This document shows, one piece after another, positions 1 to 64,000 of a stretch of 64,000 nt of DNA. The notes under the pieces were generated by a model that was given only the letters and a program-made list of their open reading frames with translations, was not told the DNA's origin and did not search any database. Both the position numbers and the translations under genes were made by a program. The DNA is from Oscillospiraceae bacterium (lineage in GTDB: Bacteria; Bacillota; Clostridia; Oscillospirales; Oscillospiraceae), in assembly GCA_902774015.1 (NCBI GenBank), contig CACYHB010000003.1, forward strand, positions 1 to 64,000, written 5' to 3'. Every line of letters begins with the position of its first letter. Position 1 is the first letter of the stretch.

Positions 1-15
1 GGTGGCTTTTTCATA

Positions 16-167
16 TGGTGGAGGCGGATAGGGGAATCGAATCATGTACGAACATGCCCTATGGCATGTTCATCCACCAGTGCAAACACTGGTGGATACT
101 GAAATTCCCTTTTCCCGTCCCACGGAAGGGAAAAGGGAATGCATGCGATTCCCCCCCACCTCCACCA
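16..167. repeat. Hairpin-array element with terminal inverted repeats (element A)
   Basis: The left arm (16-39, starting TGGTGGAGG and ending GGGGAATCG) is nearly the reverse complement of the right arm (146-167, starting CGATTCCCC and ending CCTCCACCA). Between them lie three consecutive perfect hairpins: 50-58/63-71 (9 bp, 4-nt loop), 72-82/87-97 (11 bp, 4-nt loop) and 104-116/128-140 (13 bp, 11-nt loop). There is no credible ORF inside. The architecture matches the element at 9577-9782, although the sequence differs. A MITE-like or structured non-coding repeat is an inference. Confidence 0.7.
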
Positions 168-227
168 GAAAAGGATTGCTATTTTGTCAAGGTACTGTAT
201 AGGGAGCGATCCTTTTTTCGTATCGTG

Positions 228-256
228 TTGAAATCAGCTGAGAAATACGGTACAAT
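228..256 (+). promoter_or_regulatory. Sigma-A-type promoter for the superoxide reductase gene
   Basis: TTGAAA (228-233), a 17-bp spacer and TACAAT (251-256) lie about 50 bp upstream of the start codon. An AAGGAGG ribosome site precedes the ATG at 303. Confidence 0.65.
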
Positions 257-302
257 ACCTGTAGAGAAAAGAAACAGATGAACGATAAGGAGGTCAGTCA
301 AA

Positions 303-662
303 ATGAAATTCTATCGGTGCAGCGACTGCAATTCGGTCCTGATCACGGAAAAGCCTCTGGGCTGCTGTGAGGACGGATGGAAAGAACTGCAGCCCAACAC
401 AACGGACGCGTCCGGGGAAAAACACGTCCCTGTCATGGAAGCGGCAGATCAGAAAGTGACGGTCAGGGTAGGCTCCGCAGAGCATCCGATGCTGGAGGCT
501 CACTACATTGCGTGGATCGTGCTGGAAACGACGCAGGGGTATCAGAAAAAGGAGCTTCACCCCGGTGAAAAGCCGGTTGCCCACTTCGCTCTGGCAGAGG
601 GTGAAACCGTTCTGGCCGCATACGAATACTGCAATCTGCACGGACTCTGGAAAGCGGAATAA
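303..662 (+). CDS. dfx: Desulfoferrodoxin / superoxide reductase
   Basis: This 119-residue cytoplasmic protein should reduce superoxide to hydrogen peroxide without making oxygen, a typical defence of anaerobes. The N-terminus carries a desulforedoxin-type centre I (C6-x2-C9 and C21-C22). The C-terminal neelaredoxin-like domain has the expected centre II iron ligands: H41, H61, H67, C110 and H113 (the last two in the YCNLHG motif). The start is fixed by an AAGGAGG site seven bases upstream. A small membrane protein gene follows 26 bp downstream and may be co-transcribed. Length and all ligands fit the class II (2Fe) family, so the assignment is strong. Confidence 0.92.
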   Translation: MKFYRCSDCNSVLITEKPLGCCEDGWKELQPNTTDASGEKHVPVMEAADQKVTVRVGSAEHPMLEAHYIAWIVLETTQGYQKKELHPGEKPVAHFALAEGETVLAAYEYCNLHGLWKAE

Positions 663-688
663 ACAAAGCTGCGTGAGGAGGAATCACA

Positions 689-883
689 ATGAGAGAGAAA
701 CTTGAAAAGGCATGGATGAAGGTCGGCAAATTTCTGTTTTGGGCACTGGTCACGGCTTTTTGCTGCTGCCTGACCTATATGGTTTTCGTACATCGCCACG
801 TGATTGTCGCCGCGATCAAGGGGGAACCGCTTCCCAAGCGCCCTGACAGCAAATGCTGCCACAAATTCTGCAAGAAGAAATAA
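689..883 (+). CDS. Small single-pass membrane protein of unknown function
   Basis: The gene encodes 64 residues with one clear membrane segment at about 14-36 (FLFWALVTAFCCCLTYMVF), flanked by basic residues. The short C-terminal tail ends in CCHKFCKKK. Six cysteines in 64 residues, three of them consecutive within the membrane segment and three near the C-terminus with a histidine, are unusual and could bind a metal; that is speculation. A good GAGGAGG site precedes the ATG. The gene probably shares the superoxide reductase transcript, since the gap is only 26 bp with no terminator. I do not recognise a family. Confidence 0.65.
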   Translation: MREKLEKAWMKVGKFLFWALVTAFCCCLTYMVFVHRHVIVAAIKGEPLPKRPDSKCCHKFCKKK

Positions 884-955
884 GCGTCCGTGAATACGGC
901 CGGGTAAACACGGTTTCCGGAAAAAAGCCGCTCTGCGACAGCGTAAAACAATCAT

Positions 956-990
956 CAGCCGGTGACAGGGGAATATCCTGTCACCGGCTG
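956..990 (+). terminator. Perfect 14-bp hairpin downstream of the superoxide reductase unit
   Basis: Arms 956-969 and 977-990 are exact reverse complements with a 7-nt loop. No T-run follows directly, so it may be a weak terminator or an RNA-stabilising hairpin. The rest of the 884-1197 gap holds the Hsp20 promoter and leader. Confidence 0.5.
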
Positions 991-1056
991 CTTGATGTCT
1001 GCGAAAACTCGATAGATTTTTTATATATAAATATTCACAAATTGTTCACAGCAAAA

Positions 1057-1099
1057 TTAGCACTCACAGCTTGACAGTGCTAAAACCGGTGCTATAATC
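1057..1099 (+). promoter_or_regulatory. CIRCE operator overlapping a consensus promoter for Hsp20
   Basis: TTAGCACTC (1057-1065), a 9-nt spacer and CAGTGCTAA (1075-1083) match the CIRCE operator (TTAGCACTC-N9-GAGTGCTAA) with one mismatch. A perfect promoter overlaps it: TTGACA (1071-1076), 17 bp, TATAAT (1094-1099). Binding of the repressor HrcA here would cover the -35 box. HrcA control is known for this operator family; its use here is inferred. Confidence 0.88.
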
Positions 1100-1197
1100 A
1101 TAATCGAACAGAGGAACGAAGATCGAATGGATGACCTCCATCCCCCTTGCTCAGGTAACAAACAAAATGATTGCAGAATTTGAAGGAGGCATGACTT

Positions 1198-1644
1198 ATG
1201 TTACCGAGTATTTTTGGAGAGAGTTTGTTTGATGACTGGATGGGCTTCCCGTTCAGAGAATTTGGATCTGACGTGAACCGCAAGCTGTACGGCAAGCATG
1301 CGGCACGCGTGATGAAGACGGATCTGCGGGAACACGATGACGGCTATGAACTGAAGGTCGACCTGCCGGGCTTCAAGAAGGAGCAGATCGAGCTGCAGCT
1401 GCAGAACGGCTATCTGACCATCAGCGCGGCCAAGGGTCTTGAGGAAGACGGCAAGGATAAAAACGGCCGGATCGTTCATCAGGAACGTTTCGAAGGCTCC
1501 ATGACCAGAAGCTTCTATATCGGAGAAAACATCAAAGAGGAAGACGTGAAAGCCAGGTTCGAGGACGGCGTCCTCACGCTCGATTTCCCGAAGGAGAGGC
1601 CGGTGGCGCTTCCGGAGCGCAAGACGATTCAAATCCAGGGATAA
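1198..1644 (+). CDS. Hsp20 / alpha-crystallin family small heat-shock protein
   Basis: This 148-residue ATP-independent holdase chaperone should bind unfolding proteins in the cytoplasm. The alpha-crystallin domain spans about residues 38-140: a DLREHDDGYELKVDLPGF block, a central RFEGSMTRSFYIGENI strand region and the late signature FEDGVLTLDFPKE, followed by a short IQIQG tail. The start is set by GAAGGAGG eight bases upstream. The gene stands alone between a CIRCE-controlled promoter and a strong terminator, so it is probably heat induced as a monocistron. Clostridial relatives are often annotated Hsp18. Confidence 0.93.
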   Translation: MLPSIFGESLFDDWMGFPFREFGSDVNRKLYGKHAARVMKTDLREHDDGYELKVDLPGFKKEQIELQLQNGYLTISAAKGLEEDGKDKNGRIVHQERFEGSMTRSFYIGENIKEEDVKARFEDGVLTLDFPKERPVALPERKTIQIQG

Positions 1645-1657
1645 CCAACAGACACAG

Positions 1658-1690
1658 CGCCCTGCGGCAACGCAGGGCGTTTCTTTTTTG
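1658..1690 (+). terminator. Rho-independent terminator after Hsp20
   Basis: A 9-bp stem (1658-1666 with 1671-1679) with a GCAA tetraloop is followed by TTTCTTTTTT. Confidence 0.9.
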
Positions 1691-1781
1691 TTGATTCAAG
1701 TGAAAGAATGATCCCGGTTCCTGACCCGGCCGAGAGCGAGGCATAAAGAGAATCTTCAATCCTATCGGCCCCGTCCGGAAA

Positions 1782-1817
1782 AATGCCGTTTTCAAGCGGC
1801 ATTCTTTCTGCTATAAT
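1782..1817 (+). promoter_or_regulatory. Short hairpin and extended -10 promoter
   Basis: A 7-bp hairpin (1782-1788/1797-1803) is followed by an extended -10 element, TG-C-TATAAT (1809-1817), with no good -35 box. It probably drives the gene starting at 1854. Confidence 0.55.
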
Positions 1818-1853
1818 GTACTAAATCATCCTATGAAAGGAAGACGCGCGAAG

Positions 1854-2570
1854 ATGGCCGGGAACGCCCATATTCTGCTCTCACAGATCCTGCATTGCTT
1901 TGCAGTCCTTGCCGCCTTTATTGTTCCGGCGCTGATGATCCTGATACCCATCCGCTTTTTGACAAAGCTGCCTTCCTACGTGTTCCGGAAGCTCCTGCAT
2001 ATCGTTGCGTTCAGCTGCGTCACGCTGATGATCCTCTCCGCAAAGAGCTGGCAGGCGGCAGCGCTGACAGCTGTCCTGCTCGCGGTCGCGGTCTACCCGA
2101 TCCTGGCCGCCTTTGAGAGCGCCTCCTGGTATGAGAAGCTGTTCGTTCAGAAGTCGGCAGGGGAGATCAAAAAGAGCCTCCTGCTGCTGTTTTTCATGTT
2201 CGCGGTGCTGATCTCCGTGTCCTGGGGCGTCTTCGACAAACCGCATCTGGCTGCCGCGGCGATCCTGATGTGGGGCACCGGCGACGCGGCCGCCGCCCTG
2301 GTCGGCATCCCGTATGGAAAGCACAAGGTCCACTCACGCTATACAGACGGCAAGAAATCCTGGGAGGGCAGTCTTGCCATGCTGGCGGTCTCTTTTCTCA
2401 GCGGAATGATCGTACTGTCCGCCGCCCGGGAGATGCCCATGCCCCAGGCGGTGCTGTCCGCCGGGTTGGGCGCCCTGCTCGGCACGGCGACGGAACTGTT
2501 TTCCCCCAGCGAATATGATACGGTGACGGTGCCCACGATCATCGCAGCCGTGCTGCTGCTGTTCGGATAG
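1854..2570 (+). CDS. Phytol/dolichol-kinase-like integral membrane CTP-transferase family protein
   Basis: This 238-residue multi-pass protein belongs to the CTP-dependent lipid kinase / cytidylyltransferase-like family. It carries the family pattern: an early FRKLLHIVAF block, a WGTGDAAAALVG motif, GKKSWEGS, and a late ELFSPSEYDTVTVP segment between hydrophobic helices. Known relatives phosphorylate polyprenols or phytol with CTP; the substrate here is unknown. I prefer the ATG at 1854, ten bases after AAAGGAAG, over the ATG at 1833, which has no ribosome site. A CDF-like membrane protein gene follows after 14 bp, so the two look co-transcribed. Confidence 0.7.
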   Translation: MAGNAHILLSQILHCFAVLAAFIVPALMILIPIRFLTKLPSYVFRKLLHIVAFSCVTLMILSAKSWQAAALTAVLLAVAVYPILAAFESASWYEKLFVQKSAGEIKKSLLLLFFMFAVLISVSWGVFDKPHLAAAAILMWGTGDAAAALVGIPYGKHKVHSRYTDGKKSWEGSLAMLAVSFLSGMIVLSAAREMPMPQAVLSAGLGALLGTATELFSPSEYDTVTVPTIIAAVLLLFG

Positions 2571-2584
2571 GGATTGGAGGGCCA

Positions 2585-3226
2585 ATGCAACGAGAAAAGA
2601 AAAGCGGATTCCGGACGCTTCTGCTGTCCGTTCTGATGAGCGCCTACGGCCCGGTGATTTTGGGCCTCGGTCTGCGCGTTGGACACAGCTCCACGCAGAT
2701 CGCTGACTTTACCAGGCGGACTGCGGAGCTGCTGGCGCTTATCGCAGCGCTTGTCGTCTACGCCGTGACGAACGGGCGGAAGGACATGGACGCCGCGCAG
2801 AAACAGGCATGGGAGAAAAGGGGCAATCTTTTCACCGGCCTCATCATGTGCGTCAGCGGCCTGAGCATGCTGGCTCTCAGCCTCCTTTCCGCGAAGGAAG
2901 ACAAGGGAAACGTGATCCCGGCGCTTGTGATCGCCGTCCTGGGCGTGATCGCAAACGGTATCTTCTGGCGGCGGTATACCGTCCTGTATCATCGCCAGGG
3001 AAACGCGATCCTGGGAGTACAGGCGAGATTGTACGGCGCCAAGTTTGCGGTCGATATCTGTGTGACGGCCGCGCTGGCCGCCGTGCTGGCGTTTCCCGGA
3101 ACCGGGCTTTCCATCTGGCTTGACCGGATCGGCTCCGTTCTTGTCGCGCTCTATATGATCCGCTGTGGGATCAAGACCGTTTCGGAACAGGCACAGATCT
3201 CAAAGACAGGCGATTCTCAACAATAA
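2585..3226 (+). CDS. CDF-like (cation diffusion facilitator type) multi-pass membrane protein
   Basis: This 213-residue protein has about six hydrophobic segments. The layout resembles the membrane domain of cation diffusion facilitators: an ADFTRRTAELLALIAAL segment, a GNAILGVQARLYGAKFAVD segment resembling the CDF helix V region, and a closing LDRIGSVLVALYMIRCGIKT. The usual metal-site histidine/aspartate pairs are not clearly conserved and there is no C-terminal cytoplasmic domain. Metal transport is therefore uncertain, and it may be a divergent relative. A TTGGAGG site precedes the ATG. A terminator follows at 3301. Confidence 0.55.
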   Translation: MQREKKSGFRTLLLSVLMSAYGPVILGLGLRVGHSSTQIADFTRRTAELLALIAALVVYAVTNGRKDMDAAQKQAWEKRGNLFTGLIMCVSGLSMLALSLLSAKEDKGNVIPALVIAVLGVIANGIFWRRYTVLYHRQGNAILGVQARLYGAKFAVDICVTAALAAVLAFPGTGLSIWLDRIGSVLVALYMIRCGIKTVSEQAQISKTGDSQQ

Positions 3227-3300
3227 AGCAGGCACGGGCAAGTGCGCGCGGCGAAACGCTGCCCCGGAACGGAAGCACAAAAAGGCACAATAAGCAGTCG

Positions 3301-3324
3301 AAAGCACCGGTTTGCCGGTGCTTT
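3301..3324 (+). terminator. Terminator-like hairpin
   Basis: A 10-bp stem (3301-3310 with 3315-3324) with a TTTG loop ends in CTTTCGTTAT. It closes the preceding two-gene unit. Confidence 0.75.
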
Positions 3325-3382
3325 CGTTATTATATCCAAGTTTTCCTGAAAATTTTTGGCAGCTGAAAGCCTGAGCCGGTGA

Positions 3383-3411
3383 TTGAACCTGTACAAGGAC
3401 TGTGTTAAATT
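3383..3411 (+). promoter_or_regulatory. Promoter of the four-gene redox operon
   Basis: TTGAAC (3383-3388), a 17-bp spacer and TAAATT (3406-3411) lie 63 bp upstream of the first start codon. Confidence 0.55.
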
Positions 3412-3473
3412 ATAAATAAGCAGGAGGGCAGACAGAAGACAGAGAGATACATATGACCAAAGGAGGGAAGTCA

Positions 3474-6146
3474 ATGGCACACAGACCCAATATTTTGAAG
3501 CTGGCAACCAAAATCAGCCTGGAGAGTTTGACATACACCGGCATCACCTACGACGACCCCGAGTATAAACTGCTGGAGCCCATCGTGGACGACGACATGT
3601 GCGCGGTCATGATGCACATGCGTCTGGAGGCCAACCGCACGGCGGAGGAAATCGCCCACCGCGCCAAAAAAGATCTGGCCTTTACCCAGCGGCAGCTCGA
3701 CAAGCTCAAGATCGCGGGCGTTATCCGAAGCCGCGTGGTGGAGGGCAGACTCTGCTGGTACTATCCCATCTGGGTGCCGGGCATTATGGAGGGCGTACTC
3801 TCCAACCGGGAGCAGTGCGACAAGTATCCCGTGCTGGGCGAGTGCTTTGAGCGCTATACCCGGGAGCGGGTTTCCATGCTGGCGCCGTTTATGGACGTGG
3901 GCATGAACCTCATGCGCGTGATCCCGGTGCAGAGCGCCATCGAAAACAATTCCCGCAAGGCCAGCTATGACGAGGTGCACAAGCTGATCGAGGACGCCTG
4001 GGCCGTCTCGGTGGGGCCCTGCTCCTGCCGCCGCGCCCGCCGGCTGATGGGCGAGGGCTGCGGCCACCTGGAAGAGGACATGTGCATGTACCTCAACGAC
4101 AACGCCAAAAACTATTCCGAGACCGGCGCGCACCGCCTGATCTCCAAAGAGGAGGCCTACGAGATCCTCAAGCGCGCCGAGGACAACGGCCTGGTGCACG
4201 AGCTGAACGTGACCCCGGGCTATGACGATACCACGGCCATCTGCAACTGCTGCGGCTGCTCCTGCTTTGCCCTGCGCATCGCGGAGTATTTCCGGACGCC
4301 CGACGCCATCCGCACCAATTACATTGCGAGGGTGGACAAGGACAAATGCGTCGCCTGCGGCCAGTGCGTGGAAAACTGCCAGCTCAACGCGGTGCGCCTC
4401 GGCCAGAAGCTGTGCCCCCGCCCGTCCAATGAGGAGCGGCCGGAGGAGACGGCGCGCAATACCCTCTGGAGCAGCAAACGCTACAACCCGGACTTCCGTA
4501 CAAACCGCACCGACGTGATGCCGGAGGGCACGGCCCCCTGCAAGGCGGCGTGTCCCGCGCACGTTCCGGTGCAGGGCTATATCAAGCTCGCCTCCCAGGG
4601 GCGCTACGGCGAGGCGCTGGAGCTCATCAAGAAGGAGATCCCTTTCCCGGCGGTCTGCGGACGGATCTGCAACAAGAAGTGTGAGGAAGCCTGCACCCGC
4701 GGCGAAATGGACGCCCCGGTGGCCATCGACGAGATCAAGAAGTTCATTGCCGAGCGGGAGCTTGACAGCGCCACCCGTTACGTCCCGCCGATGATCAACC
4801 AGCTGGGCAAGCCCTACCCCGAGAAGATCGCCGTCATCGGCGCGGGGCCTGCGGGCTTGAGCTGCGCCTATTATCTGGCGGCCAAAGGCTATCCTGTCAC
4901 GGTCTTCGAAAAAGAGCAGGTGCTTGGCGGCATGCTGACCCTGGGCATTCCCTCTTTCCGCCTGGAGAAGGACGTCATCAAGGCCGAGATCGACGTGCTG
5001 CGGGAACTGGGCGTGGAATTCAAAACCGGCATTGCGGTCGGCAGGGACGTGACGCTGGATTCTCTCCGGGACCTCGGCTTCAAGGCCTTCTATCTGGCCG
5101 TCGGTGCGTCGAAGGGGGCGAAGCTTTCGGTTCCGGGCGAGGAGCTTGCGGGCGTTATGAGCGGCGTCGACTTCCTGCGCCGGGTCAATCTGGGAGAGCG
5201 CCCCGCGATCGGGGACAAGGTCGCGGTCATCGGCGGCGGCAACGTGGCCATCGACGTGGCGAGAGCGGCAGTCCGCCTCGGCGCGGAGGTCACGGTGTAC
5301 TACCGTCGGAGCGAGGCGGAGATGCCCGCCGACAGGGACGAGGTGGCAGAGGCAGAAGAGGAGGGCGTTGCTTTCCGCTTCCTGACAGCCCCTTCGGAGA
5401 TCCTGGGCGAGGGCGCCGTCACGGCTCTGAAGCTGGAAAAGATGGAGCTGGGCGAGCCTGACGCCAATGGCCGCCGCAGCGTAAAAGGTACCGGCGAAGT
5501 CGAGACCGTTGCCGTTACGGCGGTGCTGGCTGCCGCCGGACAGCGGGTGGATCTGGGCGGCATCGGCCTTGCAGCCGGCAAGCGGGGGACCGTGGAGGTC
5601 GATCCCGTCACCTTCCAGACGGCGGTGCCGGACGTGTTCGCGGGCGGCGACGCAGTCACCGGGCCGCAGTTCGTCATTGACGCCATCGCTGCGGGCAAGG
5701 AGGCGGCGGTTTCCATCCACCGCTACGTCCACGCGGGCCAGACGCTGACCCTGGGCCGAGACCATCGGGATTACCGCGCTTTCGACAAAGAGACGGTTCA
5801 GATCGGTCTCGGCGGCTTTGACAGCGCACCGCGGCAGAAGCCCGCAAAGGCGGAGGGTGCGGCTGCGAGGTCCAGCTTCAACGACCTGCGGGAGACCCTT
5901 ACCGAGGAACAGGTCAAGACCGAATGCGCCCGCTGCCTCGGCTGCGGCACCGCCGTGGTGGACCGCTTCATGTGCGTAGGCTGCGGCATCTGCACGACCA
6001 AATGCAAATTCGACGCCATCCACCTGGAAAAGGTCTACGATGCGGACAACCAGGAATATTTCCACACGCTGGGCCGGATCGTGAAGAACGTCCCGCAGAT
6101 CGGCGTCAGCGTCGTGAAAAAGCACATCGGAAAGTACGGAGGCTGA
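3474..6146 (+). CDS. Multi-domain Fe-S flavoprotein: winged helix, ferredoxin modules and GltD-like NAD(P)H/FAD oxidoreductase
   Basis: An 890-residue cytoplasmic protein. Residues about 35-100 resemble a winged-helix domain. Next come cysteine-rich segments (C183/C185 and a C257-C264 CNCCGCSC cluster) and a 4Fe-4S motif (C292, C295, C298, C302). From about 345 it resembles the glutamate-synthase small subunit / NfnB fold: a cysteine-rich helical domain, an FAD GAGPAG loop near 456, an NAD(P)H VIGGGNVA loop near 586, and AGGDAVTGPQ. The C-terminus adds further clusters (C818, C821, C824; C834, C837, C840, C844). The ATG at 3474 follows AAAGGAGGG; the in-frame ATG at 3453 lies upstream of that site. 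It leads an operon with HypA and two flavoproteins. Electron transfer between NAD(P)H and ferredoxin-like centres is inferred; the substrate is unknown. Confidence 0.85.
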   Translation: MAHRPNILKLATKISLESLTYTGITYDDPEYKLLEPIVDDDMCAVMMHMRLEANRTAEEIAHRAKKDLAFTQRQLDKLKIAGVIRSRVVEGRLCWYYPIWVPGIMEGVLSNREQCDKYPVLGECFERYTRERVSMLAPFMDVGMNLMRVIPVQSAIENNSRKASYDEVHKLIEDAWAVSVGPCSCRRARRLMGEGCGHLEEDMCMYLNDNAKNYSETGAHRLISKEEAYEILKRAEDNGLVHELNVTPGYDDTTAICNCCGCSCFALRIAEYFRTPDAIRTNYIARVDKDKCVACGQCVENCQLNAVRLGQKLCPRPSNEERPEETARNTLWSSKRYNPDFRTNRTDVMPEGTAPCKAACPAHVPVQGYIKLASQGRYGEALELIKKEIPFPAVCGRICNKKCEEACTRGEMDAPVAIDEIKKFIAERELDSATRYVPPMINQLGKPYPEKIAVIGAGPAGLSCAYYLAAKGYPVTVFEKEQVLGGMLTLGIPSFRLEKDVIKAEIDVLRELGVEFKTGIAVGRDVTLDSLRDLGFKAFYLAVGASKGAKLSVPGEELAGVMSGVDFLRRVNLGERPAIGDKVAVIGGGNVAIDVARAAVRLGAEVTVYYRRSEAEMPADRDEVAEAEEEGVAFRFLTAPSEILGEGAVTALKLEKMELGEPDANGRRSVKGTGEVETVAVTAVLAAAGQRVDLGGIGLAAGKRGTVEVDPVTFQTAVPDVFAGGDAVTGPQFVIDAIAAGKEAAVSIHRYVHAGQTLTLGRDHRDYRAFDKETVQIGLGGFDSAPRQKPAKAEGAAARSSFNDLRETLTEEQVKTECARCLGCGTAVVDRFMCVGCGICTTKCKFDAIHLEKVYDADNQEYFHTLGRIVKNVPQIGVSVVKKHIGKYGG

Positions 6147-6147
6147 G

Positions 6148-6534
6148 ATGCACGAGATCGGTATCGTCCGCCAGCTTCTGCGGACGGTCACGGCCTTTGC
6201 GGAGGAAAACGGGATCGAAGAGATCCACGAGGTGGTCGTGGACTGCGGGGAGCTGTCCCTTGTGATCCCGGAATACGTGAAGGAACTCTATCCGCCGGTG
6301 ATGAAGGGAAGCATCCTGGAGCATGCGAAGCTCACGGTGAACGTCGTCCCCGGTCTTGCCGAGTGCGAGGACTGTGACGAGATCTTCAACGTGGTCGAGC
6401 ACAAGGGCTACTGTCCCAACTGCGGCAGCTTTGAGAAAACCGTCCTGAGCGGGAAGGAGTTTTCCGTTCGGGAGATTGTTGTACCGGAAAAGCAGCAGAG
6501 TAAAGGAGGAAAAGCATGCAAAAATACGATGTAA
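6148..6534 (+). CDS. hypA: HypA-family nickel/zinc metallochaperone
   Basis: This 128-residue protein has the HypA hallmarks. It starts Met-His-Glu, whose H2 is the nickel ligand in characterised HypA. It has a zinc-ribbon with two CxxC pairs (CEDC and CPNC) near residues 73-94 and an acidic alpha/beta core. HypA normally delivers nickel to NiFe hydrogenase with HypB. No hydrogenase subunit or other hyp gene is present in this window. It starts one base after the preceding stop, and its end overlaps the next gene by 19 bp, so translation is tightly coupled to two flavoproteins. Its partner is therefore unclear: a distant hydrogenase, or a role specific to this operon. Confidence 0.85.
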   Translation: MHEIGIVRQLLRTVTAFAEENGIEEIHEVVVDCGELSLVIPEYVKELYPPVMKGSILEHAKLTVNVVPGLAECEDCDEIFNVVEHKGYCPNCGSFEKTVLSGKEFSVREIVVPEKQQSKGGKACKNTM

Positions 6535-8066
6535 TTGTCGTCGGCGCCGGCAACGGCGGCTTGTCGGCGGCGACATATCTGGCCGATGCGGGCAAAAAGG
6601 TGCTGGTGCTGGAGAAACACAACCTGCCCGGAGGATGTGCCACCAGCTTCCGGCGCGGCGCATACGAGTTTGAAGCCACCCTGCATGAGATGTGCCAGAT
6701 GGGCGACGGCAAGCAGGGCCGGCCCCGCGGCGCCGTGCGCAAGCTCCTGGAGGACCGGTACAAGCTGAACGTGGACTGGTGCCCGGTAAACGAATCCTTT
6801 GCCTCCATCGCTACCGACCCGGACGGCTTTCGCGTCTATATGCCCGCCGGGGTGGAGGCTTTCATCGACGAGATGGAGCGCCAGGTGCCCGGCAGCCGGG
6901 AGTCCATGACCACGGTGATGGAGCTGGCGCGGATGCTGGAGGACGGCGTCAACTGGCTGGCCGCTCACGACAACGAGCCCTCGCCCCCCGCCAAGGTGGA
7001 GATGCTTCTCAAGTACTACGACCTGATGCGCACAGTCCCCGTTACCACAGAGGAGATGCTCGACCGCATCGGCGTGCCCGAGAAGGCCAAGCGGATCTAC
7101 GAGTCCTACTGGACTTACGTCTCCGCCGACTCCACCAAGATGAGCTTTGCGGTATACGCTTTCATGACCTACGTGTATCTGACCCAGCTGCCCTGGGTCG
7201 CCAAAGGCCGCAGCCATGAGATCTCCATGGCCTTCGATGCGAGGATCCGGGAGCTGGGCGGCGATATCTGGTACAACACCGAGGTCAAAAAGATCGACAT
7301 TCGGGAAAACAGGGTCCGCGGTGTGGAGCTGGACGACGGGACCTACATCCCCTGCGAGTGGGTCATTTCCAACCTCATGCCCCACGTGGTCTTTGACCGC
7401 ATGGTCGATCCCCGGGAGATCCCCGAGCGCAACCTGAAAATGATGAACGCCCAGAAGATCGCTCAGGCGGCCTTTATCGTCTGCCTCGGTCTGGATGCCA
7501 CGGCGGAGGAGCTTGGCCTCAAGGGCTACGATACTTTCCTGCGCTCAAGTCCCGACAACCACAAGCAGTATCTCGCCTGCGACAGCATCGAGACCCACAA
7601 GGACTTCTCCTGCACCGTGCTCACAAACGCCGTGCCGGACGCCGCGGGGAAGGGCCGCTCCTTTATTCAGTTCTCCAAGTTCTACACCGGCGATCCCTTT
7701 GCGGATGTGACCGAGGAGGAATACTTCAAGGTCAAGGACCGCATCGCAAGAGAGTGCGTGGAGCGCTATGAGGAGGTTACGGGCTGCCGTCTGCAGGGAC
7801 ATATCGAGGAGATCGTGGTCGCGTCTCCGGTTACCTGGGCGCGCTATCTCGGAACGCCGCGCGGCGACGTTTACGGCTATGAACCCGCCACCTGGGACGG
7901 CATGTTCCCCCGCGTCCAGTCCGGGCACCATGAGGACTACACGGTCCATGGCCTGCGCTTTGCCGGCGGTCACGGCACGCAGATGGACGGCTATTCCCAG
8001 GCTTATCTGTCCGGCGCGGAACAGGCGCGATACATGCTGCTGGACATGAAGAAGGAGGGCAAGTAA
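6516..8066 (+). CDS. CrtI/phytoene-desaturase-like FAD-dependent oxidoreductase
   Basis: This 516-residue flavoprotein has a classic N-terminal Rossmann loop (VVGAGNGGLSAATYLADAGK, residues about 8-27), a GGCATSF motif, and a C-terminal FAD-contact segment (AGGHGTQMDGYSQAYLSG). These are features of the phytoene desaturase / carotenoid isomerase / retinol saturase superfamily. No isoprenoid or carotenoid synthesis genes are nearby, so the substrate is unlikely to be phytoene. Co-transcription with an FNR-type reductase suggests redox change of a small molecule. The start lies inside the hypA end and has a strong AAAGGAGG site. The FNR-type gene begins one base after its stop. Confidence 0.8.
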   Translation: MQKYDVIVVGAGNGGLSAATYLADAGKKVLVLEKHNLPGGCATSFRRGAYEFEATLHEMCQMGDGKQGRPRGAVRKLLEDRYKLNVDWCPVNESFASIATDPDGFRVYMPAGVEAFIDEMERQVPGSRESMTTVMELARMLEDGVNWLAAHDNEPSPPAKVEMLLKYYDLMRTVPVTTEEMLDRIGVPEKAKRIYESYWTYVSADSTKMSFAVYAFMTYVYLTQLPWVAKGRSHEISMAFDARIRELGGDIWYNTEVKKIDIRENRVRGVELDDGTYIPCEWVISNLMPHVVFDRMVDPREIPERNLKMMNAQKIAQAAFIVCLGLDATAEELGLKGYDTFLRSSPDNHKQYLACDSIETHKDFSCTVLTNAVPDAAGKGRSFIQFSKFYTGDPFADVTEEEYFKVKDRIARECVERYEEVTGCRLQGHIEEIVVASPVTWARYLGTPRGDVYGYEPATWDGMFPRVQSGHHEDYTVHGLRFAGGHGTQMDGYSQAYLSGAEQARYMLLDMKKEGK

Positions 8067-8067
8067 G

Positions 8068-9294
8068 ATGGCAAAATACTATTACGACAAAAAAGCCCTG
8101 AAGGGGCTGACCCCGTTCCCGTTCCTGGGCGAGGTCAAGACCCGCAACGCTGCCATTGAGGCCGCGCCCGCCACGCCGCCCAGATCCGTCTACAACGCGA
8201 ACGTTCTCGCCGGGCGCCTGCACCCGGCGGCACAGCACTGCATCATCAAAAAAGTCGAAGATCACGGCGACGCCAAGAGCTTTACCCTGATCCCGGATGC
8301 GGCGAAGGGTACGGAGAAGCTGGCCTACTTCCGGGCGAGCCAGTATGTATCCGTGGCGCTGAACATCGACGGCGCGCCGGTGCGCAAGCCCTACACCATC
8401 CGATCCAATCCGAAAGACGCTCTGGGCGCGGAGGGGGGCAGCTATACACTCACCATCAAGCGCACGAACCCCGCCTACGCCTCTGCCTGGATCCTGGAGC
8501 ACTGGAAAGAGGGCGACGCGGTGGAGATCTCCGGGCCTCTCGGTGATTTCTACTATCAGGATCTGCGGGACGCCGGGCAGGTCATCGCCATCGCGGGCGG
8601 CTCGGGCATCACACCCTTCTACTCCATGGCCGCCGCCATCGTGGACGGGATCGAGGACTTCTCTCTTACCATCCTTTATGGCTCCCGGACAGCCGACGGC
8701 ATCCTTCTGAAAGAAGAGATCGAGGCCCTGGCGGAGAAGAGCGGGGGCAGGGTAAAGGTCGTCCACGTTCTGTCCGAGGAGGAGAAGGAGGGCTACGAAC
8801 ACGGCTTCATCACCGCGGAGCTGATTCAAAAGGTTGCGCCGGATGGCGAGTTTTCCGTCTTCATGTGCGGCCCGAAGGCCATGTACGTCTTCGGCGAGGA
8901 GCAGTGCAAAAAGCTGGGCCTGCCCAAGAGGAGATACCGCATGGAGATGTCCGGCGACTATATGGGCGCGGTCAACAACCCGGATTATCCCAAGGATCGG
9001 ATCGGGAAGAGCTATACGCTGACCGTGGACATCCGCGGCGAGAAGACTGCCGTCCCCTGCAGGGCGGAGGAGAGCCTGCTCTGGGCCATGGAGCGCGCGG
9101 GCATCAGGGCGCCGGCCCACTGCCGCAGCGGCGAGTGCGGCTGGTGCCACTCGCGTCTCGTCAAGGGCGAGGTCTATATCCCCGCCGAGGCCGACGGACG
9201 CCGCCTGGGCGACATCAAATTCAACTGGATTCACCCCTGCGTCAGTTTCCCCCTGAGCGATATCGAACTCTGCGTTTACCCGACGGCCGAGTAA
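8068..9294 (+). CDS. FNR-type NAD(P)H:flavin reductase fused to a C-terminal plant-type 2Fe-2S ferredoxin
   Basis: This 408-residue protein begins with an unassigned 50-residue segment. An FAD-binding beta-barrel follows (RKPYTIRS motif near 110), then an NAD-binding domain (AGGSGITPFYSM) and MCGPKAMYVF. The C-terminal 90 residues form a plant-type ferredoxin: the CRSGECGWC motif gives the CX4CX2C spacing and a later HPC supplies the fourth cysteine. Such proteins pass electrons from NAD(P)H through FAD and 2Fe-2S to a partner. The obvious candidate is the CrtI-like flavoprotein directly upstream, one base away; that pairing is inferred. Confidence 0.87.
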   Translation: MAKYYYDKKALKGLTPFPFLGEVKTRNAAIEAAPATPPRSVYNANVLAGRLHPAAQHCIIKKVEDHGDAKSFTLIPDAAKGTEKLAYFRASQYVSVALNIDGAPVRKPYTIRSNPKDALGAEGGSYTLTIKRTNPAYASAWILEHWKEGDAVEISGPLGDFYYQDLRDAGQVIAIAGGSGITPFYSMAAAIVDGIEDFSLTILYGSRTADGILLKEEIEALAEKSGGRVKVVHVLSEEEKEGYEHGFITAELIQKVAPDGEFSVFMCGPKAMYVFGEEQCKKLGLPKRRYRMEMSGDYMGAVNNPDYPKDRIGKSYTLTVDIRGEKTAVPCRAEESLLWAMERAGIRAPAHCRSGECGWCHSRLVKGEVYIPAEADGRRLGDIKFNWIHPCVSFPLSDIELCVYPTAE

Positions 9295-9342
9295 GGCCGG
9301 AGCGGAAACCGCGCAGATCGGTATAGAAGAATCTAGGATTGA

Positions 9343-9388
9343 AAAGAGACCTTTCGTTTCCCATTTATGATGAACGAAAGGTCTCTTT
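9343..9388 (+). terminator. Long hairpin ending the redox operon
   Basis: Arms 9343-9358 and 9373-9388 are exact 16-bp reverse complements (AAAGAGACCTTTCGTT) with a 14-nt loop; the 3' arm ends in TCTTT. The space from here to 9576 shows no ORF or clear element. Confidence 0.7.
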
Positions 9389-9576
9389 GCGTTTGCGCGG
9401 ATCCTCCGGCAGGCAGCGGCTCATAGGGAGACCGGAATAGGCTCCGCCGGCTGCTGCAGCCTGCCTGCCCGGGCGGGCTGACTTCCTTCCTTTGCGGCGG
9501 GAAGCTCGCTTCCCTATTTCCCAAGGAAAGACAAAAAGAGGCAGAAGCATGCCTGTACTTTTCTGCGGGGCTTCCG

Positions 9577-9782
9577 TATAATGACTATATGATGGCGAAA
9601 AGCCAAAAAGCTTTTTGCCGCGCGGCTTTGCCGCGCAGCCAAACAGTATAGCTGTTTGGCCATATATTCATTGCAATGAGCATCGTGCGAATGATTCCAT
9701 GAATCATTCGCTGCCAAACTTGTCGTTTGGCAGCGAAATCAATCGAACCCTCGATTGATTTCGCCATCCGATGATCATTATA
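9577..9782. mobile_element. 206-bp MITE-like element made of consecutive hairpins (element B)
   Basis: Outer 24-bp inverted repeats: TATAATGA-N6-GATGGCGAAA (9577-9600) and TTTCGCCATC-N6-TCATTATA (9759-9782). The interior is almost wholly hairpins laid end to end: 9594-9603/9610-9619, 9620-9626/9630-9636, 9638-9646/9652-9660, palindrome 9668-9679, 9688-9697/9701-9710, 9710-9719/9725-9734, and 9735-9746/9751-9762. No ORF. TA lies just inside both ends, as for MITEs that duplicate a TA target; this is inference. The right end supplies a TATAAT (9779-9784) with TTGATT 18 bp upstream, which could serve the GH94 gene. Confidence 0.75.
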
Positions 9783-9820
9783 ATGGCAGACAGAAGGATG
9801 TGTCAAAAAGGGGGATTACC

Positions 9821-12205
9821 ATGCAGTATGGCCATTTTGACAATGAGAAGCGGGAATATGTGATCGACCGGGTGGATCTGCCCGTGTCCTGGACCAACTA
9901 TATAGGCACCGGCGATCTGATGGGCGTGTTCAACCACACCGCCGGAGGATATCTGATCTACAGGAGTTCGGAGTATCACCGCATCACGCGCTTCCGGCCC
10001 AACGGCGTACCCATGGACGGGCCGGGGCATTACCTCTATCTGCGCGACGAGGAGGACGGGGACTACTGGTCCGTCTCCTGGCAGCCGGTGGGAAAGCCCA
10101 GGGAGCATTTCCGTGCGCGGCACGGCCTGGGCTACGTGAAATACGAGAGCGATTACAGCGGCATCGCCGCCGAACAGACGCTCTTTGCGGCGATGGACGA
10201 TCCGGTGGAGATCTGGGATCTGCGGCTGAAAAACGACTCCGGACGGGAGCGGCGGCTCTCGGTTTTCTCCTATCTGGAGTTCAGCTTCCACCAGGTGGAC
10301 ATGGACAACCGGAATTTTCAGATGAGTCTCTACGCCGCGGGCAGCCGCTGCGAGGACGGCGTGATCGAGCACGATCTCTATTACGAGGAGGACGGCTATC
10401 AGTTCTTTACGGGGGATTTTGAGCCGGACGGCTATGACTGCCTCCGCGACGCTTTCATCGGCCCGTACCGCACGGAAAGAAACCCCATCGTCGTGGAGAG
10501 CGGCAGAACGGGCGCCAGCGCCGAGAAGGGCGGAAACCACTGCGGCTGTCTGAAAAAAACGCTGACGCTCCGGCCCGGGGAGGAGGCGCGGCTCCTGTTC
10601 CTGCTAGGCGAGGGCGGCGTTGAGGAAGGCAGACGCATGCGCGCAAAGTATACGCAGCAGAAGGCGGATGAGGATTTCGCACGCCTCGCGGCCTTCTGGG
10701 ACGCAAAACTCTCCCGCCTGCAGGTATGCACGCCCAACGAGGGCATGAACACGGAACTGAACATCTGGAACCTTTATCAGAGCGAGATCAACGTCATGTA
10801 CTCCCGCTTTACCTCCTTCATCGAGGTGGGAGGACGCGTAGGCCTGGGCTACCGGGATACGGCGCAGGACGCCATGATGGTGCTCCATTCCAACCCGGAA
10901 AAATGCCGCAGCCGCATGATCGAGCTGCTGCGTGCCCTGACCGCGGAGGGCTACGGACTCCATCTGTTCGAGCCCCGCTGGTTTGAGCCGGAGCAGAAGC
11001 GGCAGAGCTTCAAGTCTCCCACGGTGATCCCCATGCCGGACAGGGCGCAGATCGTCCACGGCCTGAAGGACGCCTGCGCGGACGATGCGCTCTGGCTCGT
11101 CAGCGCCGTCGTGCAGTATGTAAGGGAGACGGGCGACGCCGCTTTCCTTGACGAGCCGGTGGGCTATGCCGACGGGGGAGAGGGGAGCGTCTACGAGCAT
11201 CTGCGCAGGATCCTGGAATTCTCCGCCCGACAGGTCGGGCGAAACGGAATCTGCAGGGGACTGCGGGCCGACTGGAACGACTGCCTGAATCTTGGCGGCG
11301 GCGAGAGTGCCATGGTGAGCTTTCTGCATCTCTGGGCGCTGAACAATTATGTGGAGCTGGCCCGATGGCTGGGGCGGGAGGAGGACGCCGCGCGCTATGC
11401 GGCCATGGCCGAAGCGGTCCGGGAGACCTGCCGGCGCGTTCTGTGGGACGGAAAATGGTTCCTCCGGGGGATCACCGCGGACAATCGGAAGATCGGGACG
11501 CAGAGCGACGCCGAGGGCCGCGTTCACATGGAGTCCAACACCTGGGCGGTGATCTCCGGCGCCGCCACCCGGGAGCAGGGCCTTTCTGCCATGGACAGCG
11601 TGGATGAATACCTTTTCACGCCCTATGGGCTCCTTCTCAACGCACCCTCTTACACAAAACCGGACGACGAGATCGGCTTTGTGACCCGGGTCTATCCCGG
11701 CCTCAAGGAGAACGGCGCCATTTTCAGCCACCCGAACCCATGGGCCTGGGTGGCGGAGAGCATGCTCGGACGCGGCGGCAGGGCGATGAAATTCTATAAT
11801 GCCTTGTGCCCGGCGCTGCAGAATGATAAAATAGAAATACGGCAATCGGAACCCTACAGCTACTGCCAGTTTGTGGTGGGGCGCGACCACACGGCTTTCG
11901 GCCGGGCGCGGCACCCCTTCATGACCGGTTCCTCCGGCTGGGCCTACTACGCGGCTACCCAGTATCTGCTGGGCGTGCGGCCGGACTTTGACACACTGAT
12001 CGTCGATCCCTGCATCCCGGCGGAGTGGCGGGAATTCACCGTCAGCCGCATCTGGCGCGGCGCGCGCTATGAGATCCGCGTAAGCAATCCGGACGGTGTG
12101 GAGAAAGGGGTCAGGTCGATATCCGTTGACGGGGAAGAAGTTGACAGCATTCCGAACTATCCGGCCGGAAGCGTCTGCTGGGTGGAAGTTGTCATGGGAG
12201 AATAA
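9821..12205 (+). CDS. GH94 family glycoside phosphorylase (cellobiose/chitobiose phosphorylase-like)
   Basis: This 794-residue protein has the length and layout of GH94: an N-terminal beta-sandwich (to about 270), a linker, an (alpha/alpha)6 catalytic barrel and a short C-terminal beta domain. The family motif GYRDTAQD is near residue 346. RADWNDCLN holds the likely catalytic aspartate, D484. GH94 enzymes cleave beta-linked disaccharides with phosphate, giving a sugar-1-phosphate. Exact specificity (GlcNAc or glucose linked) cannot be read here. The ATG at 9821 follows AGGGGGATT. A phosphohexomutase gene follows, with its ribosome site overlapping this stop codon, and a sugar ABC importer lies downstream. 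No signal peptide: it acts in the cytoplasm. Confidence 0.88.
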   Translation: MQYGHFDNEKREYVIDRVDLPVSWTNYIGTGDLMGVFNHTAGGYLIYRSSEYHRITRFRPNGVPMDGPGHYLYLRDEEDGDYWSVSWQPVGKPREHFRARHGLGYVKYESDYSGIAAEQTLFAAMDDPVEIWDLRLKNDSGRERRLSVFSYLEFSFHQVDMDNRNFQMSLYAAGSRCEDGVIEHDLYYEEDGYQFFTGDFEPDGYDCLRDAFIGPYRTERNPIVVESGRTGASAEKGGNHCGCLKKTLTLRPGEEARLLFLLGEGGVEEGRRMRAKYTQQKADEDFARLAAFWDAKLSRLQVCTPNEGMNTELNIWNLYQSEINVMYSRFTSFIEVGGRVGLGYRDTAQDAMMVLHSNPEKCRSRMIELLRALTAEGYGLHLFEPRWFEPEQKRQSFKSPTVIPMPDRAQIVHGLKDACADDALWLVSAVVQYVRETGDAAFLDEPVGYADGGEGSVYEHLRRILEFSARQVGRNGICRGLRADWNDCLNLGGGESAMVSFLHLWALNNYVELARWLGREEDAARYAAMAEAVRETCRRVLWDGKWFLRGITADNRKIGTQSDAEGRVHMESNTWAVISGAATREQGLSAMDSVDEYLFTPYGLLLNAPSYTKPDDEIGFVTRVYPGLKENGAIFSHPNPWAWVAESMLGRGGRAMKFYNALCPALQNDKIEIRQSEPYSYCQFVVGRDHTAFGRARHPFMTGSSGWAYYAATQYLLGVRPDFDTLIVDPCIPAEWREFTVSRIWRGARYEIRVSNPDGVEKGVRSISVDGEEVDSIPNYPAGSVCWVEVVMGE

Positions 12206-12219
12206 AGGAGGATGTGCAA

Positions 12220-13629
12220 ATGATTCGATTCGGAACCGGCGGATGGCGCGCCGTGATCGCCGATGGCTTCACCAAGGAGAATCTGCGGCTTCTGGCGGCG
12301 GGACTCTGCCGCCTGATGGACAGGGAGGGGCTCTCCGGCGCGGAGCTCTGTCTGGGCTATGACCGGCGCTTCCTGTCCAAGGAATCCGCCCACTGGCTGG
12401 CGGAGGTGCTGGCGGGATGGGGCTACCGGGTGCTGATGATCGACCGCTCTTCCCCGACGCCGCTGATCATGTACACCGTCAAGACGCGGAACATGCCCTA
12501 CGGCCTCATGGTAACCGCAAGCCACAACCCGGCCGTATACAACGGGGTGAAGGTTTTCACCGCCGGCGGTCGGGACGCGGATCTGAGCGTGACGAAGAAG
12601 ATCGAAGCGGAGATCGAGGCGGTCTCCCCGGCGGACATCCCCTCGATCCCCTATGAGACGGCACTGGCACAGGGCCTTGTGCGGGAGGACAACACCACCA
12701 ACGAATATATCGACAGCATCCTCGCCCTGGTGGACACCGACGCGATCCGCCGCGCGCGGCTTAAAGTGGCGCTGGACCCCATGTACGGCGTGAGCCAGAC
12801 CAGCCTGCGTACGATCCTGATGACCTGCCGCTGCGATCTGGAGGTCATCCATGACCGGCATGACACGCTTTTCGGCGGTAAGCTCCCGGCCCCGAACGCC
12901 TCTACGCTCTCTACTCTCTCCCACGTGGTGGTGGATCGCCACTGTGATCTGGGCGTCGCTACGGACGGCGACGCGGACCGCCTCGGCGTTATCGATGAGA
13001 CGGGCGGCTTTATCCATCCGAACACGCTGCTGGTGCTCCTGTATTACTACCTCGTGAAGTACCGCGGCTGGCAGGGACCCTGCGTGCGCAACAATTCCAC
13101 GACCCATCTGCTGGATCGGGTGGCCGAGCGCCTGGGGCAGCGCTGCTACGAGGTCCCCGTTGGCTTCAAGCATATCTCCGCCAAAATGAGCGAGACGGAC
13201 GCTGTGATCGGCGGCGAGAGCTCCGGCGGCATGGCCGTCCGCGGACATATCTCCGGCAAGGACGGCATCTATGCCGCGGCGCTTCTGACCGAGATGCTGG
13301 CTGTGACGGGAAAATCCATCTCCGAACTCTACCGGGAGATCACCGACCGCTGCGGGACGCTCGTATACCGGGAGGCGGATTTCCGCATGACGCCGGAGCG
13401 CAAGGCGGAGCTGCAGAAACGGCTGTTCAAGGAGCAGGTCACGCCGCAGCTTCCGGGGGTGGCGCGCGTCAACAGGGAGGACGGCGTGAAGCTGTACTTT
13501 GAGGACGGCAGCTGGGTCATTTGCCGCTTTTCCGGCACGGAGCCTCTGCTGCGCATGGCGGCGGAAGCGGAGACAGGGGCCGCTGCCGAGGGCTATATGG
13601 ACGCCTGGAAACAGCTTTTGGAGCTGTAA
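12220..13629 (+). CDS. Alpha-D-phosphohexomutase (phosphoglucomutase/phosphomannomutase family)
   Basis: The 469-residue enzyme carries all four family sites: the phosphoserine loop VTASHNPAVYNG, the metal loop DGDADRLG, the sugar-binding GGESSGGM and the phosphate-binding RFSGTEPLLR near the end. It should interconvert hexose-1- and hexose-6-phosphates. Encoded directly after the GH94 phosphorylase, it would convert the released sugar-1-phosphate for glycolysis. Whether it prefers glucose, mannose or N-acetylglucosamine phosphate is not visible. The ATG at 12220 is eight bases after AAAGGAGG; an in-frame GTG at 12214 is too close to that site. Confidence 0.88.
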   Translation: MIRFGTGGWRAVIADGFTKENLRLLAAGLCRLMDREGLSGAELCLGYDRRFLSKESAHWLAEVLAGWGYRVLMIDRSSPTPLIMYTVKTRNMPYGLMVTASHNPAVYNGVKVFTAGGRDADLSVTKKIEAEIEAVSPADIPSIPYETALAQGLVREDNTTNEYIDSILALVDTDAIRRARLKVALDPMYGVSQTSLRTILMTCRCDLEVIHDRHDTLFGGKLPAPNASTLSTLSHVVVDRHCDLGVATDGDADRLGVIDETGGFIHPNTLLVLLYYYLVKYRGWQGPCVRNNSTTHLLDRVAERLGQRCYEVPVGFKHISAKMSETDAVIGGESSGGMAVRGHISGKDGIYAAALLTEMLAVTGKSISELYREITDRCGTLVYREADFRMTPERKAELQKRLFKEQVTPQLPGVARVNREDGVKLYFEDGSWVICRFSGTEPLLRMAAEAETGAAAEGYMDAWKQLLEL

Positions 13630-13653
13630 GATACAGGGAGCGCTGTTATGATG

Positions 13654-13684
13654 CTGACGCGGAGAGACGATCTCTCCGCGTCAG
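13654..13684 (+). other. Perfect 14-bp hairpin in the kinase leader
   Basis: Arms 13654-13667 and 13671-13684 (CTGACGCGGAGAGA and its complement) with a CGA loop lie just upstream of the AAAGGAGGG site of the next gene. No T-run follows, so it is more likely a processing, stability or translation-control hairpin than a terminator. Confidence 0.6.
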
Positions 13685-13704
13685 CCGTAAAGGAGGGACG
13701 GCCC

Positions 13705-15396
13705 TTGAAGCGAAAAGACAGAGTTTCGGCAGTGTCGCTGCGCTCACGCCTGTTGATGACCATCGTGAACTGCTGGGTGGTGCCCATCGTGATGATCGTG
13801 GTGCTTGCGGGGCTGCTGCTGCGCGTCAATTCGGAGCGGAACATGAAAAGCCTCATGGAGACGGACGCCGCTTATACCATGCAGATGCTCCGCTCCAAGC
13901 TGGACACCGCCTTTGAAGACTCCAAGGCGGTCAGCTACGACGGCGTGGTACGCGCGGCCTACCGCAGCTGGCAGCAGGATGGGGACAACGCCGTCCTCTA
14001 CCGCAGCGTCAACAGCTATCTGGCGCAGAGCTTCGGCCGCCAGGGAAACTACAAAGCCGTGTTCATCAGCTTCTGGAACGGCCTGGACATCTATCCCTAC
14101 GTGATGAGCAGCGGCATCAGCGGCTACAGCCTTCCCCGCGGTTACCACCGCAATCAGGAGCCGCTGATCCTGGAGGACATGGCCACGGCGGACACGGAGA
14201 TCCGCCTTTACTGCTGGGACGGGGATCTGTACATCGCCAGAAATCTGCTGGATCAGCGCTATAAGCCCTATGCCTCGGTGGTGCAGATCCTGGATGGCCC
14301 GGAACTCTTTGCGCCGCTGGGGGAACTGCCTGCGGCAGCCAGCATGACGATAGACGGACTTGTGTTCGATGACGGCGGGCTGCGGGAAAATACGCAGGAG
14401 GAAGAGCGGCGCACAGGCGTATACCGTTTTGAGGATCAGGTTTCCGGCCATCGTCTGGTACTCGAGCTGGAGGCTGCCCCAAAATCCATGTGGGAGGATA
14501 TGCCCTGGCTCCGTTCGGCGAGCCTTGCGGTGCTGCTGCTCGTGCTGCCGCTGCTCGCGCTGATGATCCTGCTCTTTCGCAAGCACGTTACGCGGCCGGT
14601 GGAGGCGCTTGTGGACGCTACCGACCGCCTGCAGAACGGCGAGCGGGGCTACCAGATCGAGGCAGAGGCGAGAAGCCGGGAATTTGCCCGCATCTATCGG
14701 CACTTCAACAACATGTCGCTGGAACTGAAAAACCAGTTCGAGCGCTCCTATCTGGAGCAGCAGGCCCTGCAGCAGGCAAAGGTCAAGGCTCTCCAGTCGC
14801 AGATCAATCCTCATTTTCTCAATAACACCCTGGAGGTCATCAACTGGGAGGCCAGGCTTGCCGGGGACGAGCGGGTCAGCGCCATGATCGAAGCGCTTTC
14901 CGTCATGCTCAACGCAGCGCTCGGCCGGGATGGCAGGAGCCAGATCCCGCTCCGGGAGGAGCTTGGCTATGTGGATGCCTACCTGTATATTATCCGGGAG
15001 CGCCTGGGGGAGCGCCTGGTGATCGAGAGGGAGATCGACCAGAGCATGATGGACACCATGGTGCCCCGGCTCATCCTGCAGCCTCTGGTGGAGAATGCGG
15101 TAGAGCACGACCTCACGGCTCTGCGCGGCGGACGCCTGAGCCTTCGCGCTTATCGGGAAGAGGGAACGGTGATCCTGGAATGCGAGCATGACGGCACGAT
15201 GAGCGAGGCGGATCTGCGCAGCATCGAAGAGATGCTCTCCTCCGCCGTCAGGGACACGGAGATCTCCGGCCAGGTGGGACTTCGCAACGTACGGCAGCGC
15301 CTGGCGCTTCTCTACGGTCCGGCCGGCAGCCTGGAGGTCTGCCAGGCGGGGGAGGGCAGGATCCTGGCGCGGGTCACTTTCCCTGCGTCCGGCTGA
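13705..15396 (+). CDS. YesM-type sensor histidine kinase
   Basis: A 563-residue membrane kinase. TM1 is about residues 16-36, followed by an extracytoplasmic sensor (about 37-270), TM2 near 271-293, HAMP, then the His_kinase domain with H370 in QINPHFLNNT and the N-box QPLVENAVEH. This class pairs with AraC-type YesN regulators, and one is encoded at 18710 behind the ABC importer, so it probably senses the sugar imported here. I choose the TTG at 13705, seven bases after AAAGGAGGG. The upstream ATG at 13648 would put the 14-bp hairpin inside the coding sequence. Confidence 0.88.
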   Translation: MKRKDRVSAVSLRSRLLMTIVNCWVVPIVMIVVLAGLLLRVNSERNMKSLMETDAAYTMQMLRSKLDTAFEDSKAVSYDGVVRAAYRSWQQDGDNAVLYRSVNSYLAQSFGRQGNYKAVFISFWNGLDIYPYVMSSGISGYSLPRGYHRNQEPLILEDMATADTEIRLYCWDGDLYIARNLLDQRYKPYASVVQILDGPELFAPLGELPAAASMTIDGLVFDDGGLRENTQEEERRTGVYRFEDQVSGHRLVLELEAAPKSMWEDMPWLRSASLAVLLLVLPLLALMILLFRKHVTRPVEALVDATDRLQNGERGYQIEAEARSREFARIYRHFNNMSLELKNQFERSYLEQQALQQAKVKALQSQINPHFLNNTLEVINWEARLAGDERVSAMIEALSVMLNAALGRDGRSQIPLREELGYVDAYLYIIRERLGERLVIEREIDQSMMDTMVPRLILQPLVENAVEHDLTALRGGRLSLRAYREEGTVILECEHDGTMSEADLRSIEEMLSSAVRDTEISGQVGLRNVRQRLALLYGPAGSLEVCQAGEGRILARVTFPASG

Positions 15397-15529
15397 GCGA
15401 TTGACGGCAATTGGCAACAAGAGTCAAGAAAAGGCAAAAGCGGCTCTCACGCTTTCGATCAGTTTCTCCTATAATAAAATCACCGACATGAAGCATGTCA
15501 CGGACAAATTCAAAAAGGAGACTGGAATC

Positions 15530-16783
15530 ATGAAAAAAGCACTTGCTCTGCTTCTGGCCCTGGTCATGGTGCTCGGTTTCGGCACCGTCGCCTTCGCCGA
15601 CAACAGCGTCACCCTGAACGTCGTCACCTCCTACGGCGGCGACGACGGCAACCGCGCCAACTTCGAGGCTGCGGTCAAAGCCTACGAGGAATCCACCGGC
15701 AACAAGGTCAACGACGGCTCCGCCACCTCCAATGAGGAGTGGAAAGCCAAGGTCCTGACCGACTTCGAGACCGGCTCGGAACCCGACGTTCTCTTCTTCT
15801 TCACCAACGCCGACGCAGAGCCCTTCGTTTCCGCCGGCAAAGTGGTCTCCATCGAGGAGATCCGCGCCGAATACCCCGACTATGCCTCCAACATGCGCGA
15901 CAGCATGCTGGCCGTGGCTTCCGACGGCAAGCAGTACTCCGTTCCCTCTTATGGCTACTGGGAAAACATGTTCGTCAACAAGGCCGTCCTGGCCGACTGC
16001 GGCATTGAGGTCCCCGGCCCCGACTACACCTGGGAGCAGTTCCTGGCCGACTGCGAGACGATCAAGGACAACGGCTACACCCCCATTGCCTGCTCTCTGG
16101 TGGAAGTGCCGCACTACTGGTTCGAGTTCCTGGTCATGAATAACGGCACGGTCGACAACCACATGGACGTTCCCGCCGCTGCGGACGATGAGGCTTTTGC
16201 CAAGTGGGTCGCCGCGCTGGAGGACTTCAAGGCCCTTTACGAGGCCGGCTTCTTCCCCGCCAACACCCTGACCGCTTCTGACGCCGAGACCGTCGAGATG
16301 TTCAACCAGGGCGAGGCTGCTTTCCTCATCGACGGCAGCTGGAAGGTCGGCTACTTCACCGAGAACGCCGAGGATCTGGAAGACTTCGCCATCTCCTATG
16401 TGCCCGGCAAGGGCGAGCGCAGCGCCTCCGAGGCTATCGGCGGCATCTCCATGGGCTATTTCATCACCCGCAAGGCATGGGACGATCCTGCCAAGCGCGA
16501 GGCTGCCGTGGAATTCGTCTCTCAGCTCACCTCCGATGAAGTTCTCAGCACCTTCGTCACCACCGAGGTCACCGCTCTGGCCAACGGCGCCAAGCCCGCC
16601 GGCCTGAATGCGCTGCAGCAGTCCGCCGCCGACGCCAACGCCAACATCACCGCCATCGCCGGCGCCGTACAGGATACGATCACCAGCGAGGCCAAGGGCG
16701 ACCTGTTCGGCAATATCCAGAACGTGGTCACCGGCAAGATGAGCGCCGAGGACGCCGTCGCTTCCGCCATCGCGCTGAACTGA
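15530..16783 (+). CDS. Extracellular sugar-binding protein of an ABC importer (family 1)
   Basis: The 418-residue protein has a signal peptide (MKKALALLLALVMVLGFG, AFA cleavage near 22-24) and the fold markers of family-1 solute-binding proteins, including EPDVLFFFTNADAEPF and an IDGSWKVGYF block. It should capture an oligosaccharide for the permeases encoded next. Oddly, no lipobox cysteine is present, so nothing in the sequence anchors it to the membrane as is usual in Gram-positive importers. A TATAAT lies at 15470-15475 and the site AAAAAGGAG precedes the ATG. A strong terminator separates it from the permeases, probably giving excess binding protein. Confidence 0.88.
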   Translation: MKKALALLLALVMVLGFGTVAFADNSVTLNVVTSYGGDDGNRANFEAAVKAYEESTGNKVNDGSATSNEEWKAKVLTDFETGSEPDVLFFFTNADAEPFVSAGKVVSIEEIRAEYPDYASNMRDSMLAVASDGKQYSVPSYGYWENMFVNKAVLADCGIEVPGPDYTWEQFLADCETIKDNGYTPIACSLVEVPHYWFEFLVMNNGTVDNHMDVPAAADDEAFAKWVAALEDFKALYEAGFFPANTLTASDAETVEMFNQGEAAFLIDGSWKVGYFTENAEDLEDFAISYVPGKGERSASEAIGGISMGYFITRKAWDDPAKREAAVEFVSQLTSDEVLSTFVTTEVTALANGAKPAGLNALQQSAADANANITAIAGAVQDTITSEAKGDLFGNIQNVVTGKMSAEDAVASAIALN

Positions 16784-16806
16784 AGAAATCGCAATAGCCA
16801 TTCGAC

Positions 16807-16841
16807 CCGGGCTGCTGCATGAAGCAGCAGCCCGGTTTTTT
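16807..16841 (+). terminator. Intra-operon terminator after the binding-protein gene
   Basis: A 12-bp stem (16807-16818 with 16824-16835) is followed by six T. Partial read-through would set a high binding-protein to permease ratio, a common arrangement. Confidence 0.88.
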
Positions 16842-16876
16842 CATCCGATTCCGAATCGCAGCCGGAGGAGGCCCCC

Positions 16877-17803
16877 ATGAACTCCATGATCTACAAGAGA
16901 AAAGCGCCGCTGCTTATCTTCCTTGTTCCGGCTTTTCTCTTCCTTGCCGTTTATCTCTACTATCCCTTTATCCAGAACATCGTCAATACTTTCCTGAAGA
17001 TCGGCGGCCTCGGCCGCTCCGCGGAGGGGCTCAACCAGCCCTGGTATGAAAACTACCGGCGCCTCTTCGTCGATCCCTATATGCGCACGGCGCTGAAGAA
17101 CACGCTGCTGCTCACCCTCTGCACCATCGTGTTTCAAGTGGGCATCGCGCTGATCCTCGCCCTGCTGGTGGACGGCATCCGTGTGGGCGCGCAGTTTTTC
17201 CGCACGGTCTACTTCTTCCCGATCGTGATCTCCGCCACCGCGCTCGGCCTGATGTTCAATCTGATCTTCCTCTACAAGGGCGGCATGGTGAACCAGCTCC
17301 TGCTGAGCCTGAGGAAGCTCCCCTATGAGGTGAAGCCCAGCGGCAAGATGATCGTTCAGTGGCTGGACTGGAAGGATCAGGCCCACTTCCTGTTTACGAT
17401 GTTCATGCCTGTCATGTGGCAGTACGTGGGCTTCTATTTCGTGATCCTGGTCACGGGACTCAATAACATCTCCCCGGACCTTTACGAGGCCGCCGCACTT
17501 GACGGGGCCGACGGATGGAAGCGGACACGCTACATCACGCTGCCGCTGCTTCGCAACGTCCTCTGCACCTGCCTGGTGCTGGCTATCACCGGCGCGCTTA
17601 AAGTCTTTGATCTGCCCTGGGTCATGTTCGGGCCGGGCATGCCCGAGAACCGGGGCTGGCTCACCGGCACGTACATGTATGACCAGACCTTCAACCGCAT
17701 GAATGTGGACTACGGCTCCACCATCGCGGTGCTGATCGTCGTGCTTGGCGTGGTGCTGTCCAATGTGGCAAACCGGGTCTTTCGGCCCTCGGAAGAACTA
17801 TAG
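16877..17803 (+). CDS. ABC sugar importer permease, MalF type
   Basis: This 308-residue protein has six or so membrane helices. The EAA loop shows as DLYEAAALDGADGWKRTRYI near residues 204-223 with a following LPLLRN, which contacts the ATPase. It forms the first half of the membrane channel with the next gene product. GGAGGAGG precedes the start. The next permease begins 12 bp downstream. No ATP-binding gene is in the cluster, which is usual in Firmicutes where a shared MsmK-type ATPase serves several importers. Confidence 0.9.
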   Translation: MNSMIYKRKAPLLIFLVPAFLFLAVYLYYPFIQNIVNTFLKIGGLGRSAEGLNQPWYENYRRLFVDPYMRTALKNTLLLTLCTIVFQVGIALILALLVDGIRVGAQFFRTVYFFPIVISATALGLMFNLIFLYKGGMVNQLLLSLRKLPYEVKPSGKMIVQWLDWKDQAHFLFTMFMPVMWQYVGFYFVILVTGLNNISPDLYEAAALDGADGWKRTRYITLPLLRNVLCTCLVLAITGALKVFDLPWVMFGPGMPENRGWLTGTYMYDQTFNRMNVDYGSTIAVLIVVLGVVLSNVANRVFRPSEEL

Positions 17804-17815
17804 GGAGGCGCTGAC

Positions 17816-18673
17816 ATGCAGAGCGGAAGACAGAAAGCCGCAAAGGGCTTTACCTATCTGGTGCTGAGCCTCTGGGCGCTGACCACCGTTTATCCCTTCG
17901 TCTGGGTGATCCTCAACTCTTTCCGCAAGAAAGGGCTGATCCTCTCGGACTCTTTTTCGCTGCCGCTGGGGGAGGCCTTCACCTTCGACAACTATCTGCT
18001 TGCCTGGCAGCGGGCGGATTTCAAGAACGCATACCTCAACAGTTTTCTCATCTCCGGCACGGTCACGGTTTTCGTCGTGATCATCGCCGGCCTTGCCGCT
18101 TACGGCCTTGTGCGCTATCGCTTCCGCGGCAGAAATCTGCTCTACAGCCTTGTCATGGCGGGCATGATGTTCCCGGTGTTTTCCACGATCATCCCGGTGT
18201 TCCGGCTGGAAGTGATGATGCACATCGCCGGAACCGGCAACCGCTGGCTGAGCCTTGTGGCGGTAATCCTGCCGCAGATCGCGGGCAATCTCTGTTTTGC
18301 CATCATCATCCTGATGGGTTTTATCCAGTCGGTACCCATCGACCTGGAGGAGAGCGCCTATCTGGACGGCTGCAACGTCTTTCAGATCTATTTCCACATC
18401 ATCATTCCCGCGGCCAAATCCTCTTTTGCCACGGTGGCGATCTTTGCGTTCCTCTGGAGCTACAACGACCTTTTTACCCAGTCCTTCTTCCTGCGATACC
18501 CGCAGGAGCGGGCGATCACGGGACTGCTCAACGAGATCAGCTCCCAGGCCGGCGTCAACTACGGCCTGATGGCGTCGTCCGTGGTGCTGGTCGTGATCCC
18601 GGTGCTGGTGGTCTATATCTGCCTGCAGAAGCACATCATCAAGGGCTTGACGGCGGGCGCGATCAAGGGCTAA
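17816..18673 (+). CDS. ABC sugar importer permease, MalG type
   Basis: The 285-residue second permease has six predicted membrane helices and an EAA-like loop (DLEESAYLDGCNVFQIYFHI) followed by IIPAAKSSF. It ends in IKGLTAGAIKG, the C-terminal signature common to MalG-type permeases. It pairs with the preceding permease. The AraC-type regulator gene begins 36 bp after the stop. Confidence 0.9.
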   Translation: MQSGRQKAAKGFTYLVLSLWALTTVYPFVWVILNSFRKKGLILSDSFSLPLGEAFTFDNYLLAWQRADFKNAYLNSFLISGTVTVFVVIIAGLAAYGLVRYRFRGRNLLYSLVMAGMMFPVFSTIIPVFRLEVMMHIAGTGNRWLSLVAVILPQIAGNLCFAIIILMGFIQSVPIDLEESAYLDGCNVFQIYFHIIIPAAKSSFATVAIFAFLWSYNDLFTQSFFLRYPQERAITGLLNEISSQAGVNYGLMASSVVLVVIPVLVVYICLQKHIIKGLTAGAIKG

Positions 18674-18709
18674 ACTGTGAAAACACATAACACTCGGGAG
18701 GAGAAGCAG

Positions 18710-19441
18710 ATGTTTCGCGTGGTGCTTGTGGACGATGAACGGCTCATCGTGGAAGGATTGAGAAAAGTGATATGCTGGGCGGATTTCGGCTGCGAGGTGG
18801 TGGGCACCGCCGAAGACGCCGCATCCGGCGCTGCGCTCATCCGGGAAAAGAAGCCGCACATCCTCTTTACCGATATTCGTATGCCGGGGGACGACGGGCT
18901 GACCATGCTGGCCGGTCTGCGCTCGGAGTTTCCGGAAATGCAGGTGGCCGTGCTCACCGGTTATCGGGATTTCAGCTATGCGCAGGAGGCGATCCGCCTG
19001 GGAGTGACGCGGTTTTTGCTCAAGCCCTCCAGACTGGCGGAGATCAACGAGGCGCTCGGCGCCATGACGGAGAAGCTGAAACGGGAGAGCGCCGAGGCGG
19101 AAGAGGCCGAGCGCGAGCATGCCGGAAGCTTTCTTGTCCGCCAGGCGCAGGCATATATGCAGCAGCATTGCGCCCAGAAGCTGACGCTGCAGGACGTGGC
19201 CGACGCTTGTTACGTCTCCCAGTGGCATCTCTCCAAGCTGCTCAACCGCTACACGGGTAAAAATTTTTACGATCTGCTCAACGCCTGCCGCGTGGATGAG
19301 GCCAAAGCTCTGCTGGCCGACGCCCGGCTGCGGGTGGGGGAGATCAGCGAGATGGTGGGCTATGCGGATACGGCGCACTTTGCCAGAGTGTTCAAAAAGC
19401 TCACGGGCATGAGCGCCGTCGAGTACCGGAACAGCCTCTGA
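18710..19441 (+). CDS. YesN-type response regulator with AraC DNA-binding domain
   Basis: The 243-residue protein has an N-terminal receiver domain (acidic DDE near residue 8, phospho-acceptor D55 in FTDIRMPG). A charged linker at about 120-145 leads to a C-terminal AraC pair of helix-turn-helices with the closing signature GYADTAHFARVFKKLTGMS. It is the natural partner of the YesM-like kinase at 13705 and should activate the sugar locus. The ATG at 18710 follows GGGAGGAG; the longer reading from 18677 has no ribosome site. A terminator follows, ending the locus. Confidence 0.9.
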   Translation: MFRVVLVDDERLIVEGLRKVICWADFGCEVVGTAEDAASGAALIREKKPHILFTDIRMPGDDGLTMLAGLRSEFPEMQVAVLTGYRDFSYAQEAIRLGVTRFLLKPSRLAEINEALGAMTEKLKRESAEAEEAEREHAGSFLVRQAQAYMQQHCAQKLTLQDVADACYVSQWHLSKLLNRYTGKNFYDLLNACRVDEAKALLADARLRVGEISEMVGYADTAHFARVFKKLTGMSAVEYRNSL

Positions 19442-19470
19442 CGCGGCGGACGCCGATCGGATATATTTAC

Positions 19471-19506
19471 GCGGAGATGCGGTAACACCGCATCTCCGCT
19501 GCTTTT
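19471..19506 (+). terminator. Terminator of the glycan locus
   Basis: A perfect 12-bp stem (19471-19482 with 19488-19499) with a 5-nt loop is followed by TGCTTTT. Confidence 0.82.
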
Positions 19507-19626
19507 GCAGGATGCGCGGGCTACGCCCTATACAGTGTGACGGCAGGGGAGCGGCTTTTGTGCATTTTTCCTCTCTCAGCGGTGCTGGAAACGGGATTGT
19601 CACAAACTTGTCTATGTAAAATGCCC

Positions 19627-19674
19627 AATTTCGACGAAATTCGGGTAGACATCATACGACAGATTATGTTAAAA
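19627..19674 (+). promoter_or_regulatory. Candidate rnf promoter with an upstream palindrome
   Basis: AATTTCG-A-CGAAATT (19627-19641) is a perfect 7-1-7 palindrome just upstream of a candidate promoter, TAGACA (19646-19651), 17 bp, TTAAAA (19669-19674). The position suggests an operator or activator site for the rnf operon. It does not match the Rex consensus. Confidence 0.45.
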
Positions 19675-19723
19675 TCTACTGTAGCTGTAATTCCCACGTC
19701 AATAAAAGTATGAGGTGAAGCTT

Positions 19724-21073
19724 ATGTCCCAAACGTTTATAGGCGGCGTGCACCCCGATTATATGAAGGCACCGCAGATTCCGGTGACCGTCATCACACC
19801 GCCTGTCCAAGTGGTCATCCCCATGGCCCAGCATATAGGCGCACCCTGCCAGCCTCTGGTGAAGAAGGGCGACTATGTGAAAATGGGTCAGAAGATCGGC
19901 GATAATCCCGCCCCCGTCTCCGCTCCGGTCCACGCTCCCGTCTCCGGCACCGTTGTTGCCGTGGAGCCCCGGCCCCATCCTCTGGGCGATATGATCATGT
20001 CCGTGGTCATTGAGAACGACTACAAGGATGAGGCGGAATTCATGGAGCCGCTGACGGAGGAAGAACGCAAGGATCCCGACGCGATCCTGCGCCGTATCCG
20101 CGAAGCGGGCGTCGTCGGCATGGGCGGCGCCATGTTCCCGACTGCGTTCAAGATCCGCGGCGGTATCGGCAAGGTGGATAAGCTGGTCATCAACGGCGCA
20201 GAGTGCGAACCCTACCTGAACGGTGACCATCTGACCATGCTCAATTTCCCCGAGCAGCTTTTGAAGGGCATTGAGCTTGTGCGCATCGCCAGCGGGGTGG
20301 ATAAAGCCTACTACGGCATTGAGGAGAACAAGCAGGACGCCATCGACCTTCTCAATTCCCTTGACCCGGCCAAGTACGGCATCGAGATCGTGCCCGAGGC
20401 GGTGAAATACCCCCAGGGTGCCGAGAAAATGCAGGTCTACGCGGTCACTGGCCGCTCCGTCAAGCCGGGCGGGCTTCCCTCCGGCGTCGGCGCCAACGTG
20501 GTTTCCACCCGTACCTGCTACGCCATCTATCAGGCCTGCTATGAGGGTCGGCCCGTCATCGAACGCATCGTCTCCGTGGGCGGCAGCGCGCTGGCCGCGC
20601 CGGTAAACGCGCTGACCAGAGTGGGCACTCCCTTCTGGTATCTGGCGGAGCAGTGCGGCGGCTTTGTCAAAGAGCCGCGCAAGATCGTTCTGGGCGGCCC
20701 GATGATGGGTATCTGCGCCACCAGCTTTGACGCACCCAACATCAAGGGCACCGCCGGCGTGCTGTTCTTCACCGAGGAGGAGGACAAACACGAGGAGGAG
20801 CCCCACTGCATCCGCTGCGGCAAGTGCATCCAGGTCTGCCCCATGCGGCTGGAACCCGTGTTCATGTACATGTACTACAGCAAGGGCGACTTTGAAAACA
20901 TGGAGAAATACCATGTGATGGACTGCTTTGAGTGCGGCAGCTGCGCTTTCAACTGTCCCGCCCGCATGCCGCTTACCCACGCCTTCAAGACCGCGAAGCT
21001 GATGTTCCAGGCCAAGGCCGCCAAGGAGAAGGCCGCCGCCGAGGCCGCAGCAGCAAAGGAGGCCAAGAAATGA
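19724..21073 (+). CDS. rnfC: Rnf complex subunit C (ferredoxin:NAD oxidoreductase)
   Basis: The 449-residue peripheral subunit should hold the NADH/FMN site of the ion-pumping Rnf complex. It opens with a GGVHP motif and a flavodoxin/SLBB-like region, and has two 4Fe-4S ferredoxin motifs near 364-410 (CIRCGKCIQVCP and CFECGSCAFNCP). The C-terminus is an Ala/Lys-rich tail. The first gene of an rnfCDGEAB operon in clostridial order; its stop overlaps the rnfD start (ATGA). I prefer the ATG at 19724 over the GTG at 19715. Confidence 0.95.
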   Translation: MSQTFIGGVHPDYMKAPQIPVTVITPPVQVVIPMAQHIGAPCQPLVKKGDYVKMGQKIGDNPAPVSAPVHAPVSGTVVAVEPRPHPLGDMIMSVVIENDYKDEAEFMEPLTEEERKDPDAILRRIREAGVVGMGGAMFPTAFKIRGGIGKVDKLVINGAECEPYLNGDHLTMLNFPEQLLKGIELVRIASGVDKAYYGIEENKQDAIDLLNSLDPAKYGIEIVPEAVKYPQGAEKMQVYAVTGRSVKPGGLPSGVGANVVSTRTCYAIYQACYEGRPVIERIVSVGGSALAAPVNALTRVGTPFWYLAEQCGGFVKEPRKIVLGGPMMGICATSFDAPNIKGTAGVLFFTEEEDKHEEEPHCIRCGKCIQVCPMRLEPVFMYMYYSKGDFENMEKYHVMDCFECGSCAFNCPARMPLTHAFKTAKLMFQAKAAKEKAAAEAAAAKEAKK

Positions 21074-22113
21074 ACCTGAATCCGAAACAAGAGAGAATCA
21101 TCCTGGACGTCGCCTATCAGCCCCAGGTGCGCACCGAGGTCAACACCCAGCGCATCATGCTGGACGTGCTGATCGCCCTGCTGCCCGCGATGGTTGTGGC
21201 TGTCTATCAGTTCGGCACCCATGCGCTGCTCGTGATGGCGACCTCCGTCACCTCCGCCGTGTTCTTTGAGTGGGCCTACCGCAAGCTCACGAAGAAGACC
21301 GTCAGCATCGACGATCTCTCCGCCTGCGTCACCGGCCTGCTGCTGGCGCTCACGATGCCGGCAAACTGCCCCGCCTGGATCCCGGTGGTGGGCACCTTCT
21401 TCGCCATCGTCGTCGTCAAGCAGCTCTACGGCGGCATCGGCAAGAACTTCATCAACCCCGCTCTGGCGGCCCGCGCTTTCCTGCTGGCCTCTTACTCTAC
21501 CGCCCTGAGCGGCAGCTACCTGGTGCCCCGCGGCCTGAAAAACGCCGTTGACGCCGTCACCATGGCCACGCCTCTGAGCGTGCTTTACGGCGAGGGTTCC
21601 ATGCCCGGCATTTACACCATCAAGTCCATGTTCCTGGGCAACATGCCCGGCGCTCTGGGTGAGATCAGCGCGCTGGCGCTGCTGGCCGGCGGCGTGTATC
21701 TCATCTGCCGCAAGGTCATCACCTGGCACATCCCCGTCTCCTTCCTGGGCACCGTCTTTCTGCTGAGCCTGATTTTCGGCGGCGGCGGTCACCTTGGCAA
21801 GGGAGAGTATGCCCTGTACGCGCTCCTCTCCGGCGGCCTGATGCTCTCCTCCATCTTCATGGCCACCGACTATGCAACGAGTCCCGTCACTTTCAAGGGA
21901 CAGCTGCTCTACGGCTTCGGCTGCGGCGTGCTGACCGTGCTGATCCGCAAATTCGGCAGCTACCCTGAGGGCGCCACCTACGCCATCCTGATCATGAACC
22001 TCTGCGCCTGGGCCATTGACAAGGGCTTCCGCCGCCATCAGTTCGGCGTGACCAAGGAAGACATTGAGGCTCAGAAGGCTGCGAAGAAGGCTGCAAAGGA
22101 GGCTGCGAAATGA
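21070..22113 (+). CDS. rnfD: Rnf complex subunit D
   Basis: The 347-residue integral membrane subunit has about nine to ten helices and family blocks such as GKNFINPALAARAFLLASYS and ATDYATSPVT. In characterised complexes RnfD carries a covalent FMN; the motif around MATPLSVL is in the expected region. It belongs to the ion-translocating core. The C-terminal tail is again Ala/Lys rich. The start codon overlaps the rnfC stop by four bases and the end overlaps rnfG. Confidence 0.95.
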   Translation: MNLNPKQERIILDVAYQPQVRTEVNTQRIMLDVLIALLPAMVVAVYQFGTHALLVMATSVTSAVFFEWAYRKLTKKTVSIDDLSACVTGLLLALTMPANCPAWIPVVGTFFAIVVVKQLYGGIGKNFINPALAARAFLLASYSTALSGSYLVPRGLKNAVDAVTMATPLSVLYGEGSMPGIYTIKSMFLGNMPGALGEISALALLAGGVYLICRKVITWHIPVSFLGTVFLLSLIFGGGGHLGKGEYALYALLSGGLMLSSIFMATDYATSPVTFKGQLLYGFGCGVLTVLIRKFGSYPEGATYAILIMNLCAWAIDKGFRRHQFGVTKEDIEAQKAAKKAAKEAAK

Positions 22114-22664
22114 ACGGCGATATGAAAAAGATCCTGAAGCTCACCTTCATCCTGTTTTTGATCTGCGCCATCACCGCGGGCATCCTGGGCGTCGTCAATG
22201 AGGTCACCAGGGACCGCATCTATTTGCAGAAGAACGCCAAGACCATCGAAGCCTATTCCGCCGTCCTTGCCTCCGAGCGCTATGAAGAGCTCTCGTTTGA
22301 CCGGGCTGCCTTTCCTACGGTGGATACGGTCAGCAAGGCCGACAACGGCAAGGGCTATGTCGTGCAGTCCACTTTCTCCGGCGCCCAGGGAAGCATCACC
22401 ATGGTGGTCGGCGTCGATAACGACTTTCTCTGCACCGGCATCTCCATCATTGAGCATTCCGAGACCTCCGGTCTGGGCGCGAACGCTGCCAGCTCCAGCG
22501 AGGTGGGCGTGAAGTTCCGCGAGCAGTTCATCGGCCAGGGCGAAGATATCGCGCTTGCCAAGTCCGGCGGCAGCATCGAAGCGCTGACTGGCGCGACCAT
22601 CACGTCCAACGCCGTCACCGAGGCCACCGCGACTTCCATCGCGGTCGTCAAGTCTGTGGCATAA
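22110..22664 (+). CDS. rnfG: Rnf complex subunit G
   Basis: The 184-residue subunit has one N-terminal membrane anchor (about 9-29) and an extracytoplasmic FMN-binding domain. The flavinylation motif is LTGATITS, with T163 as the expected covalent FMN attachment residue. It overlaps rnfD by four bases. Thirteen bases, including an AAGGAGGAGG site, separate it from rnfE. Confidence 0.95.
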   Translation: MNGDMKKILKLTFILFLICAITAGILGVVNEVTRDRIYLQKNAKTIEAYSAVLASERYEELSFDRAAFPTVDTVSKADNGKGYVVQSTFSGAQGSITMVVGVDNDFLCTGISIIEHSETSGLGANAASSSEVGVKFREQFIGQGEDIALAKSGGSIEALTGATITSNAVTEATATSIAVVKSVA

Positions 22665-22677
22665 GGAGGAGGATCCG

Positions 22678-23388
22678 ATGAATATCAAGAAACAGTTTCG
22701 GGAGGGCCTGATCACCAACAACCCCGTTCTGGTCCAGCAGATCGGCATGTGCGCCACCATGGCTATCACCACCACGCTCTTCAACGGCGTCGGCATGGGC
22801 CTGTCGGTGCTTATCATCCTCACCTGCTGCAACGTGGTGGTCTCCGCCATCCGCAAGATCATTCCCGATGAGATCCGCCTGGCCATCTTCGTGGTCGTGA
22901 TCGCGGGCTTCGTCACCATCGTCGACCTGCTCCTGCAGGCATATATCCCCGCGCTGAGCGCAGCGCTCGGCGTCTTTATCCCGCTGATCGTCGTCAACTG
23001 CATCATCATCGGCCGCGCCGAGGCTTTCTGCCAGAAGAACACCGTGAAGGCCAGCTTCTTCGACGGCATCTTCCAGGGCCTGGGTTACACCGTGGTGCTG
23101 GTGATCATGTGCGTCTTCCGCGAGCTGGTGGGTTCCGGCAAATTCGGCGGCGGCCTCATCGACATTTCCAATGGCTTCCGCTTCACGCTGGACGGCACCG
23201 GCGGCGGTATCCAGATCTTCCCCTCCGAATTCGGCGCCGGCATCATGAACCTGCCCTTCGGCGGCTTCATTACCCTGGGTCTGCTGATCGCCGTCATGCA
23301 GTACGCGCTGAAGAGGAACGAGAAGAAGAAAGCCCTGGCGGAGCGCGCTGCCGCCGAGGTTGCAGCCAATAAGGAGGAGGACGAATAA
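22678..23388 (+). CDS. rnfE: Rnf complex subunit E
   Basis: The 236-residue integral membrane subunit has six predicted helices and RnfE/NqrD blocks (ENNPVLVQ-type NNPVLVQQIGMCA near the start; GRAEAFCQKN mid-protein). With RnfA it forms the paralogous membrane pair that binds the intramembrane 2Fe-2S centre in known structures. The stop overlaps the rnfA start by one base (TAATG). Confidence 0.95.
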   Translation: MNIKKQFREGLITNNPVLVQQIGMCATMAITTTLFNGVGMGLSVLIILTCCNVVVSAIRKIIPDEIRLAIFVVVIAGFVTIVDLLLQAYIPALSAALGVFIPLIVVNCIIIGRAEAFCQKNTVKASFFDGIFQGLGYTVVLVIMCVFRELVGSGKFGGGLIDISNGFRFTLDGTGGGIQIFPSEFGAGIMNLPFGGFITLGLLIAVMQYALKRNEKKKALAERAAAEVAANKEEDE

Positions 23389-23972
23389 TGCTTACCAATA
23401 TTCTGGCCATCTCTCTTGGCGCCATTCTGACAAACAACTTTATCTTCTCCCAGTTCCTGGGCTGCTGCCCCTTCCTGGGCTGCTCCAGCAAGGTGGACAC
23501 TGCAGCCGGCATGGGCCTGGCCGTTGTGTTCGTCATGGGCCTCGCCTCCGCCATCTGCTGGGTCATCGACACCTATATCCTGATCCCTCTTGGCCTGGCT
23601 TTCCTGGAGACCCTGGCTTTCATCCTGGTCATCGCCTCTCTGGTACAGTTTGTGGAGATGTTCCTCAAAAAGTCCGTTCCCTCGCTGTATTCCGCGCTGG
23701 GCATCTATCTGCCCCTGATCACCACCAACTGCGCGGTACTCGGCGTTGTGCTGCTGAACGTGCAGAACAACTACAACTTTATCGAGTCCGTGGTATACGG
23801 CGTCACCGGCGGCGTGGGCTTCCTGCTCGCCATCGTGCTCTTCGCCTCCGTGCGCGAGCGTATCCAGTTCTCCGATTATCCGGAGTGCTTTGAGGGCTTC
23901 CCGATCTGCCTGGTCTCCGCCGGCCTTGTCGCCCTGGCCTTCATGGGCTTCAGCGGCATGAAGATCTTTTAA
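23388..23972 (+). CDS. rnfA: Rnf complex subunit A
   Basis: The 194-residue integral membrane protein is the RnfE paralogue, with six helices and the blocks LTNNFIFSQFLGCCPFLG and LPLITTNCAVLG. The conserved cysteines in these repeats ligate the intramembrane iron-sulfur cluster in studied complexes. Translation is coupled to rnfE, and rnfB starts 15 bases later behind AAGGAGG. Confidence 0.95.
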   Translation: MLTNILAISLGAILTNNFIFSQFLGCCPFLGCSSKVDTAAGMGLAVVFVMGLASAICWVIDTYILIPLGLAFLETLAFILVIASLVQFVEMFLKKSVPSLYSALGIYLPLITTNCAVLGVVLLNVQNNYNFIESVVYGVTGGVGFLLAIVLFASVRERIQFSDYPECFEGFPICLVSAGLVALAFMGFSGMKIF

Positions 23973-23987
23973 GGAGGGCTGAGGGAT

Positions 23988-24785
23988 ATGACGACGATTC
24001 TGTTATCCATCCTGGTTCTGGGCATCCTGGGCGCTGTCTTCGGCGCAGTCCTGGCCTTCGCGTCCAAGATCTTCCACGTGGAGGTCGATCCGAGAGAGGC
24101 TGCGGTGCGTGAGGCCCTGGCCGGCGCCAACTGCGGCGGCTGCGGTTATCCCGGCTGCGACGGCTATGCCAAGGCTGTTGCAGCGGGCGAGGCACCCTGC
24201 AACAAGTGTGTTGCCGGCGGCGCCGCCACGGCGGCCAAGGTTGCTGAGATCATGGGCGTCTCCAACGCCGGCGCCGAAAAGATGGTCGCTTTTGTGCCCT
24301 GTTCCGGCAGCACCGAAGCTGCCGAGCTCCGCTTCCACTACACCGGACCCGAGGACTGCCGCGCCGCCATGCTCTTCGGCGGCAAGAGCAGCAAGCTGTG
24401 CACCTTCGCCTGCATCGGCCTCGGCAACTGTGCCAAAGCCTGTAAGTTTGACGCCATGCATATCGTGGATGGGGTGGCCAAGGTGGACCGCTACAACTGC
24501 GTTGGCTGCGGCGCCTGTGTGGACGCCTGCCCCAAGAGTATTGTGAAGCTGATCCCCGAGAGCCAGAAGATCATGCCTGCCTGCCGCAACATGGATAAAG
24601 GTGCGCAGGTCATGAAAATCTGCAAGGTCGGCTGTATCGGCTGCATGAAGTGCCAGCGCGAGTGTCCGGCCGACGCCATCACCGTGGTCAACAATCTCGC
24701 CCAGGTGGACCCGACCAAGTGCATCCAGTGCGGCCACTGCGCCGACGTCTGCCCGCGGCACATCATCAGCTACTTCGGCAAGTAA
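23988..24785 (+). CDS. rnfB: Rnf complex subunit B (ferredoxin-accepting)
   Basis: The 265-residue subunit has an N-terminal membrane anchor, then a four-cysteine motif (NCGGCGYPGCDGYA and later C) for a 4Fe-4S centre, and several ferredoxin-type motifs in the C-terminal half (CVGCGACVDACP, CIGCMKCQRECP, CIQCGHCADVCP). It accepts electrons from reduced ferredoxin and passes them to the membrane core. Last gene of the operon, closed by a strong terminator. Confidence 0.95.
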   Translation: MTTILLSILVLGILGAVFGAVLAFASKIFHVEVDPREAAVREALAGANCGGCGYPGCDGYAKAVAAGEAPCNKCVAGGAATAAKVAEIMGVSNAGAEKMVAFVPCSGSTEAAELRFHYTGPEDCRAAMLFGGKSSKLCTFACIGLGNCAKACKFDAMHIVDGVAKVDRYNCVGCGACVDACPKSIVKLIPESQKIMPACRNMDKGAQVMKICKVGCIGCMKCQRECPADAITVVNNLAQVDPTKCIQCGHCADVCPRHIISYFGK

Positions 24786-24800
24786 ACTTCGGACGTCGAA

Positions 24801-24830
24801 AACTCCCCGCGTGAGCGGGGAGTTTTTCTT
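24801..24830 (+). terminator. Terminator of the rnf operon
   Basis: A 10-bp stem (24801-24810 with 24815-24824) with a GTGA loop runs into TTTTTCTTT. Confidence 0.92.
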
Positions 24831-24948
24831 TCCTGCCTTTATTCACGATTTAACGTATAAAATTATGAACGTTTTGTAAAAACTGCAAAAAATAAAAGCA
24901 TTAAATTGTGTATTATGATGAAAATACGAAGGCGATGATAAAACGGTC

Positions 24949-24977
24949 TTAACATTTTGACGAAAATCCCATATAAT
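24949..24977 (+). promoter_or_regulatory. Promoter of the symporter gene
   Basis: TTAACA (24949-24954), 17 bp and TATAAT (24972-24977) lie in an AT-rich stretch 60 bp upstream of the start. Confidence 0.7.
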
Positions 24978-25036
24978 AACAACAAGCTCAGAAAAGAAGA
25001 GCTGCATGAAGATTTTTAAGAAGGGAGATTCAAGGT

Positions 25037-26278
25037 ATGAAGGACAAGAAACAACTGAATCTGGGCGTGAAGATCCTGATTGGCTTGATCGCCGGTATCG
25101 TTGTCGGCGCGATCTTCTGGGCCGTAATGGGCGCGGAAGCCGCGGGCGGCTTTACTGCCAAGTACATCAAGCCTTTCGGCGACATCTTCGTAAACCTGCT
25201 GAAGTTCATCGTTGTGCCTCTGGTGCTGTTGAGCATCATGGACGGCGTGATCTCCATGGGCGACATCCAAAAGGTCGGCAAGATCGGCTGGAAGACCGTT
25301 GCCTACTTCCTGGTTACGACCGCTATCGCCTGCGTGATCGGCCTTGTGGTCGCCAACCTCTTCAAGGGCGCGTTCCCGGTTCTGGAGCTGGCGGAAGACG
25401 CCGCCTACGAGGCCAAGAGCTCCAACCTGATGGATACGCTGGTCAACATCTTCCCGAATAACGCCATCGCCCCGCTGTCCAACGCCTCCATGCTGCAGAT
25501 CATCGTGATCGCGCTGTTCTTCGGCTGCGGCGTTCTTGTCGCCGGCGAGAAGGGCAAGCCTTTCGGCGATCTGATCTCCTCCTTCAATGAGGTGACGCAG
25601 CGCGTCATGGCCTTCATTCTGGAGGTCTCTCCCTTCGGTGTGTTCGCCCTGATGGTCTGGGTCGTCGCCGCGCAGGGTCCGAAAATCCTGGGTTCCCTCG
25701 GCCTGGTGCTGCTGGCCGCCTACATCGGCTACATTCTCCATGTGATCCTGGTCTACAGCCTGTCTGTTAAGGTCTTTGCCAAGATGTCTCCGCTGAGCTT
25801 CTTCAAGAAGATCTTCCCGGCCGCCGCCTTCGCCTTCACCTCCACGTCCTCTGTCGCCACGCTGCCCATCACGCAGGAGTGCTGCGACGATATGGATGTA
25901 CACCATGAGATTTCCGCCTTCGTGCTGCCGCTTGGCGCCACGATCAATATGGACGGTACTGCGATCTATCAGTGTGTGGCCGCGATCTTCCTGGCCAAGT
26001 GCATCGGCGTCGACCTGTCCCTGACCCAGATGATCGTAATCGTCGTCACGGCGACGCTCGCCTCCATCGGCACGGCCGGTACCTCCGGCGCCGGCATGAT
26101 CATGCTGGCGATGGTGCTGGATGCGGTCGGTATCCCGCCCACGTACATCGGCATTATCTACGGCATCGACCGTCTGTTCGACATGGGCCGTACCACGCTG
26201 AACATCATCGGCGACGCTTCCTGCGCGGTGTGCGTCAACGCCTGGGAGGCCGACGACGGCAAGAAGAAGGCCGCCTGA
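25037..26278 (+). CDS. Dicarboxylate/amino acid:cation symporter (DAACS family)
   Basis: This 413-residue membrane transporter has eight or so helices. DAACS signatures are a serine/threonine-rich hairpin (TSTSSVATLPIT) and the substrate/cation-binding NMDGTA followed by an Asp-rich last helix region (IDRLFDMGRTTLNIIGD). Such proteins import glutamate, aspartate, serine or C4-dicarboxylates with Na+ or H+. It sits between its own promoter and a hairpin, ahead of a malate/lactate-type dehydrogenase; a shared substrate (for example malate) is possible but only inferred. Confidence 0.92.
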   Translation: MKDKKQLNLGVKILIGLIAGIVVGAIFWAVMGAEAAGGFTAKYIKPFGDIFVNLLKFIVVPLVLLSIMDGVISMGDIQKVGKIGWKTVAYFLVTTAIACVIGLVVANLFKGAFPVLELAEDAAYEAKSSNLMDTLVNIFPNNAIAPLSNASMLQIIVIALFFGCGVLVAGEKGKPFGDLISSFNEVTQRVMAFILEVSPFGVFALMVWVVAAQGPKILGSLGLVLLAAYIGYILHVILVYSLSVKVFAKMSPLSFFKKIFPAAAFAFTSTSSVATLPITQECCDDMDVHHEISAFVLPLGATINMDGTAIYQCVAAIFLAKCIGVDLSLTQMIVIVVTATLASIGTAGTSGAGMIMLAMVLDAVGIPPTYIGIIYGIDRLFDMGRTTLNIIGDASCAVCVNAWEADDGKKKAA

Positions 26279-26320
26279 GGCAAGCCGCGTTTCCAACATA
26301 GGATACGAAATGAGATCATT

Positions 26321-26346
26321 GAGCAGCCGCCGCCAGGCGGCTGCTC
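26321..26346 (+). terminator. Hairpin after the symporter gene
   Basis: A perfect 11-bp stem (26321-26331 with 26336-26346) without a T-run; it may be a weak terminator. Nothing else is evident up to the next gene. Confidence 0.5.
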
Positions 26347-26456
26347 AAACTGTAGACAAACCCTGTTTTGCACAGGCCGGGCTATGCTGTGCGCCTGCGG
26401 CGCCGTCATGCAGCTCGCTGTTCCTGTCAAAACCGATTGATTGAGGAGGTTATCCC

Positions 26457-27515
26457 ATGATCCATTTGTCATACGAGCAGGAAATCACACTCATCAAGCG
26501 GCTGGTCATGGCACAGGGCGTCCCGGAGGAGGACGCCGCTTCGCTGGCCGCCGTCGTCACCCACTCGGATTTCACCGGCACCTATTCCCACGGCCTGTCC
26601 CGCCTTTGCATTTACCTGCGGCAGTATATGGCCGGCGCCCTGGTGGCGCAGCCGGATTTTCGCTGCACAAAGGATAAGGACGCCTCCCTCGCGTTCGACT
26701 GCGGCGGCGGCTCCGGCATCGTAGCGGTGAACCGGGTCTACGACGCTGTGCTTGAGCGTGCGCGTAAATTCGGCGTAGCCGCCGGTGTGGGCCGCAACAG
26801 CGCCAACATCGGCTGCGGCGGTTATTACGGCCATCGCATGGCCGAGGACAACGTGATCGGCATCGTGGTGAGCAACACCTATCCCTGCATGGCCCCCTAC
26901 GGCGGTGCCGACCGGCTCATCGGCACAAACCCGATCATACTCGGCTGCCCCACGACGAACCCGAGCCGGCCTATTGTCATTGACGTCTCCACCAGCGGCG
27001 TCGCAATCGGAAAGGTGCAGGCCTACCGTCGGGAGAACAAGGAGATGCCCGCCGGCTGGGCCAACGACTATGACGGCAACCCCACCACCGATCCGCATGT
27101 CGCTTACTGTGTCCGCCCGATGGGAGATCATAAGGGCTACGGTCTGGCGGTCTTTGTCGACATGTTCGGAGGCGTGCTGTCGGATGCTCTTACCAGCCCT
27201 GAGATCCCGTTTGTGGAGGATATGCGCCCCGAGGAGACCGGCTTTGCCGTGATCCTGCTGGATATTGCACACTTTATCGACGTCGAACGCTTCAAGGAGC
27301 ACGCAACGCTCTATGCCTCGCTGATCAAGAACAGCCGGACCGCCGCCGGCGTGAAGGAGATCTTTATGCCCGGCGAGATCGAAGCCCGGCTGATCGAGGA
27401 GCGCAAAGTCACCGGTCTCGACTTCTCCGATGCGCTCGAAACCGAATTGACCGAACTGGGCCGTCAGTGCGGCGCCCTCGCTGAGGGGGGTGTCCTCACG
27501 GATCTGCTTGCCTGA
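26457..27515 (+). CDS. Ldh2/MDH2-family (malate/lactate/ureidoglycolate-type) NAD(P)-dependent dehydrogenase
   Basis: The 352-residue protein belongs to the non-Rossmann malate/L-lactate dehydrogenase family. Visible family features are the catalytic-region SHGLSR near residue 43, IVVSNTYPCMAPYGG, an IGTNPIILGCP segment, VIDVSTSGVAIGKV and the GDHKGYGLAVFVD motif. These enzymes oxidise 2-hydroxyacids (malate, lactate, ureidoglycolate, sulfolactate); the substrate cannot be decided. The insert between VAIGKV and GDHKG is shorter than in many relatives. A TGAGGAGG site precedes the ATG. The gene directly upstream is a dicarboxylate-type symporter. Confidence 0.85.
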   Translation: MIHLSYEQEITLIKRLVMAQGVPEEDAASLAAVVTHSDFTGTYSHGLSRLCIYLRQYMAGALVAQPDFRCTKDKDASLAFDCGGGSGIVAVNRVYDAVLERARKFGVAAGVGRNSANIGCGGYYGHRMAEDNVIGIVVSNTYPCMAPYGGADRLIGTNPIILGCPTTNPSRPIVIDVSTSGVAIGKVQAYRRENKEMPAGWANDYDGNPTTDPHVAYCVRPMGDHKGYGLAVFVDMFGGVLSDALTSPEIPFVEDMRPEETGFAVILLDIAHFIDVERFKEHATLYASLIKNSRTAAGVKEIFMPGEIEARLIEERKVTGLDFSDALETELTELGRQCGALAEGGVLTDLLA

Positions 27516-27541
27516 TTCATTCGCAATCAAGCCGCTACAGC

Positions 27542-27571
27542 AAAGAGAGCGTCCGGACAGACGCTCTCTTT
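27542..27571 (+). terminator. Terminator after the dehydrogenase gene
   Basis: A 12-bp stem (27542-27553 with 27560-27571) with a 6-nt loop ends in CTCTCTTT. It also resembles the hairpin attached to the tRNA-Glu gene (27668-27704). Confidence 0.8.
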
Positions 27572-27576
27572 GCTGC

Positions 27577-27591
27577 TGACCCGTACGGGAC
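27577..27591 (-). pseudogene. Relic of a tRNA 3' end
   Basis: The 15-bp TGACCCGTACGGGAC is an exact copy of the T-arm/acceptor region of tRNA-Glu (27707-27721). Both copies adjoin an AGAGAG-GTC hairpin on the same side. The rest of the tRNA is missing here, so this looks like a decayed tandem copy of the tRNA 3' end plus terminator. Confidence 0.6.
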
Positions 27592-27667
27592 GCTCTGCCT
27601 GCGGGCGGGACACAGCTTTGATATGTCGGCGGAACGTCATTCACTCCTGCGCCGGAGGCGCGGCGCC

Positions 27668-27704
27668 AAAAAAGAGAGAGTCCTGTTCGGACTCTCTCTT
27701 TTTT
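27668..27704 (-). terminator. Terminator of tRNA-Glu
   Basis: A perfect 15-bp stem (27668-27682 with 27690-27704) with A/T-rich ends. On the minus strand it follows the CCA end of tRNA-Glu and finishes in a T-run. Confidence 0.85.
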
Positions 27705-27778
27705 GGTGACCCGTACGGGACTCGAACCCATGTTACCGCCGTGAAAGGGCGGTGTCTTAACCACTTGACCAACGGGCC
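27704..27778 (-). tRNA. tRNA-Glu (anticodon TTC)
   Basis: The minus strand folds as a 75-nt tRNA. The acceptor stem is GGCCCGT/ACGGGTC, the anticodon loop is CTTTCAC giving TTC, the T-arm GGTTCGAGTCC is canonical, and CCA is encoded. It shares the promoter at 27927-27955 with tRNA-Met upstream. Confidence 0.95.
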
Positions 27779-27784
27779 GGAAGA

Positions 27785-27819
27785 AAGGCGCAGCAGAATG
27801 ATAACACGCTGCGCCTTTT
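27785..27819 (-). terminator. Hairpin between tRNA-Met and tRNA-Glu
   Basis: An 11-bp inverted repeat (AAAGGCGCAGC at 27785-27795 and its complement at 27809-27819) directly follows tRNA-Met on the minus strand. It may terminate partially or act as a processing signal. Confidence 0.65.
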
Positions 27820-27895
27820 GGTAGCGGCACCTGGATTCGAACCGGGGACACTGCGGGTATGAACCGCATGCTCTAGCCAACTGAGCTATGCCGCC
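27819..27895 (-). tRNA. tRNA-Met (anticodon CAT)
   Basis: The 77-nt minus-strand gene has acceptor GGCGGCA/TGCCGCT (G1-U72 wobble), D-arm AGCTCAGTTGGCTAGAGC, anticodon loop TTCATAC, T-arm GGTTCGAATCC and an encoded CCA. The paired 1-72 end points to an elongator tRNA, though a lysidine-modified Ile tRNA cannot be fully excluded. Confidence 0.93.
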
Positions 27896-27926
27896 ATATG
27901 ACGTGTTCTCTTGGAGAACATGTTGG

Positions 27927-27955
27927 ATTTTAGCAGAGAAAGCAGGGATTGTCAA
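27927..27955 (-). promoter_or_regulatory. Promoter of the tRNA-Met/tRNA-Glu unit
   Basis: On the minus strand, TTGACA (27950-27955), 17 bp and TAAAAT (27927-27932) lie about 30 bp upstream of tRNA-Met. Confidence 0.8.
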
Positions 27956-28005
27956 CAGGTAATTTCGCTTTTTTCACATTCTTTGAGGAAAAGACAAAAA
28001 GCCTC

Positions 28006-28034
28006 TTGAAATCTCCGGGAAGATGTGTTATCAT
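28006..28034 (+). promoter_or_regulatory. Promoter of tRNA-Val
   Basis: TTGAAA (28006-28011), 17 bp and TATCAT (28029-28034) end 11 bp before the tRNA. Confidence 0.75.
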
Positions 28035-28045
28035 AAGCAAGCTCT

Positions 28046-28122
28046 GGAGGGTTAGCTCAGCTGGTTAGAGCGTCCGCCTCACACGCGGAAGGTCGACGGT
28101 TCGAGTCCGCCACTCTCCACCA
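28046..28122 (+). tRNA. tRNA-Val (anticodon CAC)
   Basis: The 77-nt gene has acceptor GGAGGGT/ACTCTCC, D-arm AGCTCAGCTGGTTAGAGC, anticodon loop CTCACAC giving CAC, T-arm GGTTCGAGTCC and an encoded CCA. It is transcribed opposite to the Met/Glu pair. Confidence 0.95.
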
Positions 28123-28124
28123 TT

Positions 28125-28167
28125 CAAGAAAGCTCTTTTGCCTGCCAAAGGCAAAGGAGCTTTCTTG
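28125..28167 (+). terminator. Terminator of tRNA-Val
   Basis: An 11-bp outer stem (CAAGAAAGCTC at 28125-28135 with 28157-28167) plus an inner TTGCC/GGCAA stem is followed by TTGTTG. Confidence 0.78.
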
Positions 28168-28231
28168 TTGTTGTCCTGGTCGGCGTATGATATTCCCGCT
28201 TCGATAGATCGGAGCTTGCAGGGAAAAAGGA

Positions 28232-28330
28232 ATGGGAAAGATTATCCCCGGATGCTATAAAGACAATCTGGCATCTGCGGCAACCATTCGAAAGAATGGC
28301 GGAATGCTTATTACAGAAAACGAAAAATAA
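28232..28330 (+). pseudogene. C-terminal relic of a GNAT acetyltransferase
   Basis: A 32-codon open frame ends with DNLASAATIRKNGGMLI followed by a few residues and TAA. The pattern NxASxxxIxKNGG is the typical C-terminal acetyl-CoA-site block of GNAT acetyltransferases, but the upstream two thirds of the domain are absent. An AAAAGG sequence precedes the ATG, though expression is unlikely to be useful. Two intact but different GNAT genes follow within 2 kb. The stretch 28331-28491 shows nothing else I can support. Confidence 0.5.
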
Positions 28331-28491
28331 AAAAGGAAGGATCAGCCAGTATTCTTTGATCAGGCTGTAATCCCGCAGATCCCCGCTTGCTGCTCTTCAC
28401 GGAAGCCTCCTCCCCGAAACCTTGAGATTTCGGCACGTTTCGTGTGCGGATCAGACAAAAACGGAGGATCCCGTTCATCCTGCCTGCGCAA

Positions 28492-28523
28492 GAGCCGGTG
28501 CATCGAACAGAATGCACCGGCTC
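28492..28523 (-). terminator. Hairpin downstream of the first GNAT gene
   Basis: A perfect 12-bp stem (28492-28503 with 28512-28523) lies 24 bp past the GNAT stop codon on the minus strand; no T-run follows. Confidence 0.5.
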
Positions 28524-28546
28524 CCGCCGTTATTTCACCTTTTCGT

Positions 28547-29173
28547 TCAGAAAATCTGCCCCGGCAGTCTCAGCTTTTCCTTTGGAGGAAAGGCTTTATC
28601 AAATTCCTCCACGTCCGCATCGGCCACGTAGTAGCCCTGCGGCGTCCGGTACACGCCGGAGATCCCGGCCAGGTACCCGGGGATCAGCTCCCGGCAGAGG
28701 AAAAAGGAGTCGTCCGCGCCTTCCGGCAGATCATGATAGCGGATGCCGAAGTTGCGGGCATAGGAAAAACCGCTGTGGCCGTAGAAGCCGATGCTGCCCT
28801 CGAACAGCACCGCGCCGAAACCCATGGCCGCGGCTTTGTCCAGACAATAGTCCAGCAGTTTTTTGCCATATCCACGGCGCTTGAGAGCGGGCGTGATGCC
28901 GATGGGACCCATGGTCAGAACAGGGATCACCCGTCCGTCGTCGGAATCGATGACGGTGCGCATGAACATGTTCTGCCCGATCAGCAAACCGTCTTTTTCC
29001 ATCACGAAGTCCAGCTCCTTGACAAAGGCCGGATCATTCCGCAGCACGTGGATCACAAAGTGCTCGCTGCAGCCCGGACGGTATACGTTCCAGAAAGCCT
29101 CGCGGACAAGGTTCTCTACGGCTCTGTGTTCTTCCTTCTTCTCCAAACGAATGGTATAGTCATTTGTATTCAT
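28547..29173 (-). CDS. GNAT family N-acetyltransferase
   Basis: This 208-residue cytoplasmic enzyme should transfer an acetyl group from acetyl-CoA. Motif A is clear: a beta strand PVLTMGPIGITPALKRRGYG with the pyrophosphate-binding KRRGYGKKLL loop near residues 98-107, then AAAMGFGAVLFEG. The C-terminal 60 residues (from about 150) are longer than a minimal GNAT and resemble predicted small-molecule acetyltransferases. The substrate is unknown. An AGGAGG site precedes the ATG. The gene lies downstream of another GNAT on the same strand, separated by a hairpin-rich gap. Confidence 0.85.
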   Translation of the reverse strand: MNTNDYTIRLEKKEEHRAVENLVREAFWNVYRPGCSEHFVIHVLRNDPAFVKELDFVMEKDGLLIGQNMFMRTVIDSDDGRVIPVLTMGPIGITPALKRRGYGKKLLDYCLDKAAAMGFGAVLFEGSIGFYGHSGFSYARNFGIRYHDLPEGADDSFFLCRELIPGYLAGISGVYRTPQGYYVADADVEEFDKAFPPKEKLRLPGQIF

Positions 29174-29205
29174 TATTTATCCTCCTGAATGTTGTTGACT
29201 TCAAG

Positions 29206-29241
29206 CCGGGAGGTCTCTTCGACTGTCAGCAAACCTCCCGG
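29206..29241 (-). other. Hairpin-rich gap between two GNAT genes
   Basis: A 9-bp stem (CCGGGAGGT at 29206-29214 with 29233-29241) lies just upstream of the downstream GNAT gene. Further short inverted repeats occur between 29305 and 29375, running into the end of the next reading frame. The larger hairpin probably acts as a terminator or attenuator. Confidence 0.45.
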
Positions 29242-29355
29242 TCAGCCAACAATCTCCGGTGCAGTGCAGGTCTTCAAACACTACGCTCCTTGATCGTTAT
29301 ATTTCATTCAGCCCTTCGGCTTAATGATTCAATGGAATAATGCGCCGTCCCGGCG

Positions 29356-29973
29356 TCATTCAAGGCGCGATTCAGCGCCTGGGGCCGGAGACGCCTTGCA
29401 TCCATCCGGTGCTTGCGCGTCCTGCTCACCCGTCTCCAGCCGCATCAGCACAAGCTCCTGCCATCCGGAAACCTTTGAGCGAAAGCCTTTCGGGTTGCGG
29501 CCGTATTCCACAAAACCGACGCTCCGATAAAGAGCGATGGCCGCTTTGTTCTCCGCCACGACCTGCAGCTCCAACTGGGCATATCCGGCGGCCCGGGCGC
29601 ATTCGATACAGGCCTCTGTCAGAGCCCTGCCGATGCCCTGGCCCCAGCACGCCTTGTCCACGCTGATGCCGAACTGCGCGCGGTGCCGGGTCTTTTCCCG
29701 TCTGCCGACGCAGTCGATCCCGGCGGTGCCCACAACCTTTCCGTCTGTTTCCGCAAGGATCTCTATCTCGTCACAGCTGGCCGTTTTCTCCCGCAGGTAT
29801 TCCGCTTCGTCCTCTGCGGTCCGGCGGCTTTCCTCCGGGTAGCTGAGCAGATAGTCCGTCTGCTCATGGGTGAGAAGGAAAACGTCCAGCAAAGCCTGCC
29901 CGTCCTCTGCGGTACCGTTGCGCAGCGTGCAGGCTCGGCCGTCCTTTAACTGGACCGTTTTGTTGTATTGCAT
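29356..29973 (-). CDS. GNAT family N-acetyltransferase
   Basis: This 205-residue protein has a full GNAT domain. Motif A reads QFGISVDKACWGQGIGRALT (CoA pyrophosphate loop GQGIGR near residue 116) and motif B reads AAGYAQLELQVVAENKAAIA with ALYRSVGFVEYG. Length to the end of the fold is about 180. The last 25 residues (from about 181, GEQDAQAPDG onward) are low-complexity and encoded by a hairpin-rich stretch, so the frame may have been extended by inserted DNA. It sits 14 bp after the TetR regulator gene and is probably co-transcribed, possibly as the regulated target. Confidence 0.85.
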   Translation of the reverse strand: MQYNKTVQLKDGRACTLRNGTAEDGQALLDVFLLTHEQTDYLLSYPEESRRTAEDEAEYLREKTASCDEIEILAETDGKVVGTAGIDCVGRREKTRHRAQFGISVDKACWGQGIGRALTEACIECARAAGYAQLELQVVAENKAAIALYRSVGFVEYGRNPKGFRSKVSGWQELVLMRLETGEQDAQAPDGCKASPAPGAESRLE

Positions 29974-29987
29974 GACAACTCCTTTTA

Positions 29988-30626
29988 TCAGCGATCCGTG
30001 TTTCCTGTTCCGGCTCCCGCTTCTTCGCAGGACGCCTGTGTCCCATAGGTTTTCACAAAATGGCGGCTGAAGGCCTCGATCTGTTCCATGGCCTCGTTCG
30101 TTTTCTCCGGCTCCCTGTCGCAGAGGTGGATCAGGGCAGAGATCGGTGCGGTGTAGGCAAAGGCGAGCATCCCGGGCTCATCCCGACGAAGCAGGCCCTT
30201 GTCCATCAGGACGGCAAAGACAGGGGTGAACATTTCCGTGAGGCCGGTCAGAAAGTGCCTGCTTGCCAGCTCTCTGGCGCGCGCGTCGCGGAACTGCTCG
30301 ATGGACAGCAGCTTTCGCGTCATCACGATCTTCTCGTCGTGCACCGTAAAATCCACCATCCGCATCGTCATTGCTACCAGCTCCTCCAGCGAGTCCGGCA
30401 CCGGGGGCAAATGCCGGGATGAACCGAAGTTCTCGTCATAATATGCGATCATCTCATCCAGCAGGCTGTTCCAGATGGCCTCCTTGCTCTCAAAATGGCG
30501 GTACATTGAGGATTTGACAAGTCCCAGGGAGGCGGCAAGCTCCCGGATATTTGTGCCTGCATAGCCTTTTTGCGAGAATATCTCCAGGGCGTTGGCCAGA
30601 ATCTTTTCCTTTGTGTCCTTCGCCAT
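29988..30626 (-). CDS. TetR family transcriptional regulator
   Basis: The 212-residue repressor-like protein has an N-terminal TetR helix-turn-helix (ILANALEIFSQKGYAGTNIR then LAASLGLVKSSMYRHFESKE) and a helical ligand domain. The start at 30626 follows AGGAGG eight bases upstream; the longer frame from 30665 would begin inside the operator and lacks a ribosome site. A 14-bp inverted repeat overlaps its promoter, strongly suggesting autorepression. The likely regulon is this gene and the GNAT gene downstream. The ligand is unknown. Confidence 0.9.
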   Translation of the reverse strand: MAKDTKEKILANALEIFSQKGYAGTNIRELAASLGLVKSSMYRHFESKEAIWNSLLDEMIAYYDENFGSSRHLPPVPDSLEELVAMTMRMVDFTVHDEKIVMTRKLLSIEQFRDARARELASRHFLTGLTEMFTPVFAVLMDKGLLRRDEPGMLAFAYTAPISALIHLCDREPEKTNEAMEQIEAFSRHFVKTYGTQASCEEAGAGTGNTDR

Positions 30627-30651
30627 AAGAACCTCCTGAAAAGCGTAAAGT

Positions 30652-30696
30652 GACCCCTCGTTCACACAGTATAGTGAACGAGGGGTCGCTTGTCAA
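30652..30696 (-). promoter_or_regulatory. TetR promoter with overlapping 14-bp inverted-repeat operator
   Basis: On the minus strand, TTGACA (30691-30696), 17 bp and TATACT (30668-30673) form a near-consensus promoter. The perfect repeat GACCCCTCGTTCAC (30652-30665) and GTGAACGAGGGGTC (30674-30687) flanks the -10 box and fills the spacer. A bound dimer would block the polymerase. Confidence 0.85.
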
Positions 30697-30734
30697 GATT
30701 TATACAGCATTCGGGCTTGAGCAAAAGGCGGGGA

Positions 30735-31520
30735 TCACTTGCGGAAAACCGAGAGATCGAAGAACGGCGACGGGTAGAACACTCTGCTGTCGAGATCGAG
30801 CACAAGCCTGGTACCGCCGTTGAGTGTACCGGTCGCATCGTATTTGCCCCAGGGATCGTCGCAAATGTAGCTGTTGATGTGGGCCTGGATGGGGAGCTTG
30901 TAGCGGCTGCTTTCCCGGTTGAGCCCGAAGAGCGAGCGGATAGGCGCGGTAAAGGTGTTGATGGAGAGGTAGGGGACGGGATCCGCCCAGTCGCCGAGAC
31001 GCTGGACCGTTCCTTCGCGGAAGCCCTGAGAGAGCAGGGGAGAGCCGAAGCCGACGGTGTTGAGTACCTGGTATTCTCTCTTGATAAGCGGGTTGGCGGC
31101 AACCTGCTGGGCGACCATCCCGCCGAGACTGGTGCCGGCCAGAACAAGATTTGACCCAGCTTTGATGTTCTCGCGAATGACCTTCACTGCGTTAAGATAG
31201 TATGGGTTGTTCAGGTTAAAGCCGGAGAGAAGATCTGTGATTACCTCGGTGGATTGATTCAGGACCAGCTCCGTCCCCGAAAAAGTGACGAGATAGATGT
31301 CCTGTGAGCGGCCGGCGCGGGTGACCATCTTTCCCTGCGTGATGCTGATCGGCCCTGGGTTCCCGTTGTTTTTTCCCATTTTTACCAGAGCGGCGAGCTC
31401 AGGCGCTTTGGTGACGGTGACGGAGTTTTCGGCATGGGCGAGTACGCTGCTCATCAGCAGGGCTGCGATCATCACAACAGCCAGCATACTTGCCAGCAGA
31501 CGGACGGTTTTGCTTTTCAA
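30735..31520 (-). CDS. Secreted lipase-like alpha/beta hydrolase
   Basis: The 261-residue protein starts with a basic n-region and a hydrophobic signal (LLASMLAVVMIAALLMSSV) with a probable cleavage after AHA near 29. The mature part has an alpha/beta-hydrolase nucleophile elbow, LAGTSLGGMVAQ, placing the catalytic serine near residue 122, and a later NTVGFGSPLLS block typical of lipase class-3-like folds. The histidine and acid residues cannot be fixed with confidence. I choose a TTG start at 31520, six bases after GGAGGAGG; the ATG at 31604 lies far upstream of that site. Confidence 0.7.
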   Translation of the reverse strand: MKSKTVRLLASMLAVVMIAALLMSSVLAHAENSVTVTKAPELAALVKMGKNNGNPGPISITQGKMVTRAGRSQDIYLVTFSGTELVLNQSTEVITDLLSGFNLNNPYYLNAVKVIRENIKAGSNLVLAGTSLGGMVAQQVAANPLIKREYQVLNTVGFGSPLLSQGFREGTVQRLGDWADPVPYLSINTFTAPIRSLFGLNRESSRYKLPIQAHINSYICDDPWGKYDATGTLNGGTRLVLDLDSRVFYPSPFFDLSVFRK

Positions 31521-31712
31521 AGCGATCCTCCTCCTTTTTTCTCCCGGCCGATACCGCACAGCGGCGGCCCGGCCCTGGGAACTGACATTAATTCTCTGTA
31601 TCATCAGTTTACTCTATAGAGAAAAGAATGTAAAGTGAGAAATCCCTTTTTCCGCGCGGTTTTCCGTGCGCCGGGGCGCGCGCGGAGGAGCGGCCTGCCC
31701 CTGCCGCTGCGC

Positions 31713-32747
31713 TCAGCCCCGGAGCATGCCGTACAGAAGCGGGGAGATAAACAGGAGGTAGCCGATGAGGGACCAGGTCAGGAAGCGCCTGCTGAGAAAA
31801 ACAGCGATGAATTCCCGGATCAGCGCGGACGGCCAGTAGTAAAAGGCCACGCGGGCGCCGATCCCCGTGCATTTGAAACCGATCTGCCGCGCCAGCCGCA
31901 GACAGCGGAAAACGTGGTAGTTGCTGGATACCAGCGCCGTCCTTTTCCGGCCTTCCCGCGCGTCGATGATCGCTCTGGAGTTCAGGAGGTTTTCCATCGT
32001 CGTGGCAGAGCGATCTTCAAGCAGGATGTTCTTTTCGGGAACGCCGCGGCTCAGCAGGTATTCCTTCATGGCCTGCGCTTCGCTGATGCGCTCGTCGCCG
32101 CCCTGCCCGCCGCTGGGGATAATGAGCGGCTTGACCCGGCATTTCCGATAAATCCGGATCGCCTTGTCCACCCGGTCGGAAAGGAGCCGGGTCGGCTGAT
32201 CCCCGTCCTTCAGACCGCAGCCATGGATGATCACGTAATTGAAATTCATCCTGTGCGGCATGATCTGAATGAAAACGGAATACATCACAAAGCTCAGCAC
32301 CAGGAAGCTGAAATAGAACACCGTGAAGATCACCAGCAGAACCCAGGGATTCGCACTGCCGGGACCGGCTGTGCCTGCCAGGCCGAAGACGTAGATGACG
32401 ACGGCAAACTCTCCGACTCCGACAAACAGACCGAGCAGCAGCGAAAGGACGTGCGCAGCGCAGAACGATTCACGGCGTATCATCGTAATGCCGTTGAGAA
32501 TCAACAGAAGCGGCACCAGAAACAGGGCGAGCATCACGAGCAGGAAAGCAGCCAGCAGGATCCGGGAGGCGGCTTCATGTCCGAAGAAACCGCAGAAGAA
32601 CAGCAGCGTCACGAGAAGCGCAGCCATCAGCAGAAAGCTGTTCAGATAACGCTGCGGCCAAAGCAGCACGCACAGGATCGTCACGCCCCAAACAGCTGCC
32701 GCAACGGGACCCATGGTATGAAGATTCTCTGCAATTCCATCCATCAT
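31713..32747 (-). CDS. YdcF-like (DUF218) membrane protein
   Basis: The 344-residue protein has five to six membrane helices in its first 170 residues. A soluble DUF218/YdcF-type domain follows: VIIHGCGLKDGDQPTRLLSD, PSGGQGGDERISEAQAM, LEDRSATTMENLLNSRAI and TALVSSNYHVFRCLRLA. It ends with another membrane segment. YdcF/SanA/ElyC relatives affect envelope synthesis, but the reaction is not established. The ATG at 32747 lies ten bases after AAAGGA; the TTG at 32756 is too close to it. It is a single-gene unit facing away from the SLH/transglutaminase gene. Confidence 0.78.
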   Translation of the reverse strand: MMDGIAENLHTMGPVAAAVWGVTILCVLLWPQRYLNSFLLMAALLVTLLFFCGFFGHEAASRILLAAFLLVMLALFLVPLLLILNGITMIRRESFCAAHVLSLLLGLFVGVGEFAVVIYVFGLAGTAGPGSANPWVLLVIFTVFYFSFLVLSFVMYSVFIQIMPHRMNFNYVIIHGCGLKDGDQPTRLLSDRVDKAIRIYRKCRVKPLIIPSGGQGGDERISEAQAMKEYLLSRGVPEKNILLEDRSATTMENLLNSRAIIDAREGRKRTALVSSNYHVFRCLRLARQIGFKCTGIGARVAFYYWPSALIREFIAVFLSRRFLTWSLIGYLLFISPLLYGMLRG

Positions 32748-32931
32748 GGCTGCCAATTCCTTTATGTGATAAAAAGATTATAAAGATCAACAAATCAAGC
32801 GTCCGCCCCGGACTGGCAGCGCGATACCCATTATAGCGAACGACCGGTCACATTTCAAGCTTTTTTCTATCCGCTCATCCCGCGGCGCCGGGGGAAGATG
32901 TAAGAAAAGACTGGAAAAAGGCGAAAGGCCA

Positions 32932-32940
32932 TGCTATACT
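32932..32940 (+). promoter_or_regulatory. Extended -10 promoter of the SLH/transglutaminase gene
   Basis: TG-C-TATACT lies 53 bp before the start codon with no recognisable -35 box. The same extended -10 style occurs at 1809 and 60668. Confidence 0.5.
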
Positions 32941-32992
32941 AAATAATCAGCGACAATCAATCAGTATTATTCCGAAGGACAGGATCTCATAT

Positions 32993-34474
32993 ATGAAAAC
33001 CATCAAACGCCCGTATCTGAAGCTGACGCTGTGCATACTGTTCGTGCTGCTGGCGGTGATTGCGGGCATCCATCAGTATTATCTGAGTCATGGCTGGGTA
33101 AAGGTGCATTACCTGACCCCGGAAGGCGAGATCACCGAGCGCGTACATATCGGACAGGAGCACACGATCCGCGGCCCCGAGGAGATCGAGGGCTATACTT
33201 TCCTGCGCTGGCGGGACGAACAGGGCAATACGGAGACACGCGAAACGATCACGGTGTATGAGGACGTCTGGTATGCGGCGGACTATGCTCTGGCCCTGCT
33301 GACGGAGGAACACCCTGTCTATCTGTTTGCGGATGAAAACGGCTATTACCGGCCGCAGGATCCGATGCTTCGCTCGGACGCGGTGACCATGCTGCATATT
33401 CTGCTGGGAGAGCCATCCGGCAGCGGCAGCTTTCTGGACGTGGAGAAAAAGGCACCCTATGCCAGGGCGGCCGCGGCGCTGCGGGAGCTGGGGGTGATCA
33501 GCGGCAGCCGCCTGCATCCCGACGAGGTCATTACCCGCGGGGAGCTGCTGGAAATGCTGGCATCCCTCTATCCTCCCGCAAAGGAGGACTACGTTTTTTC
33601 CGATCTGGAGAAGGGCCAGCCCTTCTATGACGCCTGCTGCTGTGCAGCGGAGCAGGGCTGGATCGAGAGCGGCAAGAAGGCGGCATGCAGAGCCGATGAA
33701 ATGCTTTCGCGCGCGGATACGGCGGCGCTCATGAACCGGATCACGGGTCGCTCCGAGCGCCCGGGTGCCCGCCTGCTGCAGGTGGGCTCTCCGGTGGATC
33801 TGTATCCCACGGAGGACTGCTACTGGGATATGGTGGAAGCCTGTATCCCCCACGAATTCAAGATCCTTGCAGATAAGGAAATCTGGACGGACAGTGTGCC
33901 TGCCGAGAAGCTGCCGGAGGGCAAGCGCATGATCGGCTGGCGCCTGAGCTGGATCGGCCCGGACGGCCGCGTCCTTCGGGATGCGGATATGGGCAACCTG
34001 CATTTTGACAAGGATGGCTGGTACACCTCCGGGAGCCGGGAGCTGGATGCGCTGGTGCAGGAGACCTTCGACAAGGTCCTGGTCGACGGCATGGATGAGG
34101 AGGAGCAGCTGCTCACGCTGTATCGCTACGTGCGCGACAACTTCAAGTACGTCCGCCGGGAGCCCTATCCCGCCGGGGAAACGCCCTGGCTTGTGGACGA
34201 GGCCACGGATATGCTGGCCACCGGCAAGGGCAACTGCTACAGCTACGCCTCGGCGTACTGCATGCTGGTGCGGGCCATCGGCGTGGACGCGATCGTGATC
34301 TCCGGTCATGTGGGAGCCAACTTTGCCCCGCACGGCTGGGTGGAGATCATGCGCAACGGCGAACCGCACATCTTTGACACGGAACTGTCCATGGCCCACC
34401 CGGGCCAGGGCGACCTGTACTACTATGACCGCAGCTACGCTGCGATTGCCAACTGGTCCTACGTAAAACGCTGA
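32993..34474 (+). CDS. Membrane-anchored protein with SLH-like repeats and a transglutaminase-like domain
   Basis: A 493-residue surface protein. Residues about 9-28 form an uncleaved anchor or signal. An InlB B-repeat-like strand module follows (about 35-85, GYTFLRWRDEQG), then two to three SLH-like repeats (about 100-255, with ITRGELLEML and LSRADTAALM). The C-terminal transglutaminase-like domain has a credible triad: C415 (GKGNCYSYAS), H447 (PHGWVEI) and D462 (FDTEL). SLH repeats usually bind pyruvylated cell-wall polymers. The activity may be protease- or transglutaminase-like, but the substrate is unknown. A VanX-like lipoprotein gene follows after 12 bp. Confidence 0.82.
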   Translation: MKTIKRPYLKLTLCILFVLLAVIAGIHQYYLSHGWVKVHYLTPEGEITERVHIGQEHTIRGPEEIEGYTFLRWRDEQGNTETRETITVYEDVWYAADYALALLTEEHPVYLFADENGYYRPQDPMLRSDAVTMLHILLGEPSGSGSFLDVEKKAPYARAAAALRELGVISGSRLHPDEVITRGELLEMLASLYPPAKEDYVFSDLEKGQPFYDACCCAAEQGWIESGKKAACRADEMLSRADTAALMNRITGRSERPGARLLQVGSPVDLYPTEDCYWDMVEACIPHEFKILADKEIWTDSVPAEKLPEGKRMIGWRLSWIGPDGRVLRDADMGNLHFDKDGWYTSGSRELDALVQETFDKVLVDGMDEEEQLLTLYRYVRDNFKYVRREPYPAGETPWLVDEATDMLATGKGNCYSYASAYCMLVRAIGVDAIVISGHVGANFAPHGWVEIMRNGEPHIFDTELSMAHPGQGDLYYYDRSYAAIANWSYVKR

Positions 34475-34486
34475 GGAGGAGAGAGC

Positions 34487-35731
34487 ATGGAGAAAATCAC
34501 ACGGCGCCAGTTCCTCCGCGGCGGCGCTGCGCTGGCGGCCGGGCTTGCCGCCTCCGGTCTGGCGCCGCTGCTGTCCGCCTGCGGGCAGGAGGGGCAGCCT
34601 GCTGCGGTGGCCCCCAGTGTTGCGCCGACGCCTGAGATGTCCCCGGTTCCCACCTTCTCTCCGGACGCCGTGCTCTATGAGACAACGGTGGGCATGACCA
34701 ACTGCTACAGCGCCCCCGGCGAGCCGGAAGACGCGTTCCTCGGCGCCATCCCGGAGGGCGTGCAGGCGGAATATCTGCGCGAAGACGGCGAGGATACGCT
34801 GCTCTGCCTGCCCGGCGGTATGGAGGTTTGGGTCAGCTCCTGGATGATCGACCCCGTGGATGCCGAGGCCAGGAAAAAACGCGGCGCCGCCTATCTCAGT
34901 GAGCGCACCGACCGGGAACGCTACCTGGATCTGGAACGGCGGGTCATCCATACCTGCGCCGTGCAGCAGACTCCGTGCCGGAGCTATCCCGACGAGGCGG
35001 CGCGGGAGCTGTACCGGCTCGGAGCGGGAACGCAGGTGACGGTATACGGCAGGGAAGGGGAGTATTATCTCATCAAGCTGCCCATTGACCGCTATGCCTA
35101 TGCGCCGGTTCGGGCGCTGATCTGTGACAGCACCTATCGTACGCTGGCCGGCGCCGTGGATCTGCGCACTTTCCTGCCGGAGGCCGAGTTTGAGCTGCTT
35201 TTTGCCACCCGCAACAATATTACCGGCGAGGCCCTGTATCCCCAGATCCCGATGATGGAGACCAATACGGCGGAGCATCTGAAGCAGGCCTATGAGCTTT
35301 TCCGGGCGGACGGCTATACGATCAAGGTATATGACGCCTACCGGCCGAAATCCGCACAGTTCAAACTCTACGACGCCGTTCAGAACGGATGGTTTATCGC
35401 AAATCCCTATAACGGCAACTCCTGGCATCAGCTGGGAAGGGCAGTTGACATGAGCCTGATCGACCTGAAAACCGGCAAGGAACTGGTCATGCCCACGCCC
35501 ATGCACACCTTCTCCAACGACGCCGCCCGCTTCAACAGCAAGCAGTGGTCGGACGAGGTGAAGAAAAATATGGAGTATATGACCGATATCATGCTCTCCT
35601 GCGGTTTCACGCTGCTGACGACGGAGTGGTGGCACTTCCAGTACGAAGGCGCCGGCGGGTCCATGGAAGTCAACCTGGATCTGGACGCGCTGCCTTCCCA
35701 CCCGGTATGGGAATACGATTTCGAACAATGA
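34487..35731 (+). CDS. Tat-exported lipoprotein with VanX/VanY-type (M15) peptidase domain
   Basis: The 414-residue protein opens with a twin-arginine signal (TRRQFLRGGAALAAG) ending in a lipobox (LLSACG), so it is probably exported folded and lipid anchored. A proline/threonine linker and SH3-like strands occupy about 40-220. The C-terminal M15 domain is VanX-like: VYDAYRP, zinc ligands H314 and D321 in SWHQLGRAVD, and catalytic E380 with H383 in EWWHF. Family members cleave D-Ala-D-Ala or related peptidoglycan peptides. With the SLH/transglutaminase gene upstream it looks like a wall-remodelling pair. Vancomycin resistance is not implied: no vanH/vanA-like genes are present. Confidence 0.87.
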   Translation: MEKITRRQFLRGGAALAAGLAASGLAPLLSACGQEGQPAAVAPSVAPTPEMSPVPTFSPDAVLYETTVGMTNCYSAPGEPEDAFLGAIPEGVQAEYLREDGEDTLLCLPGGMEVWVSSWMIDPVDAEARKKRGAAYLSERTDRERYLDLERRVIHTCAVQQTPCRSYPDEAARELYRLGAGTQVTVYGREGEYYLIKLPIDRYAYAPVRALICDSTYRTLAGAVDLRTFLPEAEFELLFATRNNITGEALYPQIPMMETNTAEHLKQAYELFRADGYTIKVYDAYRPKSAQFKLYDAVQNGWFIANPYNGNSWHQLGRAVDMSLIDLKTGKELVMPTPMHTFSNDAARFNSKQWSDEVKKNMEYMTDIMLSCGFTLLTTEWWHFQYEGAGGSMEVNLDLDALPSHPVWEYDFEQ

Positions 35732-35736
35732 ATGAA

Positions 35737-35767
35737 AAAAGGATGTGACTCTATGTCACATCCTTTT
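35737..35767. terminator. Bidirectional terminator between convergent genes
   Basis: A perfect 13-bp stem (35737-35749 with 35755-35767) has A-run and T-run ends and so can serve both the lipoprotein gene and the racemase gene. Confidence 0.9.
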
Positions 35768-35777
35768 CGGTTCTCTT

Positions 35778-36482
35778 TTATTCCTTTACTTCGTATCCGC
35801 AGAACCGGATCGCCGCACGGGCAAGCTCGGAGGTTGGGTCGATGAACGGCCCTTCTTCTTCGAGCGTGCTCGCTACAATGGGAAGCTCGGTGCAGCCGAG
35901 AATAAAGTAATCCGCACCGCGACAGCGCAGACCGGCCAGCAGATCCCTCCAGAGCGCCGCTTCCGGGTGCAGGGGGAGAGAGGCCTTCACCAGATCGTAG
36001 ATCAGATGCATCAATACCCGCTGTTCCTCCGTGTCCGGCACCAGATAATCGACGCCCTCGGCGGCCAGCGCGTTCTGGTACAGCCCTGTCGCGAGAGCGC
36101 CGCTGGTGGCGAGGATGGCGCCGGTTTTTCCCGGGAAAAGCGCGGCGCAGCGCTTTGCCGTCACCGTCAGAACGTTGAGGAAAGGCGTTTCGGTCATGGC
36201 CTGAAGCCGGGGAAGAAAATAGTGCGCGGTGTTGCAGGGCATGATGATGCAGTCCGCCCCGCATTTTTCCAGATTGCGCAGCGCGGAGAGCATCTCCGGC
36301 ACCGGATCGTCGCCCCCGGAGAGAATGGCGGAGGTCCGGTCGGGAATGGCGGAGTTGTCGTCCACAAAAATGCGGATGTGATCGTTGTCGCAGTCGGCCT
36401 TTGTCATGGTCACGATCTTGATGAGCAGATCCGCTGTGGCAAGCGGCCCCATGCCGCCCAGAATACCGATGGTCTTTTTCAT
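35778..36482 (-). CDS. Aspartate/glutamate racemase family protein
   Basis: The 234-residue enzyme has both catalytic cysteine motifs of the family, MPCNTAH (near residues 81-87) and LGCTELP (near 196-202), and the opening IGILGGMGPLATADL loop. Such enzymes interconvert L- and D-aspartate or glutamate without cofactor. Length and the GGMGP start resemble aspartate racemase more than MurI. A D-amino-acid role close to a D,D-peptidase gene is suggestive only. A GAAAGGAGCC site precedes the ATG. Confidence 0.88.
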   Translation of the reverse strand: MKKTIGILGGMGPLATADLLIKIVTMTKADCDNDHIRIFVDDNSAIPDRTSAILSGGDDPVPEMLSALRNLEKCGADCIIMPCNTAHYFLPRLQAMTETPFLNVLTVTAKRCAALFPGKTGAILATSGALATGLYQNALAAEGVDYLVPDTEEQRVLMHLIYDLVKASLPLHPEAALWRDLLAGLRCRGADYFILGCTELPIVASTLEEEGPFIDPTSELARAAIRFCGYEVKE

Positions 36483-36509
36483 GGAAGGCTCCTTTCGGGC
36501 GATGAGCGG

Positions 36510-37292
36510 TTATGCGAAAAGCTCGGAAACAACTTTGACGGCAAGAAGGACAAGGACGAGAAGGATCACAGGCCGAACGATGCGCGAGCCGTCCTTGATG
36601 GCGAGGCCGGAGCCGATATAGTGCCCCGCGACCGAGGCCACCGCACCGATCAGACCCAGCAGGAGAAACACCTTCCCGTTTATGAGAGAGGTGAAGAGAG
36701 CGCCGATATTGCTTGCCAGATTTACTAGCTTCACATTGCCCGAGGCAGTTCGCAGATCCATGCCGGCCAGCGAGCAGAAGATAAGGATCAGGAAGGTGCC
36801 CGTGCCGGGCCCGTAGAAGCCGTCATAGGCGCCCACGACCAGGGAGGAGAGCCACACGACGGCGGCGCGCCGCCGGGGATCCATCTCTCGCTTTTCCTCC
36901 GGGAGCTGCCGCTGGCGCAGTACTACCAGCGCCACCGCGGGCAGCACCAGAAGCAGCAGCCATTTGAGCAGCCTCTCGTTCAGCGCAAGCTGCAGCAGGG
37001 TCCCCCAGTGGGCGCCCAGGAGGGCCAGCAGAATGGAGGGGATCCCCAGCTTCCAGTCCACGTAGCCGCTTTTTACAAAGCGCCCTGCGGACACGGCCGT
37101 ACCGATGCAGGAGGAGAGCTTGTTCGTGCCCAGCGCCAGATGCGCGGGCAGACCCGCCAGGAAATAAGTCGGCACAGAGATGATCCCGCCGCCCCCGGCA
37201 ATCCCGTCCACAAAGGAGGCCAGGAAAACGCCGACGACAACGATGAGTACCATCCGAAGCTCCAAAGGCTGGGGCATCCATAAGGCTGACAA
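36510..37292 (-). CDS. TauE/SafE family sulfite/organosulfonate exporter-like permease
   Basis: The 260-residue membrane protein has about eight helices and the two family repeats: FVDGIAGGGGIISVPTYFLA near the start and YDGFYGPGTGTFLILIF mid-protein, each with a glycine-rich loop. The family moves sulfite, sulfoacetate or related anions; the substrate is unknown. GAGGAGGG lies six bases before a TTG at 37292, which I take as the start; an ATG five codons later is the alternative. It lies upstream of the racemase gene on the same strand with a 27-bp gap, so the two may be co-transcribed. Confidence 0.85.
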   Translation of the reverse strand: MSALWMPQPLELRMVLIVVVGVFLASFVDGIAGGGGIISVPTYFLAGLPAHLALGTNKLSSCIGTAVSAGRFVKSGYVDWKLGIPSILLALLGAHWGTLLQLALNERLLKWLLLLVLPAVALVVLRQRQLPEEKREMDPRRRAAVVWLSSLVVGAYDGFYGPGTGTFLILIFCSLAGMDLRTASGNVKLVNLASNIGALFTSLINGKVFLLLGLIGAVASVAGHYIGSGLAIKDGSRIVRPVILLVLVLLAVKVVSELFA

Positions 37293-37378
37293 ATAATTCC
37301 CTCCTCTGCTGTTTCTGTTATCATATTAGCATATATAGGAACAAAGAAAAAGAGGGAATGAAAAATACCCTGAGAATG

Positions 37379-37407
37379 TTGAAGTGCAGGGCAAAACGTG
37401 CTATAAT
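37379..37407 (+). promoter_or_regulatory. Promoter of the aminotransferase gene
   Basis: TTGAAG (37379-37384), 17 bp and TATAAT (37402-37407) preceded by TGC form an extended -10 promoter, 58 bp before the start codon. Confidence 0.75.
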
Positions 37408-37465
37408 TACCGAAGAGAACACCCACGTTTTTGTGAAGTATGACAAATCGGAAAGGAAGTGTCGG

Positions 37466-38743
37466 ATGAAAGCATATGCAGACAGGACCCTTGCGGAGCT
37501 TCTGGAAGAACTGAAACAGGTGCAGGCCCGCTATGACGCCCTCAAGGGAATGGGCATGAGCCTGAACATGGCCCGCGGCAAGCCCGGAACGGAGCAGCTG
37601 GACCTGAACCGCCCGATGATGGACATCCTGAAGAGCGACAGCGACTATACATGCGACGGGATCGACGTGAGAAACTACGGCAACCTGGAGGGGCTGCCCG
37701 CCTGCCAGCGCCTGTTTGCCGAGATCCTCGGCGTAAAGCCGGAGAACATTTTCGTCGGCGGGAGCGCCTCGCTGACGCTGATGTACGACGTGATCTCCAA
37801 GTGCTATACGCACGGCCGCGGCCTGGGCTGTGAGCCATGGTGCAGACTGGAGAAGGTGCGCTGGCTCTGCCCCGCGCCCGGCTATGACAGGCATTTCAGC
37901 ATCTCCGAGAGCTTTGGGATGGAGATGGTCACGATCCCCATGACCCCTCAGGGGCCGGATATGGACCTGGTGGAAGAATTGATCCGCGACCCGTCGGTGA
38001 AGGGCATGTGGTGCGTTCCCAAATACTCCAACCCGGACGGTATCGTCTACAGCGATGAGACCGTGCGGCGCATCGCCGCCATGAAGCCCGCCGCACCCGA
38101 TTTCCTGCTGATGTGGGATAACGCCTACTGTGTGCACGAGTTCGCCTCCGAGTACCGCCCCTTCCCGGATATCCTTTCGGCCTGCGCCGAGAACGGCAAC
38201 GCGGACATGGTGTTCGAGTTTGCGTCCACCTCCAAGATCACCTTCCCGGGTGCGGGCGTCTCCTGCTTTGCCTGCAGCGAGAATAACATGGCGCGGATGA
38301 AGAAGCTGCTGAACGTTCAGATGATCTCCTATAACAAGGTCAACCAGCTGCTGCACGTGCGGTATCTGAAGGATAAGGAGGGCGTGCTCGCCCTGATGCG
38401 CCGCCATGCGGAGATCCTCGGCCCCAAGTTCAAGTGCGTGCTGGAGAGCCTGGAGAAGGAGATCGCTCCGGTGGGGATCGCCACCTGGGAGAAGCCGGTG
38501 GGCGGCTACTTCGTCAGCGTGAACACCATGCCGGGCATCGCCATGGCGACCTGGCAGCTCTGCAAGGACGCCGGACTGACGCTGACCAAGGCCGGCGCCA
38601 CCTATCCCTACGGCAAGGACCCGAAAGACAGCAACATGCGCATCGCGCCGTCTCTGCCGCCGGTGGAGCAGCTGGAAAAGGCAATGGAGATCTATTGCGT
38701 GAGCATGAAGCTGGCTGCGCTGCGGAAGCTCACAGCCGTATAA
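37466..38743 (+). CDS. PLP-dependent aminotransferase, MocR-like aspartate aminotransferase subgroup
   Basis: The 425-residue enzyme shows the fold-type I features of the subgroup that includes the corynebacterial aspartate aminotransferase: NMARGKPGTEQLDLNRPM near the N-terminus, RNYGNLEGLPACQ, CVPKYSNPDGIVYSDETV, MWDNAYCVHEF, and STSKITFPGAG with the PLP lysine. It should swap the amino group between aspartate (or alanine) and 2-oxoglutarate. No DNA-binding domain is attached. AAAGGAAG precedes the ATG at 37466, while upstream in-frame starts lack a ribosome site. It has its own promoter and terminator. Confidence 0.88.
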   Translation: MKAYADRTLAELLEELKQVQARYDALKGMGMSLNMARGKPGTEQLDLNRPMMDILKSDSDYTCDGIDVRNYGNLEGLPACQRLFAEILGVKPENIFVGGSASLTLMYDVISKCYTHGRGLGCEPWCRLEKVRWLCPAPGYDRHFSISESFGMEMVTIPMTPQGPDMDLVEELIRDPSVKGMWCVPKYSNPDGIVYSDETVRRIAAMKPAAPDFLLMWDNAYCVHEFASEYRPFPDILSACAENGNADMVFEFASTSKITFPGAGVSCFACSENNMARMKKLLNVQMISYNKVNQLLHVRYLKDKEGVLALMRRHAEILGPKFKCVLESLEKEIAPVGIATWEKPVGGYFVSVNTMPGIAMATWQLCKDAGLTLTKAGATYPYGKDPKDSNMRIAPSLPPVEQLEKAMEIYCVSMKLAALRKLTAV

Positions 38744-38762
38744 GAGCGGAAACTATGGAGAA

Positions 38763-38794
38763 AGCCGGCGTCTGTTCTGTGACAGACGCCGGCT
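38763..38794 (+). terminator. Terminator of the aminotransferase gene
   Basis: A perfect 13-bp stem (38763-38775 with 38782-38794) followed by CTTCCTTTGCCTTT. Confidence 0.8.
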
Positions 38795-38806
38795 CTTCCT
38801 TTGCCT

Positions 38807-39190
38807 TTATTTCCCGTGTGCGCTTTTTCCGGCCCGTTTCATGGCCTCGTGCTCCCGGCGGAGTTCCCGGCAGAGGGCGGCGGAGCTCCAGCCCAAATTG
38901 TGCCCGGTGGCAACGGCCTTGAGGGCGACCGGCACGCGGCTGCGGCGCAGCGCGTCCAGAAAGCCGGAAAACTGCGCGGAGGAAAGGGCGTGCATCAGAA
39001 GCATCTCCTCAGTGAACGCTTCCGGCGCGTCCGCAGCAGGGGAGAAGCCCTCCAGCCCCAGCAGATAACCCACCGGGTGGGCGAAGTCCTCCGCCGGGAC
39101 GCTGTGCACGGCGATCCCCAGCTTCCAGGCCGCAAAACCGATTTTCTGCCGTTTATCTTCGGCAATGTTGAACATGAGAACCTGAGCCAT
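38807..39190 (-). CDS. DUF3783-type small protein
   Basis: The 127-residue cytoplasmic protein resembles the clostridial DUF3783 family: a QVLMFNIAEDKRQKIGFA strand-helix start, then VHSVPAEDFAHPVGYLLGLEG, and a helical C-terminus rich in arginine and lysine. No catalytic motif is visible and the function is unknown. The ATG at 39190 follows AGGAGG; the long frame extending to 39469 crosses two terminators and an RNA gene and is not real. It lies downstream of that RNA on the same strand. Confidence 0.72.
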   Translation of the reverse strand: MAQVLMFNIAEDKRQKIGFAAWKLGIAVHSVPAEDFAHPVGYLLGLEGFSPAADAPEAFTEEMLLMHALSSAQFSGFLDALRRSRVPVALKAVATGHNLGWSSAALCRELRREHEAMKRAGKSAHGK

Positions 39191-39250
39191 AGGCGCCTCC
39201 AAACTGGATTTGTAACATAAAGTATAGGCGCTCTTGTCAAAAAAGGCAAC

Positions 39251-39276
39251 AAAAAAACGCCCCGATCGGGAGGCGT
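39251..39276 (-). terminator. Second terminator downstream of the ncRNA
   Basis: On the minus strand, ACGCC...GGCGT flanks the palindrome CCGATCGG and is followed by seven T. It lies 60 bp upstream of the DUF3783 start and insulates it from the ncRNA. Confidence 0.6.
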
Positions 39277-39290
39277 GAACAAAAACGGAT

Positions 39291-39580
39291 AAAAAAGAAC
39301 TAAGCCCTGACTGCGACTCACACATATTTCTCACACAGTCAGGGCTTAGCTCTCCGAATTCTTGGTATCTAACATCCTGGTTACCTCTCTTTCTGCAGAT
39401 TTTTCGCTGACCTGTCATTATCGGGACACCGTCATGGCACTTAAGGAGGATCCATCGATCCGATCTCATAAGCGAGATAAGCTGTTTGCCGTCGTTCCCG
39501 CTGCCTGATCCCGATCAGCTCACCTTTGCCCGGTTAGATTCGGGCCGGTCTTATATGTACATCGGGTTCTCACCCTTTCT
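39291..39580 (-). ncRNA. Structured non-coding RNA, about 290 nt (raiA-motif-like)
   Basis: On the minus strand a promoter, TTGCAA (39610-39615), 17 bp, TATATT (39587-39592), precedes a region with no ORF and ends in a 14-bp terminator stem (39336-39349 with 39300-39313) followed by TTCTTTTTT. The 5' part contains a GGGTGAGAACCC hairpin, then GTACATATAAGACC and a CCGGCCCG...CGGGC pairing. I recall this order as resembling the raiA RNA motif of Firmicutes, but cannot confirm it. No T-box, tmRNA or RNase P core was recognised. The RNA as a transcription unit is better supported than the family name. Confidence 0.62.
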
Positions 39581-39586
39581 GGCTAT

Positions 39587-39615
39587 AATATAGCAAAACG
39601 CTGCTTGAATTGCAA
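39587..39615 (-). promoter_or_regulatory. Promoter of the structured ncRNA
   Basis: On the minus strand, TTGCAA (39610-39615) and TATATT (39587-39592) are spaced by 17 bp. There is no ribosome site or start codon downstream for 290 bp. Confidence 0.65.
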
Positions 39616-39700
39616 GAGCAAAACTGTACAAACTTAACAAATGAAACTTGTGACCAATGCTGAAAAATCGCATTCATCCGTCAAAATGACGGGATGCCCC

Positions 39701-39790
39701 TTGACGAATCCGACGCTTTCGTTATATAGTAATCGCGTTGGGGCCAAAATGACCCGAAAAACCGCCTGTCAAAGCCAGGCGGTTTTTGTG
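39701..39790 (+). ncRNA. Candidate short RNA of about 50-60 nt with promoter and terminator
   Basis: TTGACG (39701-39706) and TATAGT (39725-39730, 18-bp spacing) or TATATA (16 bp) form a promoter. Within about 30 bp a terminator follows: AAAAACCGCCTG (39757-39768) pairs with CAGGCGGTTTTT (39776-39787). The transcript would hold only GGGGCC/GACCC and the hairpin. The terminator also serves the minus-strand AlgX-like gene. It may instead be a remnant promoter, so this is tentative. Confidence 0.35.
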
Positions 39791-39793
39791 TTC

Positions 39794-40825
39794 CTATTCA
39801 GAAAGCTCCGCCGGCAGAAGGCGGGGGATGTTTCGTTCCACGATCTCCAGGATCACGGTGTCATATTCCGCGTCGGCAAAGCGGCTGAGGTCATAATCCG
39901 CGGCGCGGGAGAAGGTGGCGCTCTCAAAGGCGTCGGCCAGATAAGGGTAAAGGGCGATGCCGAAGGAGTCGCGCCAGCAGAGAAGGGTACCTGCACCGTA
40001 TTCGCTTTCGGTGCGAATCGTGATGGCGTTGCCTCCGTTCGTATCGTTCAGCGCCCGGAAGGACAGCCCGCTCAGATCCAGCGTCTCCGCTTCCCGTCCG
40101 GAGAAAGCGGGATAGAGCATCTCATACAGGTCTCCCTTGTGGATCCCTTCTGTGCCGAAGCTGTGAGAGGCATAGCTGCTCTCTCGGCCAAGAGCGGCGA
40201 GGATCGTGTCTGCCCCCAGGGCAGCGCCGCGGGCCGTCCAGTGGCTGTCCGTCTTATAATACAGCATTTCCTCCGACAGGGGAGTAAAGAGATCGGCGTA
40301 GTTCACCCCGTACTGCTTCAGCCAGGGAAGGAGGCGGACGGCGTTGCTCTGCTCATGGCGGCAGGCATAGGCAGCGGGCATCCATCCGGGGTAGAGGCTG
40401 TTTTTGTTCGGCGCGATGGTGAAGACAAACTGCTTGCCTTCGGCCTCCAGCTCTTCCTGCAAAGAGGCGAGCCGCTGCGCGATCCGCTCCAGCTCTTCCT
40501 CCTTGAGCGAAATTCCGCAGTAGTCGTCCAGGGTATCGCTGAAGAACAGGAAGCCGTCGCCGCCCAGAATGACCTGCTCCTCCGCCGAAGTGCGGAGCAG
40601 CTTCTCGTTCAGCCAGGACCAACATGAAACCAGGTGCTGCCGCAGAGCGAAACGATCCGCCACGTACTCTGCGGTCTCATTGAGCACGGTCAGGCCGAAG
40701 CGGGGCGGGGGAGAGAGGATCTCGTTCGCACCGGCAGCGCTCTCAAAGCCCAGCAGCAGACCGATGAAGGGCGTGAGACAAATGGCCAGAAAGAGCGTTA
40801 TGAAGATTTTGGAGAAATGTTTCAT
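39794..40825 (-). CDS. AlgX/AlgJ-like SGNH-type O-acetyltransferase partner protein
   Basis: The 343-residue protein has an N-terminal signal or anchor (residues about 5-24) and an extracytoplasmic SGNH-like domain. It shows YYKTDSHWTARGAALGA, carrying the Asp-x-His pair (DSHW), and a later CWRDSFGIAL with the candidate nucleophile serine, the arrangement of alginate acetylation proteins AlgJ/AlgX. It should receive acyl groups from the membrane acyltransferase encoded directly upstream (23-bp gap) and place them on a surface polymer. The polymer is unknown. The ATG at 40825 has only a weak ribosome site, so translation may depend on the upstream gene. Confidence 0.78.
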   Translation of the reverse strand: MKHFSKIFITLFLAICLTPFIGLLLGFESAAGANEILSPPPRFGLTVLNETAEYVADRFALRQHLVSCWSWLNEKLLRTSAEEQVILGGDGFLFFSDTLDDYCGISLKEEELERIAQRLASLQEELEAEGKQFVFTIAPNKNSLYPGWMPAAYACRHEQSNAVRLLPWLKQYGVNYADLFTPLSEEMLYYKTDSHWTARGAALGADTILAALGRESSYASHSFGTEGIHKGDLYEMLYPAFSGREAETLDLSGLSFRALNDTNGGNAITIRTESEYGAGTLLCWRDSFGIALYPYLADAFESATFSRAADYDLSRFADAEYDTVILEIVERNIPRLLPAELSE

Positions 40826-40848
40826 AAACTGTCCAGCATGTCGAAACG

Positions 40849-42249
40849 TCAGAACTGAAAATAGATAAAGGGATGGAAGCCGCCTTTGGAGAGGCAGAGG
40901 ATGCACAGGCAGAGCAGCGCGAGACTCAGTGCATCCGCAGCAGGCTCGGGAAGGCGGCGTTTTTCCCGCAGCTTCGGCACCAGGTTGCCGCAGAGAAGCA
41001 CGGCAAGGAGGATCGTAAGCAGCGCGGCCGGGGAGAGCAGTCGGGCAAGCAGGAGAGTTCCCTCGGCTGTGACTGTACCGGTAAAGAGCGCGGCGATCAG
41101 GGTGAAGCCGTCCTGCAGAGAGTCTGCGCGGAAGACGGCGAACAGGAGCGTCACGCAGAGCATGGTGTAAAGCCTCCCCAGGACACGCCCCCAGGCATGC
41201 TTTTCCAGCCTTTTGACCGGGATCAGCCCCCAGTCCTCAGCGCTGGAGAGAAACCCGTGGGCAAGGCCCCAGAACACAAAGGTCCAGTTGGCACCGTGCC
41301 AGATGCCGGTGCAGAAAAAGACGATAAAGCGGTTGAGCGCAGCGCGCGCACGTCCCTTTCGGTTGCCGCCCAGAGGGATATACAGATACTCCCTGAACCA
41401 GGTGGATAGGCTCACATGCCATTTGCGCCAGAACTCTCGGATGGAGTATGCACCGTAGGGGAAGAGAAAGTTTTCCCGGATCGTAAAGCCGAACATCCTG
41501 CCCATGCCGATGGCCATGTCGCTATAGCCGCTGAAATCGTAATAGATCTGCAGCGTATAGCACACGGCGCCGAGCCACATCACACGCGTATCGGGCGTGC
41601 CGGAGAGCGTTGCGTAGGCTGCGTCTGCCAGATAACCCACCGTATCGGCGATCAGCAGCTTCTTGGCAAGACCGCGCACAAAACGGCGGATTCCGGCAGC
41701 GCTTCCCTCCGGTGTCATCACGCGCTCGTCGATCTGCGCGGCAATGTCATGGTATTTCACGATGGGACCGGCGATCAGCTGGGGGAAAAAGGAGATATAC
41801 AGGAGAATTTTCAGAAAGTCACGGGTGCCGTTTTCAGGCTCCCGGTAGGTGTCGATCACGTAGCTCAGGCCCTGGAAGGTGAAAAAGCTGATGCCGATGG
41901 GAAGAACGATCCCGCTCATTGGGATCGCGGTCCCCAGAAGGGCGTTGAGATTCGAAAGCAGAAAATCCGTGTACTTGAACACGCCGAGCAACAGCAGATT
42001 CAGCAGCACCGCAGCGCCGAGCACCGCACGGCTGCGGGCGAAGCGTCCGGAGAGAAGCCGGCCTGCCGTATAGTTGACCAGAACGGAGGCGAGAAAGAGC
42101 GGCACATACTGCAGCTGACCGAAGGCGTAGAACAGCAGACTTGCCAGCGCCAGCAGCAGATTCTGCATCCTGAGATTCCGTGTATGCCGCGTCAGCAGAT
42201 AGGTCAGCGGCAGAAAGGCGAACAAAAAGATCGCCGAGCTGAATACCAC
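40849..42249 (-). CDS. MBOAT family membrane acyltransferase (AlgI/DltB-like)
   Basis: The 466-residue protein has about eleven membrane helices and the MBOAT signatures: PIGISFFTFQGLSYVIDTYR, FFPQLIAGPIVKY, YYDFSGYSDMAIGMGRMFGF, FWRKWHVSLSTWFREYLYIP and the catalytic H318 in GIWHGANWTF. Relatives move acetyl or D-alanyl groups across the membrane onto exopolysaccharide, peptidoglycan or teichoic acid. No dltA/dltC genes are nearby and the partner is AlgX-like, so O-acetylation is more likely than D-alanylation. AGGAGG precedes the ATG. Confidence 0.9.
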   Translation of the reverse strand: MVFSSAIFLFAFLPLTYLLTRHTRNLRMQNLLLALASLLFYAFGQLQYVPLFLASVLVNYTAGRLLSGRFARSRAVLGAAVLLNLLLLGVFKYTDFLLSNLNALLGTAIPMSGIVLPIGISFFTFQGLSYVIDTYREPENGTRDFLKILLYISFFPQLIAGPIVKYHDIAAQIDERVMTPEGSAAGIRRFVRGLAKKLLIADTVGYLADAAYATLSGTPDTRVMWLGAVCYTLQIYYDFSGYSDMAIGMGRMFGFTIRENFLFPYGAYSIREFWRKWHVSLSTWFREYLYIPLGGNRKGRARAALNRFIVFFCTGIWHGANWTFVFWGLAHGFLSSAEDWGLIPVKRLEKHAWGRVLGRLYTMLCVTLLFAVFRADSLQDGFTLIAALFTGTVTAEGTLLLARLLSPAALLTILLAVLLCGNLVPKLREKRRLPEPAADALSLALLCLCILCLSKGGFHPFIYFQF

Positions 42250-42347
42250 AGCATTTTCCTCCTTCCGTTCAGGATCGACAATTTAACATTATAACACACA
42301 GTTTCCTCAGTGACAACGATTTCCGCAGCCGGAAACAGCATAAAGAA

Positions 42348-42376
42348 TTCCCCCTGCGCACAAAACGCAGGGGGAA
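42348..42376 (-). terminator. Terminator downstream of the zinc-ribbon gene
   Basis: An 11-bp stem (42348-42358 with 42366-42376); on the minus strand it is followed by a short TTCTTTA. Confidence 0.6.
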
Positions 42377-42409
42377 CGGGGGAATGGAAAGAAGGGGAAA
42401 GAATCTTCG

Positions 42410-42655
42410 TCAGTTGACAGCGTGCTCTAGCCAGACGGCCACGCGCTCCTCGTCGAGGCCCAGACCCGCAGCGATAAAAGCCGCGCTTTCATTGAGATTC
42501 ATGCCGCGCAGGCGGCTGAAATTGCTCTGCTTCGGGGTATAAACCTTCTGCCCCACGTTGCGGCCTTCAATGTAGCCGCATTCATAGCACATATACAGGT
42601 CGATCTTTCTGTGACCGTCCAGCGTCATCTCATGTCCGCACTGAGGACATTTCAT
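42410..42655 (-). CDS. Small zinc-ribbon protein
   Basis: The 81-residue protein begins MKCPQCGHEM and has a second CYEC pair near residues 24-27, together a four-cysteine zinc ribbon. The rest is a short helical tail with no recognised domain. GGGAGG lies seven bases before the ATG at 42655; the longer frame to 42679 is less likely. It stands between the MBOAT gene and prmA with its own terminator. The role is unknown; nucleic-acid or protein binding is typical of such ribbons. Confidence 0.68.
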   Translation of the reverse strand: MKCPQCGHEMTLDGHRKIDLYMCYECGYIEGRNVGQKVYTPKQSNFSRLRGMNLNESAAFIAAGLGLDEERVAVWLEHAVN

Positions 42656-42799
42656 GGTAATTCCTCCCAAAAGCGGCATTGCCGCGTCATTCTCTTATCA
42701 GTACAGCCAGAATATACCATGTTGTTTGTTAATTGTCAATCAGCGTTCGATACAAAAAGAACAATCCAAAACCTTGCATTTTGACACTTCTCCGGCAGA

Positions 42800-42828
42800 T
42801 TGACGAATGGGCCGGCTTTTGTTACAAT
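42800..42828 (+). promoter_or_regulatory. Promoter of prmA
   Basis: TTGACG (42800-42805), 17 bp and TACAAT (42823-42828), 32 bp before the start codon. Confidence 0.75.
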
Positions 42829-42860
42829 ACGCAGCATACAGGAATAAAGGAGAAGAAAGC

Positions 42861-43784
42861 ATGCGCTATATGGAAGTGATCGTGGACACAGCGGCCGGGG
42901 AGATCGACCGCCGCTGCGAGGAGATGAGCGCCATGGGCGTGGGCGGCTTCGTGATTGAAAACGAGGCGGATTTCCATGCTTTTCTGGAGAACAACCGCCA
43001 GTATTGGGACTACGTGGACGACGAGCTGGAGCAGCAGTTTTCCGGTGTCAGCCGCATCAAATGCTACCTGACCGACGACGAGGAGGGCAGACGTTCGCTG
43101 CGCGCCATCCGGGAAGCCTACGGCGAGGTCAGCGTGTCCATGGTGGAGGACAGCGACTGGGAGAACAACTGGCGTGAATACTATAAACCCATCGAAGTGG
43201 GCGAAAAGCTGGTGGTCGTGCCGGAATGGGAGCCGATCCCCGAGGACGGGCGTATCGCGCTACGGCTGGATCCCGGCCTGATTTTCGGCACCGGGAGCCA
43301 CGCCACCACGCGCATGTGCCTTGCGGCGCTGGAGCGCTTTGTCGGCCCGGAGACGAAGGTGCTTGACCTGGGCTGCGGCAGCGGGATCCTCGGCATCGGC
43401 GCGCTGGTGCTGGGAGCAAAGAGCTGCCTCGGCTGCGACATCGATCCCAAGGCCCCGGACGTGGTATACTCCAACGCCGCGCTCAACGGCATCGGCCCGG
43501 ACCGTCTCCGTGCCTGCGCCGGGGACGTGATCGCGGACGCGTCTCTCCGCCGAGACTTTGGAACGGGCTATGATCTGGTACTCGCCAACATCGTCTCCGA
43601 CGTGATCATTCCGCTGACTGCCCACGTACCGGGCTTTCTCGCACCGGATGGCGTTTTTATCACCTCGGGCGTCATTGAGGGCAGGCAGGACGAGGTGCGC
43701 GCCGCCATCGAGCGGGCGGGGCTGCGGGTGATCGAGCACCGCTGCGAAGAGGAGTGGCACCAGTTTACCGCTGTGTTCGCGTAA
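42861..43784 (+). CDS. prmA: Ribosomal protein L11 methyltransferase
   Basis: The 307-residue enzyme should methylate lysines and the N-terminus of ribosomal protein L11 with S-adenosylmethionine. The N-terminal L11-recognition domain (to about 90) leads through WENNWREYYKP into the methyltransferase fold. There, LDPGLIFGTGSHATTRMCL and the SAM-binding LDLGCGSGILGIGAL are textbook PrmA motifs, followed by the NPPY-equivalent LANIVSDVI. AAGGAG precedes the ATG at 42861. It has its own promoter and ends at a terminator shared with the convergent HtrA operon. Confidence 0.94.
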   Translation: MRYMEVIVDTAAGEIDRRCEEMSAMGVGGFVIENEADFHAFLENNRQYWDYVDDELEQQFSGVSRIKCYLTDDEEGRRSLRAIREAYGEVSVSMVEDSDWENNWREYYKPIEVGEKLVVVPEWEPIPEDGRIALRLDPGLIFGTGSHATTRMCLAALERFVGPETKVLDLGCGSGILGIGALVLGAKSCLGCDIDPKAPDVVYSNAALNGIGPDRLRACAGDVIADASLRRDFGTGYDLVLANIVSDVIIPLTAHVPGFLAPDGVFITSGVIEGRQDEVRAAIERAGLRVIEHRCEEEWHQFTAVFA

Positions 43785-43804
43785 AGCGTATAAAACAAAA
43801 GGAA

Positions 43805-43832
43805 GGGCGGCCGAGAGGCCGCCCCTCCTTTA
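43805..43832. terminator. Terminator between prmA and the htrA operon
   Basis: A perfect 8-bp GC stem (43805-43812 with 43817-43824) and GAGA loop, followed by CTCCTTT; it lies between convergent genes. Confidence 0.75.
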
Positions 43833-43851
43833 TGCTCTCATTTCAATGGGA

Positions 43852-45153
43852 TTATTTCCCGTAAACGTCGTTTGTATCCATCAGCATCACGTCGATTTCC
43901 AGGGTCTCGCCGTCCCGCCAGATGGTAAAGTGCATGGTATCGCCCACGTGGAGCTCGTTTTTGATGGCATTGACCTGCTCGGAATTGGTAACGGGGGTCC
44001 CGTTGACCTCCGTCAGAATATCACCGGGCAGGATGCCCTTTGCCTCCGCGTCGGAGCCCTTGGTCACAGCGGAGATGTAGAGTCCGTCCGGCAGGTCGTA
44101 TTCCGACTTGGCGTTCTCGGGGATCGAACCCACCGTGATGCCGATGGAGGGTCTTCCGCGCACCTCGCCGTCCTTGACCAGCGCGTTGACCACGCCGCGC
44201 ACCGTGGAAGAGGGGATGGCGAAGCCGATGCCCTCAATGCTGGAGTAGGAGGACATCATCTTCATGTTGGTCACGCCGATCATCTGGCCGTACATATTGA
44301 AAAGCGCGCCGCCGGAGTTGCCCTCGTTCAGAGCGGTGTTGGTCTGCAGCAGGGTCATGCTGTGGCCGTTATACTGTACGCCGCGCTCGATGGCGGAGAT
44401 GATGCCGTCGGTCAGCGTGTTGCGAAAGCTCTCACCGAGGGGGTTGCCGATGGCTGCCACGCGATCACCCACGCGGAGCGAAGCGCTTTCCCCCAGCTCC
44501 GCGGCGGGTAGGCCGTCCGCGTCGATCTTGAGCAGCGCCACGTCGCTGATGCTGTCCGCGCCAACCAGCTTTGCCTCGAAGCTGCGGTCGTCGAAGAGCG
44601 TAACGGTTGCGCTCCTGCAGCCTTCGATCACGTGCGTGTTGGTGAGGATCAGTCCGTCTGAACTCAGAATGACGCCGGTACCCCAGTTGTAGCCAATCGA
44701 ACCCTTCTGATAGCCCGCGATGGCCACGATGGATCGGCTGCAGCGTTCGTACAGCTCCTGCAGGCTCAGCTCCTCGCCGTCGGCGGGGAGCAGCTTCTGT
44801 TCATAGGCGATGGGGAGCTTTGCCCGCTCTATATCGATACGGGACACATCCACCTGGACGGTCTGGTAAAAGTTCTCGAAAAACTGGGCCGGATCGGCAG
44901 GCATTTCCTCCGGAGCGTCGCCGCTCTCCGGGCCGGGAGTGGGCAGCGTGACCACGGGATCGGATGCGCCGGGATTCGAGAACAGCAGGGAGCTAGCCAC
45001 GATCAGCGCAAGCAGAATACATACGGCTCCCGTGATGCGCAGCGGCGTCCAGTTTCTTTTCTTCTTCCGGGGCGCAGCGGCCGCAGCTTCTGCGGGCTCC
45101 GGATCGCGCGGGGCATACCATGCGCCGCTTTCATACCATTCGTTGTTGCTCAT
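43852..45153 (-). CDS. HtrA/DegP-like membrane-anchored serine protease with PDZ domain
   Basis: The 433-residue protein has a cytoplasmic N-terminus, one membrane helix (about 41-58), a linker and an extracytoplasmic trypsin-like S1C domain. The catalytic residues are H174 (TNTHVIEG), D204 (SDVALLKID) and S280 (NEGNSGGALFN). One PDZ domain follows (about 335-425, KGILPGDILTEVNG). It should degrade or refold damaged envelope proteins. Its start lies 23 bp inside the end of the upstream sensor kinase gene, so the two are translationally coupled in an RR-HK-HtrA operon, as expected for an envelope-stress circuit. Confidence 0.93.
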   Translation of the reverse strand: MSNNEWYESGAWYAPRDPEPAEAAAAAPRKKKRNWTPLRITGAVCILLALIVASSLLFSNPGASDPVVTLPTPGPESGDAPEEMPADPAQFFENFYQTVQVDVSRIDIERAKLPIAYEQKLLPADGEELSLQELYERCSRSIVAIAGYQKGSIGYNWGTGVILSSDGLILTNTHVIEGCRSATVTLFDDRSFEAKLVGADSISDVALLKIDADGLPAAELGESASLRVGDRVAAIGNPLGESFRNTLTDGIISAIERGVQYNGHSMTLLQTNTALNEGNSGGALFNMYGQMIGVTNMKMMSSYSSIEGIGFAIPSSTVRGVVNALVKDGEVRGRPSIGITVGSIPENAKSEYDLPDGLYISAVTKGSDAEAKGILPGDILTEVNGTPVTNSEQVNAIKNELHVGDTMHFTIWRDGETLEIDVMLMDTNDVYGK

Positions 45154-46597
45154 TCTTATCCCTCTGTTTCGTGCTCTCCGCGAGGGGAAGCGTAAATACA
45201 AATTCGGTCATACCGTCCCCGCTCTTCACGGCGATGTCTTCGTCATGGCTGTTGAGAATGGTTTTGACCAGATACAGGCCCAGTCCCACGCCGTCCTTGT
45301 CCATGCTGCGGGAGCGGTCGGATTTGTGGAAGCGGTCGAAGATAAAGGGGAGATCATCCGGCGGGATCGTCTCGCCGAAATCCTTGACGGATACGTAGGC
45401 TTTGCCGTTGTCCTTGTACAGCTTCAGAATCAGGCAGCTGCCGGGGGCAGCAAACTTCACGGCATTGTCCAACAGATTGTAGATGACCTGAGTGATCGCG
45501 TCTTTGTCCGCCCGGACCAGGATCGGATTGTCCGGCAGCTGCGGGTCCACGTCCAGATTCTTTTTCGTGGCCCGGCTCTCGAAGCTCAGAAGCGTCTGCA
45601 CGATCAGCTCCGAAACGTCAAAGACACTGCGATGGCTTGCATCGCTCGCCCTGGCCCGCGCCTGGGAGACACTCAGCATGTCCCGCACCAGGCGGGAGAG
45701 CCTGCGGGTCTCGTCCCGGATGGAGACCAGATACTTGCGCTCCTCCTCGGGGGGGATGGTCCCGTCCAGGATCCCGTCGGCAAAGCCGGCAATGGTGGTC
45801 ATCGGGGTGCGGAGCTCATGGGAAATGTTGGCGATGAATTCGCTGCGCCGATTTTCGGACTGCTCCAGAGAATCTGCCATCTTATTGAAGGAGTCAATCA
45901 GGGCTCCCATCTCGTCGGCCGGGTCCTCGGTTTGCCTGACACGGACTGAAAAATCTCCCCTTGCAAATTTCCGGGAAGCTGCGGCCATCTCATCCAGAGG
46001 CTTGGCCATGTGGCGCGAGTAGATCAGCGTCACCAGCAGGGCCGCGAAGAACACACCCATGCTGACCACGGCGGTGATCATCAGAAAAGTGGTCCAGGCG
46101 TCCAGCATCCGATCCACCTGATTGGAGACAAAAGCGTAGCCGAGACAGTCGCCGGAGCCTGACTCAAGGATCGGCACGGCCGCCACATAACGACGGCTGT
46201 GGTACAGTCCGCCCAGATCCGTCAGCTGATTGAAGGACCCGTGCCCGATCTCAGCGATGATCTCCTCCGGCAGATGAACGCCCAGATGCTCACAGATGGG
46301 ATTGCGGTCGGAACAGCTGAGAATGACACCGTCAGCGTCGGAGATAAAAATGTGATCCCCGGTGGACTGGGCGATGGAGCTGATGGACATGCTCAATACC
46401 CAGCTGGAGAGCGTGTCGTCGCGGGCGATGGCGGCCGCCGTGCGGGAGACCTCCTTCGCGCACTTGTCCATTCCGGCCCGATAATCGCTGATGACGTAGG
46501 TGCGCCCGATCCCGACAAAAGAAAGGGCGATGATCAGAAAGCTCACGAACACCAGCAGCGCGGTGGCGATGAAGTTCCGCAGAAAGATGCTTTTCAT
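45131..46597 (-). CDS. Two-component sensor histidine kinase (HAMP/HisKA/HATPase)
   Basis: The 488-residue membrane kinase has TM1 at about 11-30, an extracytoplasmic sensor (about 35-170, containing the Cache/PAS-like HIFISDADGVILSCS), TM2 near 171-193, HAMP, HisKA with H260 in NISHELRTPM, and an ATPase domain with N-box YNLLDNAVKF, FDRFHKSD and GVGLGLYLVK. It should phosphorylate the OmpR-type regulator encoded just upstream (6-bp gap). Its overlap with the HtrA-like protease gene suggests that it senses envelope damage. Confidence 0.92.
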   Translation of the reverse strand: MKSIFLRNFIATALLVFVSFLIIALSFVGIGRTYVISDYRAGMDKCAKEVSRTAAAIARDDTLSSWVLSMSISSIAQSTGDHIFISDADGVILSCSDRNPICEHLGVHLPEEIIAEIGHGSFNQLTDLGGLYHSRRYVAAVPILESGSGDCLGYAFVSNQVDRMLDAWTTFLMITAVVSMGVFFAALLVTLIYSRHMAKPLDEMAAASRKFARGDFSVRVRQTEDPADEMGALIDSFNKMADSLEQSENRRSEFIANISHELRTPMTTIAGFADGILDGTIPPEEERKYLVSIRDETRRLSRLVRDMLSVSQARARASDASHRSVFDVSELIVQTLLSFESRATKKNLDVDPQLPDNPILVRADKDAITQVIYNLLDNAVKFAAPGSCLILKLYKDNGKAYVSVKDFGETIPPDDLPFIFDRFHKSDRSRSMDKDGVGLGLYLVKTILNSHDEDIAVKSGDGMTEFVFTLPLAESTKQRDKNEQQRMV

Positions 46598-46603
46598 GGC
46601 GGC

Positions 46604-47287
46604 TCAATCCAGCAGCTCGAACTTGTAGCCCACGCCCCAGACGGTTTTCAGGCTCCATTTGTCGCTGACGCCCTCCAGCTTCTCGCGCAGGCGCTTGACG
46701 TGTACGTCCACGGTTCGGGAATCGCCGAAGTAGTCGAAGCCCCAGACCTCGTCCAGAAGCTGGTTGCGGGTGAAGACGCGGTTCGGCGAGGAGGCCAGAT
46801 GATACAGAAGCTCCATTTCCTTGGGCGGCGTGTCCACCTTTTTGCCGTCCACGATCAGCTCGTAGGAGTCCAGATTGATGACCAGCTTATCGAAGCTCAG
46901 CTTTTTTTCCACCGGTGCGTCCGCGTCGGTGCGGCGCATGACCGCGTGGATGCGCGCAAGCAGCTCCTTGACCTCAAAGGGCTTGGTCACGTAGTCGTCC
47001 GCTCCCATCTCCAGCCCGCTGACCTTGTCGTTGAGCTCGCCTTTGGCGGTGAGCATGATGATGGGGGTTGAGGATTTCTTCCGGATATCCCGGCAGACCT
47101 GCCAGCCGTCCTTGACCGGCAGCATGATATCAAGCAGGACCACGTCCGGCTGGAACAGGTCGAACATGGACTCGGCCTTGCCGCCGTCCGGCGCGATCAT
47201 GGTCTCAAAGCCGTCCTTTCCCAGGTATAGCCGCAGCAGTTCCGCGATGTTGGCGTCATCTTCCACGATCAGAGCGCGTTTACTCAT
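46604..47287 (-). CDS. OmpR/PhoB-family response regulator
   Basis: The 227-residue regulator has a receiver domain (acidic EDD at 9-11, phospho-acceptor D53 in LLDIMLPVKD, K near 103 in YVTKPFEVKE) and a C-terminal winged helix with NRVFTRNQLLDEVWG and SRTVDVHVKRLREKL. It leads the RR-HK-HtrA operon. Two candidate ATGs are close together; the one at 47287 gives the best spacing from GGGAG. Confidence 0.93.
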   Translation of the reverse strand: MSKRALIVEDDANIAELLRLYLGKDGFETMIAPDGGKAESMFDLFQPDVVLLDIMLPVKDGWQVCRDIRKKSSTPIIMLTAKGELNDKVSGLEMGADDYVTKPFEVKELLARIHAVMRRTDADAPVEKKLSFDKLVINLDSYELIVDGKKVDTPPKEMELLYHLASSPNRVFTRNQLLDEVWGFDYFGDSRTVDVHVKRLREKLEGVSDKWSLKTVWGVGYKFELLD

Positions 47288-47397
47288 ATGCATCGCTCCC
47301 ATTCAATCAAATTGCAATCATTATACCGCGAAAAACGCGGGAAAAGTTAAAAATTTGTAATATTTCAGAGCAGGGAATCGGACAGGGAGGCAGCCGC

Positions 47398-48780
47398 TCA
47401 GAAATCCAGCTTCTCCAGCTCGATGAGCGCGAGGATATAGACCTTCAGCGCCTCCATGAGCCAGTCCTTGCAGGCGGCTTCGTCCACCCCGTGGATAGGA
47501 CCGGCGAATTCGGGCATGGGTCTCTCCGGGTGCTCCGGGCCAAAGGCCACGGCATTGGGGAAATGGCGGGCATAGGTGCCGCCGCCGATGGTGTAGGGCG
47601 CCGCCTGCTCGCCGGTGACGTCGTTGTATGCCTTCACACAGACCTGCACGGCGGGGTTGTCCAGCGGCATGTAGAAGGGCGCAGAGTCGTGATCCACCGT
47701 GACGTCGGCGATCTCTCCCGCAAGGACCCGGATGCCGGCGGCGATCTGCTCGCCGCTGGTGGTCGTGGGATAGCGGCTGTCCACAGTCTGGAACATCCGT
47801 CCATCCTCTGCGCCGATCACGCCGCCGACGATGGTCAGCGGCTCAAAGTTGCCGTCGTCCGCCTGTACGCCCAGGGCGGAACCGTCCCATGCGCGGTGAA
47901 GCCGCTCAATGAGGGTCAGAAAGGCGCGGTCGTTTTCATCCCCCAGGTCATTTTGTAAAAGATACTCCACCAGCACGCCGATAGCGTTGCGGGTGCCGGC
48001 GGGCAGGGATGCGTGGCCGCCTTTTCCGTGGGCAAGGAGATGCCAGATGCCGGGAGCGGTCTCTGTGACTTCCACTTCCTCCGTTCCCGTAATCGCGGCT
48101 GCCTTCACCGTGGCCTCCGCCTTGTCGGGGATCACGTTGGGGGCGACGCCGCCGCGGATATCCAATATGTCGCCAAGCGGACGGCGGGAGAGGATCCTGC
48201 CGTGATAGATGCCCTTTTCTCCGTTGCAGAGAGGGAAGTTCGCGTCGGGCGAAAAGCAGAAGAGGGGAGCGGGGTAATGCGCCAGATAATGCGTCACGTC
48301 CCCCATGCCGGTCTCCTCGTTGGCGCCCAGCAGGGCGCGGACAGGGTACTTGAGCGGGACCTTCCGCTCTTTCAGATATTTGAGCGCATACAGGCAGAGC
48401 ACGCTGGGACCCTTGTCGTCCATGACGCCGCGGCCGATGATCCAGCCCTCGCGCTCACGCATGGAGAAGGGATCTTCCCTCCAGCCGTCACCTACGGGCA
48501 CCACGTCCAGATGGGTGATGGTGGCGAGATAGCGATCTCCGTCGCCGCCGACGGAGGCATAGCCGATCCTGCCTTCGCAGTCCACCGCGTCAAGCCCCAG
48601 CTCCCGGGCGATCTGAAGCCCGAGATCCAGAGCCTGCCGTGCCCCGCGGCCGAAGGGCGCACCGTCTTCCGGCGCGTCTTCGACGCTGTTTACGGCCACG
48701 AGCCGCGCAATGTCCCGAAAGACGGCCTCGGTGTTCTCTTCGGCAAAGCGGTCAATATCGTGAAGCAGTTCTTCGTTCAT
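47398..48780 (-). CDS. pepV: M20 family dipeptidase, PepV type
   Basis: The 460-residue cytoplasmic zinc dipeptidase shows the M20/PepV metal motifs: THLDVVPVG, the bridging-region RGVMDDKGP, the catalytic/ligand NEETGMGD, a following SPDANFP and the late GPIHGVDE histidine. It should cleave dipeptides with broad specificity to recycle amino acids. AAGGAG precedes the ATG at 48780; upstream in-frame starts to 48915 lack ribosome sites. It is a single-gene unit upstream of and divergent from the coiled-coil protein gene. Confidence 0.92.
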   Translation of the reverse strand: MNEELLHDIDRFAEENTEAVFRDIARLVAVNSVEDAPEDGAPFGRGARQALDLGLQIARELGLDAVDCEGRIGYASVGGDGDRYLATITHLDVVPVGDGWREDPFSMREREGWIIGRGVMDDKGPSVLCLYALKYLKERKVPLKYPVRALLGANEETGMGDVTHYLAHYPAPLFCFSPDANFPLCNGEKGIYHGRILSRRPLGDILDIRGGVAPNVIPDKAEATVKAAAITGTEEVEVTETAPGIWHLLAHGKGGHASLPAGTRNAIGVLVEYLLQNDLGDENDRAFLTLIERLHRAWDGSALGVQADDGNFEPLTIVGGVIGAEDGRMFQTVDSRYPTTTSGEQIAAGIRVLAGEIADVTVDHDSAPFYMPLDNPAVQVCVKAYNDVTGEQAAPYTIGGGTYARHFPNAVAFGPEHPERPMPEFAGPIHGVDEAACKDWLMEALKVYILALIELEKLDF

Positions 48781-48925
48781 GGAAAGACTCCTTTTCAGCA
48801 CGTGATTTAAGCCCATCTTAACACCTGCGGCCATGTTTTTCAAGCACTCCCGCCGTCCGCTCCCGTCGGAGCCTCGAAACCGGCGATTTTTGGACAAACC
48901 GGCACTTTTGCACAAAAGCTGCGTC

Positions 48926-48950
48926 CGCAGACCCTTGAATCGGGTCTGCG
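48926..48950. other. 9-bp inverted repeat in the divergent intergenic region
   Basis: CGCAGACCC (48926-48934) and GGGTCTGCG (48942-48950) with a 7-nt spacer lie between pepV and the coiled-coil gene. It could be an operator or an mRNA hairpin; nothing decides between these. Confidence 0.4.
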
Positions 48951-49006
48951 CGAGGATTATATTTACTTTGAAATAAGGCGTTCATGCGCCTGTAAGGGGG
49001 AAAAAC

Positions 49007-50950
49007 ATGAAAAAGACGGTGAAAGCGCTGAGCCTGGTGCTGATCGCTGCCGCACTGCTCGGCATGGTCGGAGGGGGCTTCTCGCTGCGTGACGTGATGA
49101 GCGTCAAAACCTTCTGGGAAGACAAAGGCGAAAGGGCCACCGAGAGCATCGACATGCTGGAGGACGGCCTGAATCAGTTGGGCGAGAACGAGCAGGCTTA
49201 CCTTGAAGGCCGTGAAGCGCTGGAAAAGGGCAAGGAAGAGCTGGCTGACGGACAGGAAGAGTTCGAAGCCGGCAAGGAGCTTCTGGAAGAGAAGCAGGCC
49301 GAATACGACGCGGGCGTGCAGAAGCTGGCCGATGCCGAACAGCAGCTTGCGGACGGCAAGGCCAGGCTGGACGCCAACAAGGGCGCCTACGAATCCGGCA
49401 AGCAGCAGGTCGCCGCAGGCGAGGCCACGCTGCGGGAAAAGACCGCCGAATACAACGCGGGCGTTCAGCAGCTGAACGACGCCAAGGCCCAGCTGGAAGC
49501 CGGCGAGGCGAAGGTCGCGGCCGGACAGCAGGCCTATGATGCAAATACCGCGAAAATGGCGGCGGCCAAGCAGAACCTGGACAACGGCCAGGCGCAGTAT
49601 GACGCGGGCGTCCAGCAGCTGGCGGACGCCAAACAGCAGCTGGAGCAGGGCAAAGCCGAATTGGAAGCCGGCCAGGCCAGGATCGACGCCGGGGAGCAGC
49701 AGCTCGCCGATGCCAAGGTCAAGATCGACGACGCCGAGCAGAAGCTGGCGCTGCTGAGAGAAACGAAGCCCATCTATGACAACATGCTTCAGTATCTGGG
49801 GCCGCTGCTGGAATCCCACAGCTTCGGCGAAGCGCTTGAGCTGGTTGGCGCGATCACGGGCATTGACACCGGAACGCTTGCCGACGTATACAACGGATGG
49901 AAGAATTATGACAGTCTAGAGGCTCAGCTGGAGCAGGGCAAGGCCGACTATGCGGCCGGCCAGGCGGAGCTGGAGCAGGGCAAGGCGGAGCTGGAGGCGG
50001 GCAAGGCGAAACTTGCGCAGGGCGAGGCCGACTATGCCGCCGGGGAGCAGAAGCTGGCCGAGGCCAAGGCCAAGCTGGACGCCGGCAAGGCCGCTTACGC
50101 TGAAAATGAGAAGAAAATGGCGGAAGCCAAGGCGACGCTGGACGCCGGCAAGGCGCAACTGGAGGCCGGCAAGGCCGAGTATGCCGCCGGCCAGCAGAAG
50201 CTCGCGGACGGCAAAGCGCAGCTGGATGCCGGCAGAGCACAGCTGGAAGCCGGCAAGGCACAGCTTGCCGAGTATGAGAACGGACTTGCGACTTATAACA
50301 GCGGGCTGGCGGAGTACGAAGCTGGCAAACAGCAGCTGGCCGACGGCGCCGAACAGCTCGAGGCCGGCCGCCAGACCCTGGCGGATGCCGAGCAGCAGCT
50401 GGCTGACGGGGAAGAGCAGATCCTCGAGGGCGAGGAACTCATCCGGCAGTTCGAGGACGGCCGCGATCAGATCATCGCCGGTATTGAGGAGCTCAAGGCC
50501 ACGCCGGCCGATGGGGATCTCGTCTCCATCGCCGCGCGTCTGGGCGACGACTACAGCTACATGAAGAACGAGACCGATCTGGATATTCCGCAGGGTTATA
50601 TAGCCGTGGAAGCCGGACGCAGCTACGTATCCGATAACGGCGCGGCTGTGACCAAAGAGCTGGGCGGCCGGATCCTGGGCGTCGGCTGCGCCGCAGCCGC
50701 GGCGCTCCTGGCGCTGATCGCCGGTATCCTGGGCGTACTCGGCAGGAACAAGATCTCCGCCGTGCTCAGCGTTCTGGGCGCTGTGGCTGCCCTCGTCGCC
50801 GTCGTCTCTGCATCGGGCGCTGACCTGACCTTCTCCCGGATCGCCGGGACCGGCGGGCCTCTGCCGCTTGTCGCCGCCGCCGCTTTCCTGGCGGCCGCCG
50901 CAGCCGCGAACGCCGCCGCTGCGATGGGCGCTGCCGGCAAGGCCGACTGA
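49007..50950 (+). CDS. Long glycine-heptad coiled-coil membrane protein (YhgE/Pip stalk-like)
   Basis: A 647-residue protein. Residues about 5-25 form an N-terminal membrane anchor or signal. From about 45 to 500 it consists of seven-residue repeats of the type LADGKAQ/LEAGKAE, with a glycine or small residue once per heptad. They are broken once, at about 250-305, by a non-repeating segment (KPIYDNMLQYLGPLLESHSF onward) that could be the tip of an antiparallel hairpin. The C-terminus has three or four hydrophobic segments (about 550-640). Similar repeats form the stalk of YhgE/Pip and MmpL-like envelope proteins, but their usual other domains are missing. Function unknown; an extracellular stalk is inferred. 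Confidence 0.72.
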   Translation: MKKTVKALSLVLIAAALLGMVGGGFSLRDVMSVKTFWEDKGERATESIDMLEDGLNQLGENEQAYLEGREALEKGKEELADGQEEFEAGKELLEEKQAEYDAGVQKLADAEQQLADGKARLDANKGAYESGKQQVAAGEATLREKTAEYNAGVQQLNDAKAQLEAGEAKVAAGQQAYDANTAKMAAAKQNLDNGQAQYDAGVQQLADAKQQLEQGKAELEAGQARIDAGEQQLADAKVKIDDAEQKLALLRETKPIYDNMLQYLGPLLESHSFGEALELVGAITGIDTGTLADVYNGWKNYDSLEAQLEQGKADYAAGQAELEQGKAELEAGKAKLAQGEADYAAGEQKLAEAKAKLDAGKAAYAENEKKMAEAKATLDAGKAQLEAGKAEYAAGQQKLADGKAQLDAGRAQLEAGKAQLAEYENGLATYNSGLAEYEAGKQQLADGAEQLEAGRQTLADAEQQLADGEEQILEGEELIRQFEDGRDQIIAGIEELKATPADGDLVSIAARLGDDYSYMKNETDLDIPQGYIAVEAGRSYVSDNGAAVTKELGGRILGVGCAAAAALLALIAGILGVLGRNKISAVLSVLGAVAALVAVVSASGADLTFSRIAGTGGPLPLVAAAAFLAAAAAANAAAAMGAAGKAD

Positions 50951-50968
50951 GCGATACGAAAAAACGGG

Positions 50969-51005
50969 CAGAGCTGTGATCCGGAAAGATCACAGCTCTG
51001 CTTTT
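50969..51005 (+). terminator. Terminator of the coiled-coil gene
   Basis: A perfect 13-bp stem (50969-50981 with 50988-51000) followed by CTTTTCC; it may also serve the convergent metallopeptidase gene. Confidence 0.82.
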
Positions 51006-51023
51006 CCTGTGCGGCTCCGCGCT

Positions 51024-51569
51024 TCAGCGGACACGGGCCATCAGCGCATCTCCGTGCTCACGAAGCCATTTTCGGCGTTCGCGCCAATCGGGAAGCACGC
51101 GCTCCACGTTTCTCCAGAAGGTATCGGAGTGGTTCATTTCCAGCCGGTGGCATAATTCGTGCACCACCACGTAATCCAGGACCTCCGGCGGCGCAAGCAT
51201 AAGAAGACAGTTGAAATTCAGGTTGCCGGCAGCCGAGCAGCTGCCCCATTTGCTTTTCTGGCATCGAATGGTGATCCTGCCGTAGTTTACCCCGACGAGC
51301 GGGGCAAAGACTGCTGCCCGTTCGCCGAAGCGCTCGGAGGCAGAACGGCGCAGCAAGCTCAATTCTTCTTCGCTCAGCTTCTCGACCGGCGGCGCTGATG
51401 CGATCCTCAGCCGCTGTTTTTCGATCCAGTCCCCGTGCCGGGCGACGAAAGCGCGGATGGCGGGCGTCCCCGTCCTCAGCGGCGCCCGCACGAGAACGCT
51501 GCCGTCCGGCCGCACCTGCAGCGCCATGCTGCGCCGCCTGCTGCGGATCACTTCGACTGTGTACGCCAT
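51024..51569 (-). CDS. YgjP/DUF45-type metal-dependent hydrolase
   Basis: The 181-residue protein carries the zincin motif HELCHRLEMNHSDTFW, with the HExxH metal site and a downstream histidine, preceded by the family block KSKWGSCSAAGNLNFN. These features define the SprT/WSS1-related DUF45 group. A peptidase role is expected from the fold; a natural substrate is not established. GGAAGGAG precedes the ATG at 51569. The longer frame upstream to 51896 runs into the divergent promoter region and is not credible. Confidence 0.88.
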   Translation of the reverse strand: MAYTVEVIRSRRRSMALQVRPDGSVLVRAPLRTGTPAIRAFVARHGDWIEKQRLRIASAPPVEKLSEEELSLLRRSASERFGERAAVFAPLVGVNYGRITIRCQKSKWGSCSAAGNLNFNCLLMLAPPEVLDYVVVHELCHRLEMNHSDTFWRNVERVLPDWRERRKWLREHGDALMARVR

Positions 51570-51656
51570 ATCTGCCACGCTCCTTCCGGAAAACAGTATA
51601 TCATCGCCGTCAAGCGCAGTTTCTTCTCCCTGCGGGCGGGAGTTCGGCAAATCTTT

Positions 51657-51685
51657 TTGCATTTTTCCCGTTCCGGTAGTATAAT
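51657..51685 (+). promoter_or_regulatory. Promoter of the LRR-like lipoprotein genes
   Basis: TTGCAT (51657-51662), 17 bp and TATAAT (51680-51685), about 88 bp upstream of the first start codon. It would drive both lipoproteins and possibly degV. Confidence 0.65.
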
Positions 51686-51772
51686 GACATAACCTATCGC
51701 CGACCGGCGCTATGGGAACCCAAAGCTGTGCCCTTGTCCGGGCTGTGAATGCTGTTTTAGGGAGAAATCGCC

Positions 51773-53029
51773 ATGAAGAAACTGTGCTTTCTGCTCTGCT
51801 TTGCGCTTCTGCTCCTCTGCGCCTGCGGCGTACAGAATACGGCGCCCGCCGCTGCGCCGGCGCCTGCCGCGGAAGCTGCGCCCGCAGCCGAGCCAACCCC
51901 GGAACCCACCCCCGAACCGACGCCGGAACCCACCCCCGAGCCGACGCCGGCGTTGCTGCTGTTTCCCGACGGATCGGAGCATTATGACTATGAGGAAGAG
52001 GTGGATCTGAGCGCCCTGGACCACGACGGCGTTGAAGCGGCCATCGAACTGCTGCGGCAGATGCCCTCCGTCCGTAAGGTTCTGCTCGGCAGCGAGGGGG
52101 AGGAAGAACGCCTCAGCTTTTCGGATATCCACAGCATGCAGGAAGCTCTCCCCGGCGTGGATTTCGAGTATCATTTTACCCTGTGGGGAAAAGAGCTTTC
52201 CACACTGGACGAGCGAATGGAGCTCGACCATATCAAAATGGACGACCAGGGCGAGGCGGTCCGTGAAGTGCTGCCCTGCATGACGAAATGCAGCTTCCTG
52301 AACATGGATTTCTGCAACGTGGACGATGAGCACATGGCCGCTATCCGGGACGAATACCCCCAGATGGAAGTCATCTGGCGCATCTGGTTCGGGAATGACT
52401 GCAGCGTCCGCACCGACGTAGAACGGATCCTGTGCTCCAACCTGAACCACCATCTGACCAACGAGAACACAAAATCCCTCAAGTATGCCACAAAAGTCAA
52501 GTATCTGGACATCGGCCACAACACGGCCCTGACAGATCTGAGCTTCATGAGCTATATGCCGGATCTTGAGGTGGCGATCATTGCCATTCAGCCCTGGCGG
52601 GATCTGACTCCGGTGGCAAGCTGCAAGAACCTGGAATTTCTGGAGTGTTCCGAGTTCTTCCTCAACTACGGCGAGGTCATGGATCTGGCTCCGCTGGGGG
52701 AACTGACGAACCTCAAGCACCTGAATATCTGCAAAATGTATCACGTGAAGAACTGGGAAGCGCTGAAAAATCTGACAGGGCTGGAGCGGCTCTGGATCGG
52801 CGCGTACGTCGATATCCCGCCCGAGGGGATCGAGGAGCTGCGCGCGGCGCTGCCCAACACGGAGATCAACACCACCGAACAGACCGGCAGTCTCGGCTCC
52901 TGGCGACAGAACCCGGACGGTACGCCGCACCCGCGTTACGTGCTCCTGTCCGAGCAATTCGACTACGCTCATTTCCCCGCCTCTGAGAGCACCTGGACCA
53001 ACGACCCGAACTACTTTGTGTATCGCTGA
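51773..53029 (+). CDS. LRR-like surface lipoprotein, paralogue 1
   Basis: The 418-residue protein has a lipoprotein signal with lipobox (LLLCAC), then a low-complexity PTPEPTPEPT spacer (about 40-59). From about 75 onward come irregular leucine-rich repeat-like units, such as VKYLDIGHNTALTDLSFM, DLEVAIIAIQPWRDLTPV, LKHLNICKMYHVKNWEAL and LERLWIGAYVDIPPEGI. The fold suggests a solenoid binding domain outside the cell; the ligand is unknown. AGGGAG precedes the ATG. Five bases separate it from a clear paralogue. Confidence 0.78.
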   Translation: MKKLCFLLCFALLLLCACGVQNTAPAAAPAPAAEAAPAAEPTPEPTPEPTPEPTPEPTPALLLFPDGSEHYDYEEEVDLSALDHDGVEAAIELLRQMPSVRKVLLGSEGEEERLSFSDIHSMQEALPGVDFEYHFTLWGKELSTLDERMELDHIKMDDQGEAVREVLPCMTKCSFLNMDFCNVDDEHMAAIRDEYPQMEVIWRIWFGNDCSVRTDVERILCSNLNHHLTNENTKSLKYATKVKYLDIGHNTALTDLSFMSYMPDLEVAIIAIQPWRDLTPVASCKNLEFLECSEFFLNYGEVMDLAPLGELTNLKHLNICKMYHVKNWEALKNLTGLERLWIGAYVDIPPEGIEELRAALPNTEINTTEQTGSLGSWRQNPDGTPHPRYVLLSEQFDYAHFPASESTWTNDPNYFVYR

Positions 53030-53034
53030 ACCGT

Positions 53035-54333
53035 ATGAAAAGAATCGTCAATACTTTGCTTCTGATCGCGCTCTGCCTCCTGCTCTCGGCATGCGGAGCG
53101 GAAGCCCCCGCGCCGGCGTCGGAGAGCACGCCCCCCGAAGAGGAACTCTCGGAGCCTGCCGCGGAAGCTGCGCCCGCGGACGAAGCGCTGCGGGATGAAA
53201 ACGGCGATCTGCTGTTCCCCAACGGAAGCACATACCGCGGAAACGAGATCCGCATCAAGCTGCCCGGACTCCTGGGAGCGGATGTGGAACGGACCATTGC
53301 GCTTTTGGGAGAGATGCCCAATCTGCGCACGGTGGATCTGGGGGAGAAGCAAGGCGCCCGCGGCCTTTCCCTGCAGCGGCTTTGGCAGCTGCAGCAGGCG
53401 TGTCCTGAGATCAACTTTATCTATCGCTTTACCCTGTGGAATCAGGAGCTGAGCACGCAGGACACGGAGCTTGACCTGAAGTACATCCCCATGGTGGACG
53501 AAGGGGCGATGGTCATGCGGCTCCTGCGCTGCATGCCCCGCTGCAGATCGCTGGACATGGACTCCTGCGGCGTCTCGAGCGAGGCGATGGCACGGATCCG
53601 GGAGGCCTTTCCCGATGTGGAGGTAAACTGGCGCGTCTGGTTCGGCAAGGAATTCAGCGTGCGGACCGACTGCGAACGCATTATCGCCACCAATCACCTG
53701 AACGACGACAACTGCCGGGATCTGAAATACTGCACCAAGGTGCGCTTCCTGGACGTGGGGCACAACCCCAACCTGAGCGATATCAGCTTTCTGACGGATA
53801 TGACCGAGCTGGAGGCCTGCATTTTGGCGATCATGCCTTTCCGGGATCTGACGCCGCTGACGAACTGCACCAAAATGGAGTATCTGGAGCTCTGTGAAGT
53901 CATTCCGCATCCGGGCAAGGTGCTGGATCTGGCGCCGCTCGCCGGCATGACCCATCTGCGCCATCTCAACATCTGCAAGCTGTATGAGGTGGAGAATTAT
54001 GAGTTTCTGGAAAACTGCACCGATCTGGAGCGACTCTGGATCGGAAAGCTCACCTATATCCCGACCGAGTACGTCGATCACCTGAAAGAAGCGCTGCCGG
54101 ACACGCAGATCAACTGGTGGACCCAGGTCTGCGTCACGGAGACCTGGAGGGAAGACCCGCCGGGGGTCTGGGTGCCGCGCTATGCCGAGCTGCGCGAGCA
54201 GTTTGACTACAATCACTACGACAAAGCAGTGAGCTACTGGTGGAACGATCCGCTTTGCCGGGGAAATGAGGGGAACCTCGAAAGAGCAGCGCAGCAGAAA
54301 CTGGAAGAAAACAATCAACAATCGAAGGAGTAA
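53035..54333 (+). CDS. LRR-like surface lipoprotein, paralogue 2
   Basis: The 432-residue protein has a lipobox (LLLSACG), an Ala/Pro/Glu-rich spacer without the PTPE repeat, and the same repeat domain as its neighbour. Aligned blocks include FTLWNQELSTQDTELDL against FTLWGKELSTLDERMEL, the VRTDCERI/VRTDVERI pair and LRHLNICKLYEVENYEFL. It ends in a polar tail (EENNQQSKE) absent from paralogue 1. No consensus ribosome site lies in the five-base gap, so translation is probably coupled to the upstream gene. A tandem duplication followed by divergence is inferred. Confidence 0.78.
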   Translation: MKRIVNTLLLIALCLLLSACGAEAPAPASESTPPEEELSEPAAEAAPADEALRDENGDLLFPNGSTYRGNEIRIKLPGLLGADVERTIALLGEMPNLRTVDLGEKQGARGLSLQRLWQLQQACPEINFIYRFTLWNQELSTQDTELDLKYIPMVDEGAMVMRLLRCMPRCRSLDMDSCGVSSEAMARIREAFPDVEVNWRVWFGKEFSVRTDCERIIATNHLNDDNCRDLKYCTKVRFLDVGHNPNLSDISFLTDMTELEACILAIMPFRDLTPLTNCTKMEYLELCEVIPHPGKVLDLAPLAGMTHLRHLNICKLYEVENYEFLENCTDLERLWIGKLTYIPTEYVDHLKEALPDTQINWWTQVCVTETWREDPPGVWVPRYAELREQFDYNHYDKAVSYWWNDPLCRGNEGNLERAAQQKLEENNQQSKE

Positions 54334-54336
54334 GTG

Positions 54337-55221
54337 ATGTCCGACTATATTATTGCAAGCTCATCTACCGCAGACCTGACCCGAGACTATCTGGATGCCC
54401 ACGGCATTCCGTTTATCCGCTACAGCTTCACCGTCAACGACCAGCTCCGGGAGGACGATTGCCGGGAGGAGTCCCGTGCGGCTATCTACGCCGGGATGCG
54501 CCGGGGCGACGAGCTGAAAACCTCCATGATCAACGAGTACAGCTACGCTGATTTCTTCCGCGGGCTGCTGGACAGGGGAAAAGACGTGATCTTTCTAGAT
54601 ATGTCCGAGAAAATGTCCGTCTCCTATGAAAACGCCCTCCGCGCGGCCGAGACCGTGCGCGCGGAGTACCCGCAGCGGCAGCTTTATGTGATGGATACCC
54701 GCTGCATCTCCGGCGGCCTGGGCCTTCTGGTCAAAAACATGGTCCGGCGGCAGGAAGCGGGGGAGAGCTTCGAGCAGGTGATCGCCTGGGGCGAAGAGAA
54801 CAAACTGAAGATCGCCCACCGATTCACCGTGGACGATCTGAAGTATCTCAAGCGCGGCGGCCGGGTATCCAACGCCTCGGCCCTGGTGGGTTCTCTGCTG
54901 AATATCAAGCCGGTGCTCTATGTGCCGGACGAGGGAACGCTGGACGTGGTGAAAAAGGCCCGCGGACGCAGGGCCGCTCTGAAAAGCATCATCGACGGCG
55001 TGGTACACGATCTGAACCGCTGCGATTCCGAGGGTACGGAATTCATGATCCTGCATGCCGACTGCAGAGCGGATGCGGAATATGTGCGTGACGAGATCAA
55101 AAAGGCCTGCCCGCAGGTGGGGAAAACGGAGATCTCTTCGCTGGGGGTTGTCATCGGCGCCCACTGCGGTCCGGGCCTTCTGACGGTCTTTTACCGCTGC
55201 GGCGGCCGCCGGCCCGATTGA
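54337..55221 (+). CDS. DegV family fatty-acid-binding protein
   Basis: The 294-residue protein has the DegV pattern: an early SSSTADLTRDYL loop, DVIFLDMSEKMSVSYENA (the SxxLSGT-equivalent), MDTRCISGGLGLLVKNM, LKYLKRGGRVSNASALVGSL and LNIKPVL. The family binds a fatty acid and, as FakB, presents it to the kinase FakA. No FakA gene is in the window. AAGGAG lies six bases before the ATG at 54337; a GTG directly upstream is less likely. It closes the lipoprotein cluster and is followed by a strong terminator. Confidence 0.9.
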   Translation: MSDYIIASSSTADLTRDYLDAHGIPFIRYSFTVNDQLREDDCREESRAAIYAGMRRGDELKTSMINEYSYADFFRGLLDRGKDVIFLDMSEKMSVSYENALRAAETVRAEYPQRQLYVMDTRCISGGLGLLVKNMVRRQEAGESFEQVIAWGEENKLKIAHRFTVDDLKYLKRGGRVSNASALVGSLLNIKPVLYVPDEGTLDVVKKARGRRAALKSIIDGVVHDLNRCDSEGTEFMILHADCRADAEYVRDEIKKACPQVGKTEISSLGVVIGAHCGPGLLTVFYRCGGRRPD

Positions 55222-55226
55222 ATCAA

Positions 55227-55260
55227 ACGGAGCTGTGAGTTTTCTCACAGCTCCGTTTTT
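55227..55260. terminator. Terminator between degV and cdsA
   Basis: A perfect 13-bp stem (55227-55239 with 55244-55256), a TTTT loop and a T-run; it lies between convergent genes. Confidence 0.9.
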
Positions 55261-55289
55261 GGTAAATATTCAGGTAAAGATTCAGAAGT

Positions 55290-56087
55290 TCACATGCCGA
55301 GACCCGCAATATGCAGGCAGATATAGGCGGCGGGGATGGCGAAGAGCAGGCTGTCCGTCCGGTCGAACATGCCGCCGTGGCCCGGGATCAGGTTGGAGAA
55401 GTCCTTCACGCCGATCATGCGCTTGAGAAGGCTCTCGGCGAGATCGCCGATCTGGCCGAGGCTGGAGGCGATCAGGCAGGTGGCGAGGGAAGTGACCAGG
55501 CCGACTTCCGGGAACACGGGCAGCAGCCAGAGCAGAAGCCCGCAGACCAGAGAAGCGGCAGCCCCGCAGAGGCAGCCCTCCCAGGACTTGTGCGGGGAGA
55601 CAAGGGGAGCCACCTTGTGCTTTCCGAAGCGTATGCCGCCAAAGAGGGCGAAGCTGTCGCACGCCCAGCTGGAGAAACAGCCGAAAACAAGCGTCACGAG
55701 CCAGATCTCACTGACGGAGATCATCATCAGCATCCCGAACAGGAAACAGGGGTAAGAGAGACCGGCCAGGGTGTACAGCGCGCCGCTCCCGCTGACCTTC
55801 TTGTGCAGGATCCCGGAAAAAAGCGCCAGAAAGATACCCAGCGTAAAGCAGGCCAGGTAGGCTGTCGGCGCAGCATGACAGAGGGCCAGGATCGCCTGCG
55901 CCGCGGTGAACACATACATGACCCAGGCACAGCAGTAGACCTCCAGCTTCTCCAGATTGCGGCTCAGCTCATAGGCGCACAGCAGCCCGGCAGCCGCGAA
56001 AAAGAGAACGCGCGTCACGTCGGACAAGAAGACGCAGACGGCGGCGATCGCCAGCAGAACGGCGGCTGAAATCACTCTTTTTTTCAA
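55290..56087 (-). CDS. cdsA: Phosphatidate cytidylyltransferase
   Basis: The 265-residue membrane enzyme makes CDP-diacylglycerol from phosphatidic acid and CTP, the branch point of phospholipid synthesis. It has seven to eight helices, the CTP-site block WACDSFALFGGIRFGKHK, SPHKSWEG and the C-terminal signature LLKRMIGVKDFSNLIPGHGG followed by DRTDS. I take the TTG at 56087, eight bases after GAGG, as the start; the ATG at 56150 would add 21 residues with no ribosome site. It normally sits near uppS/dxr, but no such genes are seen here. Confidence 0.92.
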   Translation of the reverse strand: MKKRVISAAVLLAIAAVCVFLSDVTRVLFFAAAGLLCAYELSRNLEKLEVYCCAWVMYVFTAAQAILALCHAAPTAYLACFTLGIFLALFSGILHKKVSGSGALYTLAGLSYPCFLFGMLMMISVSEIWLVTLVFGCFSSWACDSFALFGGIRFGKHKVAPLVSPHKSWEGCLCGAAASLVCGLLLWLLPVFPEVGLVTSLATCLIASSLGQIGDLAESLLKRMIGVKDFSNLIPGHGGMFDRTDSLLFAIPAAYICLHIAGLGM

Positions 56088-56247
56088 AACGGGAACCTCT
56101 TTTCCAGAACCGAGGACGGTGCATTTTTTGTGATACACTAAAGATAGCATATTTTTTCCGTTCTCTCAATATGATTGTTTCTTCTTTTGCCGAAAATCGC
56201 CGGTCCCCGCTTTCTTTTACAGTTTGTTAAAAACAGGGATTTTTCTG

Positions 56248-56276
56248 TTGTGCAGCGCGAAAAGCTGTGATAATAT
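56248..56276 (+). promoter_or_regulatory. Promoter of the HerA-like ATPase gene
   Basis: TTGTGC (56248-56253), 17 bp and TAATAT (56271-56276), 44 bp before the start codon. Confidence 0.6.
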
Positions 56277-56320
56277 ACTGGTATCGGAACCTTTCAGTTT
56301 AATATTCAGGGGGTAATCAA

Positions 56321-58018
56321 ATGTACAGAGATGAAAAAATCTGGCTGGCTCAGTCCAATAAAAGCCTGTATCTGCTTCCCAGAATGGCCAATCGCCACGG
56401 CTTGATCGCCGGCGCGACCGGCACCGGCAAGACCGTCACCATGAAAGTGATGGCCGAGAGCTTTTCGGAGATGGGCGTCCCTGTGTTCCTCGCGGATATC
56501 AAGGGCGATCTGTCCGGTATGTGCCAGAACGGCATCCTGACCGAGGATATGCAGAACCGCATTGAGCGCTTCGGCCTGGGGGAGGACTTTGTCATGCAGT
56601 CCTATCCTACCCGCTTCTGGGATATTTTCGGTGAGAAGGGGCATCCCGTGCGCGTCACGGTGTCCGAGATGGGACCCACCCTCCTCGGCAGACTCCTGGG
56701 CCTGACGGAAATTCAGGCGGGTGTTCTGAATATCGCTTTCAAGGTGGCCGACGAGCACGGCCTGCTGCTTCTGGACCTCAAGGACCTGCGCTCCATGCTG
56801 CAGTTTGTGGGCGATAACCGGGCGGAGTTTACCACCATGTACGGCAACGTCTCAGCAGCGAGCATCGGCGCCATCCAGCGCGCGCTGCTGGCCTTCGAGG
56901 CCGAGGGCGGCGAACAGTTCTTCGGCGAACCGGAGCTGGACATCCGTGACTGGATGCGCACCGGTCTCGCCGGCAAGGGCTATATCAACATCCTCTCCAG
57001 CCAGCGCCTGATCCAGAGTCCCACGGTTTATTCCACCTTCCTGCTCTGGATGATGACCGCTCTGTATGAGAAGCTGCCCGAGGTGGGCGACCTGGACAAG
57101 CCCCGCATGATCTTCTTCTTTGACGAGGCACATCTGCTGTTCAGCAACGCCAACAAAGCCCTTGTTCAGAAAATCGTCCAGGTGGTCAAGCTGATCCGCT
57201 CCAAGGGCGTTGGCATCTACTTTATTACCCAGAGTCCGTCCGACATCCCGGGGGACGTGCTGGCGCAGCTCTCCAACCGCGTGCAGCACGCGCTGCGCGC
57301 CTATACCCCGGCCGAACAGAAGACCGTTCGCGCCGCGGCGAAGGCGTTCCGCGTCAATCCCGCCTTCAACACCGAGACCGCGCTGACGGAACTCGGCGTC
57401 GGCGAGGCGCTGGTGAGCTTCCTGGACGAGGATGGCATCCCCACCGTGGTGGAGCGCGCTTTCATCCTGCCGCCCCAGAGCAAGATGGGTATGGCCGACG
57501 AGGAGAAAGTCAGATCCCTGATCCTGACTGACGAGTATGATCTCAAGTATCGCGAGGCTGTGGACCGTGAGTCCGCCTACGAGGTGCTGATCGCCGCCAA
57601 TGAGGAACTGGAGCGCCGCAAGGCTGAAGCTGCCGCGGAAGCGGAAGCGGAGAAGCAGCGCCAGAAAGAAGAGCTGGCCGCTGAGAAACAGCGCCTCAAA
57701 GAGGAGGCCGCTGCCCAGAAGGCTGCCGAGAAGGAGGCGCTCGCCGCCCAGAGAGCCGCTGAAAAAGAGGCTCTGGCCGCTGAAAAGGCCGCCGCTGCCG
57801 AGGCCGAGAAGAAGAAAAAGGCCGCGCAGAAGGCCGCGACCGTCGCCGCCTCCTCTGTGGTCACCGCCGTGAGCCACAACCTGGTCAACGCCGCCACCGG
57901 CGGCAAGACCACCAGCGCCGCCACCATCGCCAAGCGCGCCGCCACCAACGCCCTGAGTTCCGTAATGAGAAACGGAGCCAGCTCCCTGATCCGCGGCCTG
58001 TTCGGCAACCTGAAGTAA
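56321..58018 (+). CDS. HerA-like ATPase of the DUF853 family
   Basis: The 565-residue protein has a Walker A loop GATGTGKT (K37) and a Walker B block FFFDEAH (D268, E269), with the DUF853 order FLADIKGDLSGM, LLLDLKDLRSML and FITQSPSDIPGDVLAQLSN. HerA/FtsK-like ATPases act on DNA as hexamers, but DUF853 members act without a known nuclease partner and their role is unclear. Residues about 430-510 form a highly charged Ala/Glu/Lys coiled coil, followed by a conserved-looking C-terminal tail. AGGGGG precedes the ATG. Single gene. Confidence 0.9.
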   Translation: MYRDEKIWLAQSNKSLYLLPRMANRHGLIAGATGTGKTVTMKVMAESFSEMGVPVFLADIKGDLSGMCQNGILTEDMQNRIERFGLGEDFVMQSYPTRFWDIFGEKGHPVRVTVSEMGPTLLGRLLGLTEIQAGVLNIAFKVADEHGLLLLDLKDLRSMLQFVGDNRAEFTTMYGNVSAASIGAIQRALLAFEAEGGEQFFGEPELDIRDWMRTGLAGKGYINILSSQRLIQSPTVYSTFLLWMMTALYEKLPEVGDLDKPRMIFFFDEAHLLFSNANKALVQKIVQVVKLIRSKGVGIYFITQSPSDIPGDVLAQLSNRVQHALRAYTPAEQKTVRAAAKAFRVNPAFNTETALTELGVGEALVSFLDEDGIPTVVERAFILPPQSKMGMADEEKVRSLILTDEYDLKYREAVDRESAYEVLIAANEELERRKAEAAAEAEAEKQRQKEELAAEKQRLKEEAAAQKAAEKEALAAQRAAEKEALAAEKAAAAEAEKKKKAAQKAATVAASSVVTAVSHNLVNAATGGKTTSAATIAKRAATNALSSVMRNGASSLIRGLFGNLK

Positions 58019-58037
58019 GATATCTAACAAATCATAC

Positions 58038-58063
58038 AGCGGCCGCCCTTTTGGGCGGCCGCT
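58038..58063. terminator. Hairpin between convergent genes
   Basis: A perfect 11-bp GC stem (58038-58048 with 58053-58063) and TTTT loop; no long T-run. Confidence 0.65.
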
Positions 58064-58071
58064 TCCTGCGT

Positions 58072-58509
58072 TTACAGATATTCCCTCATGTCCTCCGCCA
58101 GCGTCTGCTCCAGATGGATGAGGCGTTTGGCGATATCCTTGGAGCGCTCGTCGGCGGCCTCGTACTGGTTCAGGTAGCGGTTGAGGGACTTGATGCCCAT
58201 GCCGCAGCCGTCGGTCATCAGGTCGGCGATCACGGCGTCGTCGTTTTCCTTAATCATGAGCATGGCTTCCGTTTTGATCCAGGACATGCTCTCAGCCATG
58301 GCTCCGGGGTCTTTCCCCTTGTCCTGAAAACGGGAAAGCTCCTGGCGGATCTCCTCTCCCAGCTTCTCGTGCTCCGCGCGGCAGTCGGAAAGCGCTTTTT
58401 TCATGCCGGGTGCTATGGCGCGGCTCAGCACCTCGTCAATAGAGCGGATCCCCATCTTTGCGCCGGCGTCGCATTCGCGCAGCAGTTTTACGGTATCCTG
58501 TTCGATCAT
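58072..58509 (-). CDS. Small all-helical cytoplasmic protein, function unknown
   Basis: The 145-residue protein begins MIEQDTVKLLRECDAGAKMG and is predicted wholly helical, with spaced acidic residues and histidine resembling a four-helix bundle (ferritin-like or DUF2383-like packing). No complete diiron motif is visible, so I do not assign a function. AAAGGAG lies nine bases before the ATG at 58509; the longer frame to 58602 overlaps the gluQ region and is not supported. It is the last gene on this strand before the terminator. Confidence 0.65.
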   Translation of the reverse strand: MIEQDTVKLLRECDAGAKMGIRSIDEVLSRAIAPGMKKALSDCRAEHEKLGEEIRQELSRFQDKGKDPGAMAESMSWIKTEAMLMIKENDDAVIADLMTDGCGMGIKSLNRYLNQYEAADERSKDIAKRLIHLEQTLAEDMREYL

Positions 58510-58576
58510 GGCAATAATCTCCTTTCGTTCCAGACCGTAGTGTTCCCGAAAGGAGAGAAAAAATGCGCCCGCAGCC

Positions 58577-59515
58577 TTATCGGGCTTCGGGCGCAATTTC
58601 AATATCGGCTTTTTTGATCATCTCCCAGGAGAAGCCGGCAATCAAATCCCGCGGAGAAACGGCAGCTTCCGTCTCTGACAGACCGCAGAGAAAGGCCAGC
58701 TTTCCGGTCAGGGCCTCCGGCGTCGTCTCCTTTCTCAGCACTTCGGTGCTGAGACTGCCGAGACGCTTGGAGAGCTTTCCGCTGCCCTCCGTGAGCAGCG
58801 GCGCATGACAGTAGACAGGCGGTTTTCCGCCCAGCGTCTCGATGAGCCATTTCTGCCGCGGCGCGGAGGAGAGAAGGTCGCGGCCCCGGACCACGCGGCT
58901 TACGCCCATGAGCATATCGTCCACGCTCACGGCCAGCTGATAGGCGAACACGCCGTCCGCCCGGCGGATGATGAAGTCTCCTACGTCCCGGGCAGGATTC
59001 TGGACGATCGTGCCGTAGTGCCCGTCCTCCACCGTGATCTCCCGGTCGGGGCAGCGCAGCTTCCAGGCGGGCTTTCGTCCGGATGCCTCCAGGCAGAGCC
59101 GTTCCTTGGCGCTCAGATGCGCGCAGCGGCAGCCGCTGTCGAACTCTGTCTCCCCGGGATGGGGCGCGGAGGCGGCGGCCAGACGCTCGGCCCGGCTGCA
59201 CCAGCAGGGGTAGACGAGATCCCGATTTTGCAGCAACCGGAAGGCATCTTCGTAGAGCGTGCTGCGATTGGACTGGGCATAAGCCGGCTCCGGCCAGCCG
59301 CAATCCCAGTCAAGCCCCAGCCAGCGCAGGTCCTCCGCCAGCGCCTGCATATAGACCGGCTTGGAGCGGGCGGGGTCCAGATCCTCCATGCGAAAGAGCA
59401 TCTGTCCGCCGAGGCTGCGGCAGTCCAGCCAGGCCAGCAGCATGGCCAGGAGATTGCCCATATGCATATAGCCCGAGGGGCTCGGGGCGAAGCGCCCGAC
59501 AACATTCGTACTCAT
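58577..59515 (-). CDS. gluQ: Glutamyl-Q tRNA(Asp) synthetase
   Basis: The 312-residue enzyme is a truncated glutamyl-tRNA synthetase without the anticodon-binding domain. It has GRFAPSPSGYMHMGN (HIGH-like motif), RMEDLDPAR, a zinc-site region with CWCSR and later CRC, and KLSKR in place of KMSKS. GluQ-RS attaches glutamate to queuosine at the wobble position of tRNA-Asp. Length (about 300) and the missing C-terminal domain separate it from GltX. No queuosine synthesis genes are in the window. Confidence 0.92.
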   Translation of the reverse strand: MSTNVVGRFAPSPSGYMHMGNLLAMLLAWLDCRSLGGQMLFRMEDLDPARSKPVYMQALAEDLRWLGLDWDCGWPEPAYAQSNRSTLYEDAFRLLQNRDLVYPCWCSRAERLAAASAPHPGETEFDSGCRCAHLSAKERLCLEASGRKPAWKLRCPDREITVEDGHYGTIVQNPARDVGDFIIRRADGVFAYQLAVSVDDMLMGVSRVVRGRDLLSSAPRQKWLIETLGGKPPVYCHAPLLTEGSGKLSKRLGSLSTEVLRKETTPEALTGKLAFLCGLSETEAAVSPRDLIAGFSWEMIKKADIEIAPEAR

Positions 59516-59541
59516 GGCGTCATTATAGCAGAGGGGAACAA

Positions 59542-59578
59542 AAAAGGAAAGAGACTGTCACACAGTCCCTTTCCTTTT
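59542..59578 (-). terminator. Terminator of the PadR/DUF2812 unit
   Basis: An interrupted 16-bp stem: AAAAGGAAAG (59542-59551) with CTTTCCTTTT (59569-59578) and GACTGT with ACAGTC inside. On the minus strand it follows the DUF2812 stop and ends in T-rich sequence. Confidence 0.78.
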
Positions 59579-59587
59579 CAGCCTTCG

Positions 59588-60094
59588 TTATTCATGCAGC
59601 TCCCGTTCACGGTCCAGAGACTCTTTCTTGCCTTCGATGCGCCCGAGAGCGTACATCAGAAGCGTGGCGCACAGGAGGTTGATGACGCCAATTGCGCGGC
59701 CTTCAATGGCGTTGAGCGCGCCGATGATCAGGTTGAGCAATCCGACGATGCGCAGCATCCTTGCGATGCGGTCCAGATGCGCAATGCGGGAATCCAGATC
59801 GGAGAAGAGGTCGAAGGGCCCGTCCTCCGCGCGCTTGCGAAAATAGATCCAGGCAAAGAGACGGCCGACAAACTCCGCGCCGGTCTCGTTCATGAAATCC
59901 ATGTAGGCCTCGTCGCGCTGATGCATCTCGAGGCGCACGGTGTACTCGCCCGGCTCGCAGCGCTCGAAGGTGTAGGTGCTAAAGCCGACGCCGCAAAGCG
60001 CCCATCCCTGCATGGCCATCTCGTTGAGCCAGCGCTCTTCCTTCTCAAAGTCCCATACCCAGAACCATTTTGTGATCGTTTTCCGCTCAGCCAT
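59588..60094 (-). CDS. DUF2812-type membrane protein
   Basis: The 168-residue protein has the DUF2812 core (FWVWDFEKEERWLNEMAMQG, GWALCGVGFSTYTFERC) and two hydrophobic C-terminal segments (about 113-150). Such proteins are typically encoded beside a PadR-type regulator, as here: the start overlaps the regulator end by eight bases. The function is unknown; a small regulated envelope protein is the usual guess. Confidence 0.82.
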   Translation of the reverse strand: MAERKTITKWFWVWDFEKEERWLNEMAMQGWALCGVGFSTYTFERCEPGEYTVRLEMHQRDEAYMDFMNETGAEFVGRLFAWIYFRKRAEDGPFDLFSDLDSRIAHLDRIARMLRIVGLLNLIIGALNAIEGRAIGVINLLCATLLMYALGRIEGKKESLDRERELHE

Positions 60095-60410
60095 TTTCTG
60101 TTCCTCCCAAAATATAATCTCCGCTCGTCACGAGCTCCCGCAGGCGCGCCAGCTCGTTTTTCAGCACGCGCATGCCCTTTTCCGTCAGTACGTATTCTTT
60201 CTTGCGGCTTCCCTCCGCCACCGGGAGGAGCCGGATCCATTCCCTGTCGCACAGGCTGCTCAGCGCCCCGTACAGCGTCCCGGCGGCGAGCTTTACGCGC
60301 CCGGCGGATAAGACCTCCGCCTGCTGCATGATGCCATAACCGTGCCGCGGCTCCACCAGAGAGAGCAGAATGAAATAGGTGGCCTCTGTCAATGCCAGAT
60401 CGTTGTTCAT
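60087..60410 (-). CDS. PadR family transcriptional regulator
   Basis: The 107-residue protein is a minimal PadR winged-helix repressor: LTEATYFILLSLVEPRHGYG at the N-terminus, the VKLAAGTLYGALSSLCDREW recognition region and a short dimerisation helix. It should respond to an unknown ligand. It leads a two-gene unit with the DUF2812 gene. Three CCGATATA repeats around its promoter are likely autoregulatory sites. Confidence 0.92.
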   Translation of the reverse strand: MNNDLALTEATYFILLSLVEPRHGYGIMQQAEVLSAGRVKLAAGTLYGALSSLCDREWIRLLPVAEGSRKKEYVLTEKGMRVLKNELARLRELVTSGDYILGGTENG

Positions 60411-60432
60411 AATCGCTCCTTTCTGTAGACGG

Positions 60433-60494
60433 CCGATATAACGGATACCGATATATCGTGATTAGAATATATCACCTCCCGATATAGTTGTCAA
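60433..60494 (-). promoter_or_regulatory. PadR promoter with three CCGATATA repeats
   Basis: On the minus strand, TTGACA (60489-60494), 17 bp and TATATT (60466-60471). The octamer CCGATATA occurs at 60433-60440, 60448-60455 and 60479-60486, the last inside the promoter spacer. PadR sites are usually short inverted or tandem A/T repeats; binding here is inferred. Confidence 0.7.
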
Positions 60495-60667
60495 TAGGAA
60501 ATCGAGATATTTTTAAAAATTATTCTGAGGGAAATGATTGCAACCAAATTGTTTCCGAGACGAAATCAAATCATTACAAAAGCGAACTTTTTTGAAGTAA
60601 AATCCCGAAAAACAAGAAAAAAATTTTGATTTTTTCGCATAAAAATATGGAAAAATCCAAAAGCCTA

Positions 60668-60676
60668 TGCTATACT
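60668..60676 (+). promoter_or_regulatory. Extended -10 promoter of the Nudix gene
   Basis: TG-C-TATACT lies 92 bp upstream of the start, at the edge of an AT-rich stretch (60495-60720) with several A/T tracts and no ORF. Confidence 0.5.
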
Positions 60677-60767
60677 GGCAATGCAATAATTATGTAAATC
60701 GAATTCTGTAAATGATTTTTGTTATGCACGGTTTCGCGGGCGGCGCACCGTGGGAAAGGAGCACCCC

Positions 60768-61313
60768 TTGGACTACTTTGAAAAACGCGTGGACGGCGAG
60801 GTCAAGTACAAGGGCGTGATCGTGACCGTTCGGCTGGACAGGGCGCAGCTTCACACCGGCACCATGGTCAAGCGTGAAGTGGTGGAGCATCCGGGCGGCG
60901 TCACCGTCCTGCCCATCGACGAAGACGGCTGCTGCTATCTGGTCCGTCAGTTCCGCTATCCCTTCGGCCGCATGATGCTGGAAGCCCCCGCGGGCAAGCT
61001 CGAGCCGGGGGAGGATCCTCTGGTGAGCGCTGTGCGTGAGCTTTCGGAGGAGACGGGCTTCACCGCAGATGAGATCGTTCCGATGGGCGCGCACGCTACG
61101 TCTCCCGGCATCTCTACGGAGCTGCTGCATCTGTATCTGGCCTTCGGCCTCCATGCGGGCAAGAGCCATCCCGACGAAAACGAATTCCTGAATGTGGAAA
61201 AGTACCCCTTGTCCCAGCTCTCCGAAATGGTCATGCGCGGGGAGATAGACGACGGCAAAACCATTGTTGCGGTGCTGAAAGCGGAAAAGTATCTGAAAGA
61301 CCACAAGATATAG
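60768..61313 (+). CDS. Nudix hydrolase, ADP-ribose pyrophosphatase type
   Basis: The 181-residue enzyme has a complete Nudix box, starting GKLEPGEDP and continuing with RELSEETGF (residues about 79-101). A VLPIDEDGCCYLVRQFRYPF strand before it and the ADP-ribose-pyrophosphatase-like MGAHATSPGISTELLHLYLA after it complete the pattern. It should hydrolyse ADP-ribose or similar nucleoside diphosphate derivatives. I take the TTG at 60768, six bases after AAAGGAG; a GTG at 60750 would include that site in the coding sequence. murA follows 92 bp later with its own promoter. Confidence 0.9.
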   Translation: MDYFEKRVDGEVKYKGVIVTVRLDRAQLHTGTMVKREVVEHPGGVTVLPIDEDGCCYLVRQFRYPFGRMMLEAPAGKLEPGEDPLVSAVRELSEETGFTADEIVPMGAHATSPGISTELLHLYLAFGLHAGKSHPDENEFLNVEKYPLSQLSEMVMRGEIDDGKTIVAVLKAEKYLKDHKI

Positions 61314-61321
61314 AAAAACGA

Positions 61322-61350
61322 TTGCAAAGCGACACAGTATATGTTACAAT
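61322..61350 (+). promoter_or_regulatory. Promoter of the murA unit
   Basis: TTGCAA (61322-61327), 17 bp and TACAAT (61345-61350), 55 bp before the start codon. Confidence 0.75.
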
Positions 61351-61405
61351 AAATAATCGGTGAGCTATTGTTTTCGCTTGCCGATCAGTTTGGAAGGTGC
61401 TTCAT

Positions 61406-62710
61406 TTGGATAAATATGTAATTCATGGCGGCACGGCGCTGCACGGCGAGGTCGAAATCAGCGGCGCGAAGAACGCTGCGGTGGCCATCATCCCCGCCGC
61501 CCTTCTCGTTGAAGGCGTCTGCCGGATTGAGAATATTCCCCAGATCAGCGACACCGATATGCTTCTCACGATCCTGGCCGAGCTTGGGGCCAAGGTCAGC
61601 TTTGTCAACCGCTCTACCATTGAAATCGACTGCACCGAGGCACGCTATCAGGACGCACCCTATGAGCTGATGCGCAAGATCCGCGCCTCTTACTATCTGA
61701 TCGGTTCCATGCTGGGCCGCTTCGGCAGCGCCAAGACCACGATGCCCGGCGGCTGCAACTTCGGCGTGCGTCCCATCGACCAGCATATCAAGGGCATGAC
61801 CGCCCTGGGCGCCGAGGTCAGCGTGAAGAACGGCTTCGTGTATGCCGACGCCATGGGCGGCCGTCTGCACGGCGCAAGGATCTATCTGGACAAAGTTTCC
61901 GTCGGCGCGACGATGAACATCATGATCGCGGCGGTGCTTGCCTCCGGCCGTACCATCATAGAAAACGCGGCGCGTGAGCCGCATATCGTGGATCTGGCCA
62001 ACTTCCTCAACTCCATGGGAGCGGACGTGCGCGGCGCCGGCACCGACACCATCAAGGTCAACGGTGTGGAGAAGCTCCACGGCGGCAGCTACAGCATTAT
62101 CCCCGACCAGATCGAGGCGGGCACCTATATGGTCGCTGCCGCTGCTACCGGCGGTGAGGTCCTCGTCAAGAACGTGATCCCCAAGCACCTGGAGTGCATC
62201 AGCGCAAAGCTGCGCGAGACAGGCACCATCGTGCAGGAATACGAGGATTCCGTCCTGGTCAAGGGCGCGAGCAATCTGCGGCGCGTCAACGTGAAGACCA
62301 TGCCCTATCCCGGCTTCCCCACGGATATGCAGCCCCAGATGGGCGTGCTGCTGTGCCTGGCAAACGGAACCTCCGTCATCACGGAGGGCATTTACGACAA
62401 CCGCTTCAAGTACGTCAACGAGCTGAGAAAAATGGGCGCCGAGGTTCAGGTGGACGGGCGTATCGCCATCATTGAGGGCGGCCGCCGCCTCACCGGCGCT
62501 CCGGTGCAGGCCTGCGATCTGCGCGCCGGCGCCGCCATGGTGATCGCCGGTATGTGCGCTGCCGGCGAGACCCAGGTGGAGGACATCCACTTTATCGAGC
62601 GCGGCTACGAAAACTTCGTCGGCAAGCTCCGCTCTCTCGGCGCGGACATCAGTATCGTCAGCTTCCCGGATTCGATGGAAGCTGCGGACAAGATCATTTC
62701 TGTCAGCTGA
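61406..62710 (+). CDS. murA: UDP-N-acetylglucosamine 1-carboxyvinyltransferase
   Basis: The 434-residue enzyme transfers enolpyruvate to UDP-GlcNAc, the first committed step of peptidoglycan synthesis. The N-terminal GEVEISGAKNAAVAI block, MPGGCNFGVRPID with the active-site cysteine C117 (the fosfomycin target), and the RIAIIEGGRRLTGAPVQA region are all present, and the length is standard. The start is a TTG at 61406, eight bases after GGAAGG; a GTG three codons upstream overlaps that site. Its stop overlaps the MBL hydrolase start (TGATG). Confidence 0.94.
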   Translation: MDKYVIHGGTALHGEVEISGAKNAAVAIIPAALLVEGVCRIENIPQISDTDMLLTILAELGAKVSFVNRSTIEIDCTEARYQDAPYELMRKIRASYYLIGSMLGRFGSAKTTMPGGCNFGVRPIDQHIKGMTALGAEVSVKNGFVYADAMGGRLHGARIYLDKVSVGATMNIMIAAVLASGRTIIENAAREPHIVDLANFLNSMGADVRGAGTDTIKVNGVEKLHGGSYSIIPDQIEAGTYMVAAAATGGEVLVKNVIPKHLECISAKLRETGTIVQEYEDSVLVKGASNLRRVNVKTMPYPGFPTDMQPQMGVLLCLANGTSVITEGIYDNRFKYVNELRKMGAEVQVDGRIAIIEGGRRLTGAPVQACDLRAGAAMVIAGMCAAGETQVEDIHFIERGYENFVGKLRSLGADISIVSFPDSMEAADKIISVS

Positions 62711-63495
62711 TGCAGGTTTCGGTTTTCGCAAGCGGTTCCTCCGGCAACTGCCTGCTGCTCTCCGGCGGGGATACGAACCTTCTGATCGACGCCGGGATTT
62801 CCATGCGGCGCACCGAGGAGGCCCTTGTGCAGGTTGGCCGCAGGATCGACGATATTGACGGAGTGCTCATCACCCATGAGCACTCCGATCATATTTCCGG
62901 GCTGAAGATGCTTCTGAAATACCACAGGCTGCCCGTTTACGCGCCTCGAACGGTGGCAAACAGGCTTCGCGGCATGCTGCCCGGGATCGAGAGCTGCCTG
63001 CGTGTGATCCCGGTGGGGGAGGAGTTCGACGTCCGCGGCTTTGCGCTGCGGGCCTTTCACACGCCCCACGACACCGATGAGAGCGTGGGCTACCGTGTGC
63101 GGGGCGAGGCTGTCTTTGCCCTGGCTACGGATATGGGCTGTGTGACGGAGGAGATCATCGGAGGGCTTTTGGGAGCAGATACGGTCCTAATCGAGTCCAA
63201 CCACGATGAGCAGATGCTGTCGTACGGCCGTTATCCGGTGTATCTCAAGCGCCGTATTCTCTCAGATCACGGGCATCTTTCCAACGAACACTGCGCGCAG
63301 CTCGCGCGTCAGCTCGCCGAGAGCGGGACTGCGCGGATCATCCTCGGTCATCTGAGCCGGGAAAACAACAGGCCCGAGCTTGCCCTGGCCGCTTCCCGCG
63401 CCGCGCTGGAAGGAACGGACGCCTGGCTCTGCTGCGCGCCGGTTTCCGGCTGCCTGTCGGTGCCGGTGGAAAGGAGAGCGTTTTGTTACAGGTAA
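62710..63495 (+). CDS. Metallo-beta-lactamase fold hydrolase (WalJ/YycJ-like)
   Basis: The 261-residue protein has the MBL motif THEHSDH (residues about 56-62), an early FASGSSGNCLLL, a metal-ligand ALATDMG region and IESNHDEQML, matching the YycJ/WalJ group. In other Firmicutes WalJ is encoded with the WalRK system; here it is coupled to murA and to rlmH. It is known or proposed to act as a nuclease or in cell-wall/DNA coordination. It overlaps murA by one base and rlmH by 13. Confidence 0.88.
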   Translation: MQVSVFASGSSGNCLLLSGGDTNLLIDAGISMRRTEEALVQVGRRIDDIDGVLITHEHSDHISGLKMLLKYHRLPVYAPRTVANRLRGMLPGIESCLRVIPVGEEFDVRGFALRAFHTPHDTDESVGYRVRGEAVFALATDMGCVTEEIIGGLLGADTVLIESNHDEQMLSYGRYPVYLKRRILSDHGHLSNEHCAQLARQLAESGTARIILGHLSRENNRPELALAASRAALEGTDAWLCCAPVSGCLSVPVERRAFCYR

Positions 63496-63965
63496 AACTG
63501 ATCTGTGTCGGCAGGATGCGGGAGCGGTTCTACATGGAAGCTTTCGAGGAATATCGCAAGCGCCTCGGCGCGTACTGCCGTTTTGAATGCGTGGAACTCG
63601 CCGAACAGCGGCTGCCGGAGGAGCCTTCCGCTGCGCAGATCCGCGCTGCGCTGGAGAAAGAAGCGGGGGAGATCCTGAGGGCCGTCCCGCAGGATGCGTT
63701 TCTCACTGCGCTCTGCGTAGAGGGAAAGCAGGTGCCGAGCGAAGCCGTGGCGGAACTGATCGCCGCCCGGGAAAACTCAGGGAAGCCCAGGCTGTGCTTC
63801 GTGATCGGCGGATCCTTCGGCCTGGCCGAGAGTCTGAAAAACCGGGCGGATCTCCGCCTGAGCATGTCCAAAATGACCTTTCCCCATCATCTGGCGCGCG
63901 TCATGCTCGCCGAGCAGCTGTACCGCGGATTCAAGATCAATCAGGGAAGCCATTATCACAAATAA
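63483..63965 (+). CDS. rlmH: 23S rRNA (pseudouridine1915-N3) methyltransferase
   Basis: The 160-residue SPOUT-fold enzyme methylates pseudouridine 1915 in helix 69 of 23S rRNA using SAM. The C-terminal half is diagnostic: FVIGGSFGLAESL, MSKMTFPHHLARVML and YRGFKINQGSHYHK. The start is a TTG at 63483, six bases after GGAG, inside the end of the MBL hydrolase gene. The walJ-rlmH neighbourhood is common in Firmicutes. The terminator stem overlaps its stop codon. Confidence 0.95.
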   Translation: MLQVKLICVGRMRERFYMEAFEEYRKRLGAYCRFECVELAEQRLPEEPSAAQIRAALEKEAGEILRAVPQDAFLTALCVEGKQVPSEAVAELIAARENSGKPRLCFVIGGSFGLAESLKNRADLRLSMSKMTFPHHLARVMLAEQLYRGFKINQGSHYHK

Positions 63966-63981
63966 TGGCTTCCCTTTTTTT
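63944..63981 (+). terminator. Terminator overlapping the rlmH stop codon
   Basis: A perfect 13-bp stem (63944-63956 with 63962-63974) followed by seven T. A TATAAT at the very end of the window (63993-63998) may belong to the next promoter. Confidence 0.93.
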
Positions 63982-64000
63982 GCTTTTTAGTATATAATAG

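Follow-up and report, generated by a model that had tools for sequence, protein, structure and literature searches.

Upstream of the GH94 gene in the window (by which we mean the whole 64,000-nucleotide stretch analyzed, GC content 58-61%) lies a non-coding element of 206 bp (9577-9782), and the question it raises is what such a stretch of palindromes is doing in front of a gene. The initial annotation, made from the letters alone, described seven palindromic units between 24-bp inverted ends and no ORF, and offered three readings: a non-autonomous transposable element, a highly structured RNA or a cruciform-forming DNA site. The left neighbor of the element is a gene with FAD/NAD and 2Fe-2S domains that ends at 9294; just past it, at 9340-9388, there is a palindrome (AAAGAGACCTTTCGTT...AACGAAAGGTCTCTTT) that looks terminator-like by eye.

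The structural description holds. The seven palindromic units are six hairpins and a central palindrome, the 24-bp ends agree at most positions (Table 1), and the element contains no gene-like ORF; nine open frames of at least 20 aa overlap it. The longest of these besides the GH94 frame (73 aa) extends beyond the element, and the GH94 reading frame is open upstream as far as a TTG at 9755, within it. Beyond that description, the palindromes are arranged in two three-armed units, each closed by a stem of distant partners, and the element occurs in multiple copies. From an alignment and pair counts over 48 copies, the order is T-AT-[AATGA unit TCATT]-GC-[AATGA unit TCATT]-AT-A: two back-to-back cloverleaf units of ∼93-105 bp, each with a closing stem AATGA/TCATT around three hairpins, joined by GC and flanked on both sides by AT. 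The alignment derives from the 101 full-length copies among 181 hits, 91 of them 196-212 bp long, each copy being retained only at <93% identity to those retained before it. The region 9540-9830 has a folding energy of -130.3 kcal/mol (z = -9.07), which none of 200 dinucleotide shuffles equals.

Table 1. Coordinates of the element, its parts and the adjoining GH94 promoter region in the window
Feature	Position	Strand	Evidence or remark
Whole element by the AT rule, AATGA...TCATT-GC-AATGA...TCATT	9580-9779		48-copy alignment, empty sites
Left inverted end	9577-9600		20/24 positions match right end
Right inverted end	9759-9782		20/24 positions match left end
TATAAT at left junction, at the place of relatives' GH94 -10 box	9577-9582	+	Orthologue comparison
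Left AT, putative duplicated or core dinucleotide	9578-9579		AT in 46/48 copies; empty sites
Left cloverleaf unit	9580-9672		Stem 9580-9591/9661-9672; helices 1-2, 6/11 pairs changed on both sides
Hairpin A	9594-9619		Fold and covariation (helix 3)
Hairpin B	9620-9636		Fold and covariation (helix 4)
Hairpin C	9638-9660		Covariation (helix 5)
Central palindrome TCATTGCAATGA	9668-9679		Seventh palindromic unit beside the six hairpins
GC between units	9673-9674		GC 44, TC 3, AC 1 of 48 copies; AT in 0/48
Right cloverleaf unit, stem pairing its two ends	9675-9779		Helix 6, 5/11 pairs changed on both sides
Hairpin D	9687-9711		Covariation (helix 7); loop carries insert in seven G042 copies
Hairpin E	9712-9732		Covariation (helix 8)
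Hairpin F	9733-9764		Covariation (helix 9), 11/13 pairs changed on both sides
TATAAT straddling right end	9779-9784	+	TTGATT at 9755-9760, spacer 18
Right AT, putative duplicated or core dinucleotide	9780-9781		AT in 44/48 copies
GH94 gene, downstream; its promoter received the element	9821-12205	+	PF17167, E = 7.9e-169

Copies are dispersed within the host genus, which consists of uncultured bacteria, and their flanks differ. There are 22 BLAST matches at 15 separate places in the window's own genome, some of them partial, and 55 of 102 genomes in the genus match the element at E ≤ 1e-3; among 15 genomes of the same order outside the genus, none matches at the DNA level. Genome G042 alone has 46 end matches in which no more than two bases differ, with at least one right end among them, against none for a reversed control pattern. 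Two copies (L068 and L073) lie in opposite orientations at one site, and orthologous sites are filled in some genomes and empty in others. According to the initial annotation, a single copy conserved at one locus with no empty sites would speak against mobility; we find the opposite, and its reading of a non-autonomous transposable element is strongly supported by the dispersal, the differing flanks, the filled and empty orthologous sites and the opposite orientations. The element is almost certainly mobile. It has no blastn match among phages and plasmids, and a search of viral contigs with one exact 28-base pattern gave zero matches. We found no description of the family in the open-licence literature, which is not searchable by sequence, so that this is weak evidence of absence.

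The copies vary in their inner parts. Single-unit copies occur, such as L025 with AT on both sides, and some copies are without hairpins of the right unit. Seven G042 copies (within L294-L300) are 355-358 bp long and hold a conserved three-hairpin insert of ∼150 bp in the loop of hairpin D, the site at which another copy (L018, genome G021) has a different insert; an Rfam scan of L018 and of two long copies (L295 and L300) gave nothing above gathering score. Across these variants, the ends persist and hairpins are gained and lost. In gene context, counted on 87 of the 181 hits with crude ORF calls, 25 copies lie between convergent genes, 43 between tandem genes and 19 between divergent genes. 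The element had been judged no ordinary terminator, and that judgment stands: the terminator reading is contradicted by the ends, orientation and copy number, despite the 25 copies in convergent settings.

Comparison of filled and empty orthologous sites bears on how the element enters DNA. Where one copy (L016) is present, its orthologues L080 and L052 are empty and read CCTCC-TATAAA. With symmetrical ends, this implies that AT was duplicated once or that the element was inserted bluntly at A^T, and not that TA was duplicated. The TA duplication suggested initially predicts, with symmetrical ends, an empty site that L080 and L052 do not show, and we rejected it on that ground; were the ends unequal, duplication of TA could account for L016. 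The reciprocal comparison, L052 filled against L016 empty, agrees with the AT rule (TTTG-AT-CGCG and TTCT-AT-GGCG, in an alignment 74% identical), and L040 agrees roughly, its right end being decayed and its site approximate. A 4-bp TATA duplication is ruled out by the outermost left and right bases, which differ freely (for example, in L011 and L052). The empty sites for the window copy, L016, L052 and, roughly, L040, all drawn from other species rather than from strains of one species, fit a putative 2-bp AT duplication or a blunt A^T insertion.

The flanks are symmetrical (TT-AT-AA). Among the 80 of 101 full-length hits that have intact ends and enough flank, the AT is preceded by T in 54 and followed by A in 48, and the next bases outward are T in 47 and A in 41. 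These counts show the apparent target to be a TTATAA-like palindrome with central AT. In our reading, a TTATAA-like string in a GC-rich genome such as this one will often be a sigma-70 -10 box, so that insertion would rebuild TATAAT at one or both junctions. At 238 distinct intact ends, a TTGACA-like box (at least five of six bases) is found 16-18 bp upstream of 20, 12 of them at exactly 17, against a background of 1.24 per spacing over 37 other spacings (P = 3e-9, Poisson); this count supersedes a smaller one (13 of 87 ends, 1.9 expected). Several per cent of the ends or more, though still a minority, thus coincide with predicted canonical -10 boxes, and most do not.

At the GH94 locus, the element lies at a promoter. 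In the genus, 21 of 23 orthologues (L197-L219; L220 and weaker matches were set aside) are without the element, and in these a TATAAT or TATACT box begins 30-51 bases upstream of the start codon. L219 has no such box, and L203 has its own copy in the opposite orientation, partly N, whose end lies 66 bases upstream of GH94 and so outside the 30-51 interval. Excision of the window element by the AT rule gives CTTCCG-TATAAT-GGCAG, with the box 42 bases upstream. In the same way, copies occur at or near the mnmG promoter in three genomes (G000, L044, truncated; G083, L234; G087, L227, truncated), and mnmG relatives have a TATAAT box where these copies sit. Such comparisons show that the element has entered pre-existing promoters. 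At the right end of the window copy, the -10 box noted initially is present together with a -35-like partner (Table 1), and a promoter there that drives GH94 is possible. On the minus strand, 9777-9806 matches the sigma-70 consensus TTGACA-N18-TATAAT at 12 of 12 positions, a better match than the one on the plus strand, and is directed from the GH94 leader into the element. A GACAAAAAG-GGCAG-like stretch, possibly an operator, is found 30-40 bases before the -10 box in the window and in most of L197-L217.

The paired structure has been maintained through sequence change. Across the 48 copies, 47 of 80 pairs are altered on both sides, compared with 13.0 ± 2.3 after shuffling, a test that kinship of the rows inflates, and with 16-22 pairs in slid controls, over which the structure has an advantage in being drawn from the same alignment. 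The closing stems (helices 1, 2 and 6), whose partners are 77-105 columns apart, have changes on both sides in 11 of 22 pairs. RNA stems tolerate G-U, not A-C. In the element copies alone, on which this comparison was made, G-T (52) and A-C (57) mismatches are equally rare among 3823 paired cells (P = 0.70, binomial). The pairing thus has no preferred strand, an indication of DNA more than of RNA: it would have been kept for folded DNA, through a process acting on DNA, or equally on the two strands, and not for a one-strand RNA. We consider it quite likely that the constraint acts on DNA.

A structured RNA, or a 5′ leader regulating downstream genes, would explain the strong fold and the copies that, as at GH94 and mnmG, lie between promoter and start codon. 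We regard it as very improbable, given that G-T is not in excess over A-C, that the copies take no fixed orientation to genes (in the crude count above), that Rfam has no family at gathering score in the window at 9300-9900, and that nearly all GH94 orthologues do without the element. The highly structured RNA of the initial annotation is accordingly disfavored; its cruciform-forming DNA is compatible with the data, short of proof.

Outside the genus, a covariance model of the layout, run with strict filters, finds matches in nine of 245 genomes of the order and in three of 391 genomes of the class, own included in each case. Copies in G034, G280, G283 and G516 end in ATAAT...ATTAT-like sequence, are joined at a CATTGCAATGA-like junction and carry their hairpins in groups of three, and most of their arm sequences are unlike those of the window; the match in G693 (L425) was set aside. 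G228 has the junction CATTTGAACGA, and its second unit ends in AACGA/TCGTT, a paired change. Some arms have been lost in L371 and L426, and L372 of G315 keeps the layout with different ends. By these matches, the layout appears to persist across families of the order and class while arm sequences change.

Paired changes can also arise from template switching during replication without selection, and the strongest rival to a fold-recognizing system is an ordinary MITE, in which a resident DDE insertion sequence would read nothing but the inverted ends, and the inner hairpins would be by-products that template switching keeps tidy. The element has the inverted ends, small size, lack of a gene and many copies of a MITE, and template switching, being a DNA process, would likewise yield equal G-T and A-C. 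Such switching has been proposed to create and maintain perfect stems with compensatory changes (PMC8794818). However, the closing stems covary over distances that are far for hairpin template switches, and the layout is retained across families despite changing arm sequences. Inversion of the loop of hairpin E, a mark of template switching, was seen in two of 100 loops, compared with 1.6 expected for random 5-mers (calculated by hand); at this chance level, we rejected it as proof of the process. In the two copies concerned, L278 and L045, the loop is nearly the reverse complement of the common one. Nor is there an association with IS630, the DDE family that the search covered, which occurs in six of 55 element-bearing and 11 of 47 other genomes (P = 0.11) and is absent from G000, G041 and G042; DDE_3 loci show no element end pair. 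DDE families are not known to duplicate a 2-bp AT. An ordinary MITE is in our view unlikely, if the most serious of the alternatives.

No mobilizer or autonomous relative was found in a search that covered Y1/RAYT, IS630 and serine recombinases. We considered whether the element is REPIN-like and moved as single-stranded DNA by a Y1/RAYT transposase. REPINs are likewise doubled palindromic units forming small non-autonomous mobile DNA, for which single-strand folds are proposed (PMC3116915), and RAYT-like proteins are present in the genus. Yet 30 of the 55 genomes that bear the element have Y1 transposases, as do 26 of the 47 that lack it (P = 1.0), and no copy lies in the stretches around 20 Y1-like loci, 19 of whose proteins are RAYT-like by eye. 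Inspection of three IS200-type loci by eye revealed none of these ends, and scanning L324-L365 for the motif turned up just two hits, both isolated (L338 and L360). The target is symmetrical, moreover, and the ends are inverted and have no GTAG or CGTC tag. We thus give little credence to a REPIN-like origin, and neither IS630 nor Y1/RAYT, which do not co-occur with the element, was retained as mobilizer. Many RAYT-like proteins of the genus (L336 and L338-L355) bear variable peptides at one place (RRGDPCGRP and VGADALGGP, for example), which may be palindromic repeats translated within the gene.

We also considered a serine-recombinase-like reaction with an AT core, in which a circle junction TCATT-AT-AATGA would recombine with TTATAA-like sites. 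AT is the center both of the palindrome formed by the joined ends and of the symmetrical target, the internal junction is GC in 44 of 48 copies, and gamma-delta resolvase cuts at TTATAA. For IS607 transposases, a route through a circle with a matching overlap dinucleotide has been proposed, and the structure of activated gamma-delta resolvase has 2-nt 3′ overhangs (PMC4058570). Against this, although 35 PF00239 matches occur in seven of eight genomes, none of 30 serine-recombinase loci scanned is bracketed by two element ends, and the serine recombinases at these loci were set aside on that count; no circle was observed. One such locus (L399) contains the right end of a copy, and G114, a genome 74% complete, bears the element and has no serine-recombinase match. 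A reaction of this kind appears improbable. Separately, in G042 a left-end-like match (L407, 3240-3285; E = 1.4e-4) lies past a gene for a 522-aa serine recombinase, with no second end.

A long autonomous copy was also sought in G042. Among its 80 end matches, the only pairs >356 bp and <5 kb apart span 668 bp and 2935 bp. The first is a copy plus a second end; the second, to judge by eye, contains frames resembling LysR and a hydrolase but none for a transposase, the genomes being incomplete. ORFs were read in L414, L415 and L418 among 11 stretches (ten at lone ends, one with a Y1 fragment). With no transposase visible by eye in either pair, neither was retained as a long autonomous copy.

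We return to the reading of the element as a non-autonomous mobile DNA, a dimer of two cloverleaf units perhaps moved through folded DNA, which is probably correct; whether mobilization depends on the fold is, to us, evenly balanced. A recombinase encoded elsewhere would recognize the folded units, as cruciforms or single strands, and would join the AATGA...TCATT ends to the AT of a TTATAA-like site, so that AT flanks the inserted element at either end. Fold recognition and AT-core joining are favored together: the layout persists while the arms change, the constraint is strand-neutral, AT is the center of a palindrome in the sequence made by joining the ends (TCATT-AT-AATGA) as well as in the target (TT-AT-AA), and the dinucleotide between the units is something other than AT. 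There the half-sites of the outer ends recur around GC, and if the central dinucleotide must match, this would hold the dimer together. TATAAT rebuilt at the junctions may keep the neighboring gene transcribed. From the layout, the strand-neutral constraint and the palindromes we infer an enzyme.

More tentatively, and with the odds in our estimate against it, the element may belong to a mobile class scattered across Clostridia and conserved mainly in a double-cloverleaf dimer fold and AATGA/TCATT-like half-sites, with largely free arms, which a recombinase would read as folded DNA and insert by matching its AT core at TTATAA-like promoter boxes, and which would be locked as a dimer by its GC inner core, and would be neither a DDE MITE nor a RAYT REPIN. 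Because the fold of this mobile DNA is retained across families to a greater extent than its sequence, and one genus offers a natural set of filled and empty promoters, it becomes testable whether bacterial mobile DNA can be recognized in folded form by something besides HUH enzymes already known, and how promoters come to be invaded, with no silencing of genes, by insertions that restore a -10 box.

Among known systems, MITEs with terminal TA (RUP, Correia/NEMIS and ERIC) resemble the element in being small and multi-copy with inverted ends and stable folds, and Correia elements have 24-bp inverted ends and can bring promoters (PMC2229807; PMC10969869). Like MITEs in general, the element is short, non-coding and multi-copy with terminal inverted repeats. 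It differs from RUP, Correia/NEMIS and ERIC in having AT and not TA at the insertion, a TTATAA or -10-like palindromic target, and two cloverleaf units whose six hairpins change in pairs. Nor does it, with symmetrical ends, show the TA duplication of IS630/Tc1-type MITEs, and most genomes that bear it have no resident IS630 transposase. REPINs, too, are doubled palindromic units mobile as one that fold in single-stranded DNA (PMC3116915), with palindromes described as 20-40 bp and tagged GTAG or CGTC (PMC3733652); here the folds are three-armed and ∼93-105 bp, the ends (ATAATGA/TCATTAT) are inverted, AT-rich and untagged, and RAYT genes are not associated. The likeness to IS607 serine transposases and resolvase crossover sites, which join at a matching central dinucleotide (PMC4058570), is formal only, no recombinase being linked to the element. 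In Caulobacter CIR, two long inverted repeats form two arms and a linker (PMC2229807), an arrangement similar to ours except that the CIR arms are single and have a GANTC motif. The BOX elements of pneumococcus are described as composite repeats of modular build whose inner modules come and go (PMC3049150), as do those of this element, but they are built of boxA, boxB repeats and boxC, where the present element consists of two similar closed units.
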